A stretch of DNA of 64,000 bases from an uncultured Alphaproteobacteria bacterium (GTDB taxonomy: Bacteria > Pseudomonadota > Alphaproteobacteria > HIMB59 > GCA-002718135): contig CACDIK010000002.1 of NCBI GenBank assembly GCA_902553005.1, forward strand, positions 26,192-90,191, read 5' to 3'. Made by a program: the position numbers and the translations under genes. The number at the start of each line of letters is the position of its first letter. Position 1 is the stretch's first letter. This document shows positions 1-64,000 of this stretch, piece after piece. The notes beneath the pieces are model-generated. The model was not told the DNA's origin. It saw only the letters and a program-made list of their open reading frames with translations, and searched no databases.

Positions 1-822
1 ATGTCTGATTATGAAAAAAAACAATTTTTACAAAATTTTCACAAGGAACCAAATATTCATATTGTTTTTAAAGATGAAGAAAAGTTAAAAAAATTTGATG
101 ATAAATTATTTAAAACATCAACTATATCTGGTTTTTTATTAGATGAAAAAAATTTTCAGGAAAAAATTTCTTTTATTAATGGTGATTGGTGGGTGCAAGA
201 TTTTAGCTCTTTTCTTCCATTATACAATTTTAAAGAAATAAATAAAAATAAGCTACTTCTTGATGCCTGTGCTGCACCAGGTGGAAAATCTTTTCAAATT
301 TTATCTAAGAAATTAAATGTTATCTTAAATGATAAAAGCAAAAATAGAATTCAAACTCTTAAATCTAATTTAAAGCGACTCAAATTAAGTGCTAAAATTT
401 TGAATGAAGATTTTATTCGATTTGATAATAAAGGAAAGTATGACGTAATTATAATTGATGCTCCTTGTTCGGCTGTTGGAACAATAAGAAGGAATCCTGA
501 AATTTTTTTTAAAAATAAAGGCCCAAATTTTGACAAGCTGCTTTCTTTACAAGAAAATATGTTAGAAAAAGCATCATTTTTATTAAATACAAACGGATTT
601 ATAATTTATATGACTTGTTCTTTTTTAAAAATTGAAACCATAGATCAAATTAAAAAGTTCCTTAAATTAAACAATAATTTTGTGCTTTCAAATTTTAAAT
701 TAATAGAAAATCAGAAAAATTACTCAAAATTTATTAAAAATAATTTTATGATAACTATTCCTAATGTGATTTTTGACTATAATATTGATGGATACTTTGC
801 AGCTTTTTTAAAGAAAATATAA
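1..822 (+). CDS. rsmB: RsmB-family 16S rRNA (cytosine-C5) methyltransferase, probably 5'-truncated by the window
   Basis: SAM-binding LLDACAAPGGKSFQI, catalytic DAPCSAVGTIRRNPEI and MTCSFLK motifs; ORF begins at base 1. Confidence 0.8.
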   Translation: MSDYEKKQFLQNFHKEPNIHIVFKDEEKLKKFDDKLFKTSTISGFLLDEKNFQEKISFINGDWWVQDFSSFLPLYNFKEINKNKLLLDACAAPGGKSFQILSKKLNVILNDKSKNRIQTLKSNLKRLKLSAKILNEDFIRFDNKGKYDVIIIDAPCSAVGTIRRNPEIFFKNKGPNFDKLLSLQENMLEKASFLLNTNGFIIYMTCSFLKIETIDQIKKFLKLNNNFVLSNFKLIENQKNYSKFIKNNFMITIPNVIFDYNIDGYFAAFLKKI

Positions 823-2354
823 TGATTTTAATAATAAAGAAAATATTATTTATATTTATAACCTCTAAGTTCAATGCAAAAAAAAATTTATCTTTTTTAG
901 ATTTAAACTTTAAAAAAATAGATTTTACAAATCACGATAAAATAAAATCATTTATTTTTAAAGAAAATTTTTATACTTACAAAAATAAAAATATTCATAG
1001 TTTTGATTTTTTAAATTTCTCAAATAAACTTGGTGGTAAAATAGGTATAAATTTGTCTAAAAAAGCAATCTTTGGGTGGCATAAACTAAACAAAAATAAG
1101 TTAGGCTTTCCTTGGATAGAAGATCTATCATCTAAAAGACTAATAAATCTTTTGTATAACTATGAATATATAAATTCTGCTTCAAAAGAAGGTGACAAGA
1201 AAAAGTTAGATTTTATAATCTATTTTCATATTCAAAGAATTTTATTTGATTTCAACTCAAAAAAAATATCTGAATTTACTTCGTATGATTTAAAAGCATA
1301 TTTGTTATCTTGCTCACTCCTAAAAAAAATTAATGAAACAGATATTGATTATATAAAATATATTGTTGATAACCAAATTGATAAAATTGGTATGCATAAA
1401 AGTTATAATCTCTTGGAGCATTCTAAGTTTATAAATAATCTTAGTGAAATAAAAAATATTTTACTTTTTTCTAAATCAAATAAATCAAATGTTTTTGATG
1501 AAGTAATTCTTAAAATGACATCAATATTGAATGAATATTTTCATTTAGATGGCTCACTAGCTCTATTTAATGGTACTAATAATGTTTATACAATCAATAT
1601 CTACAAATCTTTAAACAAAGAGAGTTATTTAAAAAAAAGAGAGTTTTCAAATATTAATAATGGAATTGCATTTTACTCAGATAAAAATAAAAAAATATTT
1701 TTTGATGTAGTGCAACCTAATTCAGATATGATAAGTTCTAACTTAAGTGCGGGAACTTTATCACTTGAATTGAGTGGTTTTGGAGAGAAAATAGTTACAA
1801 ATTGTGGTGCCTCAGAAAGTTATGGTAAAAATCCAGAATATTTAAGATACAGTGCAGCTCATTCTACTATTATTCTACAAAACACTAATATTAGTGAAAT
1901 AAAGGAAGACAACCCACATATTAAATTTCCCCAATCAGTAGTCTTTAGAAAGGAGACTAACGGTCAAGAAGAAATATTTGAGGGGTCACATAATGGATAT
2001 TTAAAAAAATTTAATAAAATATTAAAAAGAAAATTAATTATTTATAAAAATAAAAATAAATTAAAGGGAGAAGATAGCTTTATTTCTTATAAAAATCTCC
2101 GTAATAGATTGATTTACCATATAAGATTTCACCTAGCCAATGAAATGATTTTAAATTTTACAAATAATAAAAAAAATATAATTTTAAAAACAAAAATGAA
2201 CAATATATGGCTGTTTAAAAGTAATACTGAACTTATAATAGAAGATAGTATATCGGTTGATAATAATATTACTAAACCTACTAAACAAATTGTAATTAAG
2301 GGTGTATTGTCAGATAAAAAGATTATAGAAAAATGGTCGTTAGAAAAAATCTAA
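822..2354 (+). CDS. Heparinase II/III family protein
   Basis: C-terminal heparinase II/III-like segment (GTLSLELSGFGEKIVTNCGAS...YLRYSAAHSTIIL); position between rsmB and purH. Confidence 0.75.
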   Translation: MILIIKKILFIFITSKFNAKKNLSFLDLNFKKIDFTNHDKIKSFIFKENFYTYKNKNIHSFDFLNFSNKLGGKIGINLSKKAIFGWHKLNKNKLGFPWIEDLSSKRLINLLYNYEYINSASKEGDKKKLDFIIYFHIQRILFDFNSKKISEFTSYDLKAYLLSCSLLKKINETDIDYIKYIVDNQIDKIGMHKSYNLLEHSKFINNLSEIKNILLFSKSNKSNVFDEVILKMTSILNEYFHLDGSLALFNGTNNVYTINIYKSLNKESYLKKREFSNINNGIAFYSDKNKKIFFDVVQPNSDMISSNLSAGTLSLELSGFGEKIVTNCGASESYGKNPEYLRYSAAHSTIILQNTNISEIKEDNPHIKFPQSVVFRKETNGQEEIFEGSHNGYLKKFNKILKRKLIIYKNKNKLKGEDSFISYKNLRNRLIYHIRFHLANEMILNFTNNKKNIILKTKMNNIWLFKSNTELIIEDSISVDNNITKPTKQIVIKGVLSDKKIIEKWSLEKI

Positions 2355-2932
2355 AAAAAAAATTTGCTTTAATATCTGTATTTGATAAAAAAAATTTAAA
2401 GTATCTCTGCTCAAACTTGAGTAAATTTAATTACAATTTTATGTCCAGTGGTTCTACGGGAAATAAAATTCGTGAATTAGGATTTAAATGTAAAGATATT
2501 TCAAAAATGACAAATTCTAAAGAAATGTTTGGAGGTAGGGTTAAAACATTAAATCCATTAATATATAGCTCACTACTTTACATTAGAGATGATAAAATTC
2601 ATAAAAAACAGTTTCAATTATTAAACATACCTGAAATAGATATTGTTGTAGTTAACTTATATCCTTTTAAAAAATATTTAAAAAAAAATAATTATGATCA
2701 AATTATTGAAATGATTGATATTGGTGGGCCAGGTTTATTACGAGCTGCCGGAAAAAACTTCAAATACATAACTCCAGTAGCTGATATTAAGGATTATAAA
2801 AAATTAGTAACAAATTTAACTAAGAATAATGGGGAAACAGACATTATTTTTAGAAAAAAAATGGCTCTTAAGGTTTTTAAACAATCAGCACAATATGACA
2901 AAATTATTTATAATTGGCTAAATGAAAATTAA
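2333..2932 (+). CDS. purH: PurH N-terminal (MGS-like IMP cyclohydrolase) domain as a separate ORF
   Basis: ALISVFDKKNL, MSSGSTGNKIRELG, MFGGRVKTLNPLIY, VVVNLYPFKKY, IDIGGPGLLRAAGKNF motifs. Confidence 0.88.
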   Translation: MVVRKNLKKKFALISVFDKKNLKYLCSNLSKFNYNFMSSGSTGNKIRELGFKCKDISKMTNSKEMFGGRVKTLNPLIYSSLLYIRDDKIHKKQFQLLNIPEIDIVVVNLYPFKKYLKKNNYDQIIEMIDIGGPGLLRAAGKNFKYITPVADIKDYKKLVTNLTKNNGETDIIFRKKMALKVFKQSAQYDKIIYNWLNEN

Positions 2933-3839
2933 AAATAGTAAAATCAAATTAAGATATGGAGAAAATCCAAATCAAATAGGCTACTTAATTAGTAATAAAA
3001 GAAATTCAATTTTTAGCTATCAAATTAGTGGGAAACAAATAAGTTATAATAATTTAATTGATATTGATAGTGGATTAAAATGTTTAAAAGAATTTCTTGA
3101 GCCTACTTCCATAATTCTGAAACATACTAATCCTTGTGGTATAGCGTCAGCAAAAAACATAGAGGCCGCTTTTAATAGATCTTATGAAAGTGATCCTAAA
3201 AGTGCTTTTGGAGGAATAGTTTTGCTAAATAGAAAAGTAACTTCTAAACTTGCTATGAAAATATACAAAAATTTTTACGAAATGATAGTTGCTTTAGATT
3301 TCAATCAAGATGCACTAAAAATTTTAAAAAAAAAGAAAAATTTAATTTTATTAAAAATACCCAATATAAAAAAAACGACCCTCGAATATAGATCAACTTT
3401 ATTTGGTGATCTTTATCAAACAACAGATTTAAACCCAATTAATAGAAAGTTTTTAACCTTAGTTTCAAGAAAGAAAGGGTCAACAAAAACAATTAATGAT
3501 TTAATTTTTTCACTTAAAGTTGCAAAACACTTAAAATCAAACGCTATTGTTTTATCCAGAAACAAACAAACTCTAGGTTTGGGTCATGGTCATACAAACA
3601 GAGTAGATGCATTATATTATGCTATTAAAAATATGAATAAATATTTTAAAAAAGGTAATTTCGTTTGTGCTTCAGACGGTTTTTTTCCTTTTGTAGACAG
3701 TATAAATTTACTAAATAGGAATGGATGCAATGCTGTAGCTCAGCCAGAAGGCTCGATAAATGATAAGGTAATAATTTCTTTTTCAATAAAAAATAAATTA
3801 TCATTATATTTCATAAAAAATAGACTCTTTAAACATTGA
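2922..3839 (+). CDS. purH: PurH C-terminal AICAR transformylase domain as a separate ORF
   Basis: LRYGENPNQ, ILKHTNPCGIA, SAFGGIV, ASDGFFPFVDS, AQPEGSINDKVI; overlaps upstream ORF by 11 nt in another frame. Confidence 0.88.
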   Translation: MKIKNSKIKLRYGENPNQIGYLISNKRNSIFSYQISGKQISYNNLIDIDSGLKCLKEFLEPTSIILKHTNPCGIASAKNIEAAFNRSYESDPKSAFGGIVLLNRKVTSKLAMKIYKNFYEMIVALDFNQDALKILKKKKNLILLKIPNIKKTTLEYRSTLFGDLYQTTDLNPINRKFLTLVSRKKGSTKTINDLIFSLKVAKHLKSNAIVLSRNKQTLGLGHGHTNRVDALYYAIKNMNKYFKKGNFVCASDGFFPFVDSINLLNRNGCNAVAQPEGSINDKVIISFSIKNKLSLYFIKNRLFKH

Positions 3840-3988
3840 ATAAAAAAAATAAAATTTCAAAATATTTAAAAATTTTAATTAAAGATCATCCTAAAATTAC
3901 ATCAGGTAGGAAAAATTTTGATCAACATAATTATAGAATTATAAAAACAATAGAAATAATTAAGAAATATTTTAAATTTAAAGAATAG
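3836..3988 (+). CDS. Small ORF (50 aa, TTG start) after purH
   Basis: Continuous reading frame LNKKNKISKYLKILIKDHPKITSGRKNFDQHNYRIIKTIEIIKKYFKFKE; overlaps the purH stop; no recognised family. Confidence 0.25.
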   Translation: MNKKNKISKYLKILIKDHPKITSGRKNFDQHNYRIIKTIEIIKKYFKFKE

Positions 3989-3995
3989 ATCAGAA

Positions 3996-4760
3996 TTAAA
4001 AAGAGGTATTATTTAAAATATTTTCCCAAGCTTCTCCAGTTTCTATCTCTTTGAGAGTCCACTGACCATATGCCAAATTATTAAAAATTTTATAATCTAT
4101 AATGGGATTTTCTATGTTCTGTATTTTACCTATGTAACTTAAGGTTTTGTCAGTAAAGTATGATGGAACTCCGTTATACATTGCCATAAAACCTGCTGTA
4201 GATTGTAAACTAACAAATGCCCACGCATCTTTTAATAATAAATTCAATGGTTTTTTTGATAATTTATTATGTACTATAATTCTTCTATCGGAATATTTTT
4301 TAACTAATTGTGTTGTCTCTTCAGTCCAATTTGGTACGTTGTACATTTTTTTCATAGTTTCAGATGGTTCAGAAAGGATAATATAGCTACCTGTTTTTTT
4401 TTGATCAAGTATCTTTAAGTTTAGCTTACTTAGTCTATCACTTGGAAAATTGCCCTTACCATTATGTATAAAATTGTTATAGACAATTCTAAAATAACCA
4501 TCCATATTTTTAACTTTAGTTAATTTATTTTCAAATACTCTTTGTGACTGATTAAAATAACCATGATCCATATAGTAAAAATTCTTAACTTTATTAATTA
4601 CGTCAAGAGTTCCTCTAAGTACTCCATAAGTCGCAATAGTTTTATCAAATTCTTTAAAATTATTTACATGACATAAAACAGAATTAGAACCTTTAGCAAA
4701 ATTATAACATAAAGTTCTATTCATTATATGATCTGTGTAAATAACTATAGGTTTTTCCAT
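3996..4760 (-). CDS. Glycosyltransferase/capsule-polysaccharide-biosynthesis-like protein (uncertain)
   Basis: 254-aa ORF; SLQSTAGFMAMYNGVPSYFT resembles Kps/GT-B-type donor-binding segments; accessory context. Confidence 0.4.
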   Translation of the reverse strand: MEKPIVIYTDHIMNRTLCYNFAKGSNSVLCHVNNFKEFDKTIATYGVLRGTLDVINKVKNFYYMDHGYFNQSQRVFENKLTKVKNMDGYFRIVYNNFIHNGKGNFPSDRLSKLNLKILDQKKTGSYIILSEPSETMKKMYNVPNWTEETTQLVKKYSDRRIIVHNKLSKKPLNLLLKDAWAFVSLQSTAGFMAMYNGVPSYFTDKTLSYIGKIQNIENPIIDYKIFNNLAYGQWTLKEIETGEAWENILNNTSF

Positions 4761-4863
4761 TATATTTATATTATAAATTAATAAATTTTTTTATAAATTT
4801 TAAAATATGGTCTAATAATTTAAAATTAGTATTAATATTTAAATTCTTTAATTACCTTATGTA

Positions 4864-4911
4864 AGATAGGTTTTTTCCCTAAATAAAGTGCATAAAAGTT
4901 TAAACCTATCT
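4864..4911. repeat. 10-bp inverted repeat AGATAGGTTT / AAACCTATCT, 28-nt spacer
   Basis: Arms read directly at 4864-4873 and 4902-4911. Confidence 0.5.
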
Positions 4912-5210
4912 ATTAATTATACATCTTGATTTTAAGACATAAATAAACATAGATTATCGAATTTAATAAAAAATAGATTTATTTAAGTTATTTGAATTAA
5001 TATACTTATTAACAAAAAATTATGATTAACAATTTTAATTCTGCATAATATTCCAAATTTGCTATAAATTTATGTGATAAAAAAATATTTTAATATGAAA
5101 TATTTACTATTTGCATTTAATATTGGAGGAAAAATTTTTTTGACTTTTTATCAATTTAGTAGATTAAAAACTACTTGGATTAATTTACAATTAATGCTGC
5201 GATAATTGCC

Positions 5211-5927
5211 TTGATCAATTTTATTTTTTTTTATGTGGATACTAAAAAGGGCTACTTGTCTGAAAGACACAGAGGTATTGAGCGCGAAAACATTGATCTG
5301 TTTATTAAATCTATAAGAAAATATCATATTGAATCAACAATTATTCACTGTACTGATAAATTTACAAAAACTTTTAAAGATGTTGATATAGTTCATAGAG
5401 AGAAATTTGATTTAAACCACATAATGTTTGGTAGAGTAAAATGTTTTTCAAGTTTTCCTATTAATAAATCATCAATTTATTTAGACCCTGATATGCTTGT
5501 AATGAAAACAATACCTGTAAAATTATTTGAAGAAAAGGCTGATGTTTTCTTATTAAAGAGAAGTTTTGATTTAACAGATATAATGCCAACTACATTTAGA
5601 AAACTAGAATTTCCAAATCACAAAAATAAAAATTTGGAAAATATCTATCCTTTTATTGGTTGTTTTGTTATCCTTAAGAAACAAAATTTCTGGTTAGAGT
5701 GTCTAAACTATTATGAAAATCTTAGTGAAAATTATAAAAATTGGTTTGGTGACCAAGAAATATTTAAAAGGTTAGTAGAGGAAAATAATTATAAATTTGC
5801 TTTTTTAGAAGAAAAAAATTTTGCATGCCCTCCACAGCATCTGAGTGGAAAAGATAGGCCATTTATAGTTCATTTTAAAGGTAAATATAATAAGGAATTA
5901 ATAAAAAAATATTTTGAATTTGTTTAA
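5211..5927 (+). CDS. GT-A-type nucleotide-sugar glycosyltransferase-like protein
   Basis: YLDPDMLVMKTIP (DxD-like) and FIGCFVILKK / WFGDQEIFKRLVEE architecture; TTG start. Confidence 0.55.
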   Translation: MINFIFFYVDTKKGYLSERHRGIERENIDLFIKSIRKYHIESTIIHCTDKFTKTFKDVDIVHREKFDLNHIMFGRVKCFSSFPINKSSIYLDPDMLVMKTIPVKLFEEKADVFLLKRSFDLTDIMPTTFRKLEFPNHKNKNLENIYPFIGCFVILKKQNFWLECLNYYENLSENYKNWFGDQEIFKRLVEENNYKFAFLEEKNFACPPQHLSGKDRPFIVHFKGKYNKELIKKYFEFV

Positions 5928-5966
5928 AAAATTAAATTAAATAATTAGGTACAAATTACAATTTAG

Positions 5967-6131
5967 TTAAAGAAAATATAATATAGATTTATTAAATTCA
6001 TTTTGTAAAACGTATATATTTGCAAGGTTTATATATGCTTTATTATTTTTACTATTTAACTCAATTGCATTTAAAAAAAGTGATTTTGCTTCATCAAAAT
6101 TACCTACTTCTTGGTTTTTTAACCCTATCAT
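5967..6131 (-). pseudogene. Relic of a TPR-repeat gene (54 aa)
   Basis: Reverse-strand translation MIGLKNQEVGNFDEAKSLFLNAIELNSKNNKAYINLANIYVLQNEFNKSILYFL is a TPR unit resembling residues near the N-terminus of the 6973..8595 product. Confidence 0.55.
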
Positions 6132-6219
6132 TAATTAATACTTTATAGTTATTTTTATTTTTTAACATTTTCTATTTACTAAAAAAATTTAAGATATATT
6201 TTCGTATGATAAATAAATC

Positions 6220-6816
6220 ATGTCTAATCCTAATCTTTTCTTCTCTACACCTGTTTGGGTTTCTACAATAAATAATTATAAAGAAACTAATGAAAAAATA
6301 TATCATTACATTAAGAATTTACAAAATGAGGATAACAAAGGAATAATTCGCAGTAATGTTAAAGGGTGGCACTCCAACAATTTTAATTTAGAAGATGAAA
6401 ATGTAATTGAATTTATTAATTTGATTTCTCCAAATATTAACAACGTTTTAAATGATATGAATTGGGATATATCTAAACAAAGAGCAAAGATATCAGCTAT
6501 GTGGGCAATAATTAATATAGGAGGAGCTTCCAATTCTAGACATCATCATGGAAATAGTGACATAAGTGCTGCATATTATGTAAGAGCACCTAAAAATTGT
6601 GGTGAGATTGTTTTTTATGATCCAAGACCCGCCCCAGTATACTTTCATCCATTATCAACAAAACCAAACAGTTTAAATGCTATGCAGAATGCCGTAAATC
6701 CAGTAGAAGGTGGTTTAGTACTCTTTCCTAGTTATTTAGATCATTCAGTAAATCCAAATCTCAGTAATGAAGAAAGAATTGTGATAAGTTTTAATCTAAA
6801 TTTAGTTAGGAAATAA
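6220..6816 (+). CDS. Putative 2OG-Fe(II) oxygenase (TIGR02466-like)
   Basis: FFSTPVW N-terminus, SRHHHGNSDISAAYYVRAP, GEIVFYDPRP, GGLVLFPSYLDHSVNPN, ERIVISFNL. Confidence 0.75.
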   Translation: MSNPNLFFSTPVWVSTINNYKETNEKIYHYIKNLQNEDNKGIIRSNVKGWHSNNFNLEDENVIEFINLISPNINNVLNDMNWDISKQRAKISAMWAIINIGGASNSRHHHGNSDISAAYYVRAPKNCGEIVFYDPRPAPVYFHPLSTKPNSLNAMQNAVNPVEGGLVLFPSYLDHSVNPNLSNEERIVISFNLNLVRK

Positions 6817-6972
6817 ATATTTTAAGATTAAAATCTTTTTTGATACAGGATTAAGATTTCCAAACATTAAAAGATAAGTAAAATTCGAGGATAATCCATC
6901 TTTTGTTTAAGCTAAAATATTGAATTATTTTTTAATTGATAGCATGTTAATAATAAATAAAAGAAAGTATTC

Positions 6973-8595
6973 ATGAATTATAAAAATCTAATTGAAAATG
7001 GAATTAAATATGCACAAAAAGGAAAGCTTATAGAAGCTGAGAATAATTTTAAGAAAGCTATTGAAAAAGATTCAAGTCTTACTGATTCATATATAAATTT
7101 GGCCAATGTATACATAATGCAAAGAAGAGTTGAAGAGGCAATTAATTTATTAAAGACTTACTTAAAAGATATATCTTTTAATCAAAATATCATTGGTCAT
7201 TTTTGGAAAATTAGCCAAAATTTTAATAGAGAAGAAAAGTTCTTTGAAATAATTAGTTCCTATGAAGATTCAAAAACTCTGAATAAAAAAGAATTGGCTT
7301 ACATATATTATATACATGGAAGATATTGTGCCAAATTAAATGACATTGAATTGTCAATTAAATATTTTAAGAAGTCTATATTTTTTGATGAATTGTTTAC
7401 GGATAGTTACATCAATCTTGTAGACTGGTTAGAAAGAATAAATGAAATTTCACAAGCAAACTTATATTTAAATAAGTTTAATAATGTAGTAAAAAAAATT
7501 GATTATAAAATAAAGTTTTTTGAAGCATTATTATTGTCAAGAGTAAAAAAATTTAAAGCATCTGAAAATATTCTAAATAAATATAAATTAGAAAAATATT
7601 TCGAGAAAGATAAATATTATTACATTAAACTATTAAATCTTAAATCGAAAAATAATGAAAGGTTAAGAAATTTTTCAATAGCTTATAATTCAATTGTGAA
7701 AAGAAATTTATTTTTATCTAACTTAGAAGAAAATCAAAAAATTGATAGAGGTGATATTAATCAAACCATACAAAATTATAAAAAAGTTTACACAAAACAT
7801 AATAAACATTTTGATATAAATAAATTAAAAATAGGTAAAAAAATTGACCTCGTTTTTTTAATTGGATTTCCAAGATCAGGAACTACATTACTAGATACTA
7901 TATTGCGTACTCATTCAAAAACACTTGTTTTAGAGGAGGAAATTTATCTTGAAAATACAAGAAATTATTACTTTACTTCTAAAAATAATAGACTTGACGC
8001 AATAAAAAATATTTCACTAGAAGAAGTAATAAATTTGCGCAAACATTATTTTGATCAAATAAATATTGATTATAAAAATATAATAACTGTAATTGACAAA
8101 CTACCTCTTACAATTACAGAATTGGGATTTGTAAAAAAAATTTTTCCAGATGCTAAAATAATTCTAGCATTAAGACATCCATGTGATGTAGTTATAAGCT
8201 GTTTTTTTAGCTCTTTCAAAATGAATAGGGCGATGATTAATTTTTTGAGTATTAAAAACACAGTAGACTTTTATAATAAAGTATTAGATCTATTCGAATT
8301 TTATGAGAATGAGTTAGATCTTGAAATTATAAAAATAAAATATGAAGATATTGTCTTCGATTTTGAAAATGAAACAAAAAAATTATTTAAATTTTTAAAT
8401 CTTGAGTATGAGGAAGATATTAATAAATTTTATGAAACTGCTCAAAGTAGAAAAATGATATCAACACCAAGTTACTCACAAGTAACTAGCCCTATATATT
8501 CAAGTTCTATTGATAGATGGAAAAATTATGAATCGTTAGTTAAAATTGAAAAACCGTTAAGAAAATGGATAAAAAGACTGAATTATTTAAACTGA
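6973..8595 (+). CDS. TPR-repeat sulfotransferase
   Basis: N-terminal TPRs (KGKLIEAENNFKKAIEKDSSLTDSYINLANVYI) plus PAPS loop FLIGFPRSGTTLLDTILRTH and ALRHPCDVVISCF. Confidence 0.85.
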   Translation: MNYKNLIENGIKYAQKGKLIEAENNFKKAIEKDSSLTDSYINLANVYIMQRRVEEAINLLKTYLKDISFNQNIIGHFWKISQNFNREEKFFEIISSYEDSKTLNKKELAYIYYIHGRYCAKLNDIELSIKYFKKSIFFDELFTDSYINLVDWLERINEISQANLYLNKFNNVVKKIDYKIKFFEALLLSRVKKFKASENILNKYKLEKYFEKDKYYYIKLLNLKSKNNERLRNFSIAYNSIVKRNLFLSNLEENQKIDRGDINQTIQNYKKVYTKHNKHFDINKLKIGKKIDLVFLIGFPRSGTTLLDTILRTHSKTLVLEEEIYLENTRNYYFTSKNNRLDAIKNISLEEVINLRKHYFDQINIDYKNIITVIDKLPLTITELGFVKKIFPDAKIILALRHPCDVVISCFFSSFKMNRAMINFLSIKNTVDFYNKVLDLFEFYENELDLEIIKIKYEDIVFDFENETKKLFKFLNLEYEEDINKFYETAQSRKMISTPSYSQVTSPIYSSSIDRWKNYESLVKIEKPLRKWIKRLNYLN

Positions 8596-8643
8596 AATTT
8601 CCATTTGGGTAAGTGAAACTTTTGAAACTAACCCGCTCAATAT

Positions 8644-8695
8644 TTGGAGCGGGCGAAGGGTTTCGAACCCTCGACTTCAACCTTGGCAAGGTTGC
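8644..8695 (-). repeat. Truncated direct-repeat copy of the 3' part of tRNA-Gly(GCC) (att-like)
   Basis: 52 bp matching 9929-9980 with one mismatch (gggtttcg vs gggattcg); identity ends abruptly at ggttgc. Confidence 0.88.
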
Positions 8696-8770
8696 CTAAT
8701 AGAAATAATTTGTAATTTCCTTCAAATTATGTGAAATAATTTTAAAACAAGTTTAGTTTTTGTAATCGAA

Positions 8771-8793
8771 GTGTCCCCCATATGTCCCCCAAA
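8771..8793 (-). promoter_or_regulatory. Paired motif gtgtcccccatatgtcccccaaa (possible integrase arm-binding site)
   Basis: Two TGTCCCC units 10 bp apart; near-identical motif at 9875-9893. Confidence 0.4.
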
Positions 8794-8885
8794 AGAGAGA
8801 TCTTTGAGCTATTGAAGGCAACAATTCTGAAAGGCAACAGAGAGGCAAATTCTTATTTTTTTATAATCATACTTTGTCCTGATTA

Positions 8886-9713
8886 CTAAATATAATTAAA
8901 ATGCTTCATTAACGTTTTTAAATTATTTTCTATAAGCCCAAGCTTTGTTTTTGATAAAATATCTTTCCATTGATTTGATGTTCCGGATCTGAAAAATCTT
9001 GAATGTTCTGAAGATTCATCAAAACCATATTTATTTTCTATTTTTTTAAGATTATTAAAATTAGTATTTTCTATTGTTTGATCAATGTCTGCGTCACTTA
9101 AATTGAGCTTTATTCTGTGCGTTTTATTTAAGAATTCTATAACTTTAATAACTACTTCCTTTATATTTACCTTTAAGTCTTCATACCTAATAATTAATCT
9201 GGGTACAGTTTTATAATTTAACCATGATAAAACATTAAGCTCCCAAGTAGAAATTAGTTCATAAGCACCATTTGTATTAATTATGTTTTTTTTTTCAAAA
9301 AGAAGCTCATTAATTATTTTATCTAAACTTTTGCCGCTAAAATTTTTAAAAGAAATGACCACATCCCTTGGGTCTCTTATAATATAAATAAAACCTGCAT
9401 TTACAGTTTCATTTGTAAATTTTTTATGTCTAACACTATGGGTTTTAAATATATTTAAGTGATTTGATTTCTTATTTAGTATTTTTTGACAATCAATAAT
9501 ATTTTCTGATACCCAGTCAAAATGCAAAACATTGTTGTCAGAATAGATTTTATTTTCAAATTCATCAAAGTTTTTTTTAATTGACAATAATGGTATTGAC
9601 TTTAAGGTTTTTAGATTAAACTCTTTATCAAAATTATAAAGGTTTGAAATTATAGCTCTCATCCATGTATTGCCAGATTTAGGATATGAAGCCAAAAAAA
9701 TATTTTTAAACAC
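8886..9713 (-). CDS. Sulfotransferase (Sulfotransfer_1-like)
   Basis: ASYPKSGNTWMRAI PAPS loop, IIRDPRDVVISF, and FRSGTSNQWKDIL C-terminal motif. Confidence 0.85.
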   Translation of the reverse strand: MFKNIFLASYPKSGNTWMRAIISNLYNFDKEFNLKTLKSIPLLSIKKNFDEFENKIYSDNNVLHFDWVSENIIDCQKILNKKSNHLNIFKTHSVRHKKFTNETVNAGFIYIIRDPRDVVISFKNFSGKSLDKIINELLFEKKNIINTNGAYELISTWELNVLSWLNYKTVPRLIIRYEDLKVNIKEVVIKVIEFLNKTHRIKLNLSDADIDQTIENTNFNNLKKIENKYGFDESSEHSRFFRSGTSNQWKDILSKTKLGLIENNLKTLMKHFNYI

Positions 9714-9874
9714 TTAAAATATTTAGGAAGAAATTTCTAAATAAAAATTTCAAATTTAAATATTTATTTTTTTTAATAAATATAATTACTAATTTTAAAA
9801 ATTTATATCTGGTAATGAAATTAATTATTATATTTTGTTTAAAATCAAGGTGTTGTATTATTTTGATATATGGA

Positions 9875-9893
9875 GTGTCCCCCAATTGTCCCC
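9875..9893 (-). promoter_or_regulatory. Paired motif gtgtcccccaattgtcccc (possible integrase arm-binding site)
   Basis: Same architecture and orientation as 8771-8793. Confidence 0.4.
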
Positions 9894-9929
9894 GGAGATT
9901 TTAAAATAATATGAATTTAGTATATTTGT

Positions 9930-10004
9930 TGGAGCGGGCGAAGGGATTCGAACCCTCGACTTCAACCTTGGCAAGGTTGCGCTCTACCCCTGAGCTACGC
10001 CCGC
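9930..10004 (-). tRNA. tRNA-Gly(GCC), CCA encoded
   Basis: Reverse complement GCGGGCGTAGCTCAGGGGTAGAGCGCAACCTTGCCAAGGTTGAAGTCGAGGGTTCGAATCCCTTCGCCCGCTCCA: 7-bp acceptor stem, D, anticodon (GCC) and T arms. Confidence 0.95.
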
Positions 10005-10058
10005 TTGAAATACACAATTACCATTTTGAATTTATAAGTCAATATTTGAGAAAACGAT

Positions 10059-10877
10059 TTATTTAAATCTTCTTCTGTAGACAATATCAACAAGTAACAT
10101 ATGAGGAAGCGTTAAAGCAGCGAGTCCAATGAAAATTACTTTTAATATCGACTCATATAATGATAAATTTTGGACTAAATAATAAACAATTAATAAACCT
10201 CCAATCCAAGAAATTACTGTAAAAATTATTGTGGAGTAAATAACAAAGTATTTATTTTGTAAATTTAAATAAATATTTTTAATCAGATGTTTTAAATGTT
10301 TGTAAGTGTGAAAAAAACAGAAATATATAGCGAAGCTTAGTAATGGATCGAAAAAATAAAAAATTAATAAAAGAAATATAATCTCAATAATTCCTTTTCG
10401 TAATTTCTTTTCAAAGAAAGAGAGATAAACAAAATATATTATAGATAATAATGTTAAAAAATATGGGATGAAAAAAAATTTTTGGATTGAGTAAATATTA
10501 TTATTTGTCAGATATTCAAATATCAAAAAAGATTGATCTTCGTTGAAAAATATTATTCCAAAAATAATAGTCATTCCATAAGTAAAGCTTATAGAATACT
10601 TGTATTTATTTATTTTAAAATTTGTCCAATCACATAATCCAAAATGGGCAATAGTCATTATAATAAAAATCGTTAATGAAATAATAGGAAAATATAACCA
10701 AAATAAAATGACTAGAAAAAATAAAATTAGGTAGTAAAATAAAAATTGTAGAAATTGAATTCTGTTATTAAAACCTACTAAAGAAGCAACAGCACCATCA
10801 AATGAACCATGTGGAAGACCAATGAAAAAAATTAATAAAAAGGAAATAATATTTAAAATTGTTAGGTCTGCTAACAT
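10059..10877 (-). CDS. blh: Brp/Blh family beta-carotene 15,15'-dioxygenase
   Basis: GLPHGSFDGAV, AHFGLCDW, FCFFHTYKHLKHL, LPHMLLVD motifs; last gene of the crt cluster. Confidence 0.88.
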   Translation of the reverse strand: MLADLTILNIISFLLIFFIGLPHGSFDGAVASLVGFNNRIQFLQFLFYYLILFFLVILFWLYFPIISLTIFIIMTIAHFGLCDWTNFKINKYKYSISFTYGMTIIFGIIFFNEDQSFLIFEYLTNNNIYSIQKFFFIPYFLTLLSIIYFVYLSFFEKKLRKGIIEIIFLLLIFYFFDPLLSFAIYFCFFHTYKHLKHLIKNIYLNLQNKYFVIYSTIIFTVISWIGGLLIVYYLVQNLSLYESILKVIFIGLAALTLPHMLLVDIVYRRRFK

Positions 10878-10878
10878 A

Positions 10879-11961
10879 TCATTTAAATAACTCTTTTATA
10901 AAAGGAAGCTTGGGCATGCTATTTATAATTTTTAACTTAGTTAATAAATTCGATTCACCCATCATAAAACTTTGGAATTCTTTTCCATTTAGATTAGATG
11001 CGAGTTTTATAAATGACCTTCCATCTTCTCTATTATTTTTTAAAAAATTAATAAAAACTTTATCCATTTTTCTTTCTAAAAAATTATGTATATTTACATA
11101 ATTGTTCTTTGAATTTTTTAACAATTGAATTTGTTTTATAAGAAATGAAAAAGCATATCCAGTAGAGGGTTTGCAAGCACCTCCTCTAATACCAATATTG
11201 AAGATTTTAGAATTAACTGATTTTTTTTCCCCTGCAAAAAACATTGGTATTACCCCTTTTTCTGAACTCTGTTCTTTAAAATTATTAATATTATTTTTCT
11301 TTAAGTAATCATTTATTCTTTCCCTATACCAGGAACTGTGAAAGACATCTTTTGAAAAGACCGTCGATTCAACAAGCGCTTTATTGTGACTAAATGGTAG
11401 GATGTATATAAAATGCAAAATATTATTTTCTTCCGTAAAGTGCATCAAGGTTAATTTATCTTCATTAAAAGTATTATCTGCCACGGTAATATGAATTCCA
11501 AAAAAATGTTGTAATAATTCATCTTTTTTTTCTTTTGCTGATCGTGAATCATATATTTTTTCAGCGTAATATATTTTATCATCAGTAGTGATTATTTTAA
11601 AATAATTTTTTTCAGGAAAATATTGGACAACTTGTTTGTTTATAATTTTTAAATTATTTTTTGTTTCTAGGCAAAATTTTTTCCAAGTTTTAAAACTAAT
11701 GACACAGTAAGGTTTATCCAAACTTGTATGTGTTACATTGGTATTTTTGTTGCCAATACTCCATTTGTACCATTTTTTTTCAATAATTTTTTCAAATGGC
11801 TTCATCCAATCTGTTAACCAAAAACCAAAAATATTATCTCTTTTGTTTGTATCTTCACTTTCAAATGCAATAATTTCGTTAAAACTATCTCCGTAAAGAA
11901 TTTTATTTACAGCTAAACCACTAGGGCCTAACCCAATTATAGCAGCTTTATAAATTTTCAT
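10879..11961 (-). CDS. crtY: Lycopene beta-cyclase
   Basis: Nucleotide-binding IIGLGPSGLAVNKIL, NIGIRGGACKPSTGYAF; crt operon position. Confidence 0.88.
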   Translation of the reverse strand: MKIYKAAIIGLGPSGLAVNKILYGDSFNEIIAFESEDTNKRDNIFGFWLTDWMKPFEKIIEKKWYKWSIGNKNTNVTHTSLDKPYCVISFKTWKKFCLETKNNLKIINKQVVQYFPEKNYFKIITTDDKIYYAEKIYDSRSAKEKKDELLQHFFGIHITVADNTFNEDKLTLMHFTEENNILHFIYILPFSHNKALVESTVFSKDVFHSSWYRERINDYLKKNNINNFKEQSSEKGVIPMFFAGEKKSVNSKIFNIGIRGGACKPSTGYAFSFLIKQIQLLKNSKNNYVNIHNFLERKMDKVFINFLKNNREDGRSFIKLASNLNGKEFQSFMMGESNLLTKLKIINSMPKLPFIKELFK

Positions 11962-12829
11962 TTGGGAGATTATCTCTAATTTTTTGATACTGATATTTCA
12001 TAAAAGGGATAAAAATAAAAAGTAAAATTGATTTAGCTGTAATTAAAGATTTCTCTAATAAGTTTAAATATACCCTTTCTCTTAAATATTTTTTTTTATT
12101 GGATTTTATCTTAATACCAATCCCTCTATAAATATTAGCCGCAATGAATATTCCTAGTCTTGTGGATGGTGGGATATACTTTAAACCAGCAAAACCATTT
12201 TTATAAAACATATCTGAAAGGACTATTACTTCATGAATTGCATTTGATATTCTTTCATCTTTTTCTGAGCTTTTGTTATGAAGATCAGTTAAATTTTCTA
12301 GTGATATATCAGGTATCCAATTAGCAGGTAAATATATTCTTTTCATTTTGGAATCTTCATAAACATCTCTAGCTATATTTGTTAGTTGCATTCCAATACC
12401 TAAATCAATTGCAGATTTTGCTGCTTTTTCATTTTTTACTCCTATAATTTTAGACATCATTAATCCGACAGTTCCGGCAACATGATAAGAGTATTTTATA
12501 AGTTCTTCCTTGTTTTGAATTCTTGTTTTTTTCTGATCCAAAATTAATCCCTCTATTAAGTCTATAAAAATTAAATTGTTAATTTCATTTTTTTGCAAAA
12601 AAATATTTACTTTATTATTTTTATTGGTCTTTATTTCTTCAATTGAATTTTTGAGATAGATAGTTTGATCTTTGTTGTGTTTATCAGCAATATCATCAAA
12701 ATATCTACAAATTGAATATAGAATACCAGCATTTTTTTTTGAACTTTTTGGTAAAAAAAAACTTGCCCAATAAAAACTTTTACCTTCTCTTTTAAGGTCA
12801 GTCGACGAATTTAGTTCTAAATCAATCAT
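11948..12829 (-). CDS. crtB: Phytoene synthase
   Basis: SFYWASFFLPK, YSICRYFDDIAD, GIGMQLTNIARDVYED, IYLPANW. Confidence 0.93.
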   Translation of the reverse strand: MIDLELNSSTDLKREGKSFYWASFFLPKSSKKNAGILYSICRYFDDIADKHNKDQTIYLKNSIEEIKTNKNNKVNIFLQKNEINNLIFIDLIEGLILDQKKTRIQNKEELIKYSYHVAGTVGLMMSKIIGVKNEKAAKSAIDLGIGMQLTNIARDVYEDSKMKRIYLPANWIPDISLENLTDLHNKSSEKDERISNAIHEVIVLSDMFYKNGFAGLKYIPPSTRLGIFIAANIYRGIGIKIKSNKKKYLRERVYLNLLEKSLITAKSILLFIFIPFMKYQYQKIRDNLPNENL

Positions 12830-12831
12830 TG

Positions 12832-14307
12832 TTATTTTAATTCAGATTTGATGATATTTTCAACAACTTTAGCTGAGGAAAGAACACCTGGTATTCCAGC
12901 CCCTGGATGTGAGCCTGCTGCAGAAAAATATAAATTTTTAATTTTTTTGTCTTTGTTGTGATATCTAAACCAAGCTGACTGTGTAAAAATTGGGGCTATA
13001 GAAAATCCTGCTCCGTGCATAGAATTGTAATCGTTTTTAAAATCTTTAGGGTTCATCCAAAAAACATCTGTAATACTCTTTTCTAAATCTGGCATAATTG
13101 TTTGTGATAATTCTTTAACTATCTTATTTTTAAGGTTTTCTGATTCAACATCCCAATCAATTTTGCCTTGTAAATTGGGTACTGGGCATAGAACATAAAA
13201 ACTATCACATCCTTCTGGAGCAAACGATTTATCAGTTGCGGTAGGCCTATGAATATATAAAGAAAAATCTTCAGATAATATTTTATTTTTAAATATATCA
13301 TGAAGTAAAGATTTAAATCTTTCAGTCATCCAAATAGTATGATGAGCAACTTTATGGTATTGTTTTTTCGTACCAAAGAAAAGAACAAAAAGCCCCATTG
13401 AATACAATAAGTTTTTTTCTTTTAATACAGGTCTTTTTAAATTTTGTTTTTTTAAAAGTTTAGAGTAAACCATGGGTGGATCAGCATTACAAACAACTAG
13501 ATCTATATTAGAAATCTCTTCATTGTTTGTTAATATTTTTGTTATCCTATTATTTTCCACAATAAATTCTTTTGCCTCTGTATTTGTTTTTATTTTAATA
13601 CCACAATCAATCATTAATTGTTTTAGTTCAGATACAATTTTACCAGTTCCGCCCATACAAAAAAATACGCCCCATTTTCTCTCTAAATAATGAATCAAAG
13701 CGTAAATAGATGTTGTTGTGTGTGGATCACCTCCAACTAAAAGTGGGTGAATTGAAAATGCTTTTCTAAGATATGGATTTTTTAGATAACTATTTACAAG
13801 TTGAGATACTGTGAAATAACTTTTTAAAATAATTAAATTAGGAATAACACCTAACATTTTAAAAAAAGAAATAAATGGTTTGTCAGCTAATTGTGTGAAC
13901 CCTACATCAAAAATTTTTTTTGATTGATTTAAGAGTTTAGAATATCCTTTGATGTCTCTATTATCATATTTGCTTATTTCATTATTTGTCTTTTCGATAG
14001 TAGAACAATAATCAAAAGTTTTACCATCATGAAAATAATATCTATACCAGGGCTCAAGAGGAACAAAACTCAAATAATCTTCTCTTTTTTTCCCAAATAG
14101 ACTAAATAATTCATCAAAAAGAAATGGTGCTGTTATAACTGTTGGTCCAGCATCATGTTTAAAACCATTCACTTCAAAAACTCTTGCTCTTCCTCCAAGC
14201 TCGTCTAGTTTTTCAATAATTGTTGTATCATAGCCTAATTTTTTTAGTCTTAGACTAATCGCAATACCTCCAAAACCACTTCCTATAACTACTGCTTTTT
14301 TTCCCAT
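12832..14307 (-). CDS. crtI: Phytoene desaturase
   Basis: VIGSGFGGIAISLRLKKLGYDTTIIEKLDELGGRARVFEVNGFKHDAGPTVIT; C-terminal FSAAGSHPGAGIPGVLSSAKV. Confidence 0.95.
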   Translation of the reverse strand: MGKKAVVIGSGFGGIAISLRLKKLGYDTTIIEKLDELGGRARVFEVNGFKHDAGPTVITAPFLFDELFSLFGKKREDYLSFVPLEPWYRYYFHDGKTFDYCSTIEKTNNEISKYDNRDIKGYSKLLNQSKKIFDVGFTQLADKPFISFFKMLGVIPNLIILKSYFTVSQLVNSYLKNPYLRKAFSIHPLLVGGDPHTTTSIYALIHYLERKWGVFFCMGGTGKIVSELKQLMIDCGIKIKTNTEAKEFIVENNRITKILTNNEEISNIDLVVCNADPPMVYSKLLKKQNLKRPVLKEKNLLYSMGLFVLFFGTKKQYHKVAHHTIWMTERFKSLLHDIFKNKILSEDFSLYIHRPTATDKSFAPEGCDSFYVLCPVPNLQGKIDWDVESENLKNKIVKELSQTIMPDLEKSITDVFWMNPKDFKNDYNSMHGAGFSIAPIFTQSAWFRYHNKDKKIKNLYFSAAGSHPGAGIPGVLSSAKVVENIIKSELK

Positions 14308-14364
14308 TTTTAATTTTGTAATTGTATTTAAATACCTTATTTCTTAATAAATATAATATTATTT

Positions 14365-14877
14365 ATGCTTACAAAGACAGATTTATTTGAATTACTTAGT
14401 GTAAAAAATAAAGATTTTCAAATTCATGATCATGATCCTTTATTTACAGTTGAAGACTCTGAAAATCTAAGGGGTGAAATTAAAGGAGCACATACAAAAA
14501 ATTTATTTTTAAAAAATAAAAAAAATAATTTTTATCTTTTTAGTTGTGATGAAAATGCAAAGGTTGATTTAAAGCAATTTTCTAAATCTATCGATGCTAA
14601 AAATTTATCATTTGCTAATGCTGAATATTTAGAACAATTTCTAGGTATAAAGCCAGGATCAGTTTCACCATTTGCCCTTCTTAACGACAAGCATAATGTT
14701 GTTGAATTTTACTTAGATGAAAAGCTTTTTAACAGTGAATTAATTAACTTCCACCCCCTAATTAACACAACAACTATAAGTATAAAGACTTCAGAATTTA
14801 TAAACTTCCTCCTTGAAAATAATAAAAAAATTCATATTTTTTCTTTGGATAGTTATAGTATAGTTAAATCTTTATGA
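14365..14877 (+). CDS. Prolyl-tRNA deacylase / YbaK-ProX family
   Basis: HTKNLFLKNKKNNFYLFSCDENAKVDLK and LGIKPGSVSPFALLND motifs. Confidence 0.85.
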   Translation: MLTKTDLFELLSVKNKDFQIHDHDPLFTVEDSENLRGEIKGAHTKNLFLKNKKNNFYLFSCDENAKVDLKQFSKSIDAKNLSFANAEYLEQFLGIKPGSVSPFALLNDKHNVVEFYLDEKLFNSELINFHPLINTTTISIKTSEFINFLLENNKKIHIFSLDSYSIVKSL

Positions 14878-15740
14878 GTGAAAATACAAATATAATCGAT
14901 GTTACTGAAGCAGAGTTTAATGATCAGGTTATTGAGGCAAGTGAGAGAAAATTAATTGTTGTTGATTTTTGGGCTCCTTGGTGTGGTCCTTGTAAACAAT
15001 TAACACCAATTTTAGAAAAAATAATTTCAAAATCAGGAGACAAAATCACTTTAGTAAAAATAAATATTGATGAAAATCAACAAATTGCTGCACAATTAAG
15101 AATTCAATCAATTCCTACTGTCTACGCTTTCAAAGATAAACAAATTGTTAATGCATTTCAGGGTGTTATTCCTGAAGGCCAAATTATTGAATTTATTGAA
15201 AAGTGTTTAGGTTCTAAAATTAATGAAGACTTCACTGAATTTTATAATGAAATAGAAAGTGCTATGGCTGAAAATAAGTTTGAAGAAACTAAAGACACTC
15301 TTCTAGAATTTATTTCTAAAAACTCAGACGAAATTAAAGGTATTTGTTTTTATTTAGAGTGTTTGATTGAACTTAAACAATTTGAAGAGGTTGAGATGTT
15401 CATTAGTTCATTAGAAAAAGATGTACAAGATAAGGATGAAGTTAAACAGGTTTTAAAAAAAATGGAAATTGTGAAAAATAATTCATCCGGACCAAATATA
15501 AATGAGTTGCTTGGCAAACTTGAGAGTGAACCAAATAATATTGATTTAATTTTAGAAATATCAGATAAATATTTTTCAATGAAACAATATGAAAATGGAA
15601 TGGATTTGCTTCTAAAAAATTATCCAAAAAATAAGGATAGTATAAAAAATAAGATGGTAGAATTTTTTGCTGTACTTGGAAATACTGATCAAATTACTAT
15701 TCAGTATAGGAAAAAACTTTCACAATTAATGTTTTCATAA
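14874..15740 (+). CDS. Thioredoxin-domain, TPR-tailed co-chaperone (CnoX-like)
   Basis: VVDFWAPWCGPCKQLTPILEK (CGPC) followed by a helical TPR-like C-terminus. Confidence 0.85.
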   Translation: MSENTNIIDVTEAEFNDQVIEASERKLIVVDFWAPWCGPCKQLTPILEKIISKSGDKITLVKINIDENQQIAAQLRIQSIPTVYAFKDKQIVNAFQGVIPEGQIIEFIEKCLGSKINEDFTEFYNEIESAMAENKFEETKDTLLEFISKNSDEIKGICFYLECLIELKQFEEVEMFISSLEKDVQDKDEVKQVLKKMEIVKNNSSGPNINELLGKLESEPNNIDLILEISDKYFSMKQYENGMDLLLKNYPKNKDSIKNKMVEFFAVLGNTDQITIQYRKKLSQLMFS

Positions 15741-15741
15741 C

Positions 15742-16335
15742 ATGGAAATCCCTATTTTTCCTTTAAACGGTGCCGTCCTTTTTCCAGGAACAAGCTTGCC
15801 TCTAAATATATTTGAAAAAAGATATATTGAGATGGTTGACTACGCTCTTTCAAAGGAAAGGCACATAGGTATGATACAATCTGATGAAAAAAATAAACTC
15901 TATAATATTGGTTGTATTGGAAAAATTCATAGTTTTAGTGAAACAGCAGACGGACGATATTTAATTAGTCTACAGGGAACTAATTGTTTTAATGTTAAGA
16001 AAGAATTAGAAAAAAACTATAAGTTTAGGTTAGTAGAAGCTGAATTGTTGGATTTTGAAGAAGATAGGAACATCATAAATGAAAAACAAAAAAATAATCT
16101 TTTAGATAAGTATAGCCAATACATTAAAGTCAAAAAAATTAACTTAAATTTAGAAGAAATTCGAAACATAGATTTTAATCAAATTGTAAAGTTTATAGCA
16201 ATGATATCCCCTTTTAGTGATATTGAAAAACAAGTTCTTTTGGAAACAAAAAATTTAAGCGATTTTTATAAAAAACTTCATTCAATTTTAGAGCTTGAAA
16301 TTGTTGAAGATAATAATAGCAAAACTATTAATTAA
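15742..16335 (+). CDS. LON peptidase substrate-binding domain protein
   Basis: IPIFPLNGAVLFPGTSLPLNIFEKRYIEMVDYAL. Confidence 0.88.
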   Translation: MEIPIFPLNGAVLFPGTSLPLNIFEKRYIEMVDYALSKERHIGMIQSDEKNKLYNIGCIGKIHSFSETADGRYLISLQGTNCFNVKKELEKNYKFRLVEAELLDFEEDRNIINEKQKNNLLDKYSQYIKVKKINLNLEEIRNIDFNQIVKFIAMISPFSDIEKQVLLETKNLSDFYKKLHSILELEIVEDNNSKTIN

Positions 16336-17509
16336 CACCCATAGCAAAATCGCTTATTTGATTTTTTAATTTTTTACTTTTCTCAATTAGATTGATAGCT
16401 GAAAATCTTGCATGATTAAAAATTGTATTGTCTAATTTAAAGACACTATCAACTTTGTCAGTAATTTGATAAAGCCTATAAGCTTTGAAAAAATTATCTT
16501 TCTGAAACTCTTTACAAAATATATCATCTCCCAATTCAAAACCTAGAGAGTTATATTTTTTAACAAGATTATATAGACTTTCTACATCTTGCATACCTAG
16601 ATTCCATCCTTGTCCTGCAATTGGATGAAATGAATGGGCTGAGTCGCCTAAGTAAATAATTCTGTTCTCAAAAAATTTAGAGTTTAAATGAGCTTTTAAG
16701 GGAAAGCTTTGTTTGGTGATTATTTTTTTTATCTCACCCACACTTCCCTGTGTCCTTTCATTTAGAATGGAAATAATATTATTATCATCTAAGGAAAGTA
16801 AAGAATTTATAAATTTATTATTGTTTGTCCAAACTATTGAGCTTTGAAACTGATTTTTATTTTTTTGCATTGGTAGGATTGCAAGAGGTCCATTTTTAAA
16901 GAAAAACTCATAAGCAGTATTATAGTGATTCTTTGAGTGATAAAAATTTATTACAATTGCTTTCTTTTTATAATCTTTTTTATAAATTGGTGTTTTAAAA
17001 ATTTTTCTTATGGAACTATTTTTGCCATCACACGCGAATAGAATATTTGAATTAACATAGAAATTATTTTGCTTAGTTATAATTCTGTCGCTTTGATAAA
17101 AAATATCTTTAACATGAACATTGTTAAAAATTTCTACGTTTTTTTGTTTTTGTAATTTTTTATACAGGCAATAAAGTATAAACTCGTTTTTGACTATATA
17201 TCCAAGATTGGATTTTCTTCTTTGATTGTCAAAATAAATTTTGTTTGATTGATTTCTGTCTATTATTTTAATATTCTTTATTGGTTCTGCGTGATTGCTA
17301 ATATCCTTCCAAATGTTTATTTCTTCGAGAAATTTTTTTGTACCCTCTGAAATTGCTGTTGTCCTTTTATCTAAATAATTTTTATGATTAAATTTAGTGT
17401 TTTGCTCTAAAACTACTACTTTATTACCAAGTTTAGAAAGTGAGTAAGCTGCGACTGCCCCTATAAGCCCTCCTCCTATTATATTAATATTTGATTGAAT
17501 TTCTTTCAT
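16328..17509 (-). CDS. UbiH/UbiF-family FAD-dependent ubiquinone biosynthesis hydroxylase
   Basis: NIIGGGLIGAVAAYSLSKLG; IIYLGDSAHSFHPIAGQGWNLGMQDVESL. Confidence 0.88.
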   Translation of the reverse strand: MKEIQSNINIIGGGLIGAVAAYSLSKLGNKVVVLEQNTKFNHKNYLDKRTTAISEGTKKFLEEINIWKDISNHAEPIKNIKIIDRNQSNKIYFDNQRRKSNLGYIVKNEFILYCLYKKLQKQKNVEIFNNVHVKDIFYQSDRIITKQNNFYVNSNILFACDGKNSSIRKIFKTPIYKKDYKKKAIVINFYHSKNHYNTAYEFFFKNGPLAILPMQKNKNQFQSSIVWTNNNKFINSLLSLDDNNIISILNERTQGSVGEIKKIITKQSFPLKAHLNSKFFENRIIYLGDSAHSFHPIAGQGWNLGMQDVESLYNLVKKYNSLGFELGDDIFCKEFQKDNFFKAYRLYQITDKVDSVFKLDNTIFNHARFSAINLIEKSKKLKNQISDFAMGVN

Positions 17510-17556
17510 AATTTTCTTCGAATTACCATAATCTAAATGTATTACAATCTAACTAT

Positions 17557-19779
17557 ATGTTCAAGTATGGTTCTTTTCGAAATTTTGTCATTAAATTTTT
17601 TGTAGGAATAATTTTATTTGGTTTTGGATTAATTTATTTAGTCAGTCTATATACATTTTCCCCTAATGATCCGGGTTATCAAAATTTTAATGAAGGTGAG
17701 ATTCAAAATATTCTGGGCCACTTTGGTGCATATTTATCAAGTTATTCATTAGTATTTATTGGAACACTAAGCTATTTATTTGCTCTATTTTTAACAATAG
17801 AAGGTGGTAGGTTTTTTCTAGGTATTGCTAATCGATTTGTAATTTTAAATTCTATATCAAATCTAGTTGGTATTATAAGTATAAATATTTCCTTAAAATC
17901 ATTTGGTGAATATTATTTAGAGAAGGGTGTATTGTCTCAGATCATTGTAGATCTATTTTCAATTATTAATTTAAATTTTTTAGATAATATTTTTGTTTAT
18001 TATATCAGTAATTTTTTAATTTTTGTAATTGGACTTTTTTTAATACTTGTATCCTTTAGAACAAAAATGTCTTGGATAAATAAAATTATTCATTCGTTAA
18101 GAGTGTTCAGATATTTAAAGTTTTTGTTTTCAGTATTTAGTCTGTTAAAATATTTAAAATTTAAAAAAAGAACTTCTAAAAAAACTTTGAGGAGTGAGCC
18201 AACTATTAAAAAAAGAAATTATGTAAATATAAATAGAAATAGTAATTTAAGCACTAAAACTGAAAAACAACTAGAATTGGATAACTTCAGTTTTAGTCTT
18301 CCTTCAAAAGATCTTCTTTCAATATCAAACTTTAAAAAAAATCAAAATAAAGAACTCGATAAGATAAATACTGATGCGGCTTTAAAATTAGAAAAGACAC
18401 TTTCCGAATATGGTGTTGAAGGAAAGATAATTGGTTTTAGTAGTGGTCCTATTGTTACCTTGTTTGAGTTTGTTCCAAATGCAGGTATCAAATCGAGTAA
18501 AGTTATAGGTTTATCAGATGATATTGCTCGAGCAATGTCCTCTATCTCTGCTAGAATTTCAACTCAACCAGGTAAAACCAGTTTAGGAATCGAAATACCA
18601 AACAGTAAAAGGGAAAGTGTTTTGTTTGGGGATTTAATTAAAGAAGGAGAGTTTGAGATAGAAAACGATTCTCTAACACTCGCACTAGGAAAGGATATAT
18701 CTGGAAAAAGTATTTTTGCAAATTTAGAACGAATGCCACATCTCTTAATAGCTGGAACAACAGGTTCTGGAAAATCAGTAGGCATTAACACAATGATCTT
18801 AAGTATTTTATATAAATTTAAACCCAATGAGTGCAAATTAATTTTGATCGATCCTAAAATGTTAGAACTAAGTATTTATGAAGATATTCCTCATTTATTA
18901 ACACCTGTTGTAACAGATCCAAAAAAAGCTGTTTTTGCTCTTAAATGGGTCGTGAGAGAAATGGAAAACAGATATAAATTGATGAGTTCTTTAAATGTCA
19001 AAAATATAGATTCCTATAATGATAAGGTTGTTAGAACTGTTTCATCTGGAAGAAAAATTTATAGAGAGGTTCAAACCGGAATTGATGATGACTCAAGAAA
19101 GCCAATAATTGAAAAACAAGAAATTCTTCTAGAAAAAATGCCTTACATAGTTGTTGTAATTGACGAGATGGCTGATTTAATGATGGTTGCAGGAAAAGAA
19201 GTAGAGTCATTAGTACAAAGATTAGCTCAGATGGCTAGAGCCTCTGGTATACATCTTATAACAGCAACACAAAGACCTAGTGTTGATGTTATTACTGGAA
19301 CGATAAAAGCAAATTTTCCAAGTCGTATAAGTTATAAAGTATCAAGTAAGTTTGATAGTAGAACAATATTAAATGAAATGGGAGCGGAACAACTACTAGG
19401 AAGTGGTGATATGTTATTTTTGGAAAACGGGGGTATTATTAAAAGACTACATGGTGGGTTTGTTGCAGAAAATGAAGTTGATAGGGTTGTAGCTCATATA
19501 AAAAAACAAGCTACATTTGATCATAAAAATGAAATTTCTCTATTTGAAGATGATTTAAGCTCTACAATGAGAGAGGATTTGATTTCAAATAATAATGATG
19601 AATTATATAGTAAAGCGGTTGATATAGTTATCAAACAACAAAAAGTTTCTACTAGTTATGTTCAACGATATCTTCAGATTGGCTACAATAGAGCAGCTAG
19701 AATTATAGAAAAAATGGAAGAAGATGGAATTATCAGTGAGGCGAACAACGCAGGTAAAAGATATGTTCTTAAAAAGTAA
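17557..19779 (+). CDS. ftsK: DNA translocase FtsK
   Basis: N-terminal TM segments; HLLIAGTTGSGKSVGIN Walker A; VVVIDEMADLMM; C-terminal winged-helix gamma domain. Confidence 0.96.
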   Translation: MFKYGSFRNFVIKFFVGIILFGFGLIYLVSLYTFSPNDPGYQNFNEGEIQNILGHFGAYLSSYSLVFIGTLSYLFALFLTIEGGRFFLGIANRFVILNSISNLVGIISINISLKSFGEYYLEKGVLSQIIVDLFSIINLNFLDNIFVYYISNFLIFVIGLFLILVSFRTKMSWINKIIHSLRVFRYLKFLFSVFSLLKYLKFKKRTSKKTLRSEPTIKKRNYVNINRNSNLSTKTEKQLELDNFSFSLPSKDLLSISNFKKNQNKELDKINTDAALKLEKTLSEYGVEGKIIGFSSGPIVTLFEFVPNAGIKSSKVIGLSDDIARAMSSISARISTQPGKTSLGIEIPNSKRESVLFGDLIKEGEFEIENDSLTLALGKDISGKSIFANLERMPHLLIAGTTGSGKSVGINTMILSILYKFKPNECKLILIDPKMLELSIYEDIPHLLTPVVTDPKKAVFALKWVVREMENRYKLMSSLNVKNIDSYNDKVVRTVSSGRKIYREVQTGIDDDSRKPIIEKQEILLEKMPYIVVVIDEMADLMMVAGKEVESLVQRLAQMARASGIHLITATQRPSVDVITGTIKANFPSRISYKVSSKFDSRTILNEMGAEQLLGSGDMLFLENGGIIKRLHGGFVAENEVDRVVAHIKKQATFDHKNEISLFEDDLSSTMREDLISNNNDELYSKAVDIVIKQQKVSTSYVQRYLQIGYNRAARIIEKMEEDGIISEANNAGKRYVLKK

Positions 19780-20350
19780 ATATATAAATTATTTGTGTAT
19801 TATAATTTTTTTAAATTTTTCTAACAGCGTTGATGCAAATACTAAAACTAAGATTCTAGATTATTTAAATTCTCTTCAATATTTTTCTGCATCATTTATT
19901 CAAAATGATAATGAAACCTTAAGTGAAGGGATGGTTTACATTGGGGATAAAAGAGTAAGAGCTGAATATTTATCACCTTCAAAAATTTTAATAGTTTTAG
20001 ATGAGGATAAGGCTATGTATTATAATTATGAATTAGAAGAAGATGAGTTTTTTAATCCCAAAAACACAAATGCTTGGTTCTTTTATGATATTTTTAGAAA
20101 TCCAAATTTTTTTGAAGATAGTAAAATAAAAATTAAAAATAAAGAAATAATACTTGAAAAAAGTGGTTTTAATAATCAAGAAACAAAATATTTAATAAAT
20201 GTTTATTTTGAAAATAATCCAATGATATTAAGAAAAATAGAGGTTTTCATAAATGATGAATTCCTTCAAATATCTATTTTTAATCATAGTTATAATGAAG
20301 ATTTTGATAAAGATTTTTTTAAATTGATAAACCCAAGCCTTCTTGGTTAA
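19763..20350 (+). CDS. lolA: Outer-membrane lipoprotein carrier protein LolA
   Basis: Signal peptide; LQYFSASFIQNDNETLSEGMVYIGDKRVRAEYLSPSKILIVLD; start trimmed to the internal ATG. Confidence 0.75.
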   Translation: MFLKSKYINYLCIIIFLNFSNSVDANTKTKILDYLNSLQYFSASFIQNDNETLSEGMVYIGDKRVRAEYLSPSKILIVLDEDKAMYYNYELEEDEFFNPKNTNAWFFYDIFRNPNFFEDSKIKIKNKEIILEKSGFNNQETKYLINVYFENNPMILRKIEVFINDEFLQISIFNHSYNEDFDKDFFKLINPSLLG

Positions 20351-20943
20351 ATTGTTATTAACAATTTATCATTTTTTGATTGTATTTTGATAACTGTGTT
20401 TATTTGATTCATTTTTTTTCTTATTCTTGTAAGGTGACTATCAAGTGAGTTTGTTTGTATTGTACTCTTGATGTTTAAAATATTTTCTTGAATAAAATTT
20501 TTTGTGCCTTCTTTTTCATAAATTAAATAACTTAAAATTTCTGATTCTAATTTAGTTAAGTAGCAGAAAGAATTATTATTTATATTTGTCATTTTCTCGT
20601 TAATAATAGTAATATCGTGAAATATAATTTTTATATTTTCTAAAAAATTTTTAGTTATAGTTTTTATCTGGTTAATTGATATTGGTGTTTTTATTAATTG
20701 GTTATTAATTTTCATACTTTCATTTTCTATATTTGATAATATTAGAAAGTTCCCTTTTAATTTTTTAAAATCAAATGGTTTTGTTCTTTTATCATTATTT
20801 AAGATTATAATATTTATATTATTGTTTTCGATATAATTTTGAGTTTCACTGAGACTCATAAAATATAACTCATAATCAGAAAATAACTCGCTCAAGAAAA
20901 AATTAATTTTTTTATCTGAAAATATATTTATTTTATTTTTCAA
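20347..20943 (-). CDS. Degenerate response-regulator-like protein with winged-helix DNA-binding domain
   Basis: LTKLESEILSYLIYEKEG...DSHLTRIRKKMNQI resembles OmpR/PhoB wHTH; receiver-like N-terminus. Confidence 0.6.
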   Translation of the reverse strand: MKNKINIFSDKKINFFLSELFSDYELYFMSLSETQNYIENNNINIIILNNDKRTKPFDFKKLKGNFLILSNIENESMKINNQLIKTPISINQIKTITKNFLENIKIIFHDITIINEKMTNINNNSFCYLTKLESEILSYLIYEKEGTKNFIQENILNIKSTIQTNSLDSHLTRIRKKMNQINTVIKIQSKNDKLLITI

Positions 20944-21578
20944 TTTCTTTTACCAAACAGAATTGTTCCAAGTCTTATATAGGCTGGTTTAAAAGGGAGT
21001 GCTTCTTTATAGTCTCCACTCATGCCTATACTAAGTTTACTAATACTATTTTCTTTTGCTAAGTTTTGAAGTTGTTTAAAATGATATTTTGGATCATCTG
21101 CTATGGGGGGTATACACATAAGCCCTTGTATATTTAAATTAATTTCATTTTTTAAGAAGAAAAGAAAGTCTTTAGTATCTTCAGGAAAAATTCCACTCTT
21201 GGATTTTTCTCTTCCAGTATTTATTTGAACGAAAAACTTTTTATCTTTTAACAAATACTGGTGTTTAGAAAATTCCTTTGCAATTTTTTCTCTATCTACG
21301 GTGTGAAAAACATCAAACAATGATAGAGCATCCTTTACTTTGTTTGATTGTAAGGGGCCTGTTAGGTGTAATTCAATTTTTGGATTGTCTTTTTTTATAT
21401 TTACAAATTTGTTTTTTGCTTCTTGAACTCTGTTTTCTCCAAAAATGTGTACACCCTCTTTTATAGCCTCAATAACGCTCTCTAGTGGGTGGTTTTTAGA
21501 AATTGCAACAATTTTCCCTGTTTTGCTGTGTTTTTCTAATATTTCCCTAATTTCATTGAATTTTTCTATATTAAACAT
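20940..21578 (-). CDS. YggS/PLPBP family pyridoxal phosphate homeostasis protein
   Basis: IVAISKNHPLESVIEAIKEGVHIFGENRVQEAKNK; HLTGPLQSNKVKDAL; LSIGMSGDYKEAL; IRLGTILFG; start trimmed to internal ATG. Confidence 0.9.
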   Translation of the reverse strand: MFNIEKFNEIREILEKHSKTGKIVAISKNHPLESVIEAIKEGVHIFGENRVQEAKNKFVNIKKDNPKIELHLTGPLQSNKVKDALSLFDVFHTVDREKIAKEFSKHQYLLKDKKFFVQINTGREKSKSGIFPEDTKDFLFFLKNEINLNIQGLMCIPPIADDPKYHFKQLQNLAKENSISKLSIGMSGDYKEALPFKPAYIRLGTILFGKRN

Positions 21579-21699
21579 AAAAATAGATGTTGTAAAAAAA
21601 CAACATAATTTAAAAAAATATAATAAATCATTATGCTTTTTTTGAACTTTATTCAATTTTTAAATAATAGGATCTTCAATACAAGTTTGTTTCTTGTAT

Positions 21700-21717
21700 T
21701 TAATGAATATTCATTAA
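21700..21717. promoter_or_regulatory. 18-bp perfect palindrome TTAATGAATATTCATTAA upstream of the porin gene
   Basis: Read directly; immediately follows inverted repeat AATACAAG-N7-CTTGTATT (21678-21700). Confidence 0.55.
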
Positions 21718-21733
21718 CTCAAAAGGAGTAATT

Positions 21734-22777
21734 ATGAAAAAAGAACTATTATTGGGAACTGCTCTAGTTTCTACGCTTGGCGCTGCTTCAGTTGCTGAAG
21801 CTGTAACAGCTACTATGAGCGGTAATCACCAAACTGGTATTGAGTTTGATTCACCAAATGGTGGAACTGACACAAATTCTCAGACTCAAGACAACAACTT
21901 TACTGTGTCATTATCAGAAACTACTGATGGCGGTATGACTATTTCTTCAAGCTTTATGCTTATGAATGAAAATGCTGCTGCTGGTGATTTAGATGCTGGT
22001 TTCACTTTAGCATTTACTGATGGATCTAAGCTTGATGTAATTAATGCTGGTAACGCATCTGGTACACATGACATTTCTATCCCAGGTTCAGCTGGTGCAG
22101 AAGGTGTAACAACTGCAACTACTAACTCAGCAGAAACTGGTTTAGATTTTGCAACTGGTGCATCTAAACAAGGTATTGAGTATCACACAGCTTCTGATTT
22201 CTTAGCTGATGGACTAAAAATGTCTTTCTCAGCTTCAACAGATGGTGGTGAAACTGCTGGTACAACTTACAGAATTGACGGTCACGTTGCGATTGGTGCT
22301 ACTTATGTAACTGATCTTGGTGACAGCGCTGTAACAATTGGTGCTGGTTGGTCTGAAGTAGACGGATCAAAAACTAGTACTTCTGCATCAAATGACACTG
22401 GTGGTTTCCATGTTGGTCTAAGTGCTGTAACTGGTGACTTAACTGTTGCTGTTGGTTTTGCTGATGGTAACAAAGTTGGTACTGGTATCAAAGGCGCAAA
22501 AGAAATGAGTGCTGATGTTGTAAAAGCTGGTATTAAATATGTATCTGGTGATCTAACATTTAATGTTGGTATTGCTTCAGGTGATTCAAAAGATAATACT
22601 ATTGGTTCTATCTCTGGATCTGATGATTCAAAAGATGTAACTTCAGCTAGTGTTTCTTATGCTGTAGCTGCTGGTGTAACTGCACTTCTTGGTTATACCT
22701 CTGTAGAAGCAAGTGATGAAGGTGCTTCATCAACTGATGGATCAGCTTGGTACATCGGTGCTAATATGGCATTTTAA
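21734..22777 (+). CDS. Outer-membrane porin-like beta-barrel protein
   Basis: Signal peptide MKKELLLGTALVSTLGAASVAEA; Gly/Asp/Thr-rich alternating strands; C-terminal AWYIGANMAF ending in F; strong RBS aaaggag. Confidence 0.75.
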   Translation: MKKELLLGTALVSTLGAASVAEAVTATMSGNHQTGIEFDSPNGGTDTNSQTQDNNFTVSLSETTDGGMTISSSFMLMNENAAAGDLDAGFTLAFTDGSKLDVINAGNASGTHDISIPGSAGAEGVTTATTNSAETGLDFATGASKQGIEYHTASDFLADGLKMSFSASTDGGETAGTTYRIDGHVAIGATYVTDLGDSAVTIGAGWSEVDGSKTSTSASNDTGGFHVGLSAVTGDLTVAVGFADGNKVGTGIKGAKEMSADVVKAGIKYVSGDLTFNVGIASGDSKDNTIGSISGSDDSKDVTSASVSYAVAAGVTALLGYTSVEASDEGASSTDGSAWYIGANMAF

Positions 22778-22797
22778 TTAAAGATTTTATATCTTAT

Positions 22798-22830
22798 AAA
22801 ACGGCACTTTAACGAGTGCCGTTTTTTTTA
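22798..22830 (+). terminator. Rho-independent terminator of the porin gene
   Basis: aaaACGGCACT-ttaacg-AGTGCCGTtttttt. Confidence 0.9.
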
Positions 22831-22868
22831 TATTTTACATTTAGTCGACTATACAATAATTATATTAA

Positions 22869-23477
22869 ATGATTTTAACCCGATTAATTATCTCTTTTTT
22901 GTTACTTTTTATCTTTTCTTGTAACAGTAATAAGAGCGATGAGGAAATGGATGAGTTGTGGTCAAAAGCGCAAACAACTGGTGAGATAGTAAATAGATCT
23001 GGGACAAAATTTAATACAGCTACAAATAAAGAGTTAGCAATAAGAGACGCTGAAACCAGACTTCAATCAGGTGGTGGTTTGTTTGGGAAGGGCGGTATGT
23101 CCTTGGGTGGTATTATGGGAGGAAATAATCAAGAACAAAACATGTCAGAGGGGATGATTGCAATGTCAGTAAATCCGTTTCTTTGGAGAGCTGCATTAGA
23201 AACTATTGATTTTATGCCTCTTAGCTCAGCTGATCAAATTGGAGGCACAATTATTACCGACTGGTATTCTACAACAAGCAATGAGAAAGAGCGTTGCAAA
23301 CTTAATATTTTTATTACAGGTTTAAATCTTAAAACAGAGAATCTTAGGGTGGTATCTTTTTGTCAAGAATTTAAAAACCCTACTTGGATAAACAAAGAAA
23401 CAGAGAAGGAAAATAATATTAAGATAGAAAACGCAATATTGAATAAAGCAAAAAAATTAAAACTACAATCAAGTTAA
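22869..23477 (+). CDS. DUF3576-like lipoprotein
   Basis: Lipobox LLFIFSCNS; WRAALETIDFMPLSSADQIGGTIITDWYS; directly upstream of leuS. Confidence 0.75.
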   Translation: MILTRLIISFLLLFIFSCNSNKSDEEMDELWSKAQTTGEIVNRSGTKFNTATNKELAIRDAETRLQSGGGLFGKGGMSLGGIMGGNNQEQNMSEGMIAMSVNPFLWRAALETIDFMPLSSADQIGGTIITDWYSTTSNEKERCKLNIFITGLNLKTENLRVVSFCQEFKNPTWINKETEKENNIKIENAILNKAKKLKLQSS

Positions 23478-23480
23478 AAA

Positions 23481-25994
23481 GTGTCATCGCGATACAATCA
23501 TAAAGTAGTTGAAAAAAAGTGGCAGGATATTTGGTCAAAAAATAAAATTTTTCAGACTTCGCGAGATGAAAAGAGAGAGAAATTTTATGTTTTAGAAATG
23601 TTCCCATACCCTTCAGGTAAAATACATATGGGCCATGTAAGAAACTACACACTAGGAGATGTGATTGCGAGATACAAAAAAATGAAGGGTTATAATGTAT
23701 TACACCCAATGGGTTGGGATGCATTTGGTCTTCCTGCAGAAAATGCAGCTTTAACTGAAAAAAAACATCCTGAAAGCTGGACATATCAAAATATCAAAAC
23801 AATGAAAGAGCAGCTTTTAAAAATGGGGTTATCTCTTGATTGGCAAAGAGAAATTGCAACATGTCATCCAGAATATTACAAACATGAACAGAAATTTTTT
23901 ATTGATATGTTTAAAGCCGGTCTTGCTTATAAAAAAGAGGCTGAGGTCAATTGGGATCCTGTAGACAAAACTGTGTTAGCCAATGAACAAGTTATTGATG
24001 GTAGAGGTTGGAGATCAGGGGCTGTTGTTGAAAAGAAAAAATTATCACAATGGTTTTTAAAAATAAGTAAATATTCTGATGAGCTCTTGCAAAATCTTGA
24101 TAATTTAGAAAACTGGCCAAACAAAGTAAAAATAATGCAATCTAATTGGATTGGTAAATCAATAGGGGCAGAAATAGACTTTCATGTTTCAGAAAGTGAA
24201 ACAAAAATTAAAATATTTACAACGAGACCAGACACTATTTATGGAGCAACTTTTTTAGCTGTTTCAAGTGAACATGAGTTAGTAACTAAAATTTCAAAAA
24301 ATAATAGTGGTTTAGAAAAATTTATTAAGGATTGTGAAAATATAAACCCTGATAAAGTTAAAAAAGGTTTTGATACTAGTTTATTTGCAGACCATCCATT
24401 TATAGAAGGTAAAAAACTTCCAATTTTTGTCGCTAATTTTGTGCTTAAAGAATATGGGTTGGGTGCAATTTTTGGTTGCCCTGCACATGATCAACGAGAT
24501 CTTGATTTTGCAAGAGAATATAATCTTGATGTAATACCGGTTGTTAAACCAGCTAATATTGTTGAAAATAATTTCAAAATCACAACTGAGGCTTTTACTG
24601 ATGAAGGTACAATGATTAATTCACCTTCAATAAATGGATTAAGCATAAATGATGCTAAAGATAAGATTATTGAACATATTGAGAAGAAAAAAATTGGAAG
24701 AAGAAAAATAAACTTTAAGTTGAGAGATTGGGGGATTTCACGTCAAAGATTTTGGGGTTGTCCAATTCCGATAATTTATAGAGAGGATGGAGAGATTTTG
24801 GCTGTTGAAGACTCTGAGTTGCCTGTAAAACTTCCAGAAATAAAAAAATTTACTGAATCGTCCAGTGCGCTAAACAATATCTCTGAATGGAAAGAAACTG
24901 TTTGTCCTAAAACAGGTTTAAAGGCTAAAAGAGAGACAGATACGTTTGATACTTTTTTTGAATCTTCTTGGTATTATTTTCGCTATTGTAATGCAAGATT
25001 GGAAAAGCCTTTTGACAAAAAAGATATAGATTATTGGTTGCCTGTTGATCAGTATATCGGTGGTATTGAACACGCTATATTGCATCTTCTTTATTCAAGA
25101 TTTTTTACAAAAGCATTAAGGGACCTGAATTATTTTAATTTAGATGAACCGTTTAAGGGTTTGTTTACACAAGGAATGGTAACCCACATTACTTACAAGA
25201 ATAAAAATGGGGTTTGGTTAGAGCCAAAGGACGTTGAAATAGTAAATGGTGCTTTTAGAGATAAAAATGGTCAAGAAGTTACAACTGGGAAAATTGAAAA
25301 AATGAGTAAATCTAAAAAAAATGTTGTTGATCCAAACGACATTATTAGTTCTTATGGGGCAGATACAGCTAGGTGGTTTATGTTATCTGATAGTCCACCA
25401 GAAAGAGATTTGCAATGGACTGATACTGGTATAGCAGCATCTTTTAAATTTATTAATAAATTATATGAATTGGTTGAGAGGTATAAAAAACACCAATCAA
25501 ATAATGATCAAAATTCTAAAGATATAAATGAATTAAAAATTATCATTAATGAGGTTGCAGAAAATATAGAAACGTTTCAATTCAATAAATCAGTTGCAAA
25601 AATTTACGAATTTGTAAACATTCTTAATGATGCATTATTAAGAAAAAAATTGTCACAAAAAAACTTTAAATGGTCTTTGGAAAAATTATCAATTATATTA
25701 CAGCCGTTTGTGCCCCATATAAGTGAAGAGATATGGTCAAGCCTTGGAAACCAAACCTTATGTATTAATCAAGCCTGGCCCTTAGAAGATGTAATGAGAA
25801 AATCAGAAATAAAGATTGCCGTACAAATAAATGGTAAAACCAAAGAAATAATTGAAATTGATGACAAGTTTTCTAAAGAAAAAGTTTTAGAAACTGTAAA
25901 GCTTAATGATAAGATTAAAAAAAATTTATTAGGTAAAAATATTGTGCGGGAGATCTATGTTCCTGGTAAGATTGTAAACTTGGTTATCAAATGA
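23481..25994 (+). CDS. leuS: Leucyl-tRNA synthetase
   Basis: [22 protein letters not shown] (HIGH-type), [12 protein letters not shown] (KMSKS). Confidence 0.97.
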
Positions 25995-26479
25995 AAAAGT
26001 TTTTTTTTATTACTTTTTTTATATTTATTATATCATGTGGTGAAGTTGAATTTGTTTACAAAGAAGATAAAAATCTCATAAATCCATTGTATGGAAAAAC
26101 TGAAGTTAATACCTCAGGTTATAATATAAATTTTATAAATTCATACTTACCAATGTTTTTTGGAAAGAATAAAGATGATCATTTCAATCTATCGATTAAA
26201 ATTGAGCAAAATAAAACAAAAAGTTCTGTTGAAACTAATCAGGCTGCGTCTAAAATAAGATATGAACTTAAATTTATTTATATCTTAGTATTAAATGAAA
26301 AAAATTGTGTTACTTTTAATAAAGAATCAATATCTTATTTTTCAATAATTCCTAAGTCTGCGGGTTATAATTATGGTACCGACTCATCTTTAGATAAAAA
26401 ATATCAGTTGGCTATAACAGAAAACTTAAATCGATTTGTTTCTTTAATAACTGATAAAGACTTAAATAATTGTTTATGA
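25991..26479 (+). CDS. LptE-like LPS-assembly lipoprotein
   Basis: Lipobox [10 protein letters not shown]; position between leuS and holA. Confidence 0.55.
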
Positions 26480-27414
26480 AAATCAATTCAATAAACATAC
26501 TTATAAACCAAAAATCTGTTCTTAATAAAAAATTTTATTTTATAAGTGGGAATGAAAAAACTCTTATGGAAAAAATAAAAACAATAATTGTTGAAAGTTT
26601 TAAAGAAAAAGAAAATGTTCAAATTAAAAATATAGATAATATTAATGATTTTGTTGATGAAATTGGGCTTTTTGGAGATAAAAGTATTTACATTGTAAAT
26701 GGAAATAAGGGAATAGATGAAGAGACTTTGGATAATCTGAGGTCATCGGAAAATCATTTTATTTTTTTTCAGGAAAATTCACAGAAAATTAAAAAAATAA
26801 AAAATTTATTTAGTGTTGATAAAGACTCTTACCTAATTGACTGCTATGAATTAGACAAAGATTCAAAAATAAAAATTTTAAATGAATTTTTACGAGTAAA
26901 CAAATTAGAAATCTCTCAAGATATTTATTGGTTCTTAATTGATAAATTAGACAGCAAATATATCTTCTTTGAAAAAAATTTAAATAAAGTACTGGAATTA
27001 GACCAGAAAGACATAATATTAGATAAAATTAAAAAAATATTGACTGTTGATGAATCTGGTAAAGAAAGAATTTTCTTCAATTTATTTGAAAAAAATAAGA
27101 AGATTATAGGACTTTATAGAGATAAAATTATAAATAACTCAGATGTAAACGAGCTTTATTATTATTGTAAAATTTTCTGCCAACTTATCATAGATTGTAA
27201 TAGTGAAGATGAATATATAAAAAAAATTCCAATATATTTATTTAAAGAAAAAAACTATTTAATTGATATTTATAGAAAATATAATTCTAAAAAGAAAAAA
27301 ATGCTTTTAAAATTACTTTCATCAACCGAAAGTGTTTTGCGAAAAGAAAGTGGTTTATCTTTGACTCTTGGTCTTCGTTTTCTTTTGAATATTAAAAAAA
27401 TTACTATTTCTTAA
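26476..27414 (+). CDS. holA: DNA polymerase III delta subunit
   Basis: FYFISGNEKTLMEKIKTII, FGDKSIYIVNG; leuS-lptE-holA order. Confidence 0.75.
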   Translation: MKINSINILINQKSVLNKKFYFISGNEKTLMEKIKTIIVESFKEKENVQIKNIDNINDFVDEIGLFGDKSIYIVNGNKGIDEETLDNLRSSENHFIFFQENSQKIKKIKNLFSVDKDSYLIDCYELDKDSKIKILNEFLRVNKLEISQDIYWFLIDKLDSKYIFFEKNLNKVLELDQKDIILDKIKKILTVDESGKERIFFNLFEKNKKIIGLYRDKIINNSDVNELYYYCKIFCQLIIDCNSEDEYIKKIPIYLFKEKNYLIDIYRKYNSKKKKMLLKLLSSTESVLRKESGLSLTLGLRFLLNIKKITIS

Positions 27415-28243
27415 GTCTTTTCATTAAATCATCTAATTGATTTAAATCAGAGTAATAAAGAGTTAGTGAGCCAGATGAGCCATTCTCATTAAATTGAATA
27501 GATGTTTTTAGACCTATTTTGTCTGAAAGCTCCTTTTCAAGATCGGTTATATTTGGGTCTTTTGAAATTTTTTTAGTTTTATTTTTTTTAAATTGAGATG
27601 TTATTTTTTCTATCTGTCTTACGCTAAGTTTTTTCTCAATTATTTCTTTTGCCTTATTAATAGCATCGGGTACACCAATAAGAGCTCTCGCGTGGCCCAT
27701 TGATAAATCACCATTTATTACCATTTGTTGTATTTTTATATCAAGCTCTAAAAGTCGTAAAATATTTGAAACGTGGCTTGCACTTTTACCAATTAGTTTA
27801 GCGAGGTTTTCATTATTGATATCTTTAATATCAATTAATCCTTTGTAGGCATTAGCCTCTTCAATAACATTTAAATCTTCTCTTTGAATGTTTTCAATTA
27901 AGGCTGCTTCTAGAACATTAATGTCATCAAGATTTTTAATGACACATTCTACTTCATGCATTCCATTTAATTGACAAGCCCTCCATCTTCTTTCTCCCGC
28001 AATAATCTGGTATTGATCATCTTTTATTGGCTTTATGATTATAGGTTGAATTAATCCTTGGTTTTTAATTGAAGAGGAAAGCTCTTTAAGATCTTCATCT
28101 TTAAAGTTTTTTCTTGGTTGAGAAGGATTAGGGATTATTTGAGATATATTAATTTTTTGAATCCCGTTGCCGCTGTTAGAATTATTATTTGTAGTTGATA
28201 AAAGAGCTCCTAGGCCCATTCCTAGTTTGTTTTCTTTATTCAT
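27404..28243 (-). CDS. parB: Chromosome partitioning protein ParB
   Basis: LGMGLGALLS, IIPNPSQPRKNF, IIAGERRWRACQ, ENIQREDLNVIEEA, HVSNILRLL, GHARALIG. Confidence 0.96.
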   Translation of the reverse strand: MNKENKLGMGLGALLSTTNNNSNSGNGIQKINISQIIPNPSQPRKNFKDEDLKELSSSIKNQGLIQPIIIKPIKDDQYQIIAGERRWRACQLNGMHEVECVIKNLDDINVLEAALIENIQREDLNVIEEANAYKGLIDIKDINNENLAKLIGKSASHVSNILRLLELDIKIQQMVINGDLSMGHARALIGVPDAINKAKEIIEKKLSVRQIEKITSQFKKNKTKKISKDPNITDLEKELSDKIGLKTSIQFNENGSSGSLTLYYSDLNQLDDLMKRLKK

Positions 28244-29009
28244 GGTTTTTATTTTGATTTAAAATTACTTCTTTTGCAAGCTCTATATAAGCCAAAGAAC
28301 CTGCGGCTTGTGTATCATATATTAATGCTGGTTTTCCATGGCTGGGAGCCTCAGATATTTTTACATTTCTTGGAATTGTTGTTTTATAGACTTGATCACC
28401 AAAATGATGTCTTACATCTTTCTCAACTAAAGAACTTAATGAATTTCTTTTATCCAACATTGTTAATAGTATTCCTTCGATTTGAAGATCATTATTATAG
28501 TTTTTTTGTATTAATTTGATTGTTTGCATCAAAGCTGAAAGACCCTCTAGAGCAAAAAACTCTGATTGAAGAGGAATTAGTGTAGTGTCTGATGCTACTA
28601 ATGAGTTAATAGTTAGCAAACCAAGTGCTGGTGGGCAGTCTACAAAAATAAAGTCAAAATTATCAATTTCAGCAAATATTGATTTAAATACATACTCTCT
28701 GTTTTCAAAATTTGTCAACTCTACCTCCGCTGCAGCCAAATCTGTGTTAGCTCCAATTATTTTGAGACCAGGAATTAATGTTTCTTTTATTCCTTCTGTA
28801 AGAAGTTTCTTTTCATGAATCATTTCATAGATCGATGGTTTTCTTTCATCATAAGAAAGTCCTAATCCTGTACTAGCATTACCTTGTGGGTCAGCATCGA
28901 TGATTAAAACATTTTTTTTCACTGCAGCTAATGAAGTAGCTAGGTTTATTGTGGTTGTGGTTTTGCCAACACCGCCTTTTTGGTTGGATATAGAAATAAT
29001 TTTTTTCAC
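28236..29009 (-). CDS. parA: Chromosome partitioning ATPase ParA
   Basis: SISNQKGGVGKTTTTINLATSLA, VLIIDADPQGNASTGLG. Confidence 0.96.
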   Translation of the reverse strand: MKKIISISNQKGGVGKTTTTINLATSLAAVKKNVLIIDADPQGNASTGLGLSYDERKPSIYEMIHEKKLLTEGIKETLIPGLKIIGANTDLAAAEVELTNFENREYVFKSIFAEIDNFDFIFVDCPPALGLLTINSLVASDTTLIPLQSEFFALEGLSALMQTIKLIQKNYNNDLQIEGILLTMLDKRNSLSSLVEKDVRHHFGDQVYKTTIPRNVKISEAPSHGKPALIYDTQAAGSLAYIELAKEVILNQNKNHE

Positions 29010-29611
29010 AGTTTTTTATATTTTTTTATTTTTAATACATAACCATCACCCTCACTTTGACTTGGAAAAAGATCGTATTCAAAGCTAAAGGATTTTTTTG
29101 CATCTTGTATTTCTTTCTTAACATTTCTTCCTTTTAGAAAAAGAAGTGATGTATTTTTTTTACTAAAAAACCGTGAATAATCTAATAGTTTTAATAGTGG
29201 AGCGAAGGCTCTGCAGATAATAAAGTCAAATTTTTGATTTTTGATTTTCTCTACCCTTGTGCAAATAGTTTTAACTCCTAAATTCTGTTCGTGTGCAAAT
29301 TCTTTAATAAAGTTTATTTTTTTTATTTTAGAGTCTATTAATAATATGTTTGTATACCCAAAAATATATAAGATCACGCCTGGTAAACCTGCACCAGTGC
29401 CAAAGTCTATTATTGAAGCATTTTTTTTCAAAATAAACTCAGATAATTGCAATGAATCATTAATGTGTCTATCCCATGCAATATTAATTGTGGAAGGCCC
29501 TACTAAATTATGTATTTGGTTACTTTTTTCTAACTTCAGTATGTAGTTATCTATTAAATCAATTTGCTTTCTACTAAGATTATATTTTTTTATTACAGAG
29601 CTTTTATCCAA
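29006..29611 (-). CDS. rsmG: 16S rRNA (guanine527-N7)-methyltransferase
   Basis: RHINDSLQL, IIDFGTGAGLPGVIL, ICRAFAPLLKLL. Confidence 0.93.
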   Translation of the reverse strand: MDKSSVIKKYNLSRKQIDLIDNYILKLEKSNQIHNLVGPSTINIAWDRHINDSLQLSEFILKKNASIIDFGTGAGLPGVILYIFGYTNILLIDSKIKKINFIKEFAHEQNLGVKTICTRVEKIKNQKFDFIICRAFAPLLKLLDYSRFFSKKNTSLLFLKGRNVKKEIQDAKKSFSFEYDLFPSQSEGDGYVLKIKKYKKL

Positions 29612-29612
29612 A

Positions 29613-31490
29613 TTATGCTGCTTTTTTATTTTTATTTTTTTTAATGTATCTGAGCAAGGCTATAGTGGCTGCTGGTGTTACGCCTGATATCCTTGAAGCA
29701 GCACCAAGTGTTGGTGGCTTAATTTTTGATAATTTTTCAACTATCTCATTAGATAAACTTCCGACTAATTTATAATTAGTTGATTTAGGGATTTTTAAAT
29801 TTTCTTCCTTTTCAAAATCTTGTATATCCATTCTTTGTCTATCAAGATAACCGGCATATTTAGCCTCTATTTCTATTTGCTCCATTACATCATCCTCTAG
29901 GTCATTTAACTCCGGAAGTATTTTTTTAAGCTTATGGGTTGTAATATTAGAAAAGGACAAGAGGTCTATAATATTTCTTTTTTTTCCATCTTTGTTTATT
30001 TTTATGCCTTTTTTAAGGAGTGCGTCTGGTGAAAATTTTTGATTTTTAACAAACTTAAAACCCGCATTTATTCTTATAGATTTTTTTTCGAATTTTCTTT
30101 GCCTATCTATATCAACACAACCGATATCAATTCCTAGAGGCGTAAGTCTCAAATCTGCATTATCAGCCCGAAGTAAAAGTCTGTATTCAGACCTTGAAGT
30201 AAACATTCTATATGGCTCTTTAGTTCCTTTTGTAACCAAATCATCTATTAAAACACCTATATATCCAGAAGATCTGGGTATTATAAATTCTTTATTAGAT
30301 GTTGTTTTAAGCGATGCATTTATTCCAGCCATTATACCTTGTGCAGCTGCTTCTTCGTATCCAGTTGTTCCATTTATCTGTCCTGCAAAAAATAAATTTT
30401 TAATTTTTTTAGTTTCAAGAGTGTGTGTTAGTTCTTGTGGATCAACAAAATCATATTCAATAGCATAAGCGGGTTGTGTAATTGTAACATTTTCTAAACC
30501 TTTAATCGTTTTAACAAATTGCTCTTGAATTTCAGTTGGAAGTGAAGAGGATATTCCGTTTGGATATATTAGATCACTATCTAATCCTTCTGGCTCAAGA
30601 AATATCTGATGTGATGACTTATTTTTAAATTTATGAATTTTGTCTTCAATAGATGGGCAATACCTAGCCCCCATTGATTGTATCTCACCTGAGTACATAG
30701 GTGATAGGTTAAGGTTTTGAGCAATTATTTCGTGAGTGTTTTTATTAGTATGGGTAATAAAACAAGATATTTGAGGAATGTGGATATCTCTGTTGATAAA
30801 AGAAAATGGAATAAGCTTTTTATCTGGGTGTTGTTTGTTTAAGTCATTGAAATTTATGGTTTTTTTAAGTAATCTTGGGGGTGTTCCTGTCTTTAACCTG
30901 CCTATTGAAAACTTTAACTCTTTAAGCCTTTTTGCAAGCTTTATTGAGGGTTTATCTCCAACCCTTCCTGCTTCTTGCTTCTCAGATCCTATTCTTATTA
31001 ATCCTTGTAAGAAAGTACCTGTGGTTAAAACTACAGATTTGGAGAATATTTTTTTGTTGTCATCTAAAACAACACCCATCACGCTATTGTTTGAAACAAT
31101 TAAGTCTTCAACTGATCCTTCGATAATTTGAAGGTTTTTTTGGTCAGATACGAGTTCATTTATAGCATTTTTATATAAAATTCGGTCTGTTTGGGCCCTT
31201 GGACCCCTTACAGCAGCGCCTCTACTGGAGTTTAACATCCTAAATTGTATACATGATCTATCTGTGGCTTTAGCCATTATTCCATCTAAAGCATCTATTT
31301 CCTTTACAAGATGACCTTTTCCAAGGCCTCCAATTGCAGGATTGCAAGACATTTCTCCTATTTTTTCAATTTTATGAGTTATTAGGGCTGTTTTTGATCC
31401 GGTTCTTGCAGATGAGCATGCTGCTTCTACGCCCGCATGCCCTCCACCAATCACAATTACATCAAATTTATTGTCCATGTTTATTTTCAC
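29613..31490 (-). CDS. mnmG: tRNA uridine-5-carboxymethylaminomethyl synthesis protein MnmG
   Basis: [50 protein letters not shown]. Confidence 0.97.
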
Positions 31491-31496
31491 GTGAAA
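31485..31496. promoter_or_regulatory. parS: parS-like ParB-binding site (TTTCACGTGAAA)
   Basis: Perfect 12-bp core palindrome; 12/16 to TGTTTCACGTGAAACA. Confidence 0.7.
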
Positions 31497-32783
31497 TTAC
31501 TTACCAATACAAAAATCACTAAATATTATATCTAAAATTTTCTCAATATCAAACTTTTGATTAATTCCATCAATATACATAATTGATCTTCTAACATTTT
31601 CAGCAGCAATATCTATTTCTTTTAAATCTAAACTTTTAAGCAATACAAGGGATTTCTTTAGGCTTTCCATATGTCTTTCACGTGAAAAGACCGGTCCAGA
31701 AATTGGTTTTTTCTTTAATTTAGAAGATATGGTTTTAATAAGAGGCTCAATCCCGTAACCAGATACTGATGAAATGCTATGCACCCCGCTAATTTTCTTT
31801 TTATTAGTATCATATTTTGATTTAACAAATATTTTTGATTTGATTTTACTGTAGTTTTTCTTTTCATTGTTTTTGAGAAAAACTATATTTAAATCAGATT
31901 TTTCAGCACTTTCTAAGGATCTTTCAATGCCTATTTTTTCAATTAAATTCTTATGTTTTCTTATTCCAGCTGTATCAATAAATATGTATTTATCCCCTTG
32001 TATATCAAGCGTGGAGCTTACTAAATCTGTTGTAGTTCCTGGTATACTAGTAACTATAGAAACTTCCTTGTTGTTAATATAATTAATAAAGGAAGACTTT
32101 CCTGTGTTTGGCTTTCCAATAATAGTTACTGTAAAACCGTTATGAATTTGTCTAGATAAAGCTGATCTTTCGATAATATTTTCAATTTGTTTATATATGT
32201 TCTTATTTTGTTCTCTTATGCTTTTATATATTTCTTTAGGAAGGTCTTCGTCAGCAAAATCAATTATGGCTTCTATATCTGCTAGAAGTTTTTTTTGTTT
32301 ATTTGATATTTCATTAACTAATTTATCTAAATTTCCACTTAAATTACCAATGGCTATCCTTCTTTGATTTTCAGTTTCTGCATTAACTAAATCATTAATT
32401 GTTTCAGCTTCTAAAACACTAAGCTTATCATTGATTAGAGCTCTTTTGGTAAACTCTCCAGGCTCAGCAAGCCTGATCTGTTTTTTTAATAGGATTTTAG
32501 TTATTTTGTTAATTACAGAAATACTTCCATGACAAGATATTTCCACCATATCCTCCCCCGTATAGCTTTTTGGTGATTTAAAAAAAGTTGTTAGCGTCTG
32601 ATCTACAACACTCTTTCCGTCCAATAAGTCGTTTAATGTAGCAAAGTTTGTTTTAAATTTTTTTTTAGAAGATATTGATTTAATAATTGTATGAGATCCT
32701 TTTCCCGAAACCCTAAAAACAGCTATACCTGATTTACCTCTTTGAGTAGCAAGGGCAAAAATCGTATCCTTTGAAACTTTCAT
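31497..32783 (-). CDS. mnmE: tRNA modification GTPase MnmE
   Basis: DTIFALATQRGKSGIAVFRVSG; VTIIGKPNTGKSSFIN; C-terminal FCIGK. Confidence 0.97.
   Translation of the reverse strand: MKVSKDTIFALATQRGKSGIAVFRVSGKGSHTIIKSISSKKKFKTNFATLNDLLDGKSVVDQTLTTFFKSPKSYTGEDMVEISCHGSISVINKITKILLKKQIRLAEPGEFTKRALINDKLSVLEAETINDLVNAETENQRRIAIGNLSGNLDKLVNEISNKQKKLLADIEAIIDFADEDLPKEIYKSIREQNKNIYKQIENIIERSALSRQIHNGFTVTIIGKPNTGKSSFINYINNKEVSIVTSIPGTTTDLVSSTLDIQGDKYIFIDTAGIRKHKNLIEKIGIERSLESAEKSDLNIVFLKNNEKKNYSKIKSKIFVKSKYDTNKKKISGVHSISSVSGYGIEPLIKTISSKLKKKPISGPVFSRERHMESLKKSLVLLKSLDLKEIDIAAENVRRSIMYIDGINQKFDIEKILDIIFSDFCIGK
31674..31689. promoter_or_regulatory. parS: parS-like ParB-binding site (TCTTTCACGTGAAAAG)
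   Basis: 13/16 to TGTTTCACGTGAAACA; inside mnmE. Confidence 0.7.
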
Positions 32784-32888
32784 TTTTTGGGAATTAAACC
32801 CAAGATGATGTTATGTAAATAAGAAAAATATTAGCCATTAAGTTGCTCAATTGTTGTTTTAAATAATAAATGGTTTATTTTAATTTAT

Positions 32889-34175
32889 GTGAGAAAAATT
32901 TTAATTATAACTTTCCTATTTTTTTCCCAAAAAGCATACGCAGATTTGAAAATCAATTATCCTTATCAAGTTTTTATACAATCTGATGAATTGATTAATA
33001 ATATAAAATTTTATCAATCTTCAAAATATCCATTTATATGTAATCAAGATGATGATGATTTCGATAATGATGTGGTCTCAATTAAAAACACAGCGTTTAA
33101 AGAATCATTAAAGCTGTCTTTTAACAAAACGTTTACTGATTGGGATACCATGGATGAATTTTCATCAAAAATGGTAGAGTTTTCGTTGGCAACCTGCAAG
33201 ACAATGTTGTTTGGGTCTGATGCAGAAAAAGAAGAATTATTAAACTTTATAATTGAAATTTCAAAACTAGAAAAATTTTATTCAATTACTCCTGAGTGGG
33301 TTATGGATCATAGTGGGCCATTTTGGTTTGCAAGACACGTTCCTCCTGTTTTATTTGCCTGGAGCTATGTAAGGGATATGGCTGATGAAAAAGAACAAAG
33401 GCAAATTAATGAATGGGTTGAGGGTTTATACAACAAACTAATTGTTGATGATAATTGCCTAGAATGGAGGGCAGGTTCCTGTTTTGCCAACCATGCTTAC
33501 AATGTTCGTAATGCATTAATAGCTATGTCAATAATGCTAAATGATGAAGAAAAGTTTAATCATAATGTAGATGCTTTTTTTAAAGTATTAGAATTAAATA
33601 TTAGAAAAGACGGTCTTTTAGAGAATGAATTAAGAAGAGGGCATTGTAGTTCTCATTATCATATGTTTGCTTTTAGTGCGATCTTTGGCATTTTACAAAA
33701 TCTGAAAACCCAGGGGTATGACTACTACAACAAAGAGCTGTACAATGGTTTTGAAATTAAAGATATACTGGATGTAGCAATAAATAAATTTCTTATTTAT
33801 CCAAAAAAATATTTATCTACTGTCAAAGATCCTTATGCAATAACAACATGTCCTACAAAAGGTCAAGAATTTGTATATGAGTTTGAGCAAACAGATTTTT
33901 TTGCTACTGCTCACTATGGTTTTGTGTCTTTATTTCAGAGTAATGTTGAGGATTCAGAAAAAATTGATTTTTCAAATATAAAAAAATTACAAATCACATG
34001 GGATAAAAAAGTTGGTAACGACCCAAAGTATTTTTATGAAGATTATAACGAAAATGGAAAAGAAGACTCGTTATATTACAATGTCTATGATGTTACAAAA
34101 GGTATGTATTATCACTCTTGGGGAAACGCAGTGTATGGTGGTAACCCAATATTACTTTCTAAAATAAATTTTTAA
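32889..34175 (+). CDS. Secreted alginate-lyase-like (PL5-type) protein
   Basis: Signal peptide; NHAYNVRNALIAMSI and ELRRGHCSSHYHMFAFSAIFGIL resemble the alginate lyase fold. Confidence 0.6.
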   Translation: MRKILIITFLFFSQKAYADLKINYPYQVFIQSDELINNIKFYQSSKYPFICNQDDDDFDNDVVSIKNTAFKESLKLSFNKTFTDWDTMDEFSSKMVEFSLATCKTMLFGSDAEKEELLNFIIEISKLEKFYSITPEWVMDHSGPFWFARHVPPVLFAWSYVRDMADEKEQRQINEWVEGLYNKLIVDDNCLEWRAGSCFANHAYNVRNALIAMSIMLNDEEKFNHNVDAFFKVLELNIRKDGLLENELRRGHCSSHYHMFAFSAIFGILQNLKTQGYDYYNKELYNGFEIKDILDVAINKFLIYPKKYLSTVKDPYAITTCPTKGQEFVYEFEQTDFFATAHYGFVSLFQSNVEDSEKIDFSNIKKLQITWDKKVGNDPKYFYEDYNENGKEDSLYYNVYDVTKGMYYHSWGNAVYGGNPILLSKINF

Positions 34176-34182
34176 TATTAAT

Positions 34183-35622
34183 TTATTCTAACCAATCAAC
34201 CCACTTATTAACCTGTTCTGGTTTTAAAATATCAAACCGCATGTTTCCTTTGTTAAGGAGAAAAATATTTGCGCTCCTTGTGTCTTGAACCATTGCCGAA
34301 CACATCGCGTCCATCAAGCCGTCACTATTAACATCAATAAGAATGCTTTTGTTGCAGTAGGTGTTCCAAGGGTGTGAGTGCTCATCTTTAACCATCGAGC
34401 CCCATTCCTTTGGATCTTGCCATTCATCAAGTGGTTTTAAATGGATGTTGTTATCAGAAAGCTCTAACTTTCCATTTATATTTTCATAAACAACCCAAGA
34501 GGATGCCGAATAAAAAGGACCAACAACGGAGCTTATAATATCAACGTCTCCATCGTTATCAAAATCAAAAGAGGTCATTTCTGCAACAGTTGAAAAAATA
34601 AAATTGCCGTCTTTTGCAGGTTTTAGCTTTTGGGCAATCTTAAATTTTCCCGTTCCATCACCGTGCATTAATATTGTTTTTTGTACAGATTTATCAGACC
34701 ATTTTTGAGGGGAGTATTTGGCATATTTAGGATTATAAAAATCGTGTGATGATATGATATCTAGAAAACCATCGTTATTAAAATCACCTGTTGTTATAGA
34801 ATGACCACCATGTTTAGTGCATAAAACTGCGTTGAAGTTTCCTTCTCCATCATTAAAGTGGCATACTGTGCCTTTAAATTCAGAAGTAATAACATCAACA
34901 TCACCATCATTATCTATGTCTCCAGCATCTGACCCATGAGAAAACCCTAGATAAAGATCGTGTTCTTTGTCTGTTAAATAACCTGTATGTTTTGATTTTA
35001 CCCAGCTAAAAGATTTTTCAGAAATAAGAACATGGTTTGGGCTTTCATAACTGAAATTTCCATCTATTAATTGAACTGAGGCGTTTGGATGGAATATATC
35101 ATCTATATTATCTCCGTTGAAATCATCGACGATCATTCTTTGAAGAGAGCTTGCATAACCAGCCTCGTTTGATCCATTATACTTAAAGAAATTAGGGTTT
35201 TTTATTTTGTTGAATGTAAAACCGCTTGTTATTAGATATGGTAGAACAGGGTTATAAAGTGCGTTTCCATTGGCACAACCTTGTCTTCCTTCTGACTGAG
35301 TAAAGTTTCCTGTTGTGCCGCCGGTACCACACCTGTGTCCTGCACCAAAACCAAGATAGTCTAGTTTATTATCTCCATTCCAATCACCAAAAGCTGATCC
35401 AGATTTATAAAAAATTCCTTTGTCCGAGTTGATATTTTTTTTAAACCATGAGTTGCTGGGTAAAACATACTTTCCGTTTTGGTTTTTAAGTGTTTCGTCT
35501 ATAAAATGTCCTGAAAGGGTAATACCTAGTTTACTAGCACTTTCTCTAAATTCATTTGCTTGAACGTTTGAGAAAAAAAATAGAGTTAAAAAGAGAAATG
35601 TTAATAATTTTTTAGGAAACAC
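34183..35622 (-). CDS. Secreted FG-GAP/VCBS-repeat protein
   Basis: Signal peptide; repeated D-x-D/N-x-D-G Ca-binding loops (DWNGDNKLDYLG, DFNGDNIDDIFH, DIDNDGDVDVIT, DFNNDGFLDIIS, DFDNDGDVDIIS). Confidence 0.82.
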   Translation of the reverse strand: MFPKKLLTFLFLTLFFFSNVQANEFRESASKLGITLSGHFIDETLKNQNGKYVLPSNSWFKKNINSDKGIFYKSGSAFGDWNGDNKLDYLGFGAGHRCGTGGTTGNFTQSEGRQGCANGNALYNPVLPYLITSGFTFNKIKNPNFFKYNGSNEAGYASSLQRMIVDDFNGDNIDDIFHPNASVQLIDGNFSYESPNHVLISEKSFSWVKSKHTGYLTDKEHDLYLGFSHGSDAGDIDNDGDVDVITSEFKGTVCHFNDGEGNFNAVLCTKHGGHSITTGDFNNDGFLDIISSHDFYNPKYAKYSPQKWSDKSVQKTILMHGDGTGKFKIAQKLKPAKDGNFIFSTVAEMTSFDFDNDGDVDIISSVVGPFYSASSWVVYENINGKLELSDNNIHLKPLDEWQDPKEWGSMVKDEHSHPWNTYCNKSILIDVNSDGLMDAMCSAMVQDTRSANIFLLNKGNMRFDILKPEQVNKWVDWLE

Positions 35623-35671
35623 AATTTTTTTTTATTGGAAAAAAATAGAAAAAAAAAGAGAATTTTTAAAT

Positions 35672-36928
35672 TTATTTTGTTCCCATGCTTTGGAAGAACT
35701 CACTATTGGTTTTTGTATTTTTCATTTTATCTAACAAGAACTCCATCGCTTCTGTACTTCCCATTGGGGCTAGTATTTTTCTTAAAATAAAGATTTTTCC
35801 AAGCTCGTCTTTATCAAGTAATAGTTCTTCTTTTCTTGTTCCTGACTTACCAATATCAAAAGCTGGATAAGTTCTTTTTTGACTAAGTTTTCTATCTAGA
35901 ACCATTTCACTATTACCAGTACCTTTAAATTCTTCAAATATAACTTCATCCATTCTGCTTCCTGTATCTATTAAAGCAGTGGCAATAATTGTAAGTGATC
36001 CACCTTTTTCTACGTTCCTTGCAGCTCCAAAAAATCTTTTTGGTCTTTGTAATGCATTGGCATCAACACCACCTGTTAATACTTTTCCACTAGATGGAAC
36101 AACAGTGTTGTAAGCTCTTCCAAGCCTAGTGATTGAATCAAGAAGGATTACAACATCATGTTTATATTCAACTAGTCTTTTAGCTTTTTCAATTACCATT
36201 TCAGCAACCTGAACGTGACGAGATGCAGGCTCATCAAAGGTTGAACTAATTACCTCACCCTTAACTGATCTTTGCATATCAGTAACTTCTTCTGGTCTTT
36301 CATCAATTAACAAAACAATCAGTTTAGCGTCTGGACTATTAGCAGTAATAGCATTAGCAATTTTTTGCATAATTATTGTTTTACCAGTGAAAGGTTGTGC
36401 TACGATTAATTGTCTTTGTCCTTTTCCAAGAGGGGCAATAATATCAATTATTCTTTCTGTATTATCTGGCATAGGTTTTTCTTGCTCAAGTTTGAACCTT
36501 GCTTCAGGATACAACGGTGTTAAATCTTCAAAGTTAACCCTGTTCTTAACTAAATCAGTTTCTTGACCATTTATTTTGTTAATTTTAGTTATGGCAAAAT
36601 ATCTTTCTCCTTGCTTTGGAGATCTTATTTCACCTTCAACGCTGTCACCTGTTCTTAAGCTAAATTTTTTAATTTGAGATGGAGAAATATAAATATCATC
36701 TGGCCCTGGAAGATAGTTTGATTCTGAAGACCTTAAAAAGCCGAAACCATCTTGCATAATTTCAATAACCCCTAAACCAGTAATAATTTCACCTTCTTCA
36801 GCAATTGTTTTTAGAATTGCAAACATCAAATCTTGTTTTCTAAGAGAAGAAGGGTTTTCTATACCAAGCTTATCTGCTTGTTTTAAAAGCTCTTGGGGTT
36901 CTTTTCCTTTTAATTCCTGTAAATTCAT
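35672..36928 (-). CDS. rho: Transcription termination factor Rho
   Basis: [58 protein letters not shown]. Confidence 0.97.
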
Positions 36929-37349
36929 AATGTTGTTGGGGTAGTTTAGAAATGAAATATTTTAATAATCAAAATTGAAGTTAATGTCAAAATAATAATA
37001 AATATATAATTTATATATTTAATTGTAGTATTAGTTGTAAGGTTAAAAAGCTTAATTACTGCTTTATTATTACACCATTCTTTATTTACCAACATATGAA
37101 TAACAAACCTAACAAATATGTTAATTTAAAGAATTTTGAAAAAAATTATTATTTTTAAATAATTTGCGATACAATAAATCTATAATAACTTGTTATTAAT
37201 TTTGTATAATAAATATATTAACAACCACCCTATAATATTTAGACAAGTTATTAAGTTGTTAACAACACATTTTTAAAACAAAAGAACTATTTCTTAAATT
37301 CAAATTATATTTAATAGTGTTTATAACTATAATTTTTATTAACACATTT
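36929..37349. other. oriC: Candidate chromosomal replication origin (oriC)
   Basis: ~420-bp very AT-rich intergenic region between divergent rho and maf-aroE-coaE-dnaQ; IRs at 37183-37193/37243-37253 and GTTGTTAACAAC; near parAB-mnmG-mnmE. Confidence 0.6.
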
Positions 37350-37940
37350 ATGCACCAAAAATTTATACTAGCTAGTTCAAGCAAATCTAGATACAAAATA
37401 TTAAAAAACGCAGGATTAAACTTCACACAAAAAAAACCAAATTGCAACGAAGAGGATATTAAAAAAACTATTAATAGAAAAACAAAACCTGAGATTTTTG
37501 CAAAAAAACTTTCTTATGAAAAAGCAAGAAGTGTAAGTATAAAAAAATTGTATGCTAATAAGATTGTTTTGGGCTGTGATACAGTCATTTATCACAATGG
37601 AAAAATTTTAGATAAAGTAAACTCTATTGATAAGGCCAAAAAAAAAATCAAGTCTTTATCAGGAAAGGAACACCTAATAGTATCAGGTCTAACTATTTGT
37701 TTGAACGGCTACAAGATTTGGGAAAATTACGAAAAAACTCATGTTAAAATAAGAAAACTTAATAACAATGAAATAAATACATATCTAAAAAAAACAGGCA
37801 AACAAATACTAAGCTCCGTAGGGTGTTATCAAATAGAAAGTTTAGGACCAAATATTATTGAGAGCATAAAGGGGGATTATTTTAATGTTATGGGATTACC
37901 TTTATTTAATTTACTAGATTATTTATATTCAAAAAAATGA
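37350..37940 (+). CDS. maf: Maf-family nucleotide pyrophosphatase
   Basis: FILASSSKSRYKILKNAGL; VLGCDTVI; GCYQIESLG; GDYFNVMGLPLF. Confidence 0.92.
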   Translation: MHQKFILASSSKSRYKILKNAGLNFTQKKPNCNEEDIKKTINRKTKPEIFAKKLSYEKARSVSIKKLYANKIVLGCDTVIYHNGKILDKVNSIDKAKKKIKSLSGKEHLIVSGLTICLNGYKIWENYEKTHVKIRKLNNNEINTYLKKTGKQILSSVGCYQIESLGPNIIESIKGDYFNVMGLPLFNLLDYLYSKK

Positions 37941-38722
37941 AAAAACTTTACGTAGTTGGGAACAAAGCATCTAAAAGTCTTTCACCAACAATATTTAACT
38001 ATTGGTTTAAAAAATATAACATTAAAGCAAGATACGGGTATTTAGAGCTTACAGAAAAAAACTTTCATAATAAAATAAAAGATGTTTTGGAAAAAAAAGA
38101 TACGCTTGGTTTAAATGTTACCATTCCATTTAAAAACAAAATTATAAAACATCTTGGCAAAATAGACGCTCATGCAAAAAAAATTGGTGCAGTAAATTGT
38201 GTAACAAATAAAAAAACTATAAGTGGAACGAATACTGATTGGACAGGGTATTACAAAACCCTACCAAACATAAAAAAAACTAAAAATAGAAAAGTTATTA
38301 TTTTGGGTTATGGAGGCGCATCACACGCTATTCACTATGTTTTAAAGAAGAGGGGTTTTAAGGATATTTTAATTTTCAATAGATCTAAGAAAAAAATTAA
38401 ATATTCAAAAAACACTGAGTATACAAAAAAATATAGTGATCTTCAAACACACCTTGAAGGAGTTTTTTTAATAATTAATACTACACCAATAAACCCTGTG
38501 TTGAAAAAACACTTAAAACTTATTACCAAATCCACAATTGTAAGCGACATTGTTTACAGCCCAAAAAAAACTTCGTTTCTCAAACAGTTTCCGAAGAATA
38601 AAAAAATTTATGGAATATCAATGTTGATAGAACAGGCCAAACCGTGTTTTAAGATGTGGTTTGGTAAAAACCCATCTGTAGATGCAAAAATGCTTAAGGC
38701 TATTTATAAAAAAATTAAATGA
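37937..38722 (+). CDS. aroE: Shikimate dehydrogenase
   Basis: GNKASKSLSPTIFNYWF; GLNVTIPFKNK; GAVNCVTNKKTISGTNTDWTGY. Confidence 0.95.
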   Translation: MKKLYVVGNKASKSLSPTIFNYWFKKYNIKARYGYLELTEKNFHNKIKDVLEKKDTLGLNVTIPFKNKIIKHLGKIDAHAKKIGAVNCVTNKKTISGTNTDWTGYYKTLPNIKKTKNRKVIILGYGGASHAIHYVLKKRGFKDILIFNRSKKKIKYSKNTEYTKKYSDLQTHLEGVFLIINTTPINPVLKKHLKLITKSTIVSDIVYSPKKTSFLKQFPKNKKIYGISMLIEQAKPCFKMWFGKNPSVDAKMLKAIYKKIK

Positions 38723-39309
38723 CAAAAACCATAGCAATAACAGGTGGCATAGGGTCAGGTAAATCAACCTTTTGTAGTAAATTAAAAGAAAAAGGATTTA
38801 AAATTCACAGCTCAGATGAGCAGGTGGCTAAAATATATAAAAACCCTGAAAAAAAATTTCTTACTTATTTACACACCATAGGGTTATCTAAGTCTATTTC
38901 AAAAAAAAACATAGATAAAAAAATTATATCAAAGATTATTTTTGAAAACAAACAGATAAGAAAAAAGCTTGAGTTATACATATTTAAAATAGTTAGAAAA
39001 AAGAGGTCTGATTTTATAAAAAAAGAAAAAAGAAAAAAAACAAGATTAATATTTATTGATATACCATTATTATTTGAAAACAATTTAGAGAAACAGTTCA
39101 GCATAGTAATATCAATAATAGCCTCCAAACCAGTAAGGCTAAAAAGATTAAAAAAAACAAGAAAAATGAGTGAAAACCAATTTAAGAATATAATCCGATC
39201 TCAAACATCAGACATTATAAGAAAAAAGAAATCTGATTATGTTATTTATAACAACTCGACATTAAAGGATTATAAAATTAAGATTAATAAGCTAATAAGT
39301 AAACTTTAG
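38719..39309 (+). CDS. coaE: Dephospho-CoA kinase
   Basis: IAITGGIGSGKSTFCSKLKEKGF; FIDIPLLFENNLE. Confidence 0.94.
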   Translation: MTKTIAITGGIGSGKSTFCSKLKEKGFKIHSSDEQVAKIYKNPEKKFLTYLHTIGLSKSISKKNIDKKIISKIIFENKQIRKKLELYIFKIVRKKRSDFIKKEKRKKTRLIFIDIPLLFENNLEKQFSIVISIIASKPVRLKRLKKTRKMSENQFKNIIRSQTSDIIRKKKSDYVIYNNSTLKDYKIKINKLISKL

Positions 39310-39317
39310 TTAAAACA

Positions 39318-39992
39318 ATGAGAGAAATAGTAATTGATACAGAAACCACGGGCCTTGATTATAAGACTGGTGACAGAATAATAGAAGTTGGTTGTGTGGA
39401 ACTCAAAAATTTTATTCCTACAGGAAACACACTCCAATTTTATTGCAAACCAGACAGAAGTATAAGCGAAGGGGCAAAAAATATCGTAGGTCTTTCAGAT
39501 GATTTTCTTAATCAACAAAAACCATTTGAAGAAAACCATAAAGAGCTCTTAAATTTTTTGAAAAAAGACACATTGATAATTCACAATGCATCATTTGATT
39601 TAGGTTTTATAAATAATGAGCTATCAATCTTAGGATTACCTCATTTAGATAATCCAGTAGTTGATACAGTTTCTCTTGCAAGAGAAGTTCTAAATACAAG
39701 AATAGCTAACCTCGACTATTTGTGTAGAAGATTTAACATTGATTTATCAGATAGATCATTTCACGGAGCCTTACTTGACTCCCAACTTCTAGCCGCAGTT
39801 TATTTAGAGTTAAGAGGAGGTAAGCAATTTTCTATGGAGCTGAATTCAAACATTGATGAAAAAAACACACAAATTACCAACAAAAATGAAACAAAAACCA
39901 AAATAATAGAAGTTAATAAAGAAGATTATCTTGCCCATAAAGAAATGTTAAAAAAACTAAAAAACCCCCTCTGGAAAAAATTTAACTATTAA
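39318..39992 (+). CDS. dnaQ: DNA polymerase III epsilon subunit
   Basis: REIVIDTETTGLDYKTGDRIIEVGCVEL; HNASFDLGFINNEL; HGALLDSQLLAAVY. Confidence 0.95.
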   Translation: MREIVIDTETTGLDYKTGDRIIEVGCVELKNFIPTGNTLQFYCKPDRSISEGAKNIVGLSDDFLNQQKPFEENHKELLNFLKKDTLIIHNASFDLGFINNELSILGLPHLDNPVVDTVSLAREVLNTRIANLDYLCRRFNIDLSDRSFHGALLDSQLLAAVYLELRGGKQFSMELNSNIDEKNTQITNKNETKTKIIEVNKEDYLAHKEMLKKLKNPLWKKFNY

Positions 39993-40022
39993 TATTTAAA
40001 AAAGTTATTATATTAAAATCAA

Positions 40023-40604
40023 ATGATTTACGGCGACCTTCAATTTTTTGATATTCTAATTTTTGCAGCTATTGCTGGTTTTATTATTTATAGATTGAGG
40101 AGTGTTCTAGGGAAAAGAACAGGGTTTCAAAAAAATATTTCAGAACCAAAACCTCAAGAAACCAAAAAACAAGAAGATATTCAAAAAATACCATCACTAA
40201 TGGATAATGAGACAAAGCTTGAGGCTGTATATAAAAAAGTAAATAATTTTAATCACAGAGAGTTTCTTGAAGGTGCCAAGAAAGCCTTTGAAATCATAAT
40301 TTCATCTTTCAACAATGGAGATAAAAAAACACTGAAAAATCTTGTGTCTAAAGATGTTTATTCTGCTTTTGAAAAAGCGATTGATGAAAAAACAAACAAT
40401 CCAGAATCACAATTTTATTCACTTATTGTAGAGGGTATCGCAGATGCGAAAGTAGAAAAGGACACAATATCAATATCGGTCAATTTTATTAGTGAACAGA
40501 TGTTAAATAATGATGAGGGTTCTATTGTTAAAAATAAAGACACCTGGACTTTTGAAAAACCAGTAAACTCTACTAGTCCTATATGGATATTAACGCAAAC
40601 TTAA
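40023..40604 (+). CDS. Tim44-like (TimA-type) membrane-anchored protein
   Basis: N-terminal TM segment FFDILIFAAIAGFIIYRLRSVLGKRTG; Tim44-like C-terminal domain. Confidence 0.85.
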   Translation: MIYGDLQFFDILIFAAIAGFIIYRLRSVLGKRTGFQKNISEPKPQETKKQEDIQKIPSLMDNETKLEAVYKKVNNFNHREFLEGAKKAFEIIISSFNNGDKKTLKNLVSKDVYSAFEKAIDEKTNNPESQFYSLIVEGIADAKVEKDTISISVNFISEQMLNNDEGSIVKNKDTWTFEKPVNSTSPIWILTQT

Positions 40605-40607
40605 TAT

Positions 40608-41036
40608 TTGTCTTTTAAAGAACTCAAAGACCGAATTAAAAAAAACGAGGGTTATTCTGACAAGCCTTATCAAGATCAATTAGGGTTTTATACTATTGGT
40701 TATGGTCATCTTATTACAGAAAAAGATAATAAATATTACATTAAAAAATTTAAAAAAAAATATTTTGAAGAATTGTTTGAGATAGACTTTAATAAAGCAC
40801 ACGAACAATACAAAAAAAAATTTTTTAAAAAAGGCCACACAACTTCAGAGGAGGAGTTATTAATAGAAATGATTTTTCAACTTGGAGCAAAAGGTGTCTC
40901 TAAATTTAAGAAAATGCTCTATTTTCTAAACAAAAAACAAAAATTCATGGCATCACTAGAGATGTTAGACAGTTTGTGGTATTTGCAAACACCGGAAAGA
41001 GTAAAGAATTTAATAAAAAACTATACAAAAAAATAA
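40608..41036 (+). CDS. T4-type phage-like lysozyme (GH24)
   Basis: KNEGYSDKPYQDQLGFYTIGYGH matches the GH24 E-x8-D-x5-T catalytic layout. Confidence 0.78.
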   Translation: MSFKELKDRIKKNEGYSDKPYQDQLGFYTIGYGHLITEKDNKYYIKKFKKKYFEELFEIDFNKAHEQYKKKFFKKGHTTSEEELLIEMIFQLGAKGVSKFKKMLYFLNKKQKFMASLEMLDSLWYLQTPERVKNLIKNYTKK

Positions 41037-41575
41037 TGGATGAAGATTTTTTTCTAAAAAATATGAAAGGTGTAAAACCTTTTAAAAAAGATACCTCTAT
41101 AGTTAAAACGAAAACAACTAATAAAAAAAATGTAAAATTAGATAAAAAAACTAATACTAAAAATACCAGCAAAAAAACAATAACTGAACACAAAGTTAGT
41201 AGCTCAGAGTTTAAATTATCATTTGGTGAGGTTAATAAGGAGCTTAAGAGAGGAAAAATTAATATAGACAGAAGAATTGATCTTCATGGATACGGTTTAC
41301 TCGAAGCGCATGAAAAATTTATAAGTGAGGTGAAAAAAAATTATAACAAGAATAAAAGATGTTTGCTTATAATTACTGGAAAGGGTGTTCATAAAAAAAA
41401 TCAAAATGAGCAAGACACAAACCCTAAACTTTTCTATGGAAAGATTAAAAACTCAATAATAAACTGGATAAACGAAGACAATCTTAAGAAATATATCCTA
41501 ACATATCAAGATGCGGGTTTTGAACATGGGGGTGACGGAGCTCTTTTTGTCTATTTAAGAAAAAAAAAGCTTTAA
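41036..41575 (+). CDS. Smr-domain protein
   Basis: RRIDLHGYGLLEAHEKF; LLIITGKGVHKK; GGDGALFVYLRKKK; start trimmed to TAATG overlap. Confidence 0.88.
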   Translation: MDEDFFLKNMKGVKPFKKDTSIVKTKTTNKKNVKLDKKTNTKNTSKKTITEHKVSSSEFKLSFGEVNKELKRGKINIDRRIDLHGYGLLEAHEKFISEVKKNYNKNKRCLLIITGKGVHKKNQNEQDTNPKLFYGKIKNSIINWINEDNLKKYILTYQDAGFEHGGDGALFVYLRKKKL

Positions 41576-42246
41576 ATTCTTTCTAACTTAAATACCCTTT
41601 TTTTGAAATGAATAAGAATTTCATATGGAAGTAAATCATCTTTAACTAAAAATTCAATTTTTTTTAAATCATTTCTTTTATGGTCAGCCCAAATATTTAC
41701 ATAGTCTTCAATTTCTAAAATTATATTTCCGTCCTCACTTTTGTTTTGTTTAAGTGTGTAAATTCTTCTCCCATCAATTGTTTTTGCCTCATTTTCTCCA
41801 TGTAAAATATTTATAAAAGAGGTAATTGGGTCAAAATATAAATATAACTCTTCTAGGTCTACTCTAGCTATTTCTTCTTCTATAGGCTCTTGTTTTAATT
41901 CAATTAAATAATCATCAAAAGACATTTTAACTATTTTTGTTTTCTTATTAGTTTTCCAAAACTGTTTATAATTTTGGGTCTTAAATATGTTGTTTTCAAT
42001 AACCCCAGTTGAAAGATAACTTCCTTCAAATTTATATAAAGGTGAAAAAATGCCAGAATTTTTCAAATTAATTTCTGTTTGATAAATATTATCATTAATA
42101 TTTAATGACCAACTAAAATTACCAATTTTTATTCCTGTTGTGCTGACTTTATATTCTGCACTAAAATTATTTGCATAGGATGTGTTAATTACAAATATAA
42201 TAAAAAATACTAGAAATTTATTCAAACACAACCTCGTAAACATCAA
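41572..42246 (-). CDS. DUF3108-like exported protein
   Basis: Signal peptide; FSAEYKVSTTGIKIGNFSWSLNI pattern. Confidence 0.65.
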   Translation of the reverse strand: MMFTRLCLNKFLVFFIIFVINTSYANNFSAEYKVSTTGIKIGNFSWSLNINDNIYQTEINLKNSGIFSPLYKFEGSYLSTGVIENNIFKTQNYKQFWKTNKKTKIVKMSFDDYLIELKQEPIEEEIARVDLEELYLYFDPITSFINILHGENEAKTIDGRRIYTLKQNKSEDGNIILEIEDYVNIWADHKRNDLKKIEFLVKDDLLPYEILIHFKKRVFKLERI

Positions 42247-43624
42247 GTTTTCTCTTTGTAAATTTCTGATCAGGTGAATTTATTTTTAACACCTTATATT
42301 CTTTCTCTAAATAATTAATATCTGAGGGGCTCCCAATTAAAGTAAAGTTTTCATTTATATTTTTATTAAGAGGAGATACTATTTTAAAGTGGTTTGTTAT
42401 TTCACTACCTTCTTTATGTGGCATATAGAAATTAATATCCTTATCTCTTAATTCAAAATTAAGGCTTGAAAATAAAAGCCTATCTGAAACCACTATATTT
42501 TTTACAACACCATCTGAAGAACCACTGTAAATTTTTAGAGCATAATCATTTATACCACTTATTCGGTCAAAAATTTTAGACGGATAGCTCATTCCAATCA
42601 TTACAAAAAGAATTAAGCAGATAATAAAATTAAACATGTAATTAGCTATCTTTAAAAAAGAATTATTAATTCTAATATATAAAAGAGCAAATAAAGAAAT
42701 TAAAGCTGGAGCAGCCCAATTTGCATTAGCTCTGACAATAATAGCTTCTACTAAAACAATTAAAATTATAGGCATAGAAAATATTAAAAAAATTTTTTGA
42801 ATATAGTTCCATTTATTAAATCCAAATATCCCACCCAAAACCATAAACGGGCCTAACATTAAAACTTGAATTAACAAAAATTCTAAACCTCTAATGAGAT
42901 CTATTTCAATATTTGAAAAATTTGCATTATCTGCAGTATGCTGAAGTGTTATCCAGTCATTATTAAAGTTCCAAATAATATTTGGTATGATAATTATAAA
43001 TACACATAGAATAGTAAGACTAAAACCAAATAAATTATCGAAAAAAATTTTTCTAAATCTTTTATCAAATAAAATTAAAACAAATAAACAAATTATAAAA
43101 TATATAGCTGCATATTTTGACAAAAAACTTAACCCCAGAAAAATACCTAATAATATAAAATTTTTTAAACTTTGTTCACTATTGATCTTAATTAATTCAT
43201 TAAGTGAAAGTGTCCAAAATAATAATAAAAAAAGATCAGTACTAATGATAAAAGATGAAAAAGAAACAGCGGGTATAAATAAAAAAATTAAACAACCGGC
43301 AAATGAATCTTTTTTATTTAATCCAGAGTTAAATAAAAGATTATAAATACTCCAGGCAATCAATAAATACACAAACGATGGGAGAAGTTTTAATGAAAAA
43401 AAACTACTACCTAATATTTCCGTATAAACTCTTATTATCCAGGACAAAAAAGGGGGCTTCGAAAAATAACCAAAATCAATATCTTTTGACCATAACCAAT
43501 ACTGTGCCTCATCACCAAACAAATTAAAAGTAGTTAAATTTAATGCGCCTATTTTTAATAAAAGTAAAACGATGAATGAGGGCAATAGAAACTTATTTAG
43601 CATAATATTTTTTATACAATTCAA
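42218..43624 (-). CDS. ArnT/PMT-like (GT39/GT83) membrane glycosyltransferase
   Basis: Multi-TM; FGDEAQYWLWSKDIDFGYFSKPPFLSWIIRVYTEILG. Confidence 0.85.
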   Translation of the reverse strand: MNCIKNIMLNKFLLPSFIVLLLLKIGALNLTTFNLFGDEAQYWLWSKDIDFGYFSKPPFLSWIIRVYTEILGSSFFSLKLLPSFVYLLIAWSIYNLLFNSGLNKKDSFAGCLIFLFIPAVSFSSFIISTDLFLLLFWTLSLNELIKINSEQSLKNFILLGIFLGLSFLSKYAAIYFIICLFVLILFDKRFRKIFFDNLFGFSLTILCVFIIIIPNIIWNFNNDWITLQHTADNANFSNIEIDLIRGLEFLLIQVLMLGPFMVLGGIFGFNKWNYIQKIFLIFSMPIILIVLVEAIIVRANANWAAPALISLFALLYIRINNSFLKIANYMFNFIICLILFVMIGMSYPSKIFDRISGINDYALKIYSGSSDGVVKNIVVSDRLLFSSLNFELRDKDINFYMPHKEGSEITNHFKIVSPLNKNINENFTLIGSPSDINYLEKEYKVLKINSPDQKFTKRKLDVYEVVFE

Positions 43625-44927
43625 ATAAAACTATATTTAAAATTACAATTAAAAAACCAGCAAAAAAAATGTCACTTAAGAAATGACCACCAGCCATTAT
43701 TCTAATTAAACCTAGTACTAAACCAGCAAAAGCACTTGCATAGAGAAAAATTATTTTTTTTGTAATTAAATATAGAATTATAATTGAAAACCCAACAGAA
43801 GCATCGCCTGAAACAAAAGAGCAATTTGTTTCGCAAGCGTTGCTTATTTCAAACCACGGCGAAAAAGTTTCTTTTCCACCTAATTGTAAAATATCATTTG
43901 GTCTAGCCCTCCCCCATAAATTTTTAAGTATCAGGTTTACAAAAATTAACACCCCAACAATTTGAGAACCCCACAACAAAACTATTTCCTTGATAGAAAA
44001 TTTATAATTAAAAAAAATTTTATCAATTTTAGTGAAACGCCCAACTATTGGTAAAATTAAAATATAAATAAGTATTAATGGTAATAAAATATCTCGAAAA
44101 AATATTGAGGTTAAATCAAAACTTTGTAAAGCAAACTGTTGTGATCCATAATAAAACAAACCTGAAATATACAAATCTATGGATGGACCTGAAGTAATAA
44201 ACACACAACTAATTACCAAAAATAATACATAATTATAAATCTCTGAATTGTCTTCAGGCAACAAATTCGAAAATTTATATTGGGCATATTTCTTTTCTAA
44301 GATTGTGTTTATAATTTTGAAAGATATAAGTGCTAATACAGCGCCGGCAACAATGTCAGTAAAAAAGTGAGCACCAACTACAACTCTACTCAAAGCAATA
44401 ACAGACGCTAAAAGATAAAAAAAATATTTTAGTTTTGGAAAAGTGGCTACAAGAATAAAACAAATTATAAATATAGTTGATGAATGGCCTGAAGGAAAGG
44501 AATGAAAATTTGAGTCGAAAGTAAAAAAATTAAAACCAAAAGAGTCCTCAAAATTTGTGTGATTGGGTCTTGGTCTACCAACAATATGCTTCAGAACCTG
44601 AGTTACAACTCCAACAACCAAAATATAAAAAAAAGACGATACAAAAAAATTACTTATATTTTTTTGTTTTTCAATTTTTATAAATTCTAATCTGTTGTTC
44701 AAATAAACAACACCAAATCCAATAACAGAAATAGCAAAATACCAAGACGAGCTCCCGAGCCTTGTTATGTCTACAAAAAATTCTTTTAAATAAACACTAT
44801 TAAGACTTTTATTAAAATCTTTAAAATAATTATACAGCCCTAGATCTAAATTGAATGATATGAAAACATTTAAAGATATTATTAAAAGAACAAGTAGCTC
44901 AATTCTTATATTTTTAAAAAGACTCAT
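43593..44927 (-). CDS. Tandem double PAP2-family lipid phosphatase
   Basis: Domain 1 KHIVGRPRP/FPSGHSS/SRVVVGAHFFTDI; domain 2 KNLWGRARP/CSFVSGDAS/RIMAGGHFLSDI. Confidence 0.88.
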   Translation of the reverse strand: MSLFKNIRIELLVLLIISLNVFISFNLDLGLYNYFKDFNKSLNSVYLKEFFVDITRLGSSSWYFAISVIGFGVVYLNNRLEFIKIEKQKNISNFFVSSFFYILVVGVVTQVLKHIVGRPRPNHTNFEDSFGFNFFTFDSNFHSFPSGHSSTIFIICFILVATFPKLKYFFYLLASVIALSRVVVGAHFFTDIVAGAVLALISFKIINTILEKKYAQYKFSNLLPEDNSEIYNYVLFLVISCVFITSGPSIDLYISGLFYYGSQQFALQSFDLTSIFFRDILLPLILIYILILPIVGRFTKIDKIFFNYKFSIKEIVLLWGSQIVGVLIFVNLILKNLWGRARPNDILQLGGKETFSPWFEISNACETNCSFVSGDASVGFSIIILYLITKKIIFLYASAFAGLVLGLIRIMAGGHFLSDIFFAGFLIVILNIVLFELYKKYYAK

Positions 44928-44956
44928 TTTATAATTTTTAAAAAATTAAATGAGCT

Positions 44957-46270
44957 TTACAATATAAACTTCGATAAGTCCTGACTTTTAATAAGTTCTC
45001 CTAGGCTATTTTCAACGTATTCTTTATTAATTATTATTTCTGTAGGGCCTATATCTGAGGCTGTATAACTAACCTCTTCAAGTAGCTTTTCCATTACAGT
45101 ATGAAGCCTTCTGGCGCCTATATTTTCTACATTCTGGTTTATCTCTGTAGATAAAGAGGCAATGGTATCAATTCCATCTTCTTCAAATTTCAAATCAACT
45201 TTCTCTGTTCCAAGAAGTCCTTGATATTGCTTTATCAAGCTGTTTTGTGTTTCAGTAAGAATAAGTTTAAAATCTTTTTTACTAAGACTATCAAGCTCGA
45301 CCCTAATTGGCAATCTACCTTGAAGTTCAGGTAGCATGTCTGATGGTTTTGATAAGTGAAATGCCCCAGAGGCAATGAACAAAATATAATCTGTCTTTAC
45401 AACACCATATTTTGTAGTAACCGCGGTTCCCTCAATGAGTGGTAATAAATCTCTTTGAACACCTTCTCTTGAAACATCCGCACCACTTCTATCAGCTCTA
45501 GAAGTAATTTTATCTATTTCATCTATAAAAACGATACCATTTTGCTCTACATCATCCAATGCCCTTGAGTTTATTTTATCTTTATCTAAAAGTTTATCTG
45601 TTTCCTCATTTAACAAATATGCATGAGAATCTTTAACACTCATTTTTTTCATTTTCTTTTGGTTACCAAAACCTTTTCCAAATACATCACCTAAATTAAT
45701 CATACCCATTTGAGAACCAGGCATTCCAGGTATATCCATAGTTGGTAAACTTAAATTTGCATTAGCTGAAACTGGAATCTCAACTTCATTATCATTTAAA
45801 TCACCTGATCTTAATTTTTTCCTAAAATTATCTCGAGTCGCTGGCGTTGAACTTTTAGAAACTAAAACATCTAAAATTCTTTCTTCTGCATTTTTTTCTG
45901 CTTTTGCCTTTACCTCTTGACCCATTTGTATTTTTGTTTTTGTAATACTTATTTCAACGAGATCTCTTATTATTTGCTCAACATCTCTACCAACATATCC
46001 AACTTCTGTAAATTTAGTAGCCTCAACCTTAACAAAAGGTGCATTTGCTAACTTAGCAAGCCTCCTTGATATTTCTGTTTTTCCACAACCTGTTGGACCA
46101 ACCATTAAAATATTTTTTGGTACAATTTCTTCTTTTAAAGAATCATCAAGTTGTTTTCTTCTCCATCTATTTCTTAAAGCAACTGCAACAGCTTTTTTTG
46201 CTTTGTTCTGACCAATAATAAACTTATCTAATTCAGAAACAATTTCTCTTGGGCTAAAACTAGATTCCAT
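44957..46270 (-). CDS. hslU: ATP-dependent protease ATPase subunit HslU
   Basis: [49 protein letters not shown]. Confidence 0.97.
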
Positions 46271-46272
46271 AT

Positions 46273-46821
46273 TTAAAGCTCGATTGTTTCAGAAATTATA
46301 TTATGGTTTGTATAAATACAAATGTCTGCAGCTATATTAAGTGATTCTAAAGCAATTTCTTTTGCGTTCATTTTTGTATTTTTCATCAATGCTTTAGCGG
46401 CACTATTTGCGTATGGTCCTCCAGAACCTATTGCAAGTATTCCGTCGTCAGATTCAATTACATCACCAGTACCAGATAACAATAAACTTACATCCTTATC
46501 AGCGACGATCATCATTGCTTCTAATCTTCTTAAATATCTATCCGTTCTCCAATCTTTAGCTAATTCTACACAAGCTCTTTTAAGTTGGTTCTTATATTGA
46601 TCTAACTTTCCCTCTAATCTTTCAAATAAAGCAAACGCATCTGCAGTTGATCCTGCAAAACCAGATATAACGGTTTCATCAACACCAAGCCTTCTAATTT
46701 TTTTTACATTTGATTTCATTACAGTATTACCAAGACTGGCCTGACCATCACCCGCAATAACTACAAGATTATCTTTTCTAATTCCTACAATAGTTGTTGA
46801 TTTAATAATATTTTTTTCCAT
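46273..46821 (-). CDS. hslV: ATP-dependent protease subunit HslV
   Basis: [42 protein letters not shown]. Confidence 0.97.
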
Positions 46822-46902
46822 TAATTGATAAGATGGCTATTTAATTATTTTTATCAAGTAATTTACCTAGAATAAATCATATTTCACTGATATTAGGCAA
46901 AA

Positions 46903-47490
46903 ATGCGAAAAGGTAAGGTTGAGAGAAACACCAAAGAAACAAAGATAAGCTGTGAAATTAACTTAGATGGTGAGGGACAATCTAAAATTTCAACACAAAT
47001 TGGTTTTTTTGATCACATGCTGGAATTATTATCTCATCATAGCTTGATAGATATAGAATTAAAATGTGAAGGAGATACTAATGTTGATCTTCACCATTCA
47101 GTTGAAGATACAGCTTACGCTATTGCTTTAGCTATAAACAAAGCTCTTGATGATAAGAAAGGAATTAATAGATATGGTTTTTCATATGTTCCAATGGATG
47201 AGTGTTTATCGAGATGTGTTATTGATTTAAGTGGAAGGCCTGAGCTTGTGTGGAATGTTAATCTTGGTTTAAAAAAAATTGGTGAAATGGACACAGAGTT
47301 ATTTCATGAATTTTTTAAAGCATTTTCAAATGAATCTAAATGTAATTTACATATCGAAAACCTGTATGGAAAAAATAATCACCATATCATTGAATCATGC
47401 TTTAAGGCTTTTGCCAAAAGTTTAAGATTTGCTGTAGAAATTGATAATAGAAGAAAAGATAATATACCATCATCAAAAGGTACTCTTTAA
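46903..47490 (+). CDS. hisB: Imidazoleglycerol-phosphate dehydratase
   Basis: [42 protein letters not shown]. Confidence 0.97.
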
Positions 47491-47496
47491 TTTTTA

Positions 47497-48126
47497 ATGA
47501 AAAAGATCACTATTGTTGATTACGGCTCAGGCAATGTCTTGTCTGCACAAAAATCTTTTATTAAAATAGCAAAAGATAACAATATTAAGGTTGATGTTTT
47601 AATTTCAAAAAAATTAAATGATGTAAAAAACTCAACCCACATTGTATTACCAGGCCAAGGAGCTTTTTCTACATGCATGAATGGCTTAAAAAAAACAGAT
47701 GGATTGATTGATGAGCTTTCTGAGTTTGCATTAATAAAAAAGAAACCATTTTTAGGGATATGTGTTGGTATGCAAATGTTAGCTAAGATGAGTGAAGAAA
47801 ATGGAGATCATGAAGGTCTAGGTTGGATTGACGGTCAAATTAAATTATTGCCAGGAGATAATTTAAAACTTCCTCATATGGGGTGGAACTTGGCAACACC
47901 AACAAATTCAAAATACAATAACTTAATCTCAAATAAAAATGACTATTATTTTGTTCACTCATATTACTTCGATTGTGCCAATAAAGACAATATTTTGGCA
48001 GAAACTAAGTACGGAACAAATTTTGCTTCAATAGTTGGAAAAGAAAATATATATGGCGTGCAGTTTCATCCTGAAAAAAGTTCCTCCCAAGGATTAAACT
48101 TATTAAAAGAATTTATTGGAGTATGA
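47497..48126 (+). CDS. hisH: Imidazole glycerol phosphate synthase subunit HisH
   Basis: VDYGSGNVLSAQKSF; FLGICVGMQML; GVQFHPEKSS. Confidence 0.96.
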   Translation: MKKITIVDYGSGNVLSAQKSFIKIAKDNNIKVDVLISKKLNDVKNSTHIVLPGQGAFSTCMNGLKKTDGLIDELSEFALIKKKPFLGICVGMQMLAKMSEENGDHEGLGWIDGQIKLLPGDNLKLPHMGWNLATPTNSKYNNLISNKNDYYFVHSYYFDCANKDNILAETKYGTNFASIVGKENIYGVQFHPEKSSSQGLNLLKEFIGV

Positions 48127-48665
48127 ACATGTCTACACAACTAAAAGAAAAAATTAATATTTCAGTTGATAATATTGAAACACTTACGGATGTAGATTTG
48201 GCAGATCTTTGTAATATTACAGAACAAGCAATTAAAGCCGGAGGTGGTTTTGGTTGGTTAAGAGTTCCCACAAGAGATATTTTAATAGACTATTGGACTA
48301 AAAGAACTAATGATAAATATATCAAACTTATTGTTGGAAGACTTAACGGCGTTATAGCCGGAACCCTTCAACTTGCGTATGAGGCTCCTAATATTGAATC
48401 TAGGAAAAATATTGCACGTATAAGAAGACAATTTGTTGCTCCATGGGCAAGAGGTTATGGTTTAGCCAAAACAATGATTGACCACACTGAACAAATTGCC
48501 AAAGAAGACAATATTAAATCCTTGCAGTTAGCTGTTAGAGAAACACAAGATGCAGCAATAAAACTGTTTACGGGTAAAAATTATATGAAGTGGGGTGAAA
48601 ATCCTTATTATGCCTATATTAACGGAAGCTTTATAAAAGGTTATTATTATTATAAAAATCTATAG
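48123..48665 (+). CDS. GNAT-family N-acetyltransferase within the his operon
   Basis: RRQFVAPWARGYGLAKTMIDHTEQIAKEDNIKSLQLAVRETQDAAIKLFTGKNY acetyl-CoA-binding segment. Confidence 0.83.
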   Translation: MNMSTQLKEKINISVDNIETLTDVDLADLCNITEQAIKAGGGFGWLRVPTRDILIDYWTKRTNDKYIKLIVGRLNGVIAGTLQLAYEAPNIESRKNIARIRRQFVAPWARGYGLAKTMIDHTEQIAKEDNIKSLQLAVRETQDAAIKLFTGKNYMKWGENPYYAYINGSFIKGYYYYKNL

Positions 48666-49405
48666 TGCATATTATACCAGCCATAGATCTAAAAAATAAT
48701 AAATGTGTTAGGCTCTCTAAAGGCAAAGACAACTCCAGCATTGTTTACAATGAAGACCCAGAAAAACAAGCCATCTACTTTGAACAAATTGGTTGTAAAA
48801 AACTACACTTAATTGACTTAGACGCCGCATTTGGTAGATCAAATATTAATTTTGAAACAATAAAGAATATTAGAAAATCTATTTCAATACCAATACAATT
48901 AGGGGGTGGTATTAGAAATTCAGATTTAGTAAAAAAATATTTTGATGTTGGAATAAATAATTTGATTATTGGCTCAATGTCAGTTGAAAAACCAAATGAG
49001 GTTACAATTTTATCAAATAAGTATGCCAATCAAGTATATGTATCATTAGATATTCTTAGAGATAACATAATGATAAGAGGGTGGGATGAAAATTCAGGAA
49101 AGAAAATAAAAGATATTCTTGATATTTATACTAGCTCTAAGATTAGAGGATATGTAATTACAGATATCCAAAATGATGGAATGCTAAAAGGTTTAAATTT
49201 AGATTTTATTAATAATTTTATAAAAAAAATAAACTTAATTAAAAAATTTAATAAAAAAATTATAATTGCAGGCGGTTTAACAGATTACTCTGATCTAATA
49301 AATTTAAAAAAACTAAACACAAAAAATATTGAAGGAATAATTTCAGGTAAATCTTTCTATGAAGGAAAGATTGATCTAGTAGAAGCGCAAAAAATTCTAA
49401 ACTAA
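48665..49405 (+). CDS. hisA: HisA isomerase
   Basis: [39 protein letters not shown]. Confidence 0.95.
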
Positions 49406-49406
49406 A

Positions 49407-50162
49407 ATGTTAAAAATAAGAATCATCCCATGCTTGGACGTTAAAGATGGAAGAGTTGTAAAGGGTATTAATTTTTTAAATTTAATTGATGCAGGGGATC
49501 CTGTTGAGCAAGCAAAACACTATTCTGATAATGGGGCCGATGAAATATGTTTCTTGGATATTAGCGCGTCATTAGAAAACAGAGATACTATGATCAATGT
49601 AGTAAAAAAAACTGCAAACGAGGTTTTTATCCCCCTTACAGTTGGTGGTGGAATTTCATCAATAGAAAACATACAGGCATTACTTAAAGCTGGTGCCGAC
49701 AAAGTTTCTATAAATTCTGCAGCAATTAAAAATCCCAATATCATTAAAGAAGCCTCTGAATATTTTGGAAACCAATGTATTGTTGTGGCTGTTGATGCAA
49801 AAAAACACAATGATGATTGGTTTGTTTATTCTCATGGTGGGACTAAGAAAACCGAATTATTTGCTTTAGATTGGATAGAAAAAGCTCAAGAACTAGGTGC
49901 TGGCGAAATTCTCTTAACATCAATGGACAAGGATGGCACAAAATCTGGTTTTGACAATAAACTTTTAGAAAAGGTTTCAGAATTTTTAAAGATACCTGTT
50001 ATAGCTAGCGGAGGAGTTGGGGCTCTAGATCATTTTTATGACGGTATAGTTAAAGGTAAAGCCGATGCTTTATTAGCAGCCTCAGTCTTTCATTTTAATG
50101 AAATTAGCATTAAAGAAGTAAAGAAATACTTAAAAAATAAAAATATAAATATCAGAGATTAA
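49407..50162 (+). CDS. hisF: Imidazole glycerol phosphate synthase subunit HisF
   Basis: [44 protein letters not shown]. Confidence 0.97.
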
Positions 50163-50167
50163 ATTTT

Positions 50168-50440
50168 ATGAAAATTGAAGATTTAAGTGAAATTATAGAC
50201 AACAGAGTAAAAAGTAGAAAAAAAAACTCTTATACAAATAAATTATTAAAATTGGGACCAAAAAAAATAGCTCAAAAATTTGGAGAAGAAGCATCAGAGT
50301 TGATTATAGATTTTCTAAAAGGATCAAAAAAAAGAACTATAGAAGAAGCTGTAGATGTAATCTATCATCTATTAGTTTTATTAAAGTCAAAAAAAATTTC
50401 AATGAACGAAATACATAAAGAACTAGAAAAAAGAAAATAA
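50168..50440 (+). CDS. hisE: Phosphoribosyl-ATP pyrophosphatase
   Basis: KKIAQKFGEEASELIIDFL; EEAVDVIYHLLVLL. Confidence 0.9.
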   Translation: MKIEDLSEIIDNRVKSRKKNSYTNKLLKLGPKKIAQKFGEEASELIIDFLKGSKKRTIEEAVDVIYHLLVLLKSKKISMNEIHKELEKRK

Positions 50441-50446
50441 AAAATA

Positions 50447-50797
50447 ATGTATGATAAAAATAATATCTTTGCCAAAATATTAAGAAAAGAAATACCTTGT
50501 GACAAAGTTTATGAAGATGAGTTTAGTTTATTTTTCAATGATATTAATCCCCAAGCTAAAATACATATTTTAGGTATACCAAAATTCCCTTGCACAACTT
50601 TTTCTGATTTTTTAAAAAATGCAGATAATGAAAATATCACATCTTTTTTTAAGAGTGTTCAGTTAGTAATAAATGATATTAATATTGAAGAAACGGGCTA
50701 TAGGTTGATAACAAACTCAGGAGAGGATGGTGGACAAGAGGTTCCACATTTTCATATTCATATTCTAGCTGGAGAAAAAATTGGAAGCTTAAGATAA
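50447..50797 (+). CDS. HIT-family protein (HinT-like)
   Basis: IFAKILRKEIPCDKVYEDE; QEVPHFHIHILAGEKIG. Confidence 0.93.
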   Translation: MYDKNNIFAKILRKEIPCDKVYEDEFSLFFNDINPQAKIHILGIPKFPCTTFSDFLKNADNENITSFFKSVQLVINDINIEETGYRLITNSGEDGGQEVPHFHIHILAGEKIGSLR

Positions 50798-50798
50798 A

Positions 50799-51407
50799 TT
50801 ATAATTTCTCTCTTATAATTACATAGTTAACAATTTCATTAACACCCTTTATGTTTTTAAGTGCAATAATCATTTCATCTAATAGATCTTGGCGCGCTGT
50901 AATACCCGCTACATAAATTTTACCTTGGATAGTTTCAAAATTAAATGTAATTGCTTTGATCCCAACGGTTTTAGCAGCTACAGCTCTTGCTTGAGTATTA
51001 ATCCATAAATCACTAGCATAGTCTTTTAATGTTGTTCTATTCCCAATTTCTATTTCATTTATAATTTCTTTAACCCCTTCAACTTCCCAAACTAATCTTA
51101 CTGCATCAATTCTAATTTCTTGATTATCAACAAGACCAGTTAATAAAATTCTACCCTCTAAAACACTTGTATTTATATTTACAAAAAGATTATTCTCTGC
51201 ATTTAGGAATTTAGCTGCAATATTAACCTTAATGGTTGCGTCATCAATTACTGTACCAAGAGACCTCTCACCCTCAGCTACTACCATTGCACTACCACCG
51301 CCTGTTGCAAGCACACTTGCTGGTGAACATCCATAATTTATTGATGTAAAAATCAAAAATATTGGAATAAATAAAATGTTAACTATTTTTTTAATTTTAA
51401 CAACCAT
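50799..51407 (-). CDS. BON-domain lipoprotein
   Basis: Lipobox INYGCSPAS; two BON-like repeats including ILLTGLVDNQEIRIDAVRLVWEVEGVKEIINEI. Confidence 0.85.
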   Translation of the reverse strand: MVVKIKKIVNILFIPIFLIFTSINYGCSPASVLATGGGSAMVVAEGERSLGTVIDDATIKVNIAAKFLNAENNLFVNINTSVLEGRILLTGLVDNQEIRIDAVRLVWEVEGVKEIINEIEIGNRTTLKDYASDLWINTQARAVAAKTVGIKAITFNFETIQGKIYVAGITARQDLLDEMIIALKNIKGVNEIVNYVIIREKL

Positions 51408-52225
51408 TTGTATATTTTATTTTTATTAATTTTTGTAAATTTATGTACTATTTCGACGACGTCGGTCAAAGAAAATTTTGTAGTCATTTTTTTTAATTCT
51501 TTGCTATACAAATCAATGTTGTCAAAATCTTGATTTTTTGATGTTTGTCTATCAATAACAGCAACAAACTCTCCCTTAATATTTTCTTTATCTTCTAGTA
51601 TTTTATTTTTCACGTTGATTGGAGTTCCCCTAAAAACGAATTCATTTACCTTAGTAAGTTCCTTACATATTGAAACTGATCTTTTAGCCATAATATTTTC
51701 TAGGCAATCTAAAAAATCAATTAATTTATGACTCGAGACAAAAAGCACACAAGTACTTTTTTTTTGGGAAATATTTTTACAAAGATCTTCCATCTTTTTT
51801 TTAGATTTTGGAACAAAACCAAAAAAAGCAAATTCTGATATTGATAATCCAGATAACTGTAAACTCGATATAATTGACGAGGGACCAGGTACAGATGTAA
51901 CTCTAATATTATTTGCAATACAATATTGTACTAAATTATATCCAGGATCTGAAATAAGTGGTGAGCCTGCATCAGAAATTAGGACACAATTTTTATTTCT
52001 TAATAAAGGCTTAATCTGATCTATAATTTTATGCTCATTATAATCATGTAAAGCTATTAATTTCTTTTTAATGCCTAATTTATTTAGTAGTTTAAGAGAA
52101 TGTTTAGGATTTTCACAAATAACGATATCACATTCACCAATAACTTTTACAGCCCTGTAGGTTATGTCATCTAAATTACCAATAGGTGTTGCTACAATTG
52201 AGAGACCATTAATAATATTTTCCAT
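51383..52225 (-). CDS. rsmI: 16S rRNA (cytidine1402-2'-O)-methyltransferase
   Basis: LSIVATPIGNLDDITYRAV; LISDAGSPLISDPGYNLV; VPGPSSIISSLQLSGL. Confidence 0.95.
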   Translation of the reverse strand: MENIINGLSIVATPIGNLDDITYRAVKVIGECDIVICENPKHSLKLLNKLGIKKKLIALHDYNEHKIIDQIKPLLRNKNCVLISDAGSPLISDPGYNLVQYCIANNIRVTSVPGPSSIISSLQLSGLSISEFAFFGFVPKSKKKMEDLCKNISQKKSTCVLFVSSHKLIDFLDCLENIMAKRSVSICKELTKVNEFVFRGTPINVKNKILEDKENIKGEFVAVIDRQTSKNQDFDNIDLYSKELKKMTTKFSLTDVVEIVHKFTKINKNKIYKWLLKLKK

Positions 52226-53492
52226 TATTTATATATTTATATTTATAATCTCATGTACTCCAGCAAATTTAACTAAACAAGATTCAAAAAACAACCAAGA
52301 AACAAATATTCCTGAAAAATCAATTGAAATTAAAAGTGAAAAAAAAGCAATTGAAAAAAAAGAAAACAAACAAGATAAGCAGAATAAGACTTTAGGTGAT
52401 GTTGTCTTAGATAAAACAATTATTGCTTTATTTGCAAAAGATGATGATAAAAAAACCACAAAACAATTCTTGAATACATATGAATTGGGAATTTATAATC
52501 TTGGTATTAGCGATGTTGTTATACAAATAGAACTTTTTGAAAATGAAAATGATCTAAAAAAAATTATAGAAAAAAATCTATTACCAGGGAAGATTTTTCT
52601 GGGACCAGTTCAATCTAAGTATGCAAAAATCTTAGATAATTATTGTACTCATGAAGTAATATTTTTTTCATACTCTTCTAAATCTTCATTAGCAAAAGAT
52701 TGTGTTTATTTAATAAATTTTTTTCCACAGAATGAACTTTTACAACTTATGTTATATTTAAATGATGATGCAAAAGTTGCTCTACTTTATCCTGAAAATG
52801 AATATGGATATTTAATAAACAGTCTAATCGATGATATAATGTTTGAAAGCCCTGCAATATTAGTCAACAGATCTTCATATAAAGACGAACTAACAAATGT
52901 AAGAGAATCAATAAAAGAATTGGGAAAATATGAATTGAGAAAATATGAATTGAATAGACAAAAACAAATTCTATCTTCTAAAAATGATGAAAAATCAAAA
53001 AAGAGGTTAAAAAAATTAGAAAGATTCAAAACTACAAGTGACTACGATTTTACACATATCTTGATTGCTGATTATGGATTGAATTTACTACAGGTTGCAC
53101 CTCTTCTACCATACTACGACATAGACCCAAATATCGTACAGTTTATGGGAACTGGAGTAATAGATGATAAAACTTTTTTCTATGAACCTTCTTTACAGGG
53201 AGCAATATATCCAGGAATTCCTGAAACTAGTCGAATCAATGTAATTAATAATTATATGGAAATATATGATGATGAGTTTTTGAGAATTTCAACATTACCT
53301 TATGACTTAATAGGTTTAATTAATTTCATCTACACAAAGGAATATAAATTTGGTGATGTAATTAAATTATTAAACAATCCGAATAAAAAATTTGATGGCA
53401 TTGATGGAAACTTTTATTTCAAAGATAATATGATTGAAAGAGATCTTAACATATTAAAAATAAATAACGGAAATTCTTTTGTAATTAATTAA
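52164..53492 (+). CDS. Penicillin-binding protein activator-like (LpoA-like) lipoprotein
   Basis: Lipobox IFIISCTPA; periplasmic-binding-like C-terminus; back-to-back with rsmI; start uncertain. Confidence 0.6.
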   Translation: MSSKLPIGVATIERPLIIFSIIYIFIFIISCTPANLTKQDSKNNQETNIPEKSIEIKSEKKAIEKKENKQDKQNKTLGDVVLDKTIIALFAKDDDKKTTKQFLNTYELGIYNLGISDVVIQIELFENENDLKKIIEKNLLPGKIFLGPVQSKYAKILDNYCTHEVIFFSYSSKSSLAKDCVYLINFFPQNELLQLMLYLNDDAKVALLYPENEYGYLINSLIDDIMFESPAILVNRSSYKDELTNVRESIKELGKYELRKYELNRQKQILSSKNDEKSKKRLKKLERFKTTSDYDFTHILIADYGLNLLQVAPLLPYYDIDPNIVQFMGTGVIDDKTFFYEPSLQGAIYPGIPETSRINVINNYMEIYDDEFLRISTLPYDLIGLINFIYTKEYKFGDVIKLLNNPNKKFDGIDGNFYFKDNMIERDLNILKINNGNSFVIN

Positions 53493-54066
53493 TTAAAAAG
53501 TTTATCAATTTTGTTACAGCTATAGACCTGTGGCTAATTTCATTTTTTTCTTTAGTGCTTAATTCAGCCAATGTTTTGTTATAATTTTTAGGAATGAAAA
53601 CTGGATCATAACCAAAACCAAATCTACCCTTAGCTTGTTCAGAAATTTTTCCATTAATTTTGCCATTAAATATTAGGTTTTGATTATCTTTAACTGTTAG
53701 GCTTATTGAAGTTTTAAAGTAAGCATTTTGTTTTCTGTTTTTTTTAGTACTCTTAATTATACTGTAAAAACAAGCCTCATTGCTTTTGAAATCATTTAAA
53801 AATCTTTTTGAAAGAACACCTGGTTTCCAATTTAAGCTTTCGATACATATTCCTGAGTCATCGGCAAAACAAGGAATGCCAGTTTTATTAAATCCATAGT
53901 CTGATTTAATTTTTGCATTTTCTTCAAAAGTATTACCAGTTTCTTCTGGCTCATTACTTATATTTAGATCATTTAATGAAAGAAGCTCTAGATTAAATTT
54001 CTTAAAAATTTTTTTAATTTCAATTATTTTATTTTTATTATTTGAGAAAAATAATAATTGCCTCAA
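53485..54066 (-). CDS. rdgB: XTP/dITP pyrophosphatase
   Basis: LFFSNNKNKIIEIKKIF; PCFADDSGICIESL; GRFGFGYDPVFIP; HRSIAVTKL. Confidence 0.94.
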   Translation of the reverse strand: MRQLLFFSNNKNKIIEIKKIFKKFNLELLSLNDLNISNEPEETGNTFEENAKIKSDYGFNKTGIPCFADDSGICIESLNWKPGVLSKRFLNDFKSNEACFYSIIKSTKKNRKQNAYFKTSISLTVKDNQNLIFNGKINGKISEQAKGRFGFGYDPVFIPKNYNKTLAELSTKEKNEISHRSIAVTKLINFLIN

Positions 54067-54067
54067 T

Positions 54068-54778
54068 TTATTTCAAAGCCTCTTTTTGTTTAGAAATTAT
54101 TTCCTTAACCCCAATTTTTGCTAGTGAAAACATTTCTGTAAACTGAGCATCATTGAAAAAAAATTCTTCACCAGTCGCTTGAATTTCAGATATTTCATTT
54201 GAATCACAAATTACAAAATTTGCATCTACTTGAGCTTCGGAGTCTTCCCTATAATCTAGGTCCAATAATGCTTTATTTTCAACTATGCCAGTTGATACTG
54301 CTCCTATAAAGTTTTTGATAATTGGTTTTTGAAGATTATAATTATTCTTTAATTTTTCTATTGCCAGATATAAAGAAATAAAACCACCACTGATAGAAGC
54401 AGTTCTTGTCCCACCATCTGCTTGAATTACATCACAATCTATTTTTATTTGACGCTCTCCAAGATTTGAAAGATCAACAATTGATCTTAAGCTTCGCCCA
54501 ATTAACCTTTGTATTTCTTGCGTTCTACCCGACTGTTTTCCTTTTGCTGCCTCTCTATCCATTCTTGTATTTGTAGACCTTGGCAGCATGCCATATTCTG
54601 CTGTAACCCAACCCTTACCAGTATTCTTTAACCAATGAGGAACTTTTTCATCAATTGTTGCAAGACAAAGGACATGTGTATTTCCAAATTTTACTAAGCA
54701 TGAACCATCGGCATGAATATTCACGTTTTTCTCAAATGAAATTTCACGCATTTGATTGAAGGATCTATCTTTTCTCAT
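54068..54778 (-). CDS. rph: Ribonuclease PH
   Basis: GSCLVKFGNTHVLCLATI; GWVTAEYGMLPRSTNTRMDREA; CDVIQADGGTRTASISGGFI. Confidence 0.96.
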   Translation of the reverse strand: MRKDRSFNQMREISFEKNVNIHADGSCLVKFGNTHVLCLATIDEKVPHWLKNTGKGWVTAEYGMLPRSTNTRMDREAAKGKQSGRTQEIQRLIGRSLRSIVDLSNLGERQIKIDCDVIQADGGTRTASISGGFISLYLAIEKLKNNYNLQKPIIKNFIGAVSTGIVENKALLDLDYREDSEAQVDANFVICDSNEISEIQATGEEFFFNDAQFTEMFSLAKIGVKEIISKQKEALK

Positions 54779-54825
54779 ATAAATTTAATAATAGTAGATA
54801 AATATTATTTTTAAATAAAATTCTT

Positions 54826-55872
54826 ATGTCTGATAATGTATATGCACAAATTAATGATAGATCGAAATTAATTTTCAAAAAATTAGTTGAGTCATATCTT
54901 AAAACTGGGTTTCCAGCAGGATCAGAAACAATTATGAAGATGGGAGGTTTAAATCTTTCTTCAGCATCTATTAGATCAATTTTATCAAATTTGCAAAAAG
55001 AAGGCCTTCTATATGCCCCACACAGATCAGCAGGGCGAATGCCTACTGAAAAAGGAATGAGATTTTTTGTTGATGGACTATTAGAATTTGGAAGAATATC
55101 TAAATTAGATAAAGAAAATATTAAACAGCAGTGCTTAACTAAGGGCAAATCTTATGAAGAGGCCCTTGATGTTGCTTCTAAGGCTATTTCAGGTTTATCA
55201 AGTTATGCTGGAATTGTTATCGCGCCAAAATTTCAAAAAAATTTAAAGCACGTTGAGTTTATAAGATTAAATAGTAGTCAATTAATGCTTATTCTTGCTT
55301 ATGAGAACGGAGAAGTAGAAAATCGCATTGTTGAAGATAATGGAAAATATAATAGTTCATTATTAGTACAGGCCTCAAACTACCTTACATCAAAATTTAA
55401 CAACAAAAATATTTCACAAATTAAAAGATTAATACAAACAGAAATAAAAAATTCACAAAATGAATTAGAATTAATTTCTTCAAAATTAATTCAACAGGGT
55501 ATTATAGAAACTCAACCTAATAGTAAAAATCCTTATATTTTTTTACATGGTCAATCAAATTTATTAAAAGATGAAATAGTTTCAAAAGATTTAGATCAAA
55601 TACGAAATCTTTTTGATGAAATAGAGAAAAAATCTAGTTTTGTAGATATATTAGAAACGGCAGGAAAAGCAAAAGGGGTTCAGATTTTTATTGGATCTAA
55701 AAATTTTTTGTTTAAACACTCTGGTCTTTCTATGGTAATGGCCCCATATAAAAATAATGATCAAGAAATTATAGGAGCTATAGGTGTAGTTGGGCCAACA
55801 AGACTAAACTACTCCAAAATAGTTCCGTTGGTTGATTATACATCTAAAATTATTGGAAAGGTGATTGATTAA
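54826..55872 (+). CDS. hrcA: Heat-inducible transcription repressor HrcA
   Basis: LSSASIRSILSNLQKEGLLYAPHRSAGRMPTEKGMRFFVDGLLE. Confidence 0.95.
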   Translation: MSDNVYAQINDRSKLIFKKLVESYLKTGFPAGSETIMKMGGLNLSSASIRSILSNLQKEGLLYAPHRSAGRMPTEKGMRFFVDGLLEFGRISKLDKENIKQQCLTKGKSYEEALDVASKAISGLSSYAGIVIAPKFQKNLKHVEFIRLNSSQLMLILAYENGEVENRIVEDNGKYNSSLLVQASNYLTSKFNNKNISQIKRLIQTEIKNSQNELELISSKLIQQGIIETQPNSKNPYIFLHGQSNLLKDEIVSKDLDQIRNLFDEIEKKSSFVDILETAGKAKGVQIFIGSKNFLFKHSGLSMVMAPYKNNDQEIIGAIGVVGPTRLNYSKIVPLVDYTSKIIGKVID

Positions 55873-56543
55873 TGGTTGAAAAAAAAGAAGAAGATAACCA
55901 ACAAGAAGAAATTAAAGAACCTGATTCTGAGAATATTGAAAACGAAGAAGATAATAATGAAAGTCAAGAAAACAGAGATACGGAAGAAACAAACGAAGAT
56001 GAAAAAACAGAGGAAGATACTTTAGAAAAGGAAATTGAAACACTTAAAGAAGAAAAAATCCGATTACTTGCTGAAATGGAAAATCTTAGAAAAAGATTTG
56101 AACGAGAAAAAGTTGAAACGATAAAATTTGGTAGTATTAACTTAGCAAGAGATATTTTATCGCCAGGAGATAATTTAGAAAGAGCGCTGGATGCTTTACC
56201 AGAAGATGAAAATCATCCAGAAAGTATAAAAAATCTTATCGATGGTTTAAAAATGGTGCTTAAAGAATACAAAAGTACTCTTGAAAAACACGGTGTCAAA
56301 AAAATTGAAACTTTAAATCAAAAATTTGACCATAATTTTCATCAAGCAATGATGGAAGTTGAAAATAATGAAGTTGAAGAAGGAACAGTAGTACAAGAAG
56401 TCCAATCTGGCTATACTATGCATGACCGATTGCTCAGAGCAGCAATGGTCGGAGTTTCTAAAAAACCAGTCGCTAAAACAGAAGAACCTACAGAAGAAAA
56501 AGAAGAAGATAATCCTGAAAATAAGAGTAAAGAAAAGTCATAA
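55872..56543 (+). CDS. grpE: Nucleotide exchange factor GrpE
   Basis: Acidic N-terminus; LAEMENLRKRFEREK; LEKHGVKKIETLNQKFDHNFHQAMMEV. Confidence 0.95.
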   Translation: MVEKKEEDNQQEEIKEPDSENIENEEDNNESQENRDTEETNEDEKTEEDTLEKEIETLKEEKIRLLAEMENLRKRFEREKVETIKFGSINLARDILSPGDNLERALDALPEDENHPESIKNLIDGLKMVLKEYKSTLEKHGVKKIETLNQKFDHNFHQAMMEVENNEVEEGTVVQEVQSGYTMHDRLLRAAMVGVSKKPVAKTEEPTEEKEEDNPENKSKEKS

Positions 56544-56588
56544 AAAGCCTTAAATTACTTGTTTTTTTTAATATTAATTGGGAATATC

Positions 56589-56616
56589 CTTGTATTTTAA
56601 AACTTTTTTCCCATAT
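56589..56616 (+). promoter_or_regulatory. RpoH-type promoter upstream of dnaK
   Basis: CTTG-N17-CCCATAT, matching alphaproteobacterial sigma-32-like architecture. Confidence 0.55.
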
Positions 56617-56668
56617 CTAAAGTAGCCAATGTTGATTGGTAAATAATTAATTAAAGAGGACATAAAAT

Positions 56669-58591
56669 ATGGCAAAAGTAATTGGTATTGATTTAGGTAC
56701 TACAAACTCCTGCGTTGCAGTAATGGACGGTAAGGAAGCAAAAGTAATTGAAAACTCAGAAGGTGGAAGAACAACACCATCAATGGTAGCGTTCAGTGAC
56801 ACAAAAGAAAAACTTGTTGGACAATCAGCTAAAAGACAAGCAGTAACTAATTCTGAAAATACTTTATTTGCCATAAAAAGATTAATCGGAAGAACATTTG
56901 AGGATGAAGCAGTTAAGTCTGATAGCGGATTAGTACCTTATAAAATTGTAAAAGGTGATAACGGTGATGCTTGGGTAGAAGCACGTGGAGATAAATATAG
57001 TCCCAGTCAAATTAGTGCATTCATTTTACAAAAAATGAAAGAGACAGCAGAGTCTTATCTAGGAGATACTGTTACTCAAGCAGTTATAACAGTTCCCGCA
57101 TATTTTAATGATGCTCAAAGACAAGCAACAAAAGATGCTGGAAAAATAGCTGGACTAGAAGTTTTAAGAATTATTAACGAGCCTACTGCTGCAGCGTTAG
57201 CATATGGTTTAGATAAAAAGAAAACTGGTACTGTTGCTGTTTATGATCTTGGTGGAGGTACATTTGATATTTCTATCTTAGAAATTGGTGATGGTGTTTT
57301 TGAAGTTAAATCAACCAATGGTGATACACACCTTGGTGGTGAAGATTTTGATCTTAAAATCATTGATTATCTAGCTGACGAATTCAAAAAAGATAATGGT
57401 ATTGATTTACGCTCAGATAAACTTGCTCTTCAACGTTTGAAAGAGGCTGCTGAGAAAGCAAAAATTGAATTATCAAGCTCAACTGAAACAGAAGTTAACT
57501 TGCCATTCATTACTGCTGATCAATCTGGCCCTAAACATTTAACGATTAAATTATCGAGAGCAAAACTTGAAGCTATCGTAGGTGAACTTTTAAACCAAAG
57601 TTTAAAACCTTGCGAAATGGCACTCAAAGATGCCGGTTTACAAGCTGCTGAAATTGATGATGTTATTTTAGTTGGTGGTATGACAAGAATGCCTAAAGTA
57701 ACTGAGATAGTAAAAAACTTCTTTGGTAAAGAACCTAATAAAGGTGTTAACCCCGATGAGGTTGTTGCTTCTGGTGCTGCTATTCAAGCAGGAGTATTAC
57801 AAGGTGATGTCAAAGATGTATTATTACTTGATGTTACACCTTTATCACTAGGCATTGAAACACTTGGCGGTGTATTTACAAAACTTATTGATAAAAACAC
57901 AACTATCCCAACAAAGAAGAGCCAGGTATTTTCTACAGCTGAAGATAATCAGAGTGCAGTAACAATTAGAGTATTTCAAGGTGAAAGAGAAATGGCTGCT
58001 GATAACAAATTACTAGGTCAGTTTGATTTAGTAGGTATTCCACCTGCCGCAAGAGGAATGCCTCAAATTGAAGTAACTTTTGATATTGATGCAAATGGTA
58101 TTGTAAACGTTTCTGCTAAAGACAAATCAACTGGTAAAGAACAACAAATCAAGATCCAGGCTTCTGGTGGATTATCAGATGAAGAGATTGAAAAAATGGT
58201 CAAAGAGGCAGAAGAAAATGCTGAAGCTGACAAAAAGAAAAGAGAAGCTGTTGATACTAGAAACCACGCTGATAGTTTAATTAATGAAACTGAAAAGAAT
58301 TTAAAAGAGCACGGAGATAAAATTCCTGAAGCTGATAGAAATAAAATCACCGAAGATATTGAAGAGCTTAAGAAAGTAAAAGACGGTGAGGATTTAGAAG
58401 CTATAAAATCTAAAACTGAAGCACTTGTTCAGTCATCTCTTAAAATGGGTGAAGCAATTTATAAACAAAACCCTCAAGGTGCTGGACCTCAACCTGATCC
58501 ATCTGGTGCTGAACCATCAGCTGATAATACAAAAGATGAAAAAGTTGTAGATGCTGAATTTGAAGAAGTAGACGAAGATAAAAAAGATTAA
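56669..58591 (+). CDS. dnaK: Molecular chaperone DnaK
   Basis: [50 protein letters not shown]. Confidence 0.98.
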
Positions 58592-58619
58592 CGCTCCATA
58601 ATTTTTATAAGGAGGAGAT

Positions 58620-59753
58620 GTGGCTGATAAAGATTTCTATGAGATACTTGGTGTTCAACGAAATGCCAGTGAAGATGAAATAAAAAAAGCTTATAGAAAA
58701 CAAGCCATGAAATATCATCCTGATCGTAACAAGGATGACAAAACTGCTGAAAGAAAATTTAAAGAAGCAGCTGCTGCTTACGAAGTTCTAAAAGATTCAG
58801 AAAAAAGATCAGCTTATGATCAATATGGACATGACGCTTTCAAACAAGGTGGAATGGGTGGAGCTCAAGGGTTTGGAGATTTTGCAGGGGGCTTTTCTGA
58901 TATCTTTGAAGAGTTCTTTGGTGGGGGTTTTGGAGGACAATCATCAAGAAGACGAGGATCTCAAAGAGGAAGTGATCTTCGTTATAATATGTCCGTTTCA
59001 CTATTCGAAGCTTTCACTGGAAAGAAACCACAAATAAGAATTCCAACCTATGTTGGTTGTGATGCATGTGCAGCAACTGGAAGCGCAGATAAATCTGGAC
59101 CAAGTACTTGTTCTACCTGTGGTGGTGCAGGAAAAGTACGATCTCAACAAGGCTTCTTTTCAATTGAAAGACCTTGCCCTACATGTGGCGGAGAAGGTTC
59201 AAGTATAAAAAATCCATGTCTTAAATGTTCTGGAACAGGGAATATAAAAAAACAAAAAACAATTTCAGTCACTATCCCTGCTGGTGTTGATACAGGTACA
59301 AGAATTCGAATAGCCGGTGAAGGTGAACCTGGTGAAAGAGGTGCAGGAAATGGAGATCTGTATATTTTTGTTGAAGTTCAAAAAGATAAACTTTTTGAAA
59401 GAGAAGAAGAAAATCTATTTTGTGAAATACCAATTTCAATCACTACTGCTATTTTAGGTGGTGAAATAGAAGTACCAACAATAGAGGGAAAAAAAGCCAG
59501 ACTTAATATCCCCGCAGGAACACAGTCTGAAACTCAATTTAGACTACGCGGCAAAGGAATGAGTATACTTCGACAAAGTAGACGTGGAGATATGTATGTG
59601 CAAGCAAATGTTGAAATACCAGTCAACCTAAATAGTAAACAAAAAGATATTTTGAGAGAGTTCGAAAATGAAGGAGGAACCTCAAAAAAACACAGTCCAA
59701 AATCACAAGGCTTTTTCTCAAAATTAAAAGAAGTCTGGGAAGATTTAACTTAA
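58620..59753 (+). CDS. dnaJ: Molecular chaperone DnaJ
   Basis: J-domain HPD (KYHPDRNK); CxxCxGxG zinc-binding repeats. Confidence 0.97.
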
Positions 59754-59794
59754 TTTCTTTTCAACTTACAATCACCAAAGTATAAGAAGTTTGT

Positions 59795-60598
59795 ATGGCA
59801 AAAATTAAAATAGCAGTTGCAGGTTGTCTTGGCCGAATGGGTCAGGAAATATCGAAACAAATTTTACAAAATAAAATTTTAGAATTTGTCGGTGGTTTTG
59901 AACACAAAAAACATAAAGATATTAACAAACCTTTAAAGAAAGTTTCAAGTATACACTCTGCAAAATTAGTTACAGCTAATGCAGCACAGTTAATCAAAGA
60001 AGCAAATGTCATCATTGATTTTACAACACCTGAGTCTACTTTAGATAATCTCAAAATCGCCTCTGAAAATAAAACAGCAGTTGTTATTGGTACAACTGGA
60101 ATGACGGATGCACAAAAAAAGAAAGTAAAAAGTTATTCTAAAAAAATACCTATACTCATGTCTTCTAATATGAGTTTGGGCGTTAACTTACTATTTAACT
60201 TAGTAAAACAAACAGCCTCAGCTCTAAAAGATACTGATTATGATATTGAAATTTCTGAGACTCATCACAAACATAAAAAAGATGCCCCTTCTGGAACTGC
60301 ATTATCTCTGGGTGAGTATGCTGCTGAAGGTAGAAAAACTAAATTAAATAAATCAAAAGTTTTAGATCGTACAAAAAAACTAACATCTAGAAAAAAAGGT
60401 GACATTGGTTTTTCTGTTACAAGAGGTGGTGAAATTGCAGGTGAACATACAGTAAGTTTTATTGGTACAAACGATAGAGTTAATCTAGTTCATAAAGCTA
60501 ATAATCGATCAATTTTTGTAGACGGGGCTATTGAAGCAGCTATTTTTATTTCTAAAAAGAGAACAGGTTTTTTCAATATGAATGATTTGTTATTTTAA
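59795..60598 (+). CDS. dapB: 4-hydroxy-tetrahydrodipicolinate reductase
   Basis: IAVAGCLGRMGQEISKQI; ETHHKHKKDAPSGTALSLGE; GEIAGEHTVSFIG. Confidence 0.97.
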   Translation: MAKIKIAVAGCLGRMGQEISKQILQNKILEFVGGFEHKKHKDINKPLKKVSSIHSAKLVTANAAQLIKEANVIIDFTTPESTLDNLKIASENKTAVVIGTTGMTDAQKKKVKSYSKKIPILMSSNMSLGVNLLFNLVKQTASALKDTDYDIEISETHHKHKKDAPSGTALSLGEYAAEGRKTKLNKSKVLDRTKKLTSRKKGDIGFSVTRGGEIAGEHTVSFIGTNDRVNLVHKANNRSIFVDGAIEAAIFISKKRTGFFNMNDLLF

Positions 60599-61041
60599 TA
60601 ATAGCTTAATTGTCTTTTAATTCTTAAGTACAAACTTTCCTTTAAATCAGCATGCAAGAAAGTTGCAACTTCAGTTTCTTTATCTGATTCTCTAATTGAT
60701 AACTTGGATGTATTTTTAAATTTTGTAAAAAAAACTTTAGACCAATAAGTGCTGAATTTAGATGAATGTAAAAGTTTATCACCTTTATATTTCTTTATAG
60801 ATATCTCTTTTTTATCAATATTAATTTCATCCTTAATATTTTTCTCTTTGAAATATAAACGGATTAAATAAAAAATAACCAAGTATTCAAGTCCAAGAAA
60901 TATAGATATAGGCCAAGCACCTTGTATAATTAGAAAAATAGAGAACAATGAAATCCAACTAATAAATATAATTCCTAAAATTAAGAAGACTGATTTAGAA
61001 CAGCTTTGATAAGGTATTATTTTTTCATTTAATGAATTCAT
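60595..61041 (-). CDS. DUF2244-like membrane protein
   Basis: Two TM segments near the N-terminus followed by a polar C-terminal domain. Confidence 0.55.
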   Translation of the reverse strand: MNSLNEKIIPYQSCSKSVFLILGIIFISWISLFSIFLIIQGAWPISIFLGLEYLVIFYLIRLYFKEKNIKDEINIDKKEISIKKYKGDKLLHSSKFSTYWSKVFFTKFKNTSKLSIRESDKETEVATFLHADLKESLYLRIKRQLSYY

Positions 61042-61253
61042 AATATATCATTAATATAAAATAACCTTTCTGATAAAGGGACATATGTACACAGATGTTA
61101 AATCGATAATTTGCAGTTTATTATCAATTTATAATTGCTTCCAAATCCTAAAAAATGGCTAATTTCCTTTGATCTCTTGCTAATTTAGTAAGGAACATAT
61201 AGATGCATCCCCGAAAAAATATTAAGTAATAATCCTTATTTAATGGTGGCTTG

Positions 61254-64000
61254 ATGAAAAAGATTGGTAAAATTTTAGCAGCAAACAGAAGTGAAATTGC
61301 TATTCGAATTTTTAGAGCTGCTGAAGAGTCTGGTATTAAAACAGCTGCTATTTATTCTAAAGAAGATCGTTTTGCTATTCACCGATTTAAAACGGATGAA
61401 AGTTATTTAGTTGGTGAAGGCAAAGGTCCAATTCAAGCATATTTGGACATAGACTCGATTATTAAAATTGCTAAAGATGCAAAGGTTGATGCTATTCATC
61501 CAGGTTATGGATTTTTATCTGAGAGTCCTGAACTGGCTGAGCAATGTGAAATAAATGACATAACATTTATTGGACCTAGTAAAGAAATACTAAAAAGATT
61601 TGGAAATAAAACTGAAGCTAAAAAAGTTGCGGAAGAAGCAAAGGTAGGCACCGTTCCATCTGTTCTTGTAACAAAAGAAAATTTAAAAAGTGTTGAAAAA
61701 GAAGTTGAGAAAATTGGTTACCCAGTAATTGTTAAAGCTAGTTGGGGTGGTGGCGGTCGAGGAATGCGTGTTGTTAGATCAAGCAATGAATTAATAGATC
61801 AAATTACAACTGCTCAAAGTGAGTCACTTAAAGCTTTCGGAAAAGATGAAGTATTTATAGAAAAATTTTTAGAAGATGCTGCGCACATTGAAGTTCAAAT
61901 TTTAGGTGACAAACACGGAAATATCATACATCTTTTTGAAAGAGATTGTTCTCTTCAAAGAAGGCATCAAAAGATTATTGAAAGAGCACCCGCACATTTT
62001 CTTGAAAATAAAACTCGAGAAGAAATTTGTAACGCTGCTATTAAAATTGCAAAACAAGTTAGATACTTTGGTGCAGGAACTGTTGAATTTTTGTTTGATA
62101 AAAAATCTGGTGAATTTTATTTCATTGAAGTTAACCCAAGAATTCAAGTTGAACATACAGTTACAGAAGAAGTAACTGGTATTGATATTGTAAAAGCTCA
62201 AATTAAAATTGCAGAAGGTGAAAAAATTGGCTATCATTCAGCCCTTCCTAAACAAGAAGACATTCATCTAAATGGATTTGCTATTCAATGTAGAGTTACT
62301 ACCGAAGATCCGCTTAATAATTTTATGCCAGATTATGGGAAGATAATGACTTACCGATCAGCCGCTGGTTTTGGAGTGAGACTAGATGCAGCAAATGCTT
62401 CTTCGGGTTCGATCATTACACCGTATTATGATTCTTTACTTGTAAAAGTAACAACTTGGGCAAAGCATCAAGACGACTGTATTAAAAGAATGGATAGGGC
62501 TTTACGAGAATTTAGAATTAGAGGTGTTAAAACAAATTTAGTATTTCTTGAGTCTCTTATAAACAATAAAGATTTCCTTGAAGGAAATTACAATACCAAT
62601 TTTGTGGATACTAAAAAAGAGCTCTATGCTTATAATCCTCAAAAAGATCGAGCATCAAAAATCGTATCTTATCTTGGAAATATAATTGTAAATGGACACA
62701 ATGATGTATCTGGAAGAGTCAGTAATAATTCGACTGTAGAAGTTCAAATTCCTATTTCAAACACTAAAAGTGAAGAAAATAATTATGTAAAGGATTTACA
62801 AACTTTAGGTCCAGAAAAATTTGCAAAAAAAATAAAAGAAACACCCTACACCCTAATTACTGACACAACGATGCGTGATGCACACCAATCGCTTCTTGCT
62901 ACAAGAATGAGAACAGATGATCTTATTAATATTGCTGAATATTATAGTGAAAATCTAAGCAACTTGTTTTCGTTAGAATGTTGGGGTGGTGCAACTTTCG
63001 ATACATCGATGCGTTTTTTAAAAGAGGATCCTTGGGATAGATTAGCGAGATTAAATAAAAGGGCTCCTAACCTTCTAAAACAAATGCTCTTTAGGGGATC
63101 TAATGCTGTTGGATACAAAAATTATCCTGATAACGTTGTTAAACATTTCATTCAACAATCAGCAGAAGCTGGAATTGATGTATTCCGAGTTTTTGATTCA
63201 TTAAACCTAATTGATAATATGCGTGTTGCAATTGATGAAGTATGCAATAAAAATAAAATTTGTGAAGGAACTATCTGTTATACAAATGATGTAACTGATC
63301 CAAATGAGAAAAAATATACATTAAAATATTATATTGATCTTGTTAAAGATTTAGAAAAAGCAGGAGCACATATTATCGCTATTAAAGATATGGCGGGATT
63401 AGCAAAACCTAATGCTATAAAAAAATTAGTTAATGAAATTAAACAAACAACCGATCTTCCAATTCATTTCCATACTCACGATACATCTGGTACTTCATCA
63501 GCTTCAGTTCTAGCTGCTATAGAAGAAAAGGTAGATATCGTGGATCTTGCAATTGACTCGATGAGTGGATTAACATCACAACCTGCACTTGGATCAATCG
63601 TATCTATAATGAAACAAAATCATCAAGACCCAAAACTTGATGAAGAGGCTATAAGAACACTATCTTTATATTGGGAACAAGTTCGTCAAAATTATCATGC
63701 GTTTGAAACCGATTTCAAAGGTGGTAGTTCTGATGTGTATCTTCACCAAATGCCTGGTGGTCAGTTTACAAATTTAAAAGAACAAGCGAGATCATTGGGA
63801 ATTACAACTGATAAGTGGGGAATGGTTGCTAATAAATATGCAGAGGTAAACCAACTTTTTGGTGATATTGTTAAAGTTACACCTTCTTCTAAAATTGTAG
63901 GTGATATGGCGCTCTATATGATCGCTAATGATTTATCCAAAGAAGATGTGTTAGATCCAAAAAAAGAAATTTCTTTTCCTGCTTCAGTCATCGAATTTTT
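61254..64000 (+). CDS. pyc: Pyruvate carboxylase (runs off the window end)
   Basis: Open frame from ATG: MKKIGKILAANRSEIAIRIFRAAEESGIK; ASWGGGGRGMRVV; carboxyltransferase TLITDTTMRDAHQSLLATRMRT. Confidence 0.95.
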   Translation, partial: MKKIGKILAANRSEIAIRIFRAAEESGIKTAAIYSKEDRFAIHRFKTDESYLVGEGKGPIQAYLDIDSIIKIAKDAKVDAIHPGYGFLSESPELAEQCEINDITFIGPSKEILKRFGNKTEAKKVAEEAKVGTVPSVLVTKENLKSVEKEVEKIGYPVIVKASWGGGGRGMRVVRSSNELIDQITTAQSESLKAFGKDEVFIEKFLEDAAHIEVQILGDKHGNIIHLFERDCSLQRRHQKIIERAPAHFLENKTREEICNAAIKIAKQVRYFGAGTVEFLFDKKSGEFYFIEVNPRIQVEHTVTEEVTGIDIVKAQIKIAEGEKIGYHSALPKQEDIHLNGFAIQCRVTTEDPLNNFMPDYGKIMTYRSAAGFGVRLDAANASSGSIITPYYDSLLVKVTTWAKHQDDCIKRMDRALREFRIRGVKTNLVFLESLINNKDFLEGNYNTNFVDTKKELYAYNPQKDRASKIVSYLGNIIVNGHNDVSGRVSNNSTVEVQIPISNTKSEENNYVKDLQTLGPEKFAKKIKETPYTLITDTTMRDAHQSLLATRMRTDDLINIAEYYSENLSNLFSLECWGGATFDTSMRFLKEDPWDRLARLNKRAPNLLKQMLFRGSNAVGYKNYPDNVVKHFIQQSAEAGIDVFRVFDSLNLIDNMRVAIDEVCNKNKICEGTICYTNDVTDPNEKKYTLKYYIDLVKDLEKAGAHIIAIKDMAGLAKPNAIKKLVNEIKQTTDLPIHFHTHDTSGTSSASVLAAIEEKVDIVDLAIDSMSGLTSQPALGSIVSIMKQNHQDPKLDEEAIRTLSLYWEQVRQNYHAFETDFKGGSSDVYLHQMPGGQFTNLKEQARSLGITTDKWGMVANKYAEVNQLFGDIVKVTPSSKIVGDMALYMIANDLSKEDVLDPKKEISFPASVIEF

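Follow-up and report, generated by a model that had tools for sequence, protein, structure and literature searches.

How does a single sulfotransferase gene come to lie between two copies of the 3' end of a tRNA gene, with no recombinase beside it? The question is raised by the window, the 64,000-nucleotide stretch of DNA analyzed here (G+C 28%), which belongs to a 1.03 Mb, 57%-complete assembly of an uncultured alphaproteobacterium. The original prediction, made from the letters of the window, was a minimal element that is moved in trans by an integrase encoded elsewhere. Base composition and genome sizes suggest a placement in the HIMB59 (AEGEAN-169) order, going by its description in PMC10734472. 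Based on our analysis, the observation holds and represents a single instance of a more extensive system. We consider it likely that positions 8644-9980 represent a non-autonomous integrative gene cassette, moved in trans by an arm-specific integrase from another element.

Anatomy of the window cassette

The cassette has a length of 1.285 kb and is bounded by two copies of the tRNA-Gly(GCC) 3' end (Table 1). The copies form a 52-bp direct repeat with 51 identical bases, and 51 of the 52 positions, including the encoded CCA, fall inside the tRNA gene while base 9929 is located just outside. The computed chance of a 52-mer match at a given position is ~1e-35 and no third copy exists anywhere in the window. 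The cassette is located downstream of the tRNA-Gly 3' end and the intact tRNA gene is found at its right end, as expected for tyrosine recombinase integration at the 3' end of a tRNA. Between the two cores of the window, the sulfotransferase is the sole gene and no integrase gene is present. The dimer TGTCCCC-N4-TGTCCCC is found inside each end on the same strand and at no other site of the window (0 expected, based on shuffles), and apart from the four heptamers of these dimers, the window contains no TGTCCCC. The repeat with one mismatch, the lone sulfotransferase without integrase and the paired motif in the same orientation had all been part of the original prediction and were confirmed.

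Table 1. Features of the tRNA-Gly(GCC) cassette and its immediate surroundings, in window coordinates.
Feature	Position	Strand	Basis
Scar candidate, probably the eroded right end of an older GGAGCGT-arm-class cassette	8601..8643	+	Sequence resembles the class right end ...TAAGTGGAGCGTTTGAATCTAACCCGCTCAATATT
Distal core, displaced tRNA-Gly 3' 51-52 bp (far attachment site)	8644..8695	+	51/52 match to 9929-9980; repeated core also seen at 54 further loci of the genus
Left cassette end CTAATAGAAATA..., following the distal core			
Left arm-type dimer TGTCCCC-N4-TGTCCCC, heptamers 11 bp apart	8772..8789	+	Left/right match test, 49 cassette clusters
Degenerate tRNA-Ser(TGA), relic of a tRNA-Ser and sulfotransferase pair	8795..8882 (approximate limits)	+	Alignment with intact tRNA-Ser of related cassettes and native locus
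Sulfotransferase, 275 aa, only cargo gene	8886..9713	-	PF00685, E=2.6e-26
Right arm-type dimer TGTCCCC-N4-TGTCCCC	9876..9893	+	Left/right match test
Right cassette end ...TATATTTGT, adjoining the proximal core			
Proximal core, within the intact tRNA gene	9929..9980	+	Repeat match
Intact tRNA-Gly(GCC), insertion site	9930..10004	-	ARAGORN; Rfam RF00005, 70.9 bits

An Rfam match to HPnc0260 scored under the cut-off, overlapped the tRNA and was dismissed. The right flank of the array (window 10059-14307) is conserved and carries retinal/carotenoid genes, namely a carotene dioxygenase, a lycopene cyclase, a phytoene synthase and a desaturase-like gene. On the other side, two overlapping reading frames of 199 and 305 aa at 2333-3839, which we take to be a purH-like gene, may result from a frameshift or a sequencing error.

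tRNA-Gly arrays across the genus

All 102 genomes of the genus were searched with DNA of the tRNA and its crt/blh side, the respective regions were retrieved and their cores mapped. Many of these genomes contain additional copies of the 3' 52 bp. Out of 80 loci with an intact tRNA-Gly, including that of the window, 55 carry one to four tandem cassettes (none: 25 loci, one: 29, two: 20, three: 4, four: 2). The 89 cassettes have sizes of 0.48 to 13.8 kb with a median of 1.3 kb, and 57 of them are shorter than 2 kb. In a subgroup with ATTGC-type arms the core is shorter (31 bp), a sequence feature that suggests another crossover point within the same tRNA. When ca. 30 other tRNAs were inspected in each of two genomes, no such copies were detected within ~12 kb. 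A second site is tRNA-Gln(TTG), adjoining tRNA-Arg, with copies in G083; none were found in G110 and G117, where tRNA-Gln and tRNA-Arg are ~620 bp apart.

We found 66 pairs of loci with a shared left context that leads to the intact tRNA in one member and to a cassette in its partner. Unoccupied tRNA-Gly sites in relatives, which would be expected if the original prediction held, are thus present, as is different cargo between the same repeat in many cassettes. A twin of the window cassette with 98.4% identity provides a direct example, with L050 representing the site before and L076 the site after. The family of the window cassette occurs in about 15 loci at array positions 1 to 4, and the order of the sulfotransferase cassette and a 580-bp cassette is reversed between genomes. 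In the best cases, identities of cassette and flank were 98.4 vs 85.6%, 99.4 vs 78.6% and 99.6 vs 85.4%. Occupied and unoccupied pairs, differing order and a 98.4% cassette beside a ~86% flank together indicate that cassettes move. Among all 130 comparable pairs, the cassette was less similar than the flank in 40 and more similar in 39, and many cassettes must therefore be old. G101 (L102) had been considered as a clean unoccupied site; its tRNA-adjacent bases resemble the right end of another cassette class and cleaner pairs were used instead.

Matched arm tags at cassette ends

A single type of heptamer pair is present inside the two ends of most cassettes, with the two heptamers 11 bp, or one DNA turn, apart, and the heptamer varies between cassettes. 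Using a permutation test on 49 sequence clusters, we found that left and right dimers match at the 11-bp spacing (z = 13.6; 0 of 10,000 permutations of the right ends) and that no left/right match exists at spacings of 8-10 and 12-15 bp. Sorted into classes, 61 cassettes carry the same class at both ends, 6 carry two classes and 22 of 89 have no assigned class at one or both ends, where the class table was drawn up after inspecting the ends and the permutation test with its clusters and spacing controls is the unbiased one. About 18 heptamers make up the tag classes. TGTCCCC, which the original prediction regarded as the end motif of the element, does mark the window cassette and is just one of these tags. 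Counted from the core inward, the left arm begins at 66-80 bp in most cases, and the right arm is usually found 40-65 bp ahead of the tRNA-proximal core; for the TGTCACA class, the left and right distances are about 55 and 85. Five loci (L052, L066, L072, L074 and L075) have TGTCCCG arms, other cargo and a common left end containing the 5' half of a tRNA-Ser. Judged by sequence, this shared end suggests cargo exchange behind one end module.

Integrases at the shared site

Intact lambda-type tyrosine integrases are located in the tRNA-Gly arrays of 9 genomes and N-terminal integrase fragments were found at the tRNA-proximal end in several others. Integrase fragments in GGAGCGT-class cassettes lend support to an origin by deletion from an integrative element; in the window cassette, the sulfotransferase is the only gene. 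The active-site residues of the array integrases align. A structural model of the TGTCACA-class integrase (AlphaFold, mean pLDDT 87.8, pTM 0.57) shows an N-terminal three-strand sheet and helix, and its best fold match in the PDB is full-length lambda integrase. Among units with TGTCACA arms, 6 contain an intact integrase and 5 do not. Integrases of this class are present in G018 and G110, among others, and the alternative-oxidase cassette L039_c1 has TGTCACA arms as well. Further, an integrase element (L069) and an integrase-less cassette (L065) share both TGTCGGA arms and a 24-bp end sequence that is identical in the two.

In case of the TGTCCCC tag, the 163 genomes of the order yielded no integrase with such arms. 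They contain the exact dimer in sulfotransferase-cassette regions only, and the reversed control pattern is found 0 times. The window's own 57%-complete genome yielded no member of the array integrase family. Movement in trans as originally predicted is therefore supported in part: an integrase-less element at tRNA-Gly, arm-type direct repeats and a site common to integrase-bearing elements are all present, with integrases located between the same cores, while a TGTCCCC-armed enzyme did not turn up in the order. Related integrases are found elsewhere, namely at tRNA-Leu (where a 61-bp repeat lies at a distance of 9.5 kb), next to tmRNA and in the vicinity of other tRNAs, and several of these integrases have their own 11-bp dimer upstream. 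One of them (L347, G064:C79) directly adjoins tmRNA and has its own dimer CCGAAGC, 11 bp apart.

Viral contigs contained no sulfotransferase relatives, no attP-like core and no relatives of the group-B integrase; for the group-A integrase, only distant relatives were found (~34% identity or less over full-length matches). Phage and plasmid collections gave matches at tRNA length only and never across a cassette. The window cassette, with its single cargo gene, also has none of the packaging or replication genes of a phage satellite and was not seen in virus collections. A search of IMG/VR with TGTCCCC-N4-TGTCCCC was discarded as evidence because a pattern with 14 fixed bases is not specific enough for a collection of that size.

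Cargo and its origin

The sulfotransferase has relatives in 34 of the 102 genus genomes. Several genomes carry this sulfotransferase beside tRNA-Ser(TGA) and outside any such repeat, in what looks like the native locus. Native-type and cassette copies coexist in some genomes. The tRNA-Ser is intact in related cassettes and degenerate in the window cassette. Other cargo includes an alternative oxidase with a flavodoxin, DNA methylases, a McrB-like/NO VEIN protein and an MFS transporter, among others, and many cassette cargoes have no Pfam match. In L255 and L257 (about 5649-7348, reverse orientation), a sulfotransferase and degenerate tRNA-Gly-type cores are nested in a 70-bp duplication of tRNA-Gln(TTG). 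This arrangement looks like a tRNA-Gly cassette acquired by a tRNA-Gln element.

Proposed mechanism and alternatives

The anatomy of the arrays, combined with established knowledge about lambda-type integrases, points towards the following mechanism. A lambda-type tyrosine integrase, supplied by another element, would join the cassette core to the 3' part of tRNA-Gly(GCC), with its N-terminal arm-binding domain reading the heptamer pair inside both cassette ends. Joining would restore the tRNA, while its displaced 3' part would end up at the far end; each new cassette would thus land beside the tRNA and older ones would be pushed outward. As different cassettes carry different heptamers, they probably answer to different integrases. 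Some integrase-less cassettes may have arisen by deletion inside integrase-bearing elements, others by uptake of chromosomal genes; the window cassette would then have captured a tRNA-Ser and sulfotransferase pair. In its widest form, our proposal is a tRNA-based, integron-like system of many small integrase-less cassettes on one tRNA-Gly core, in which the end-matched arm tag (~18 heptamer classes, 11 bp apart) decides the helper integrase and turns one site into many independently addressable satellites. For this wider proposal, we find belief and doubt to be evenly balanced.

Alternatively, the cassettes may be cis-mobilizable elements that move by accretion and only along with an adjacent integrase element, with the arm tags irrelevant to single cassettes. 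Composites with mixed arms (L069, L042 and L113) and the sulfotransferase cassette nested in a tRNA-Gln element would fit such a history. We nevertheless consider it unlikely, since the arm class is the same at the two ends of most cassettes, and contexts that are otherwise alike differ by single cassettes.

Homologous recombination alone, acting on the 51-bp repeats and the conserved flanking genes, might also shuffle cassettes between cells, with the arms being relics and nothing mobile at present. The conserved right flanks, the common 51-bp core, the age of many cassettes relative to their flanks and the lack of a TGTCCCC-armed helper in the order would all agree with this. It does not readily account for insertions located precisely at the core in many different contexts, for arm dimers still matched at both ends or for intact integrases in 9 arrays, and it appears improbable to us; near-identical cassettes beside diverged flanks speak against it as well, although exchange inside the core could also explain them. 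Finally, the repeat might be due to chance or to a faulty assembly, with the sulfotransferase being an ordinary native gene. This idea, which could draw on the native-looking chromosomal locus beside tRNA-Ser, is hardly tenable given that dozens of independent assemblies contain the repeat along with many different cassettes, that unoccupied sites exist and that cassettes and flanks are discordant.

Relation to known systems

Under the preferred reading of a cassette moved in trans, the question remains which known elements it resembles. Like a cis-mobilizable element (CIME), the window cassette has attachment-site copies at both flanks and neither integrase nor transfer genes. The ssrA islands of Dehalococcoides are likewise tandem units bounded by RNA-gene 3'-end copies, with or without integration genes, and for those without, the authors suggest cis-mobilizable elements (PMC3146451). 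They differ in using a serine recombinase and a 20-bp repeat. In the present case, the integrases are tyrosine integrases of the lambda type, the core spans 51 bp, the cassettes are mostly the size of a gene and their matched arm dimers fall into many classes. Additive flexible genomic islands at tRNA-Lys of Methylophilaceae are described as having recurring tRNA 3'-end copies, sizes of 330 bp to 42 kb and mostly genes of unknown function (PMC10872708). The tRNA-Gly arrays are additive in the same sense, consisting of strain-variable tandem units between tRNA 3'-end copies, and in addition have matched arms and same-site integrases, whereas the available text of that report describes no arm-site code. 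Tycheposons, to which the original prediction compared the element, share the tRNA site, the tyrosine recombinase family, cargo genes and an occurrence in marine bacteria. However, according to the same text they are 4-200 kb in size and encode their own tyrosine recombinase, while the window cassette has none and is far shorter. The comparison has to be amended: the cassettes are closest to cis-mobilizable elements and additive islands and are no tycheposons.

Integron gene cassettes and CALINs represent known integrase-less arrays moved in trans (PMC11389934) and resemble the present system in their small tandem cassettes at one insertion point which lack their own integrase and are thought to be trans-moved. 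Here, the core is instead the 3' end of a tRNA and arm sites are present. Array integrases share fold, catalytic residues and the use of arm plus core sites with lambda-type integrases in general; the difference lies in the many arm specificities on one tRNA core and in most units being enzyme-less. In the literature searched, which included few subscription papers, we found no description of a matched, diversified arm-dimer code on one common core, and the main text of the HIMB59 island paper is silent on integrases and direct repeats.

With the arm tags, the question of which enzyme moves which cassette becomes testable, as an integrase should act on cassettes that share its tag and not on those with a different one. 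The system also represents a natural set of integrase/arm-site specificities on a common core. Gene content of open-ocean single-cell genomes is reported to differ from cell to cell (PMC12416821), and one tRNA gaining and losing gene-sized units would be a concrete vehicle for such variation. The units carry metabolic genes (alternative oxidase, sulfotransferase) as well as restriction-modification genes. The latter, of type I and type III-like kinds, are found in larger units at tRNA-Gly in L048, L063, L077 and L099, indicating that this site also collects defence genes.
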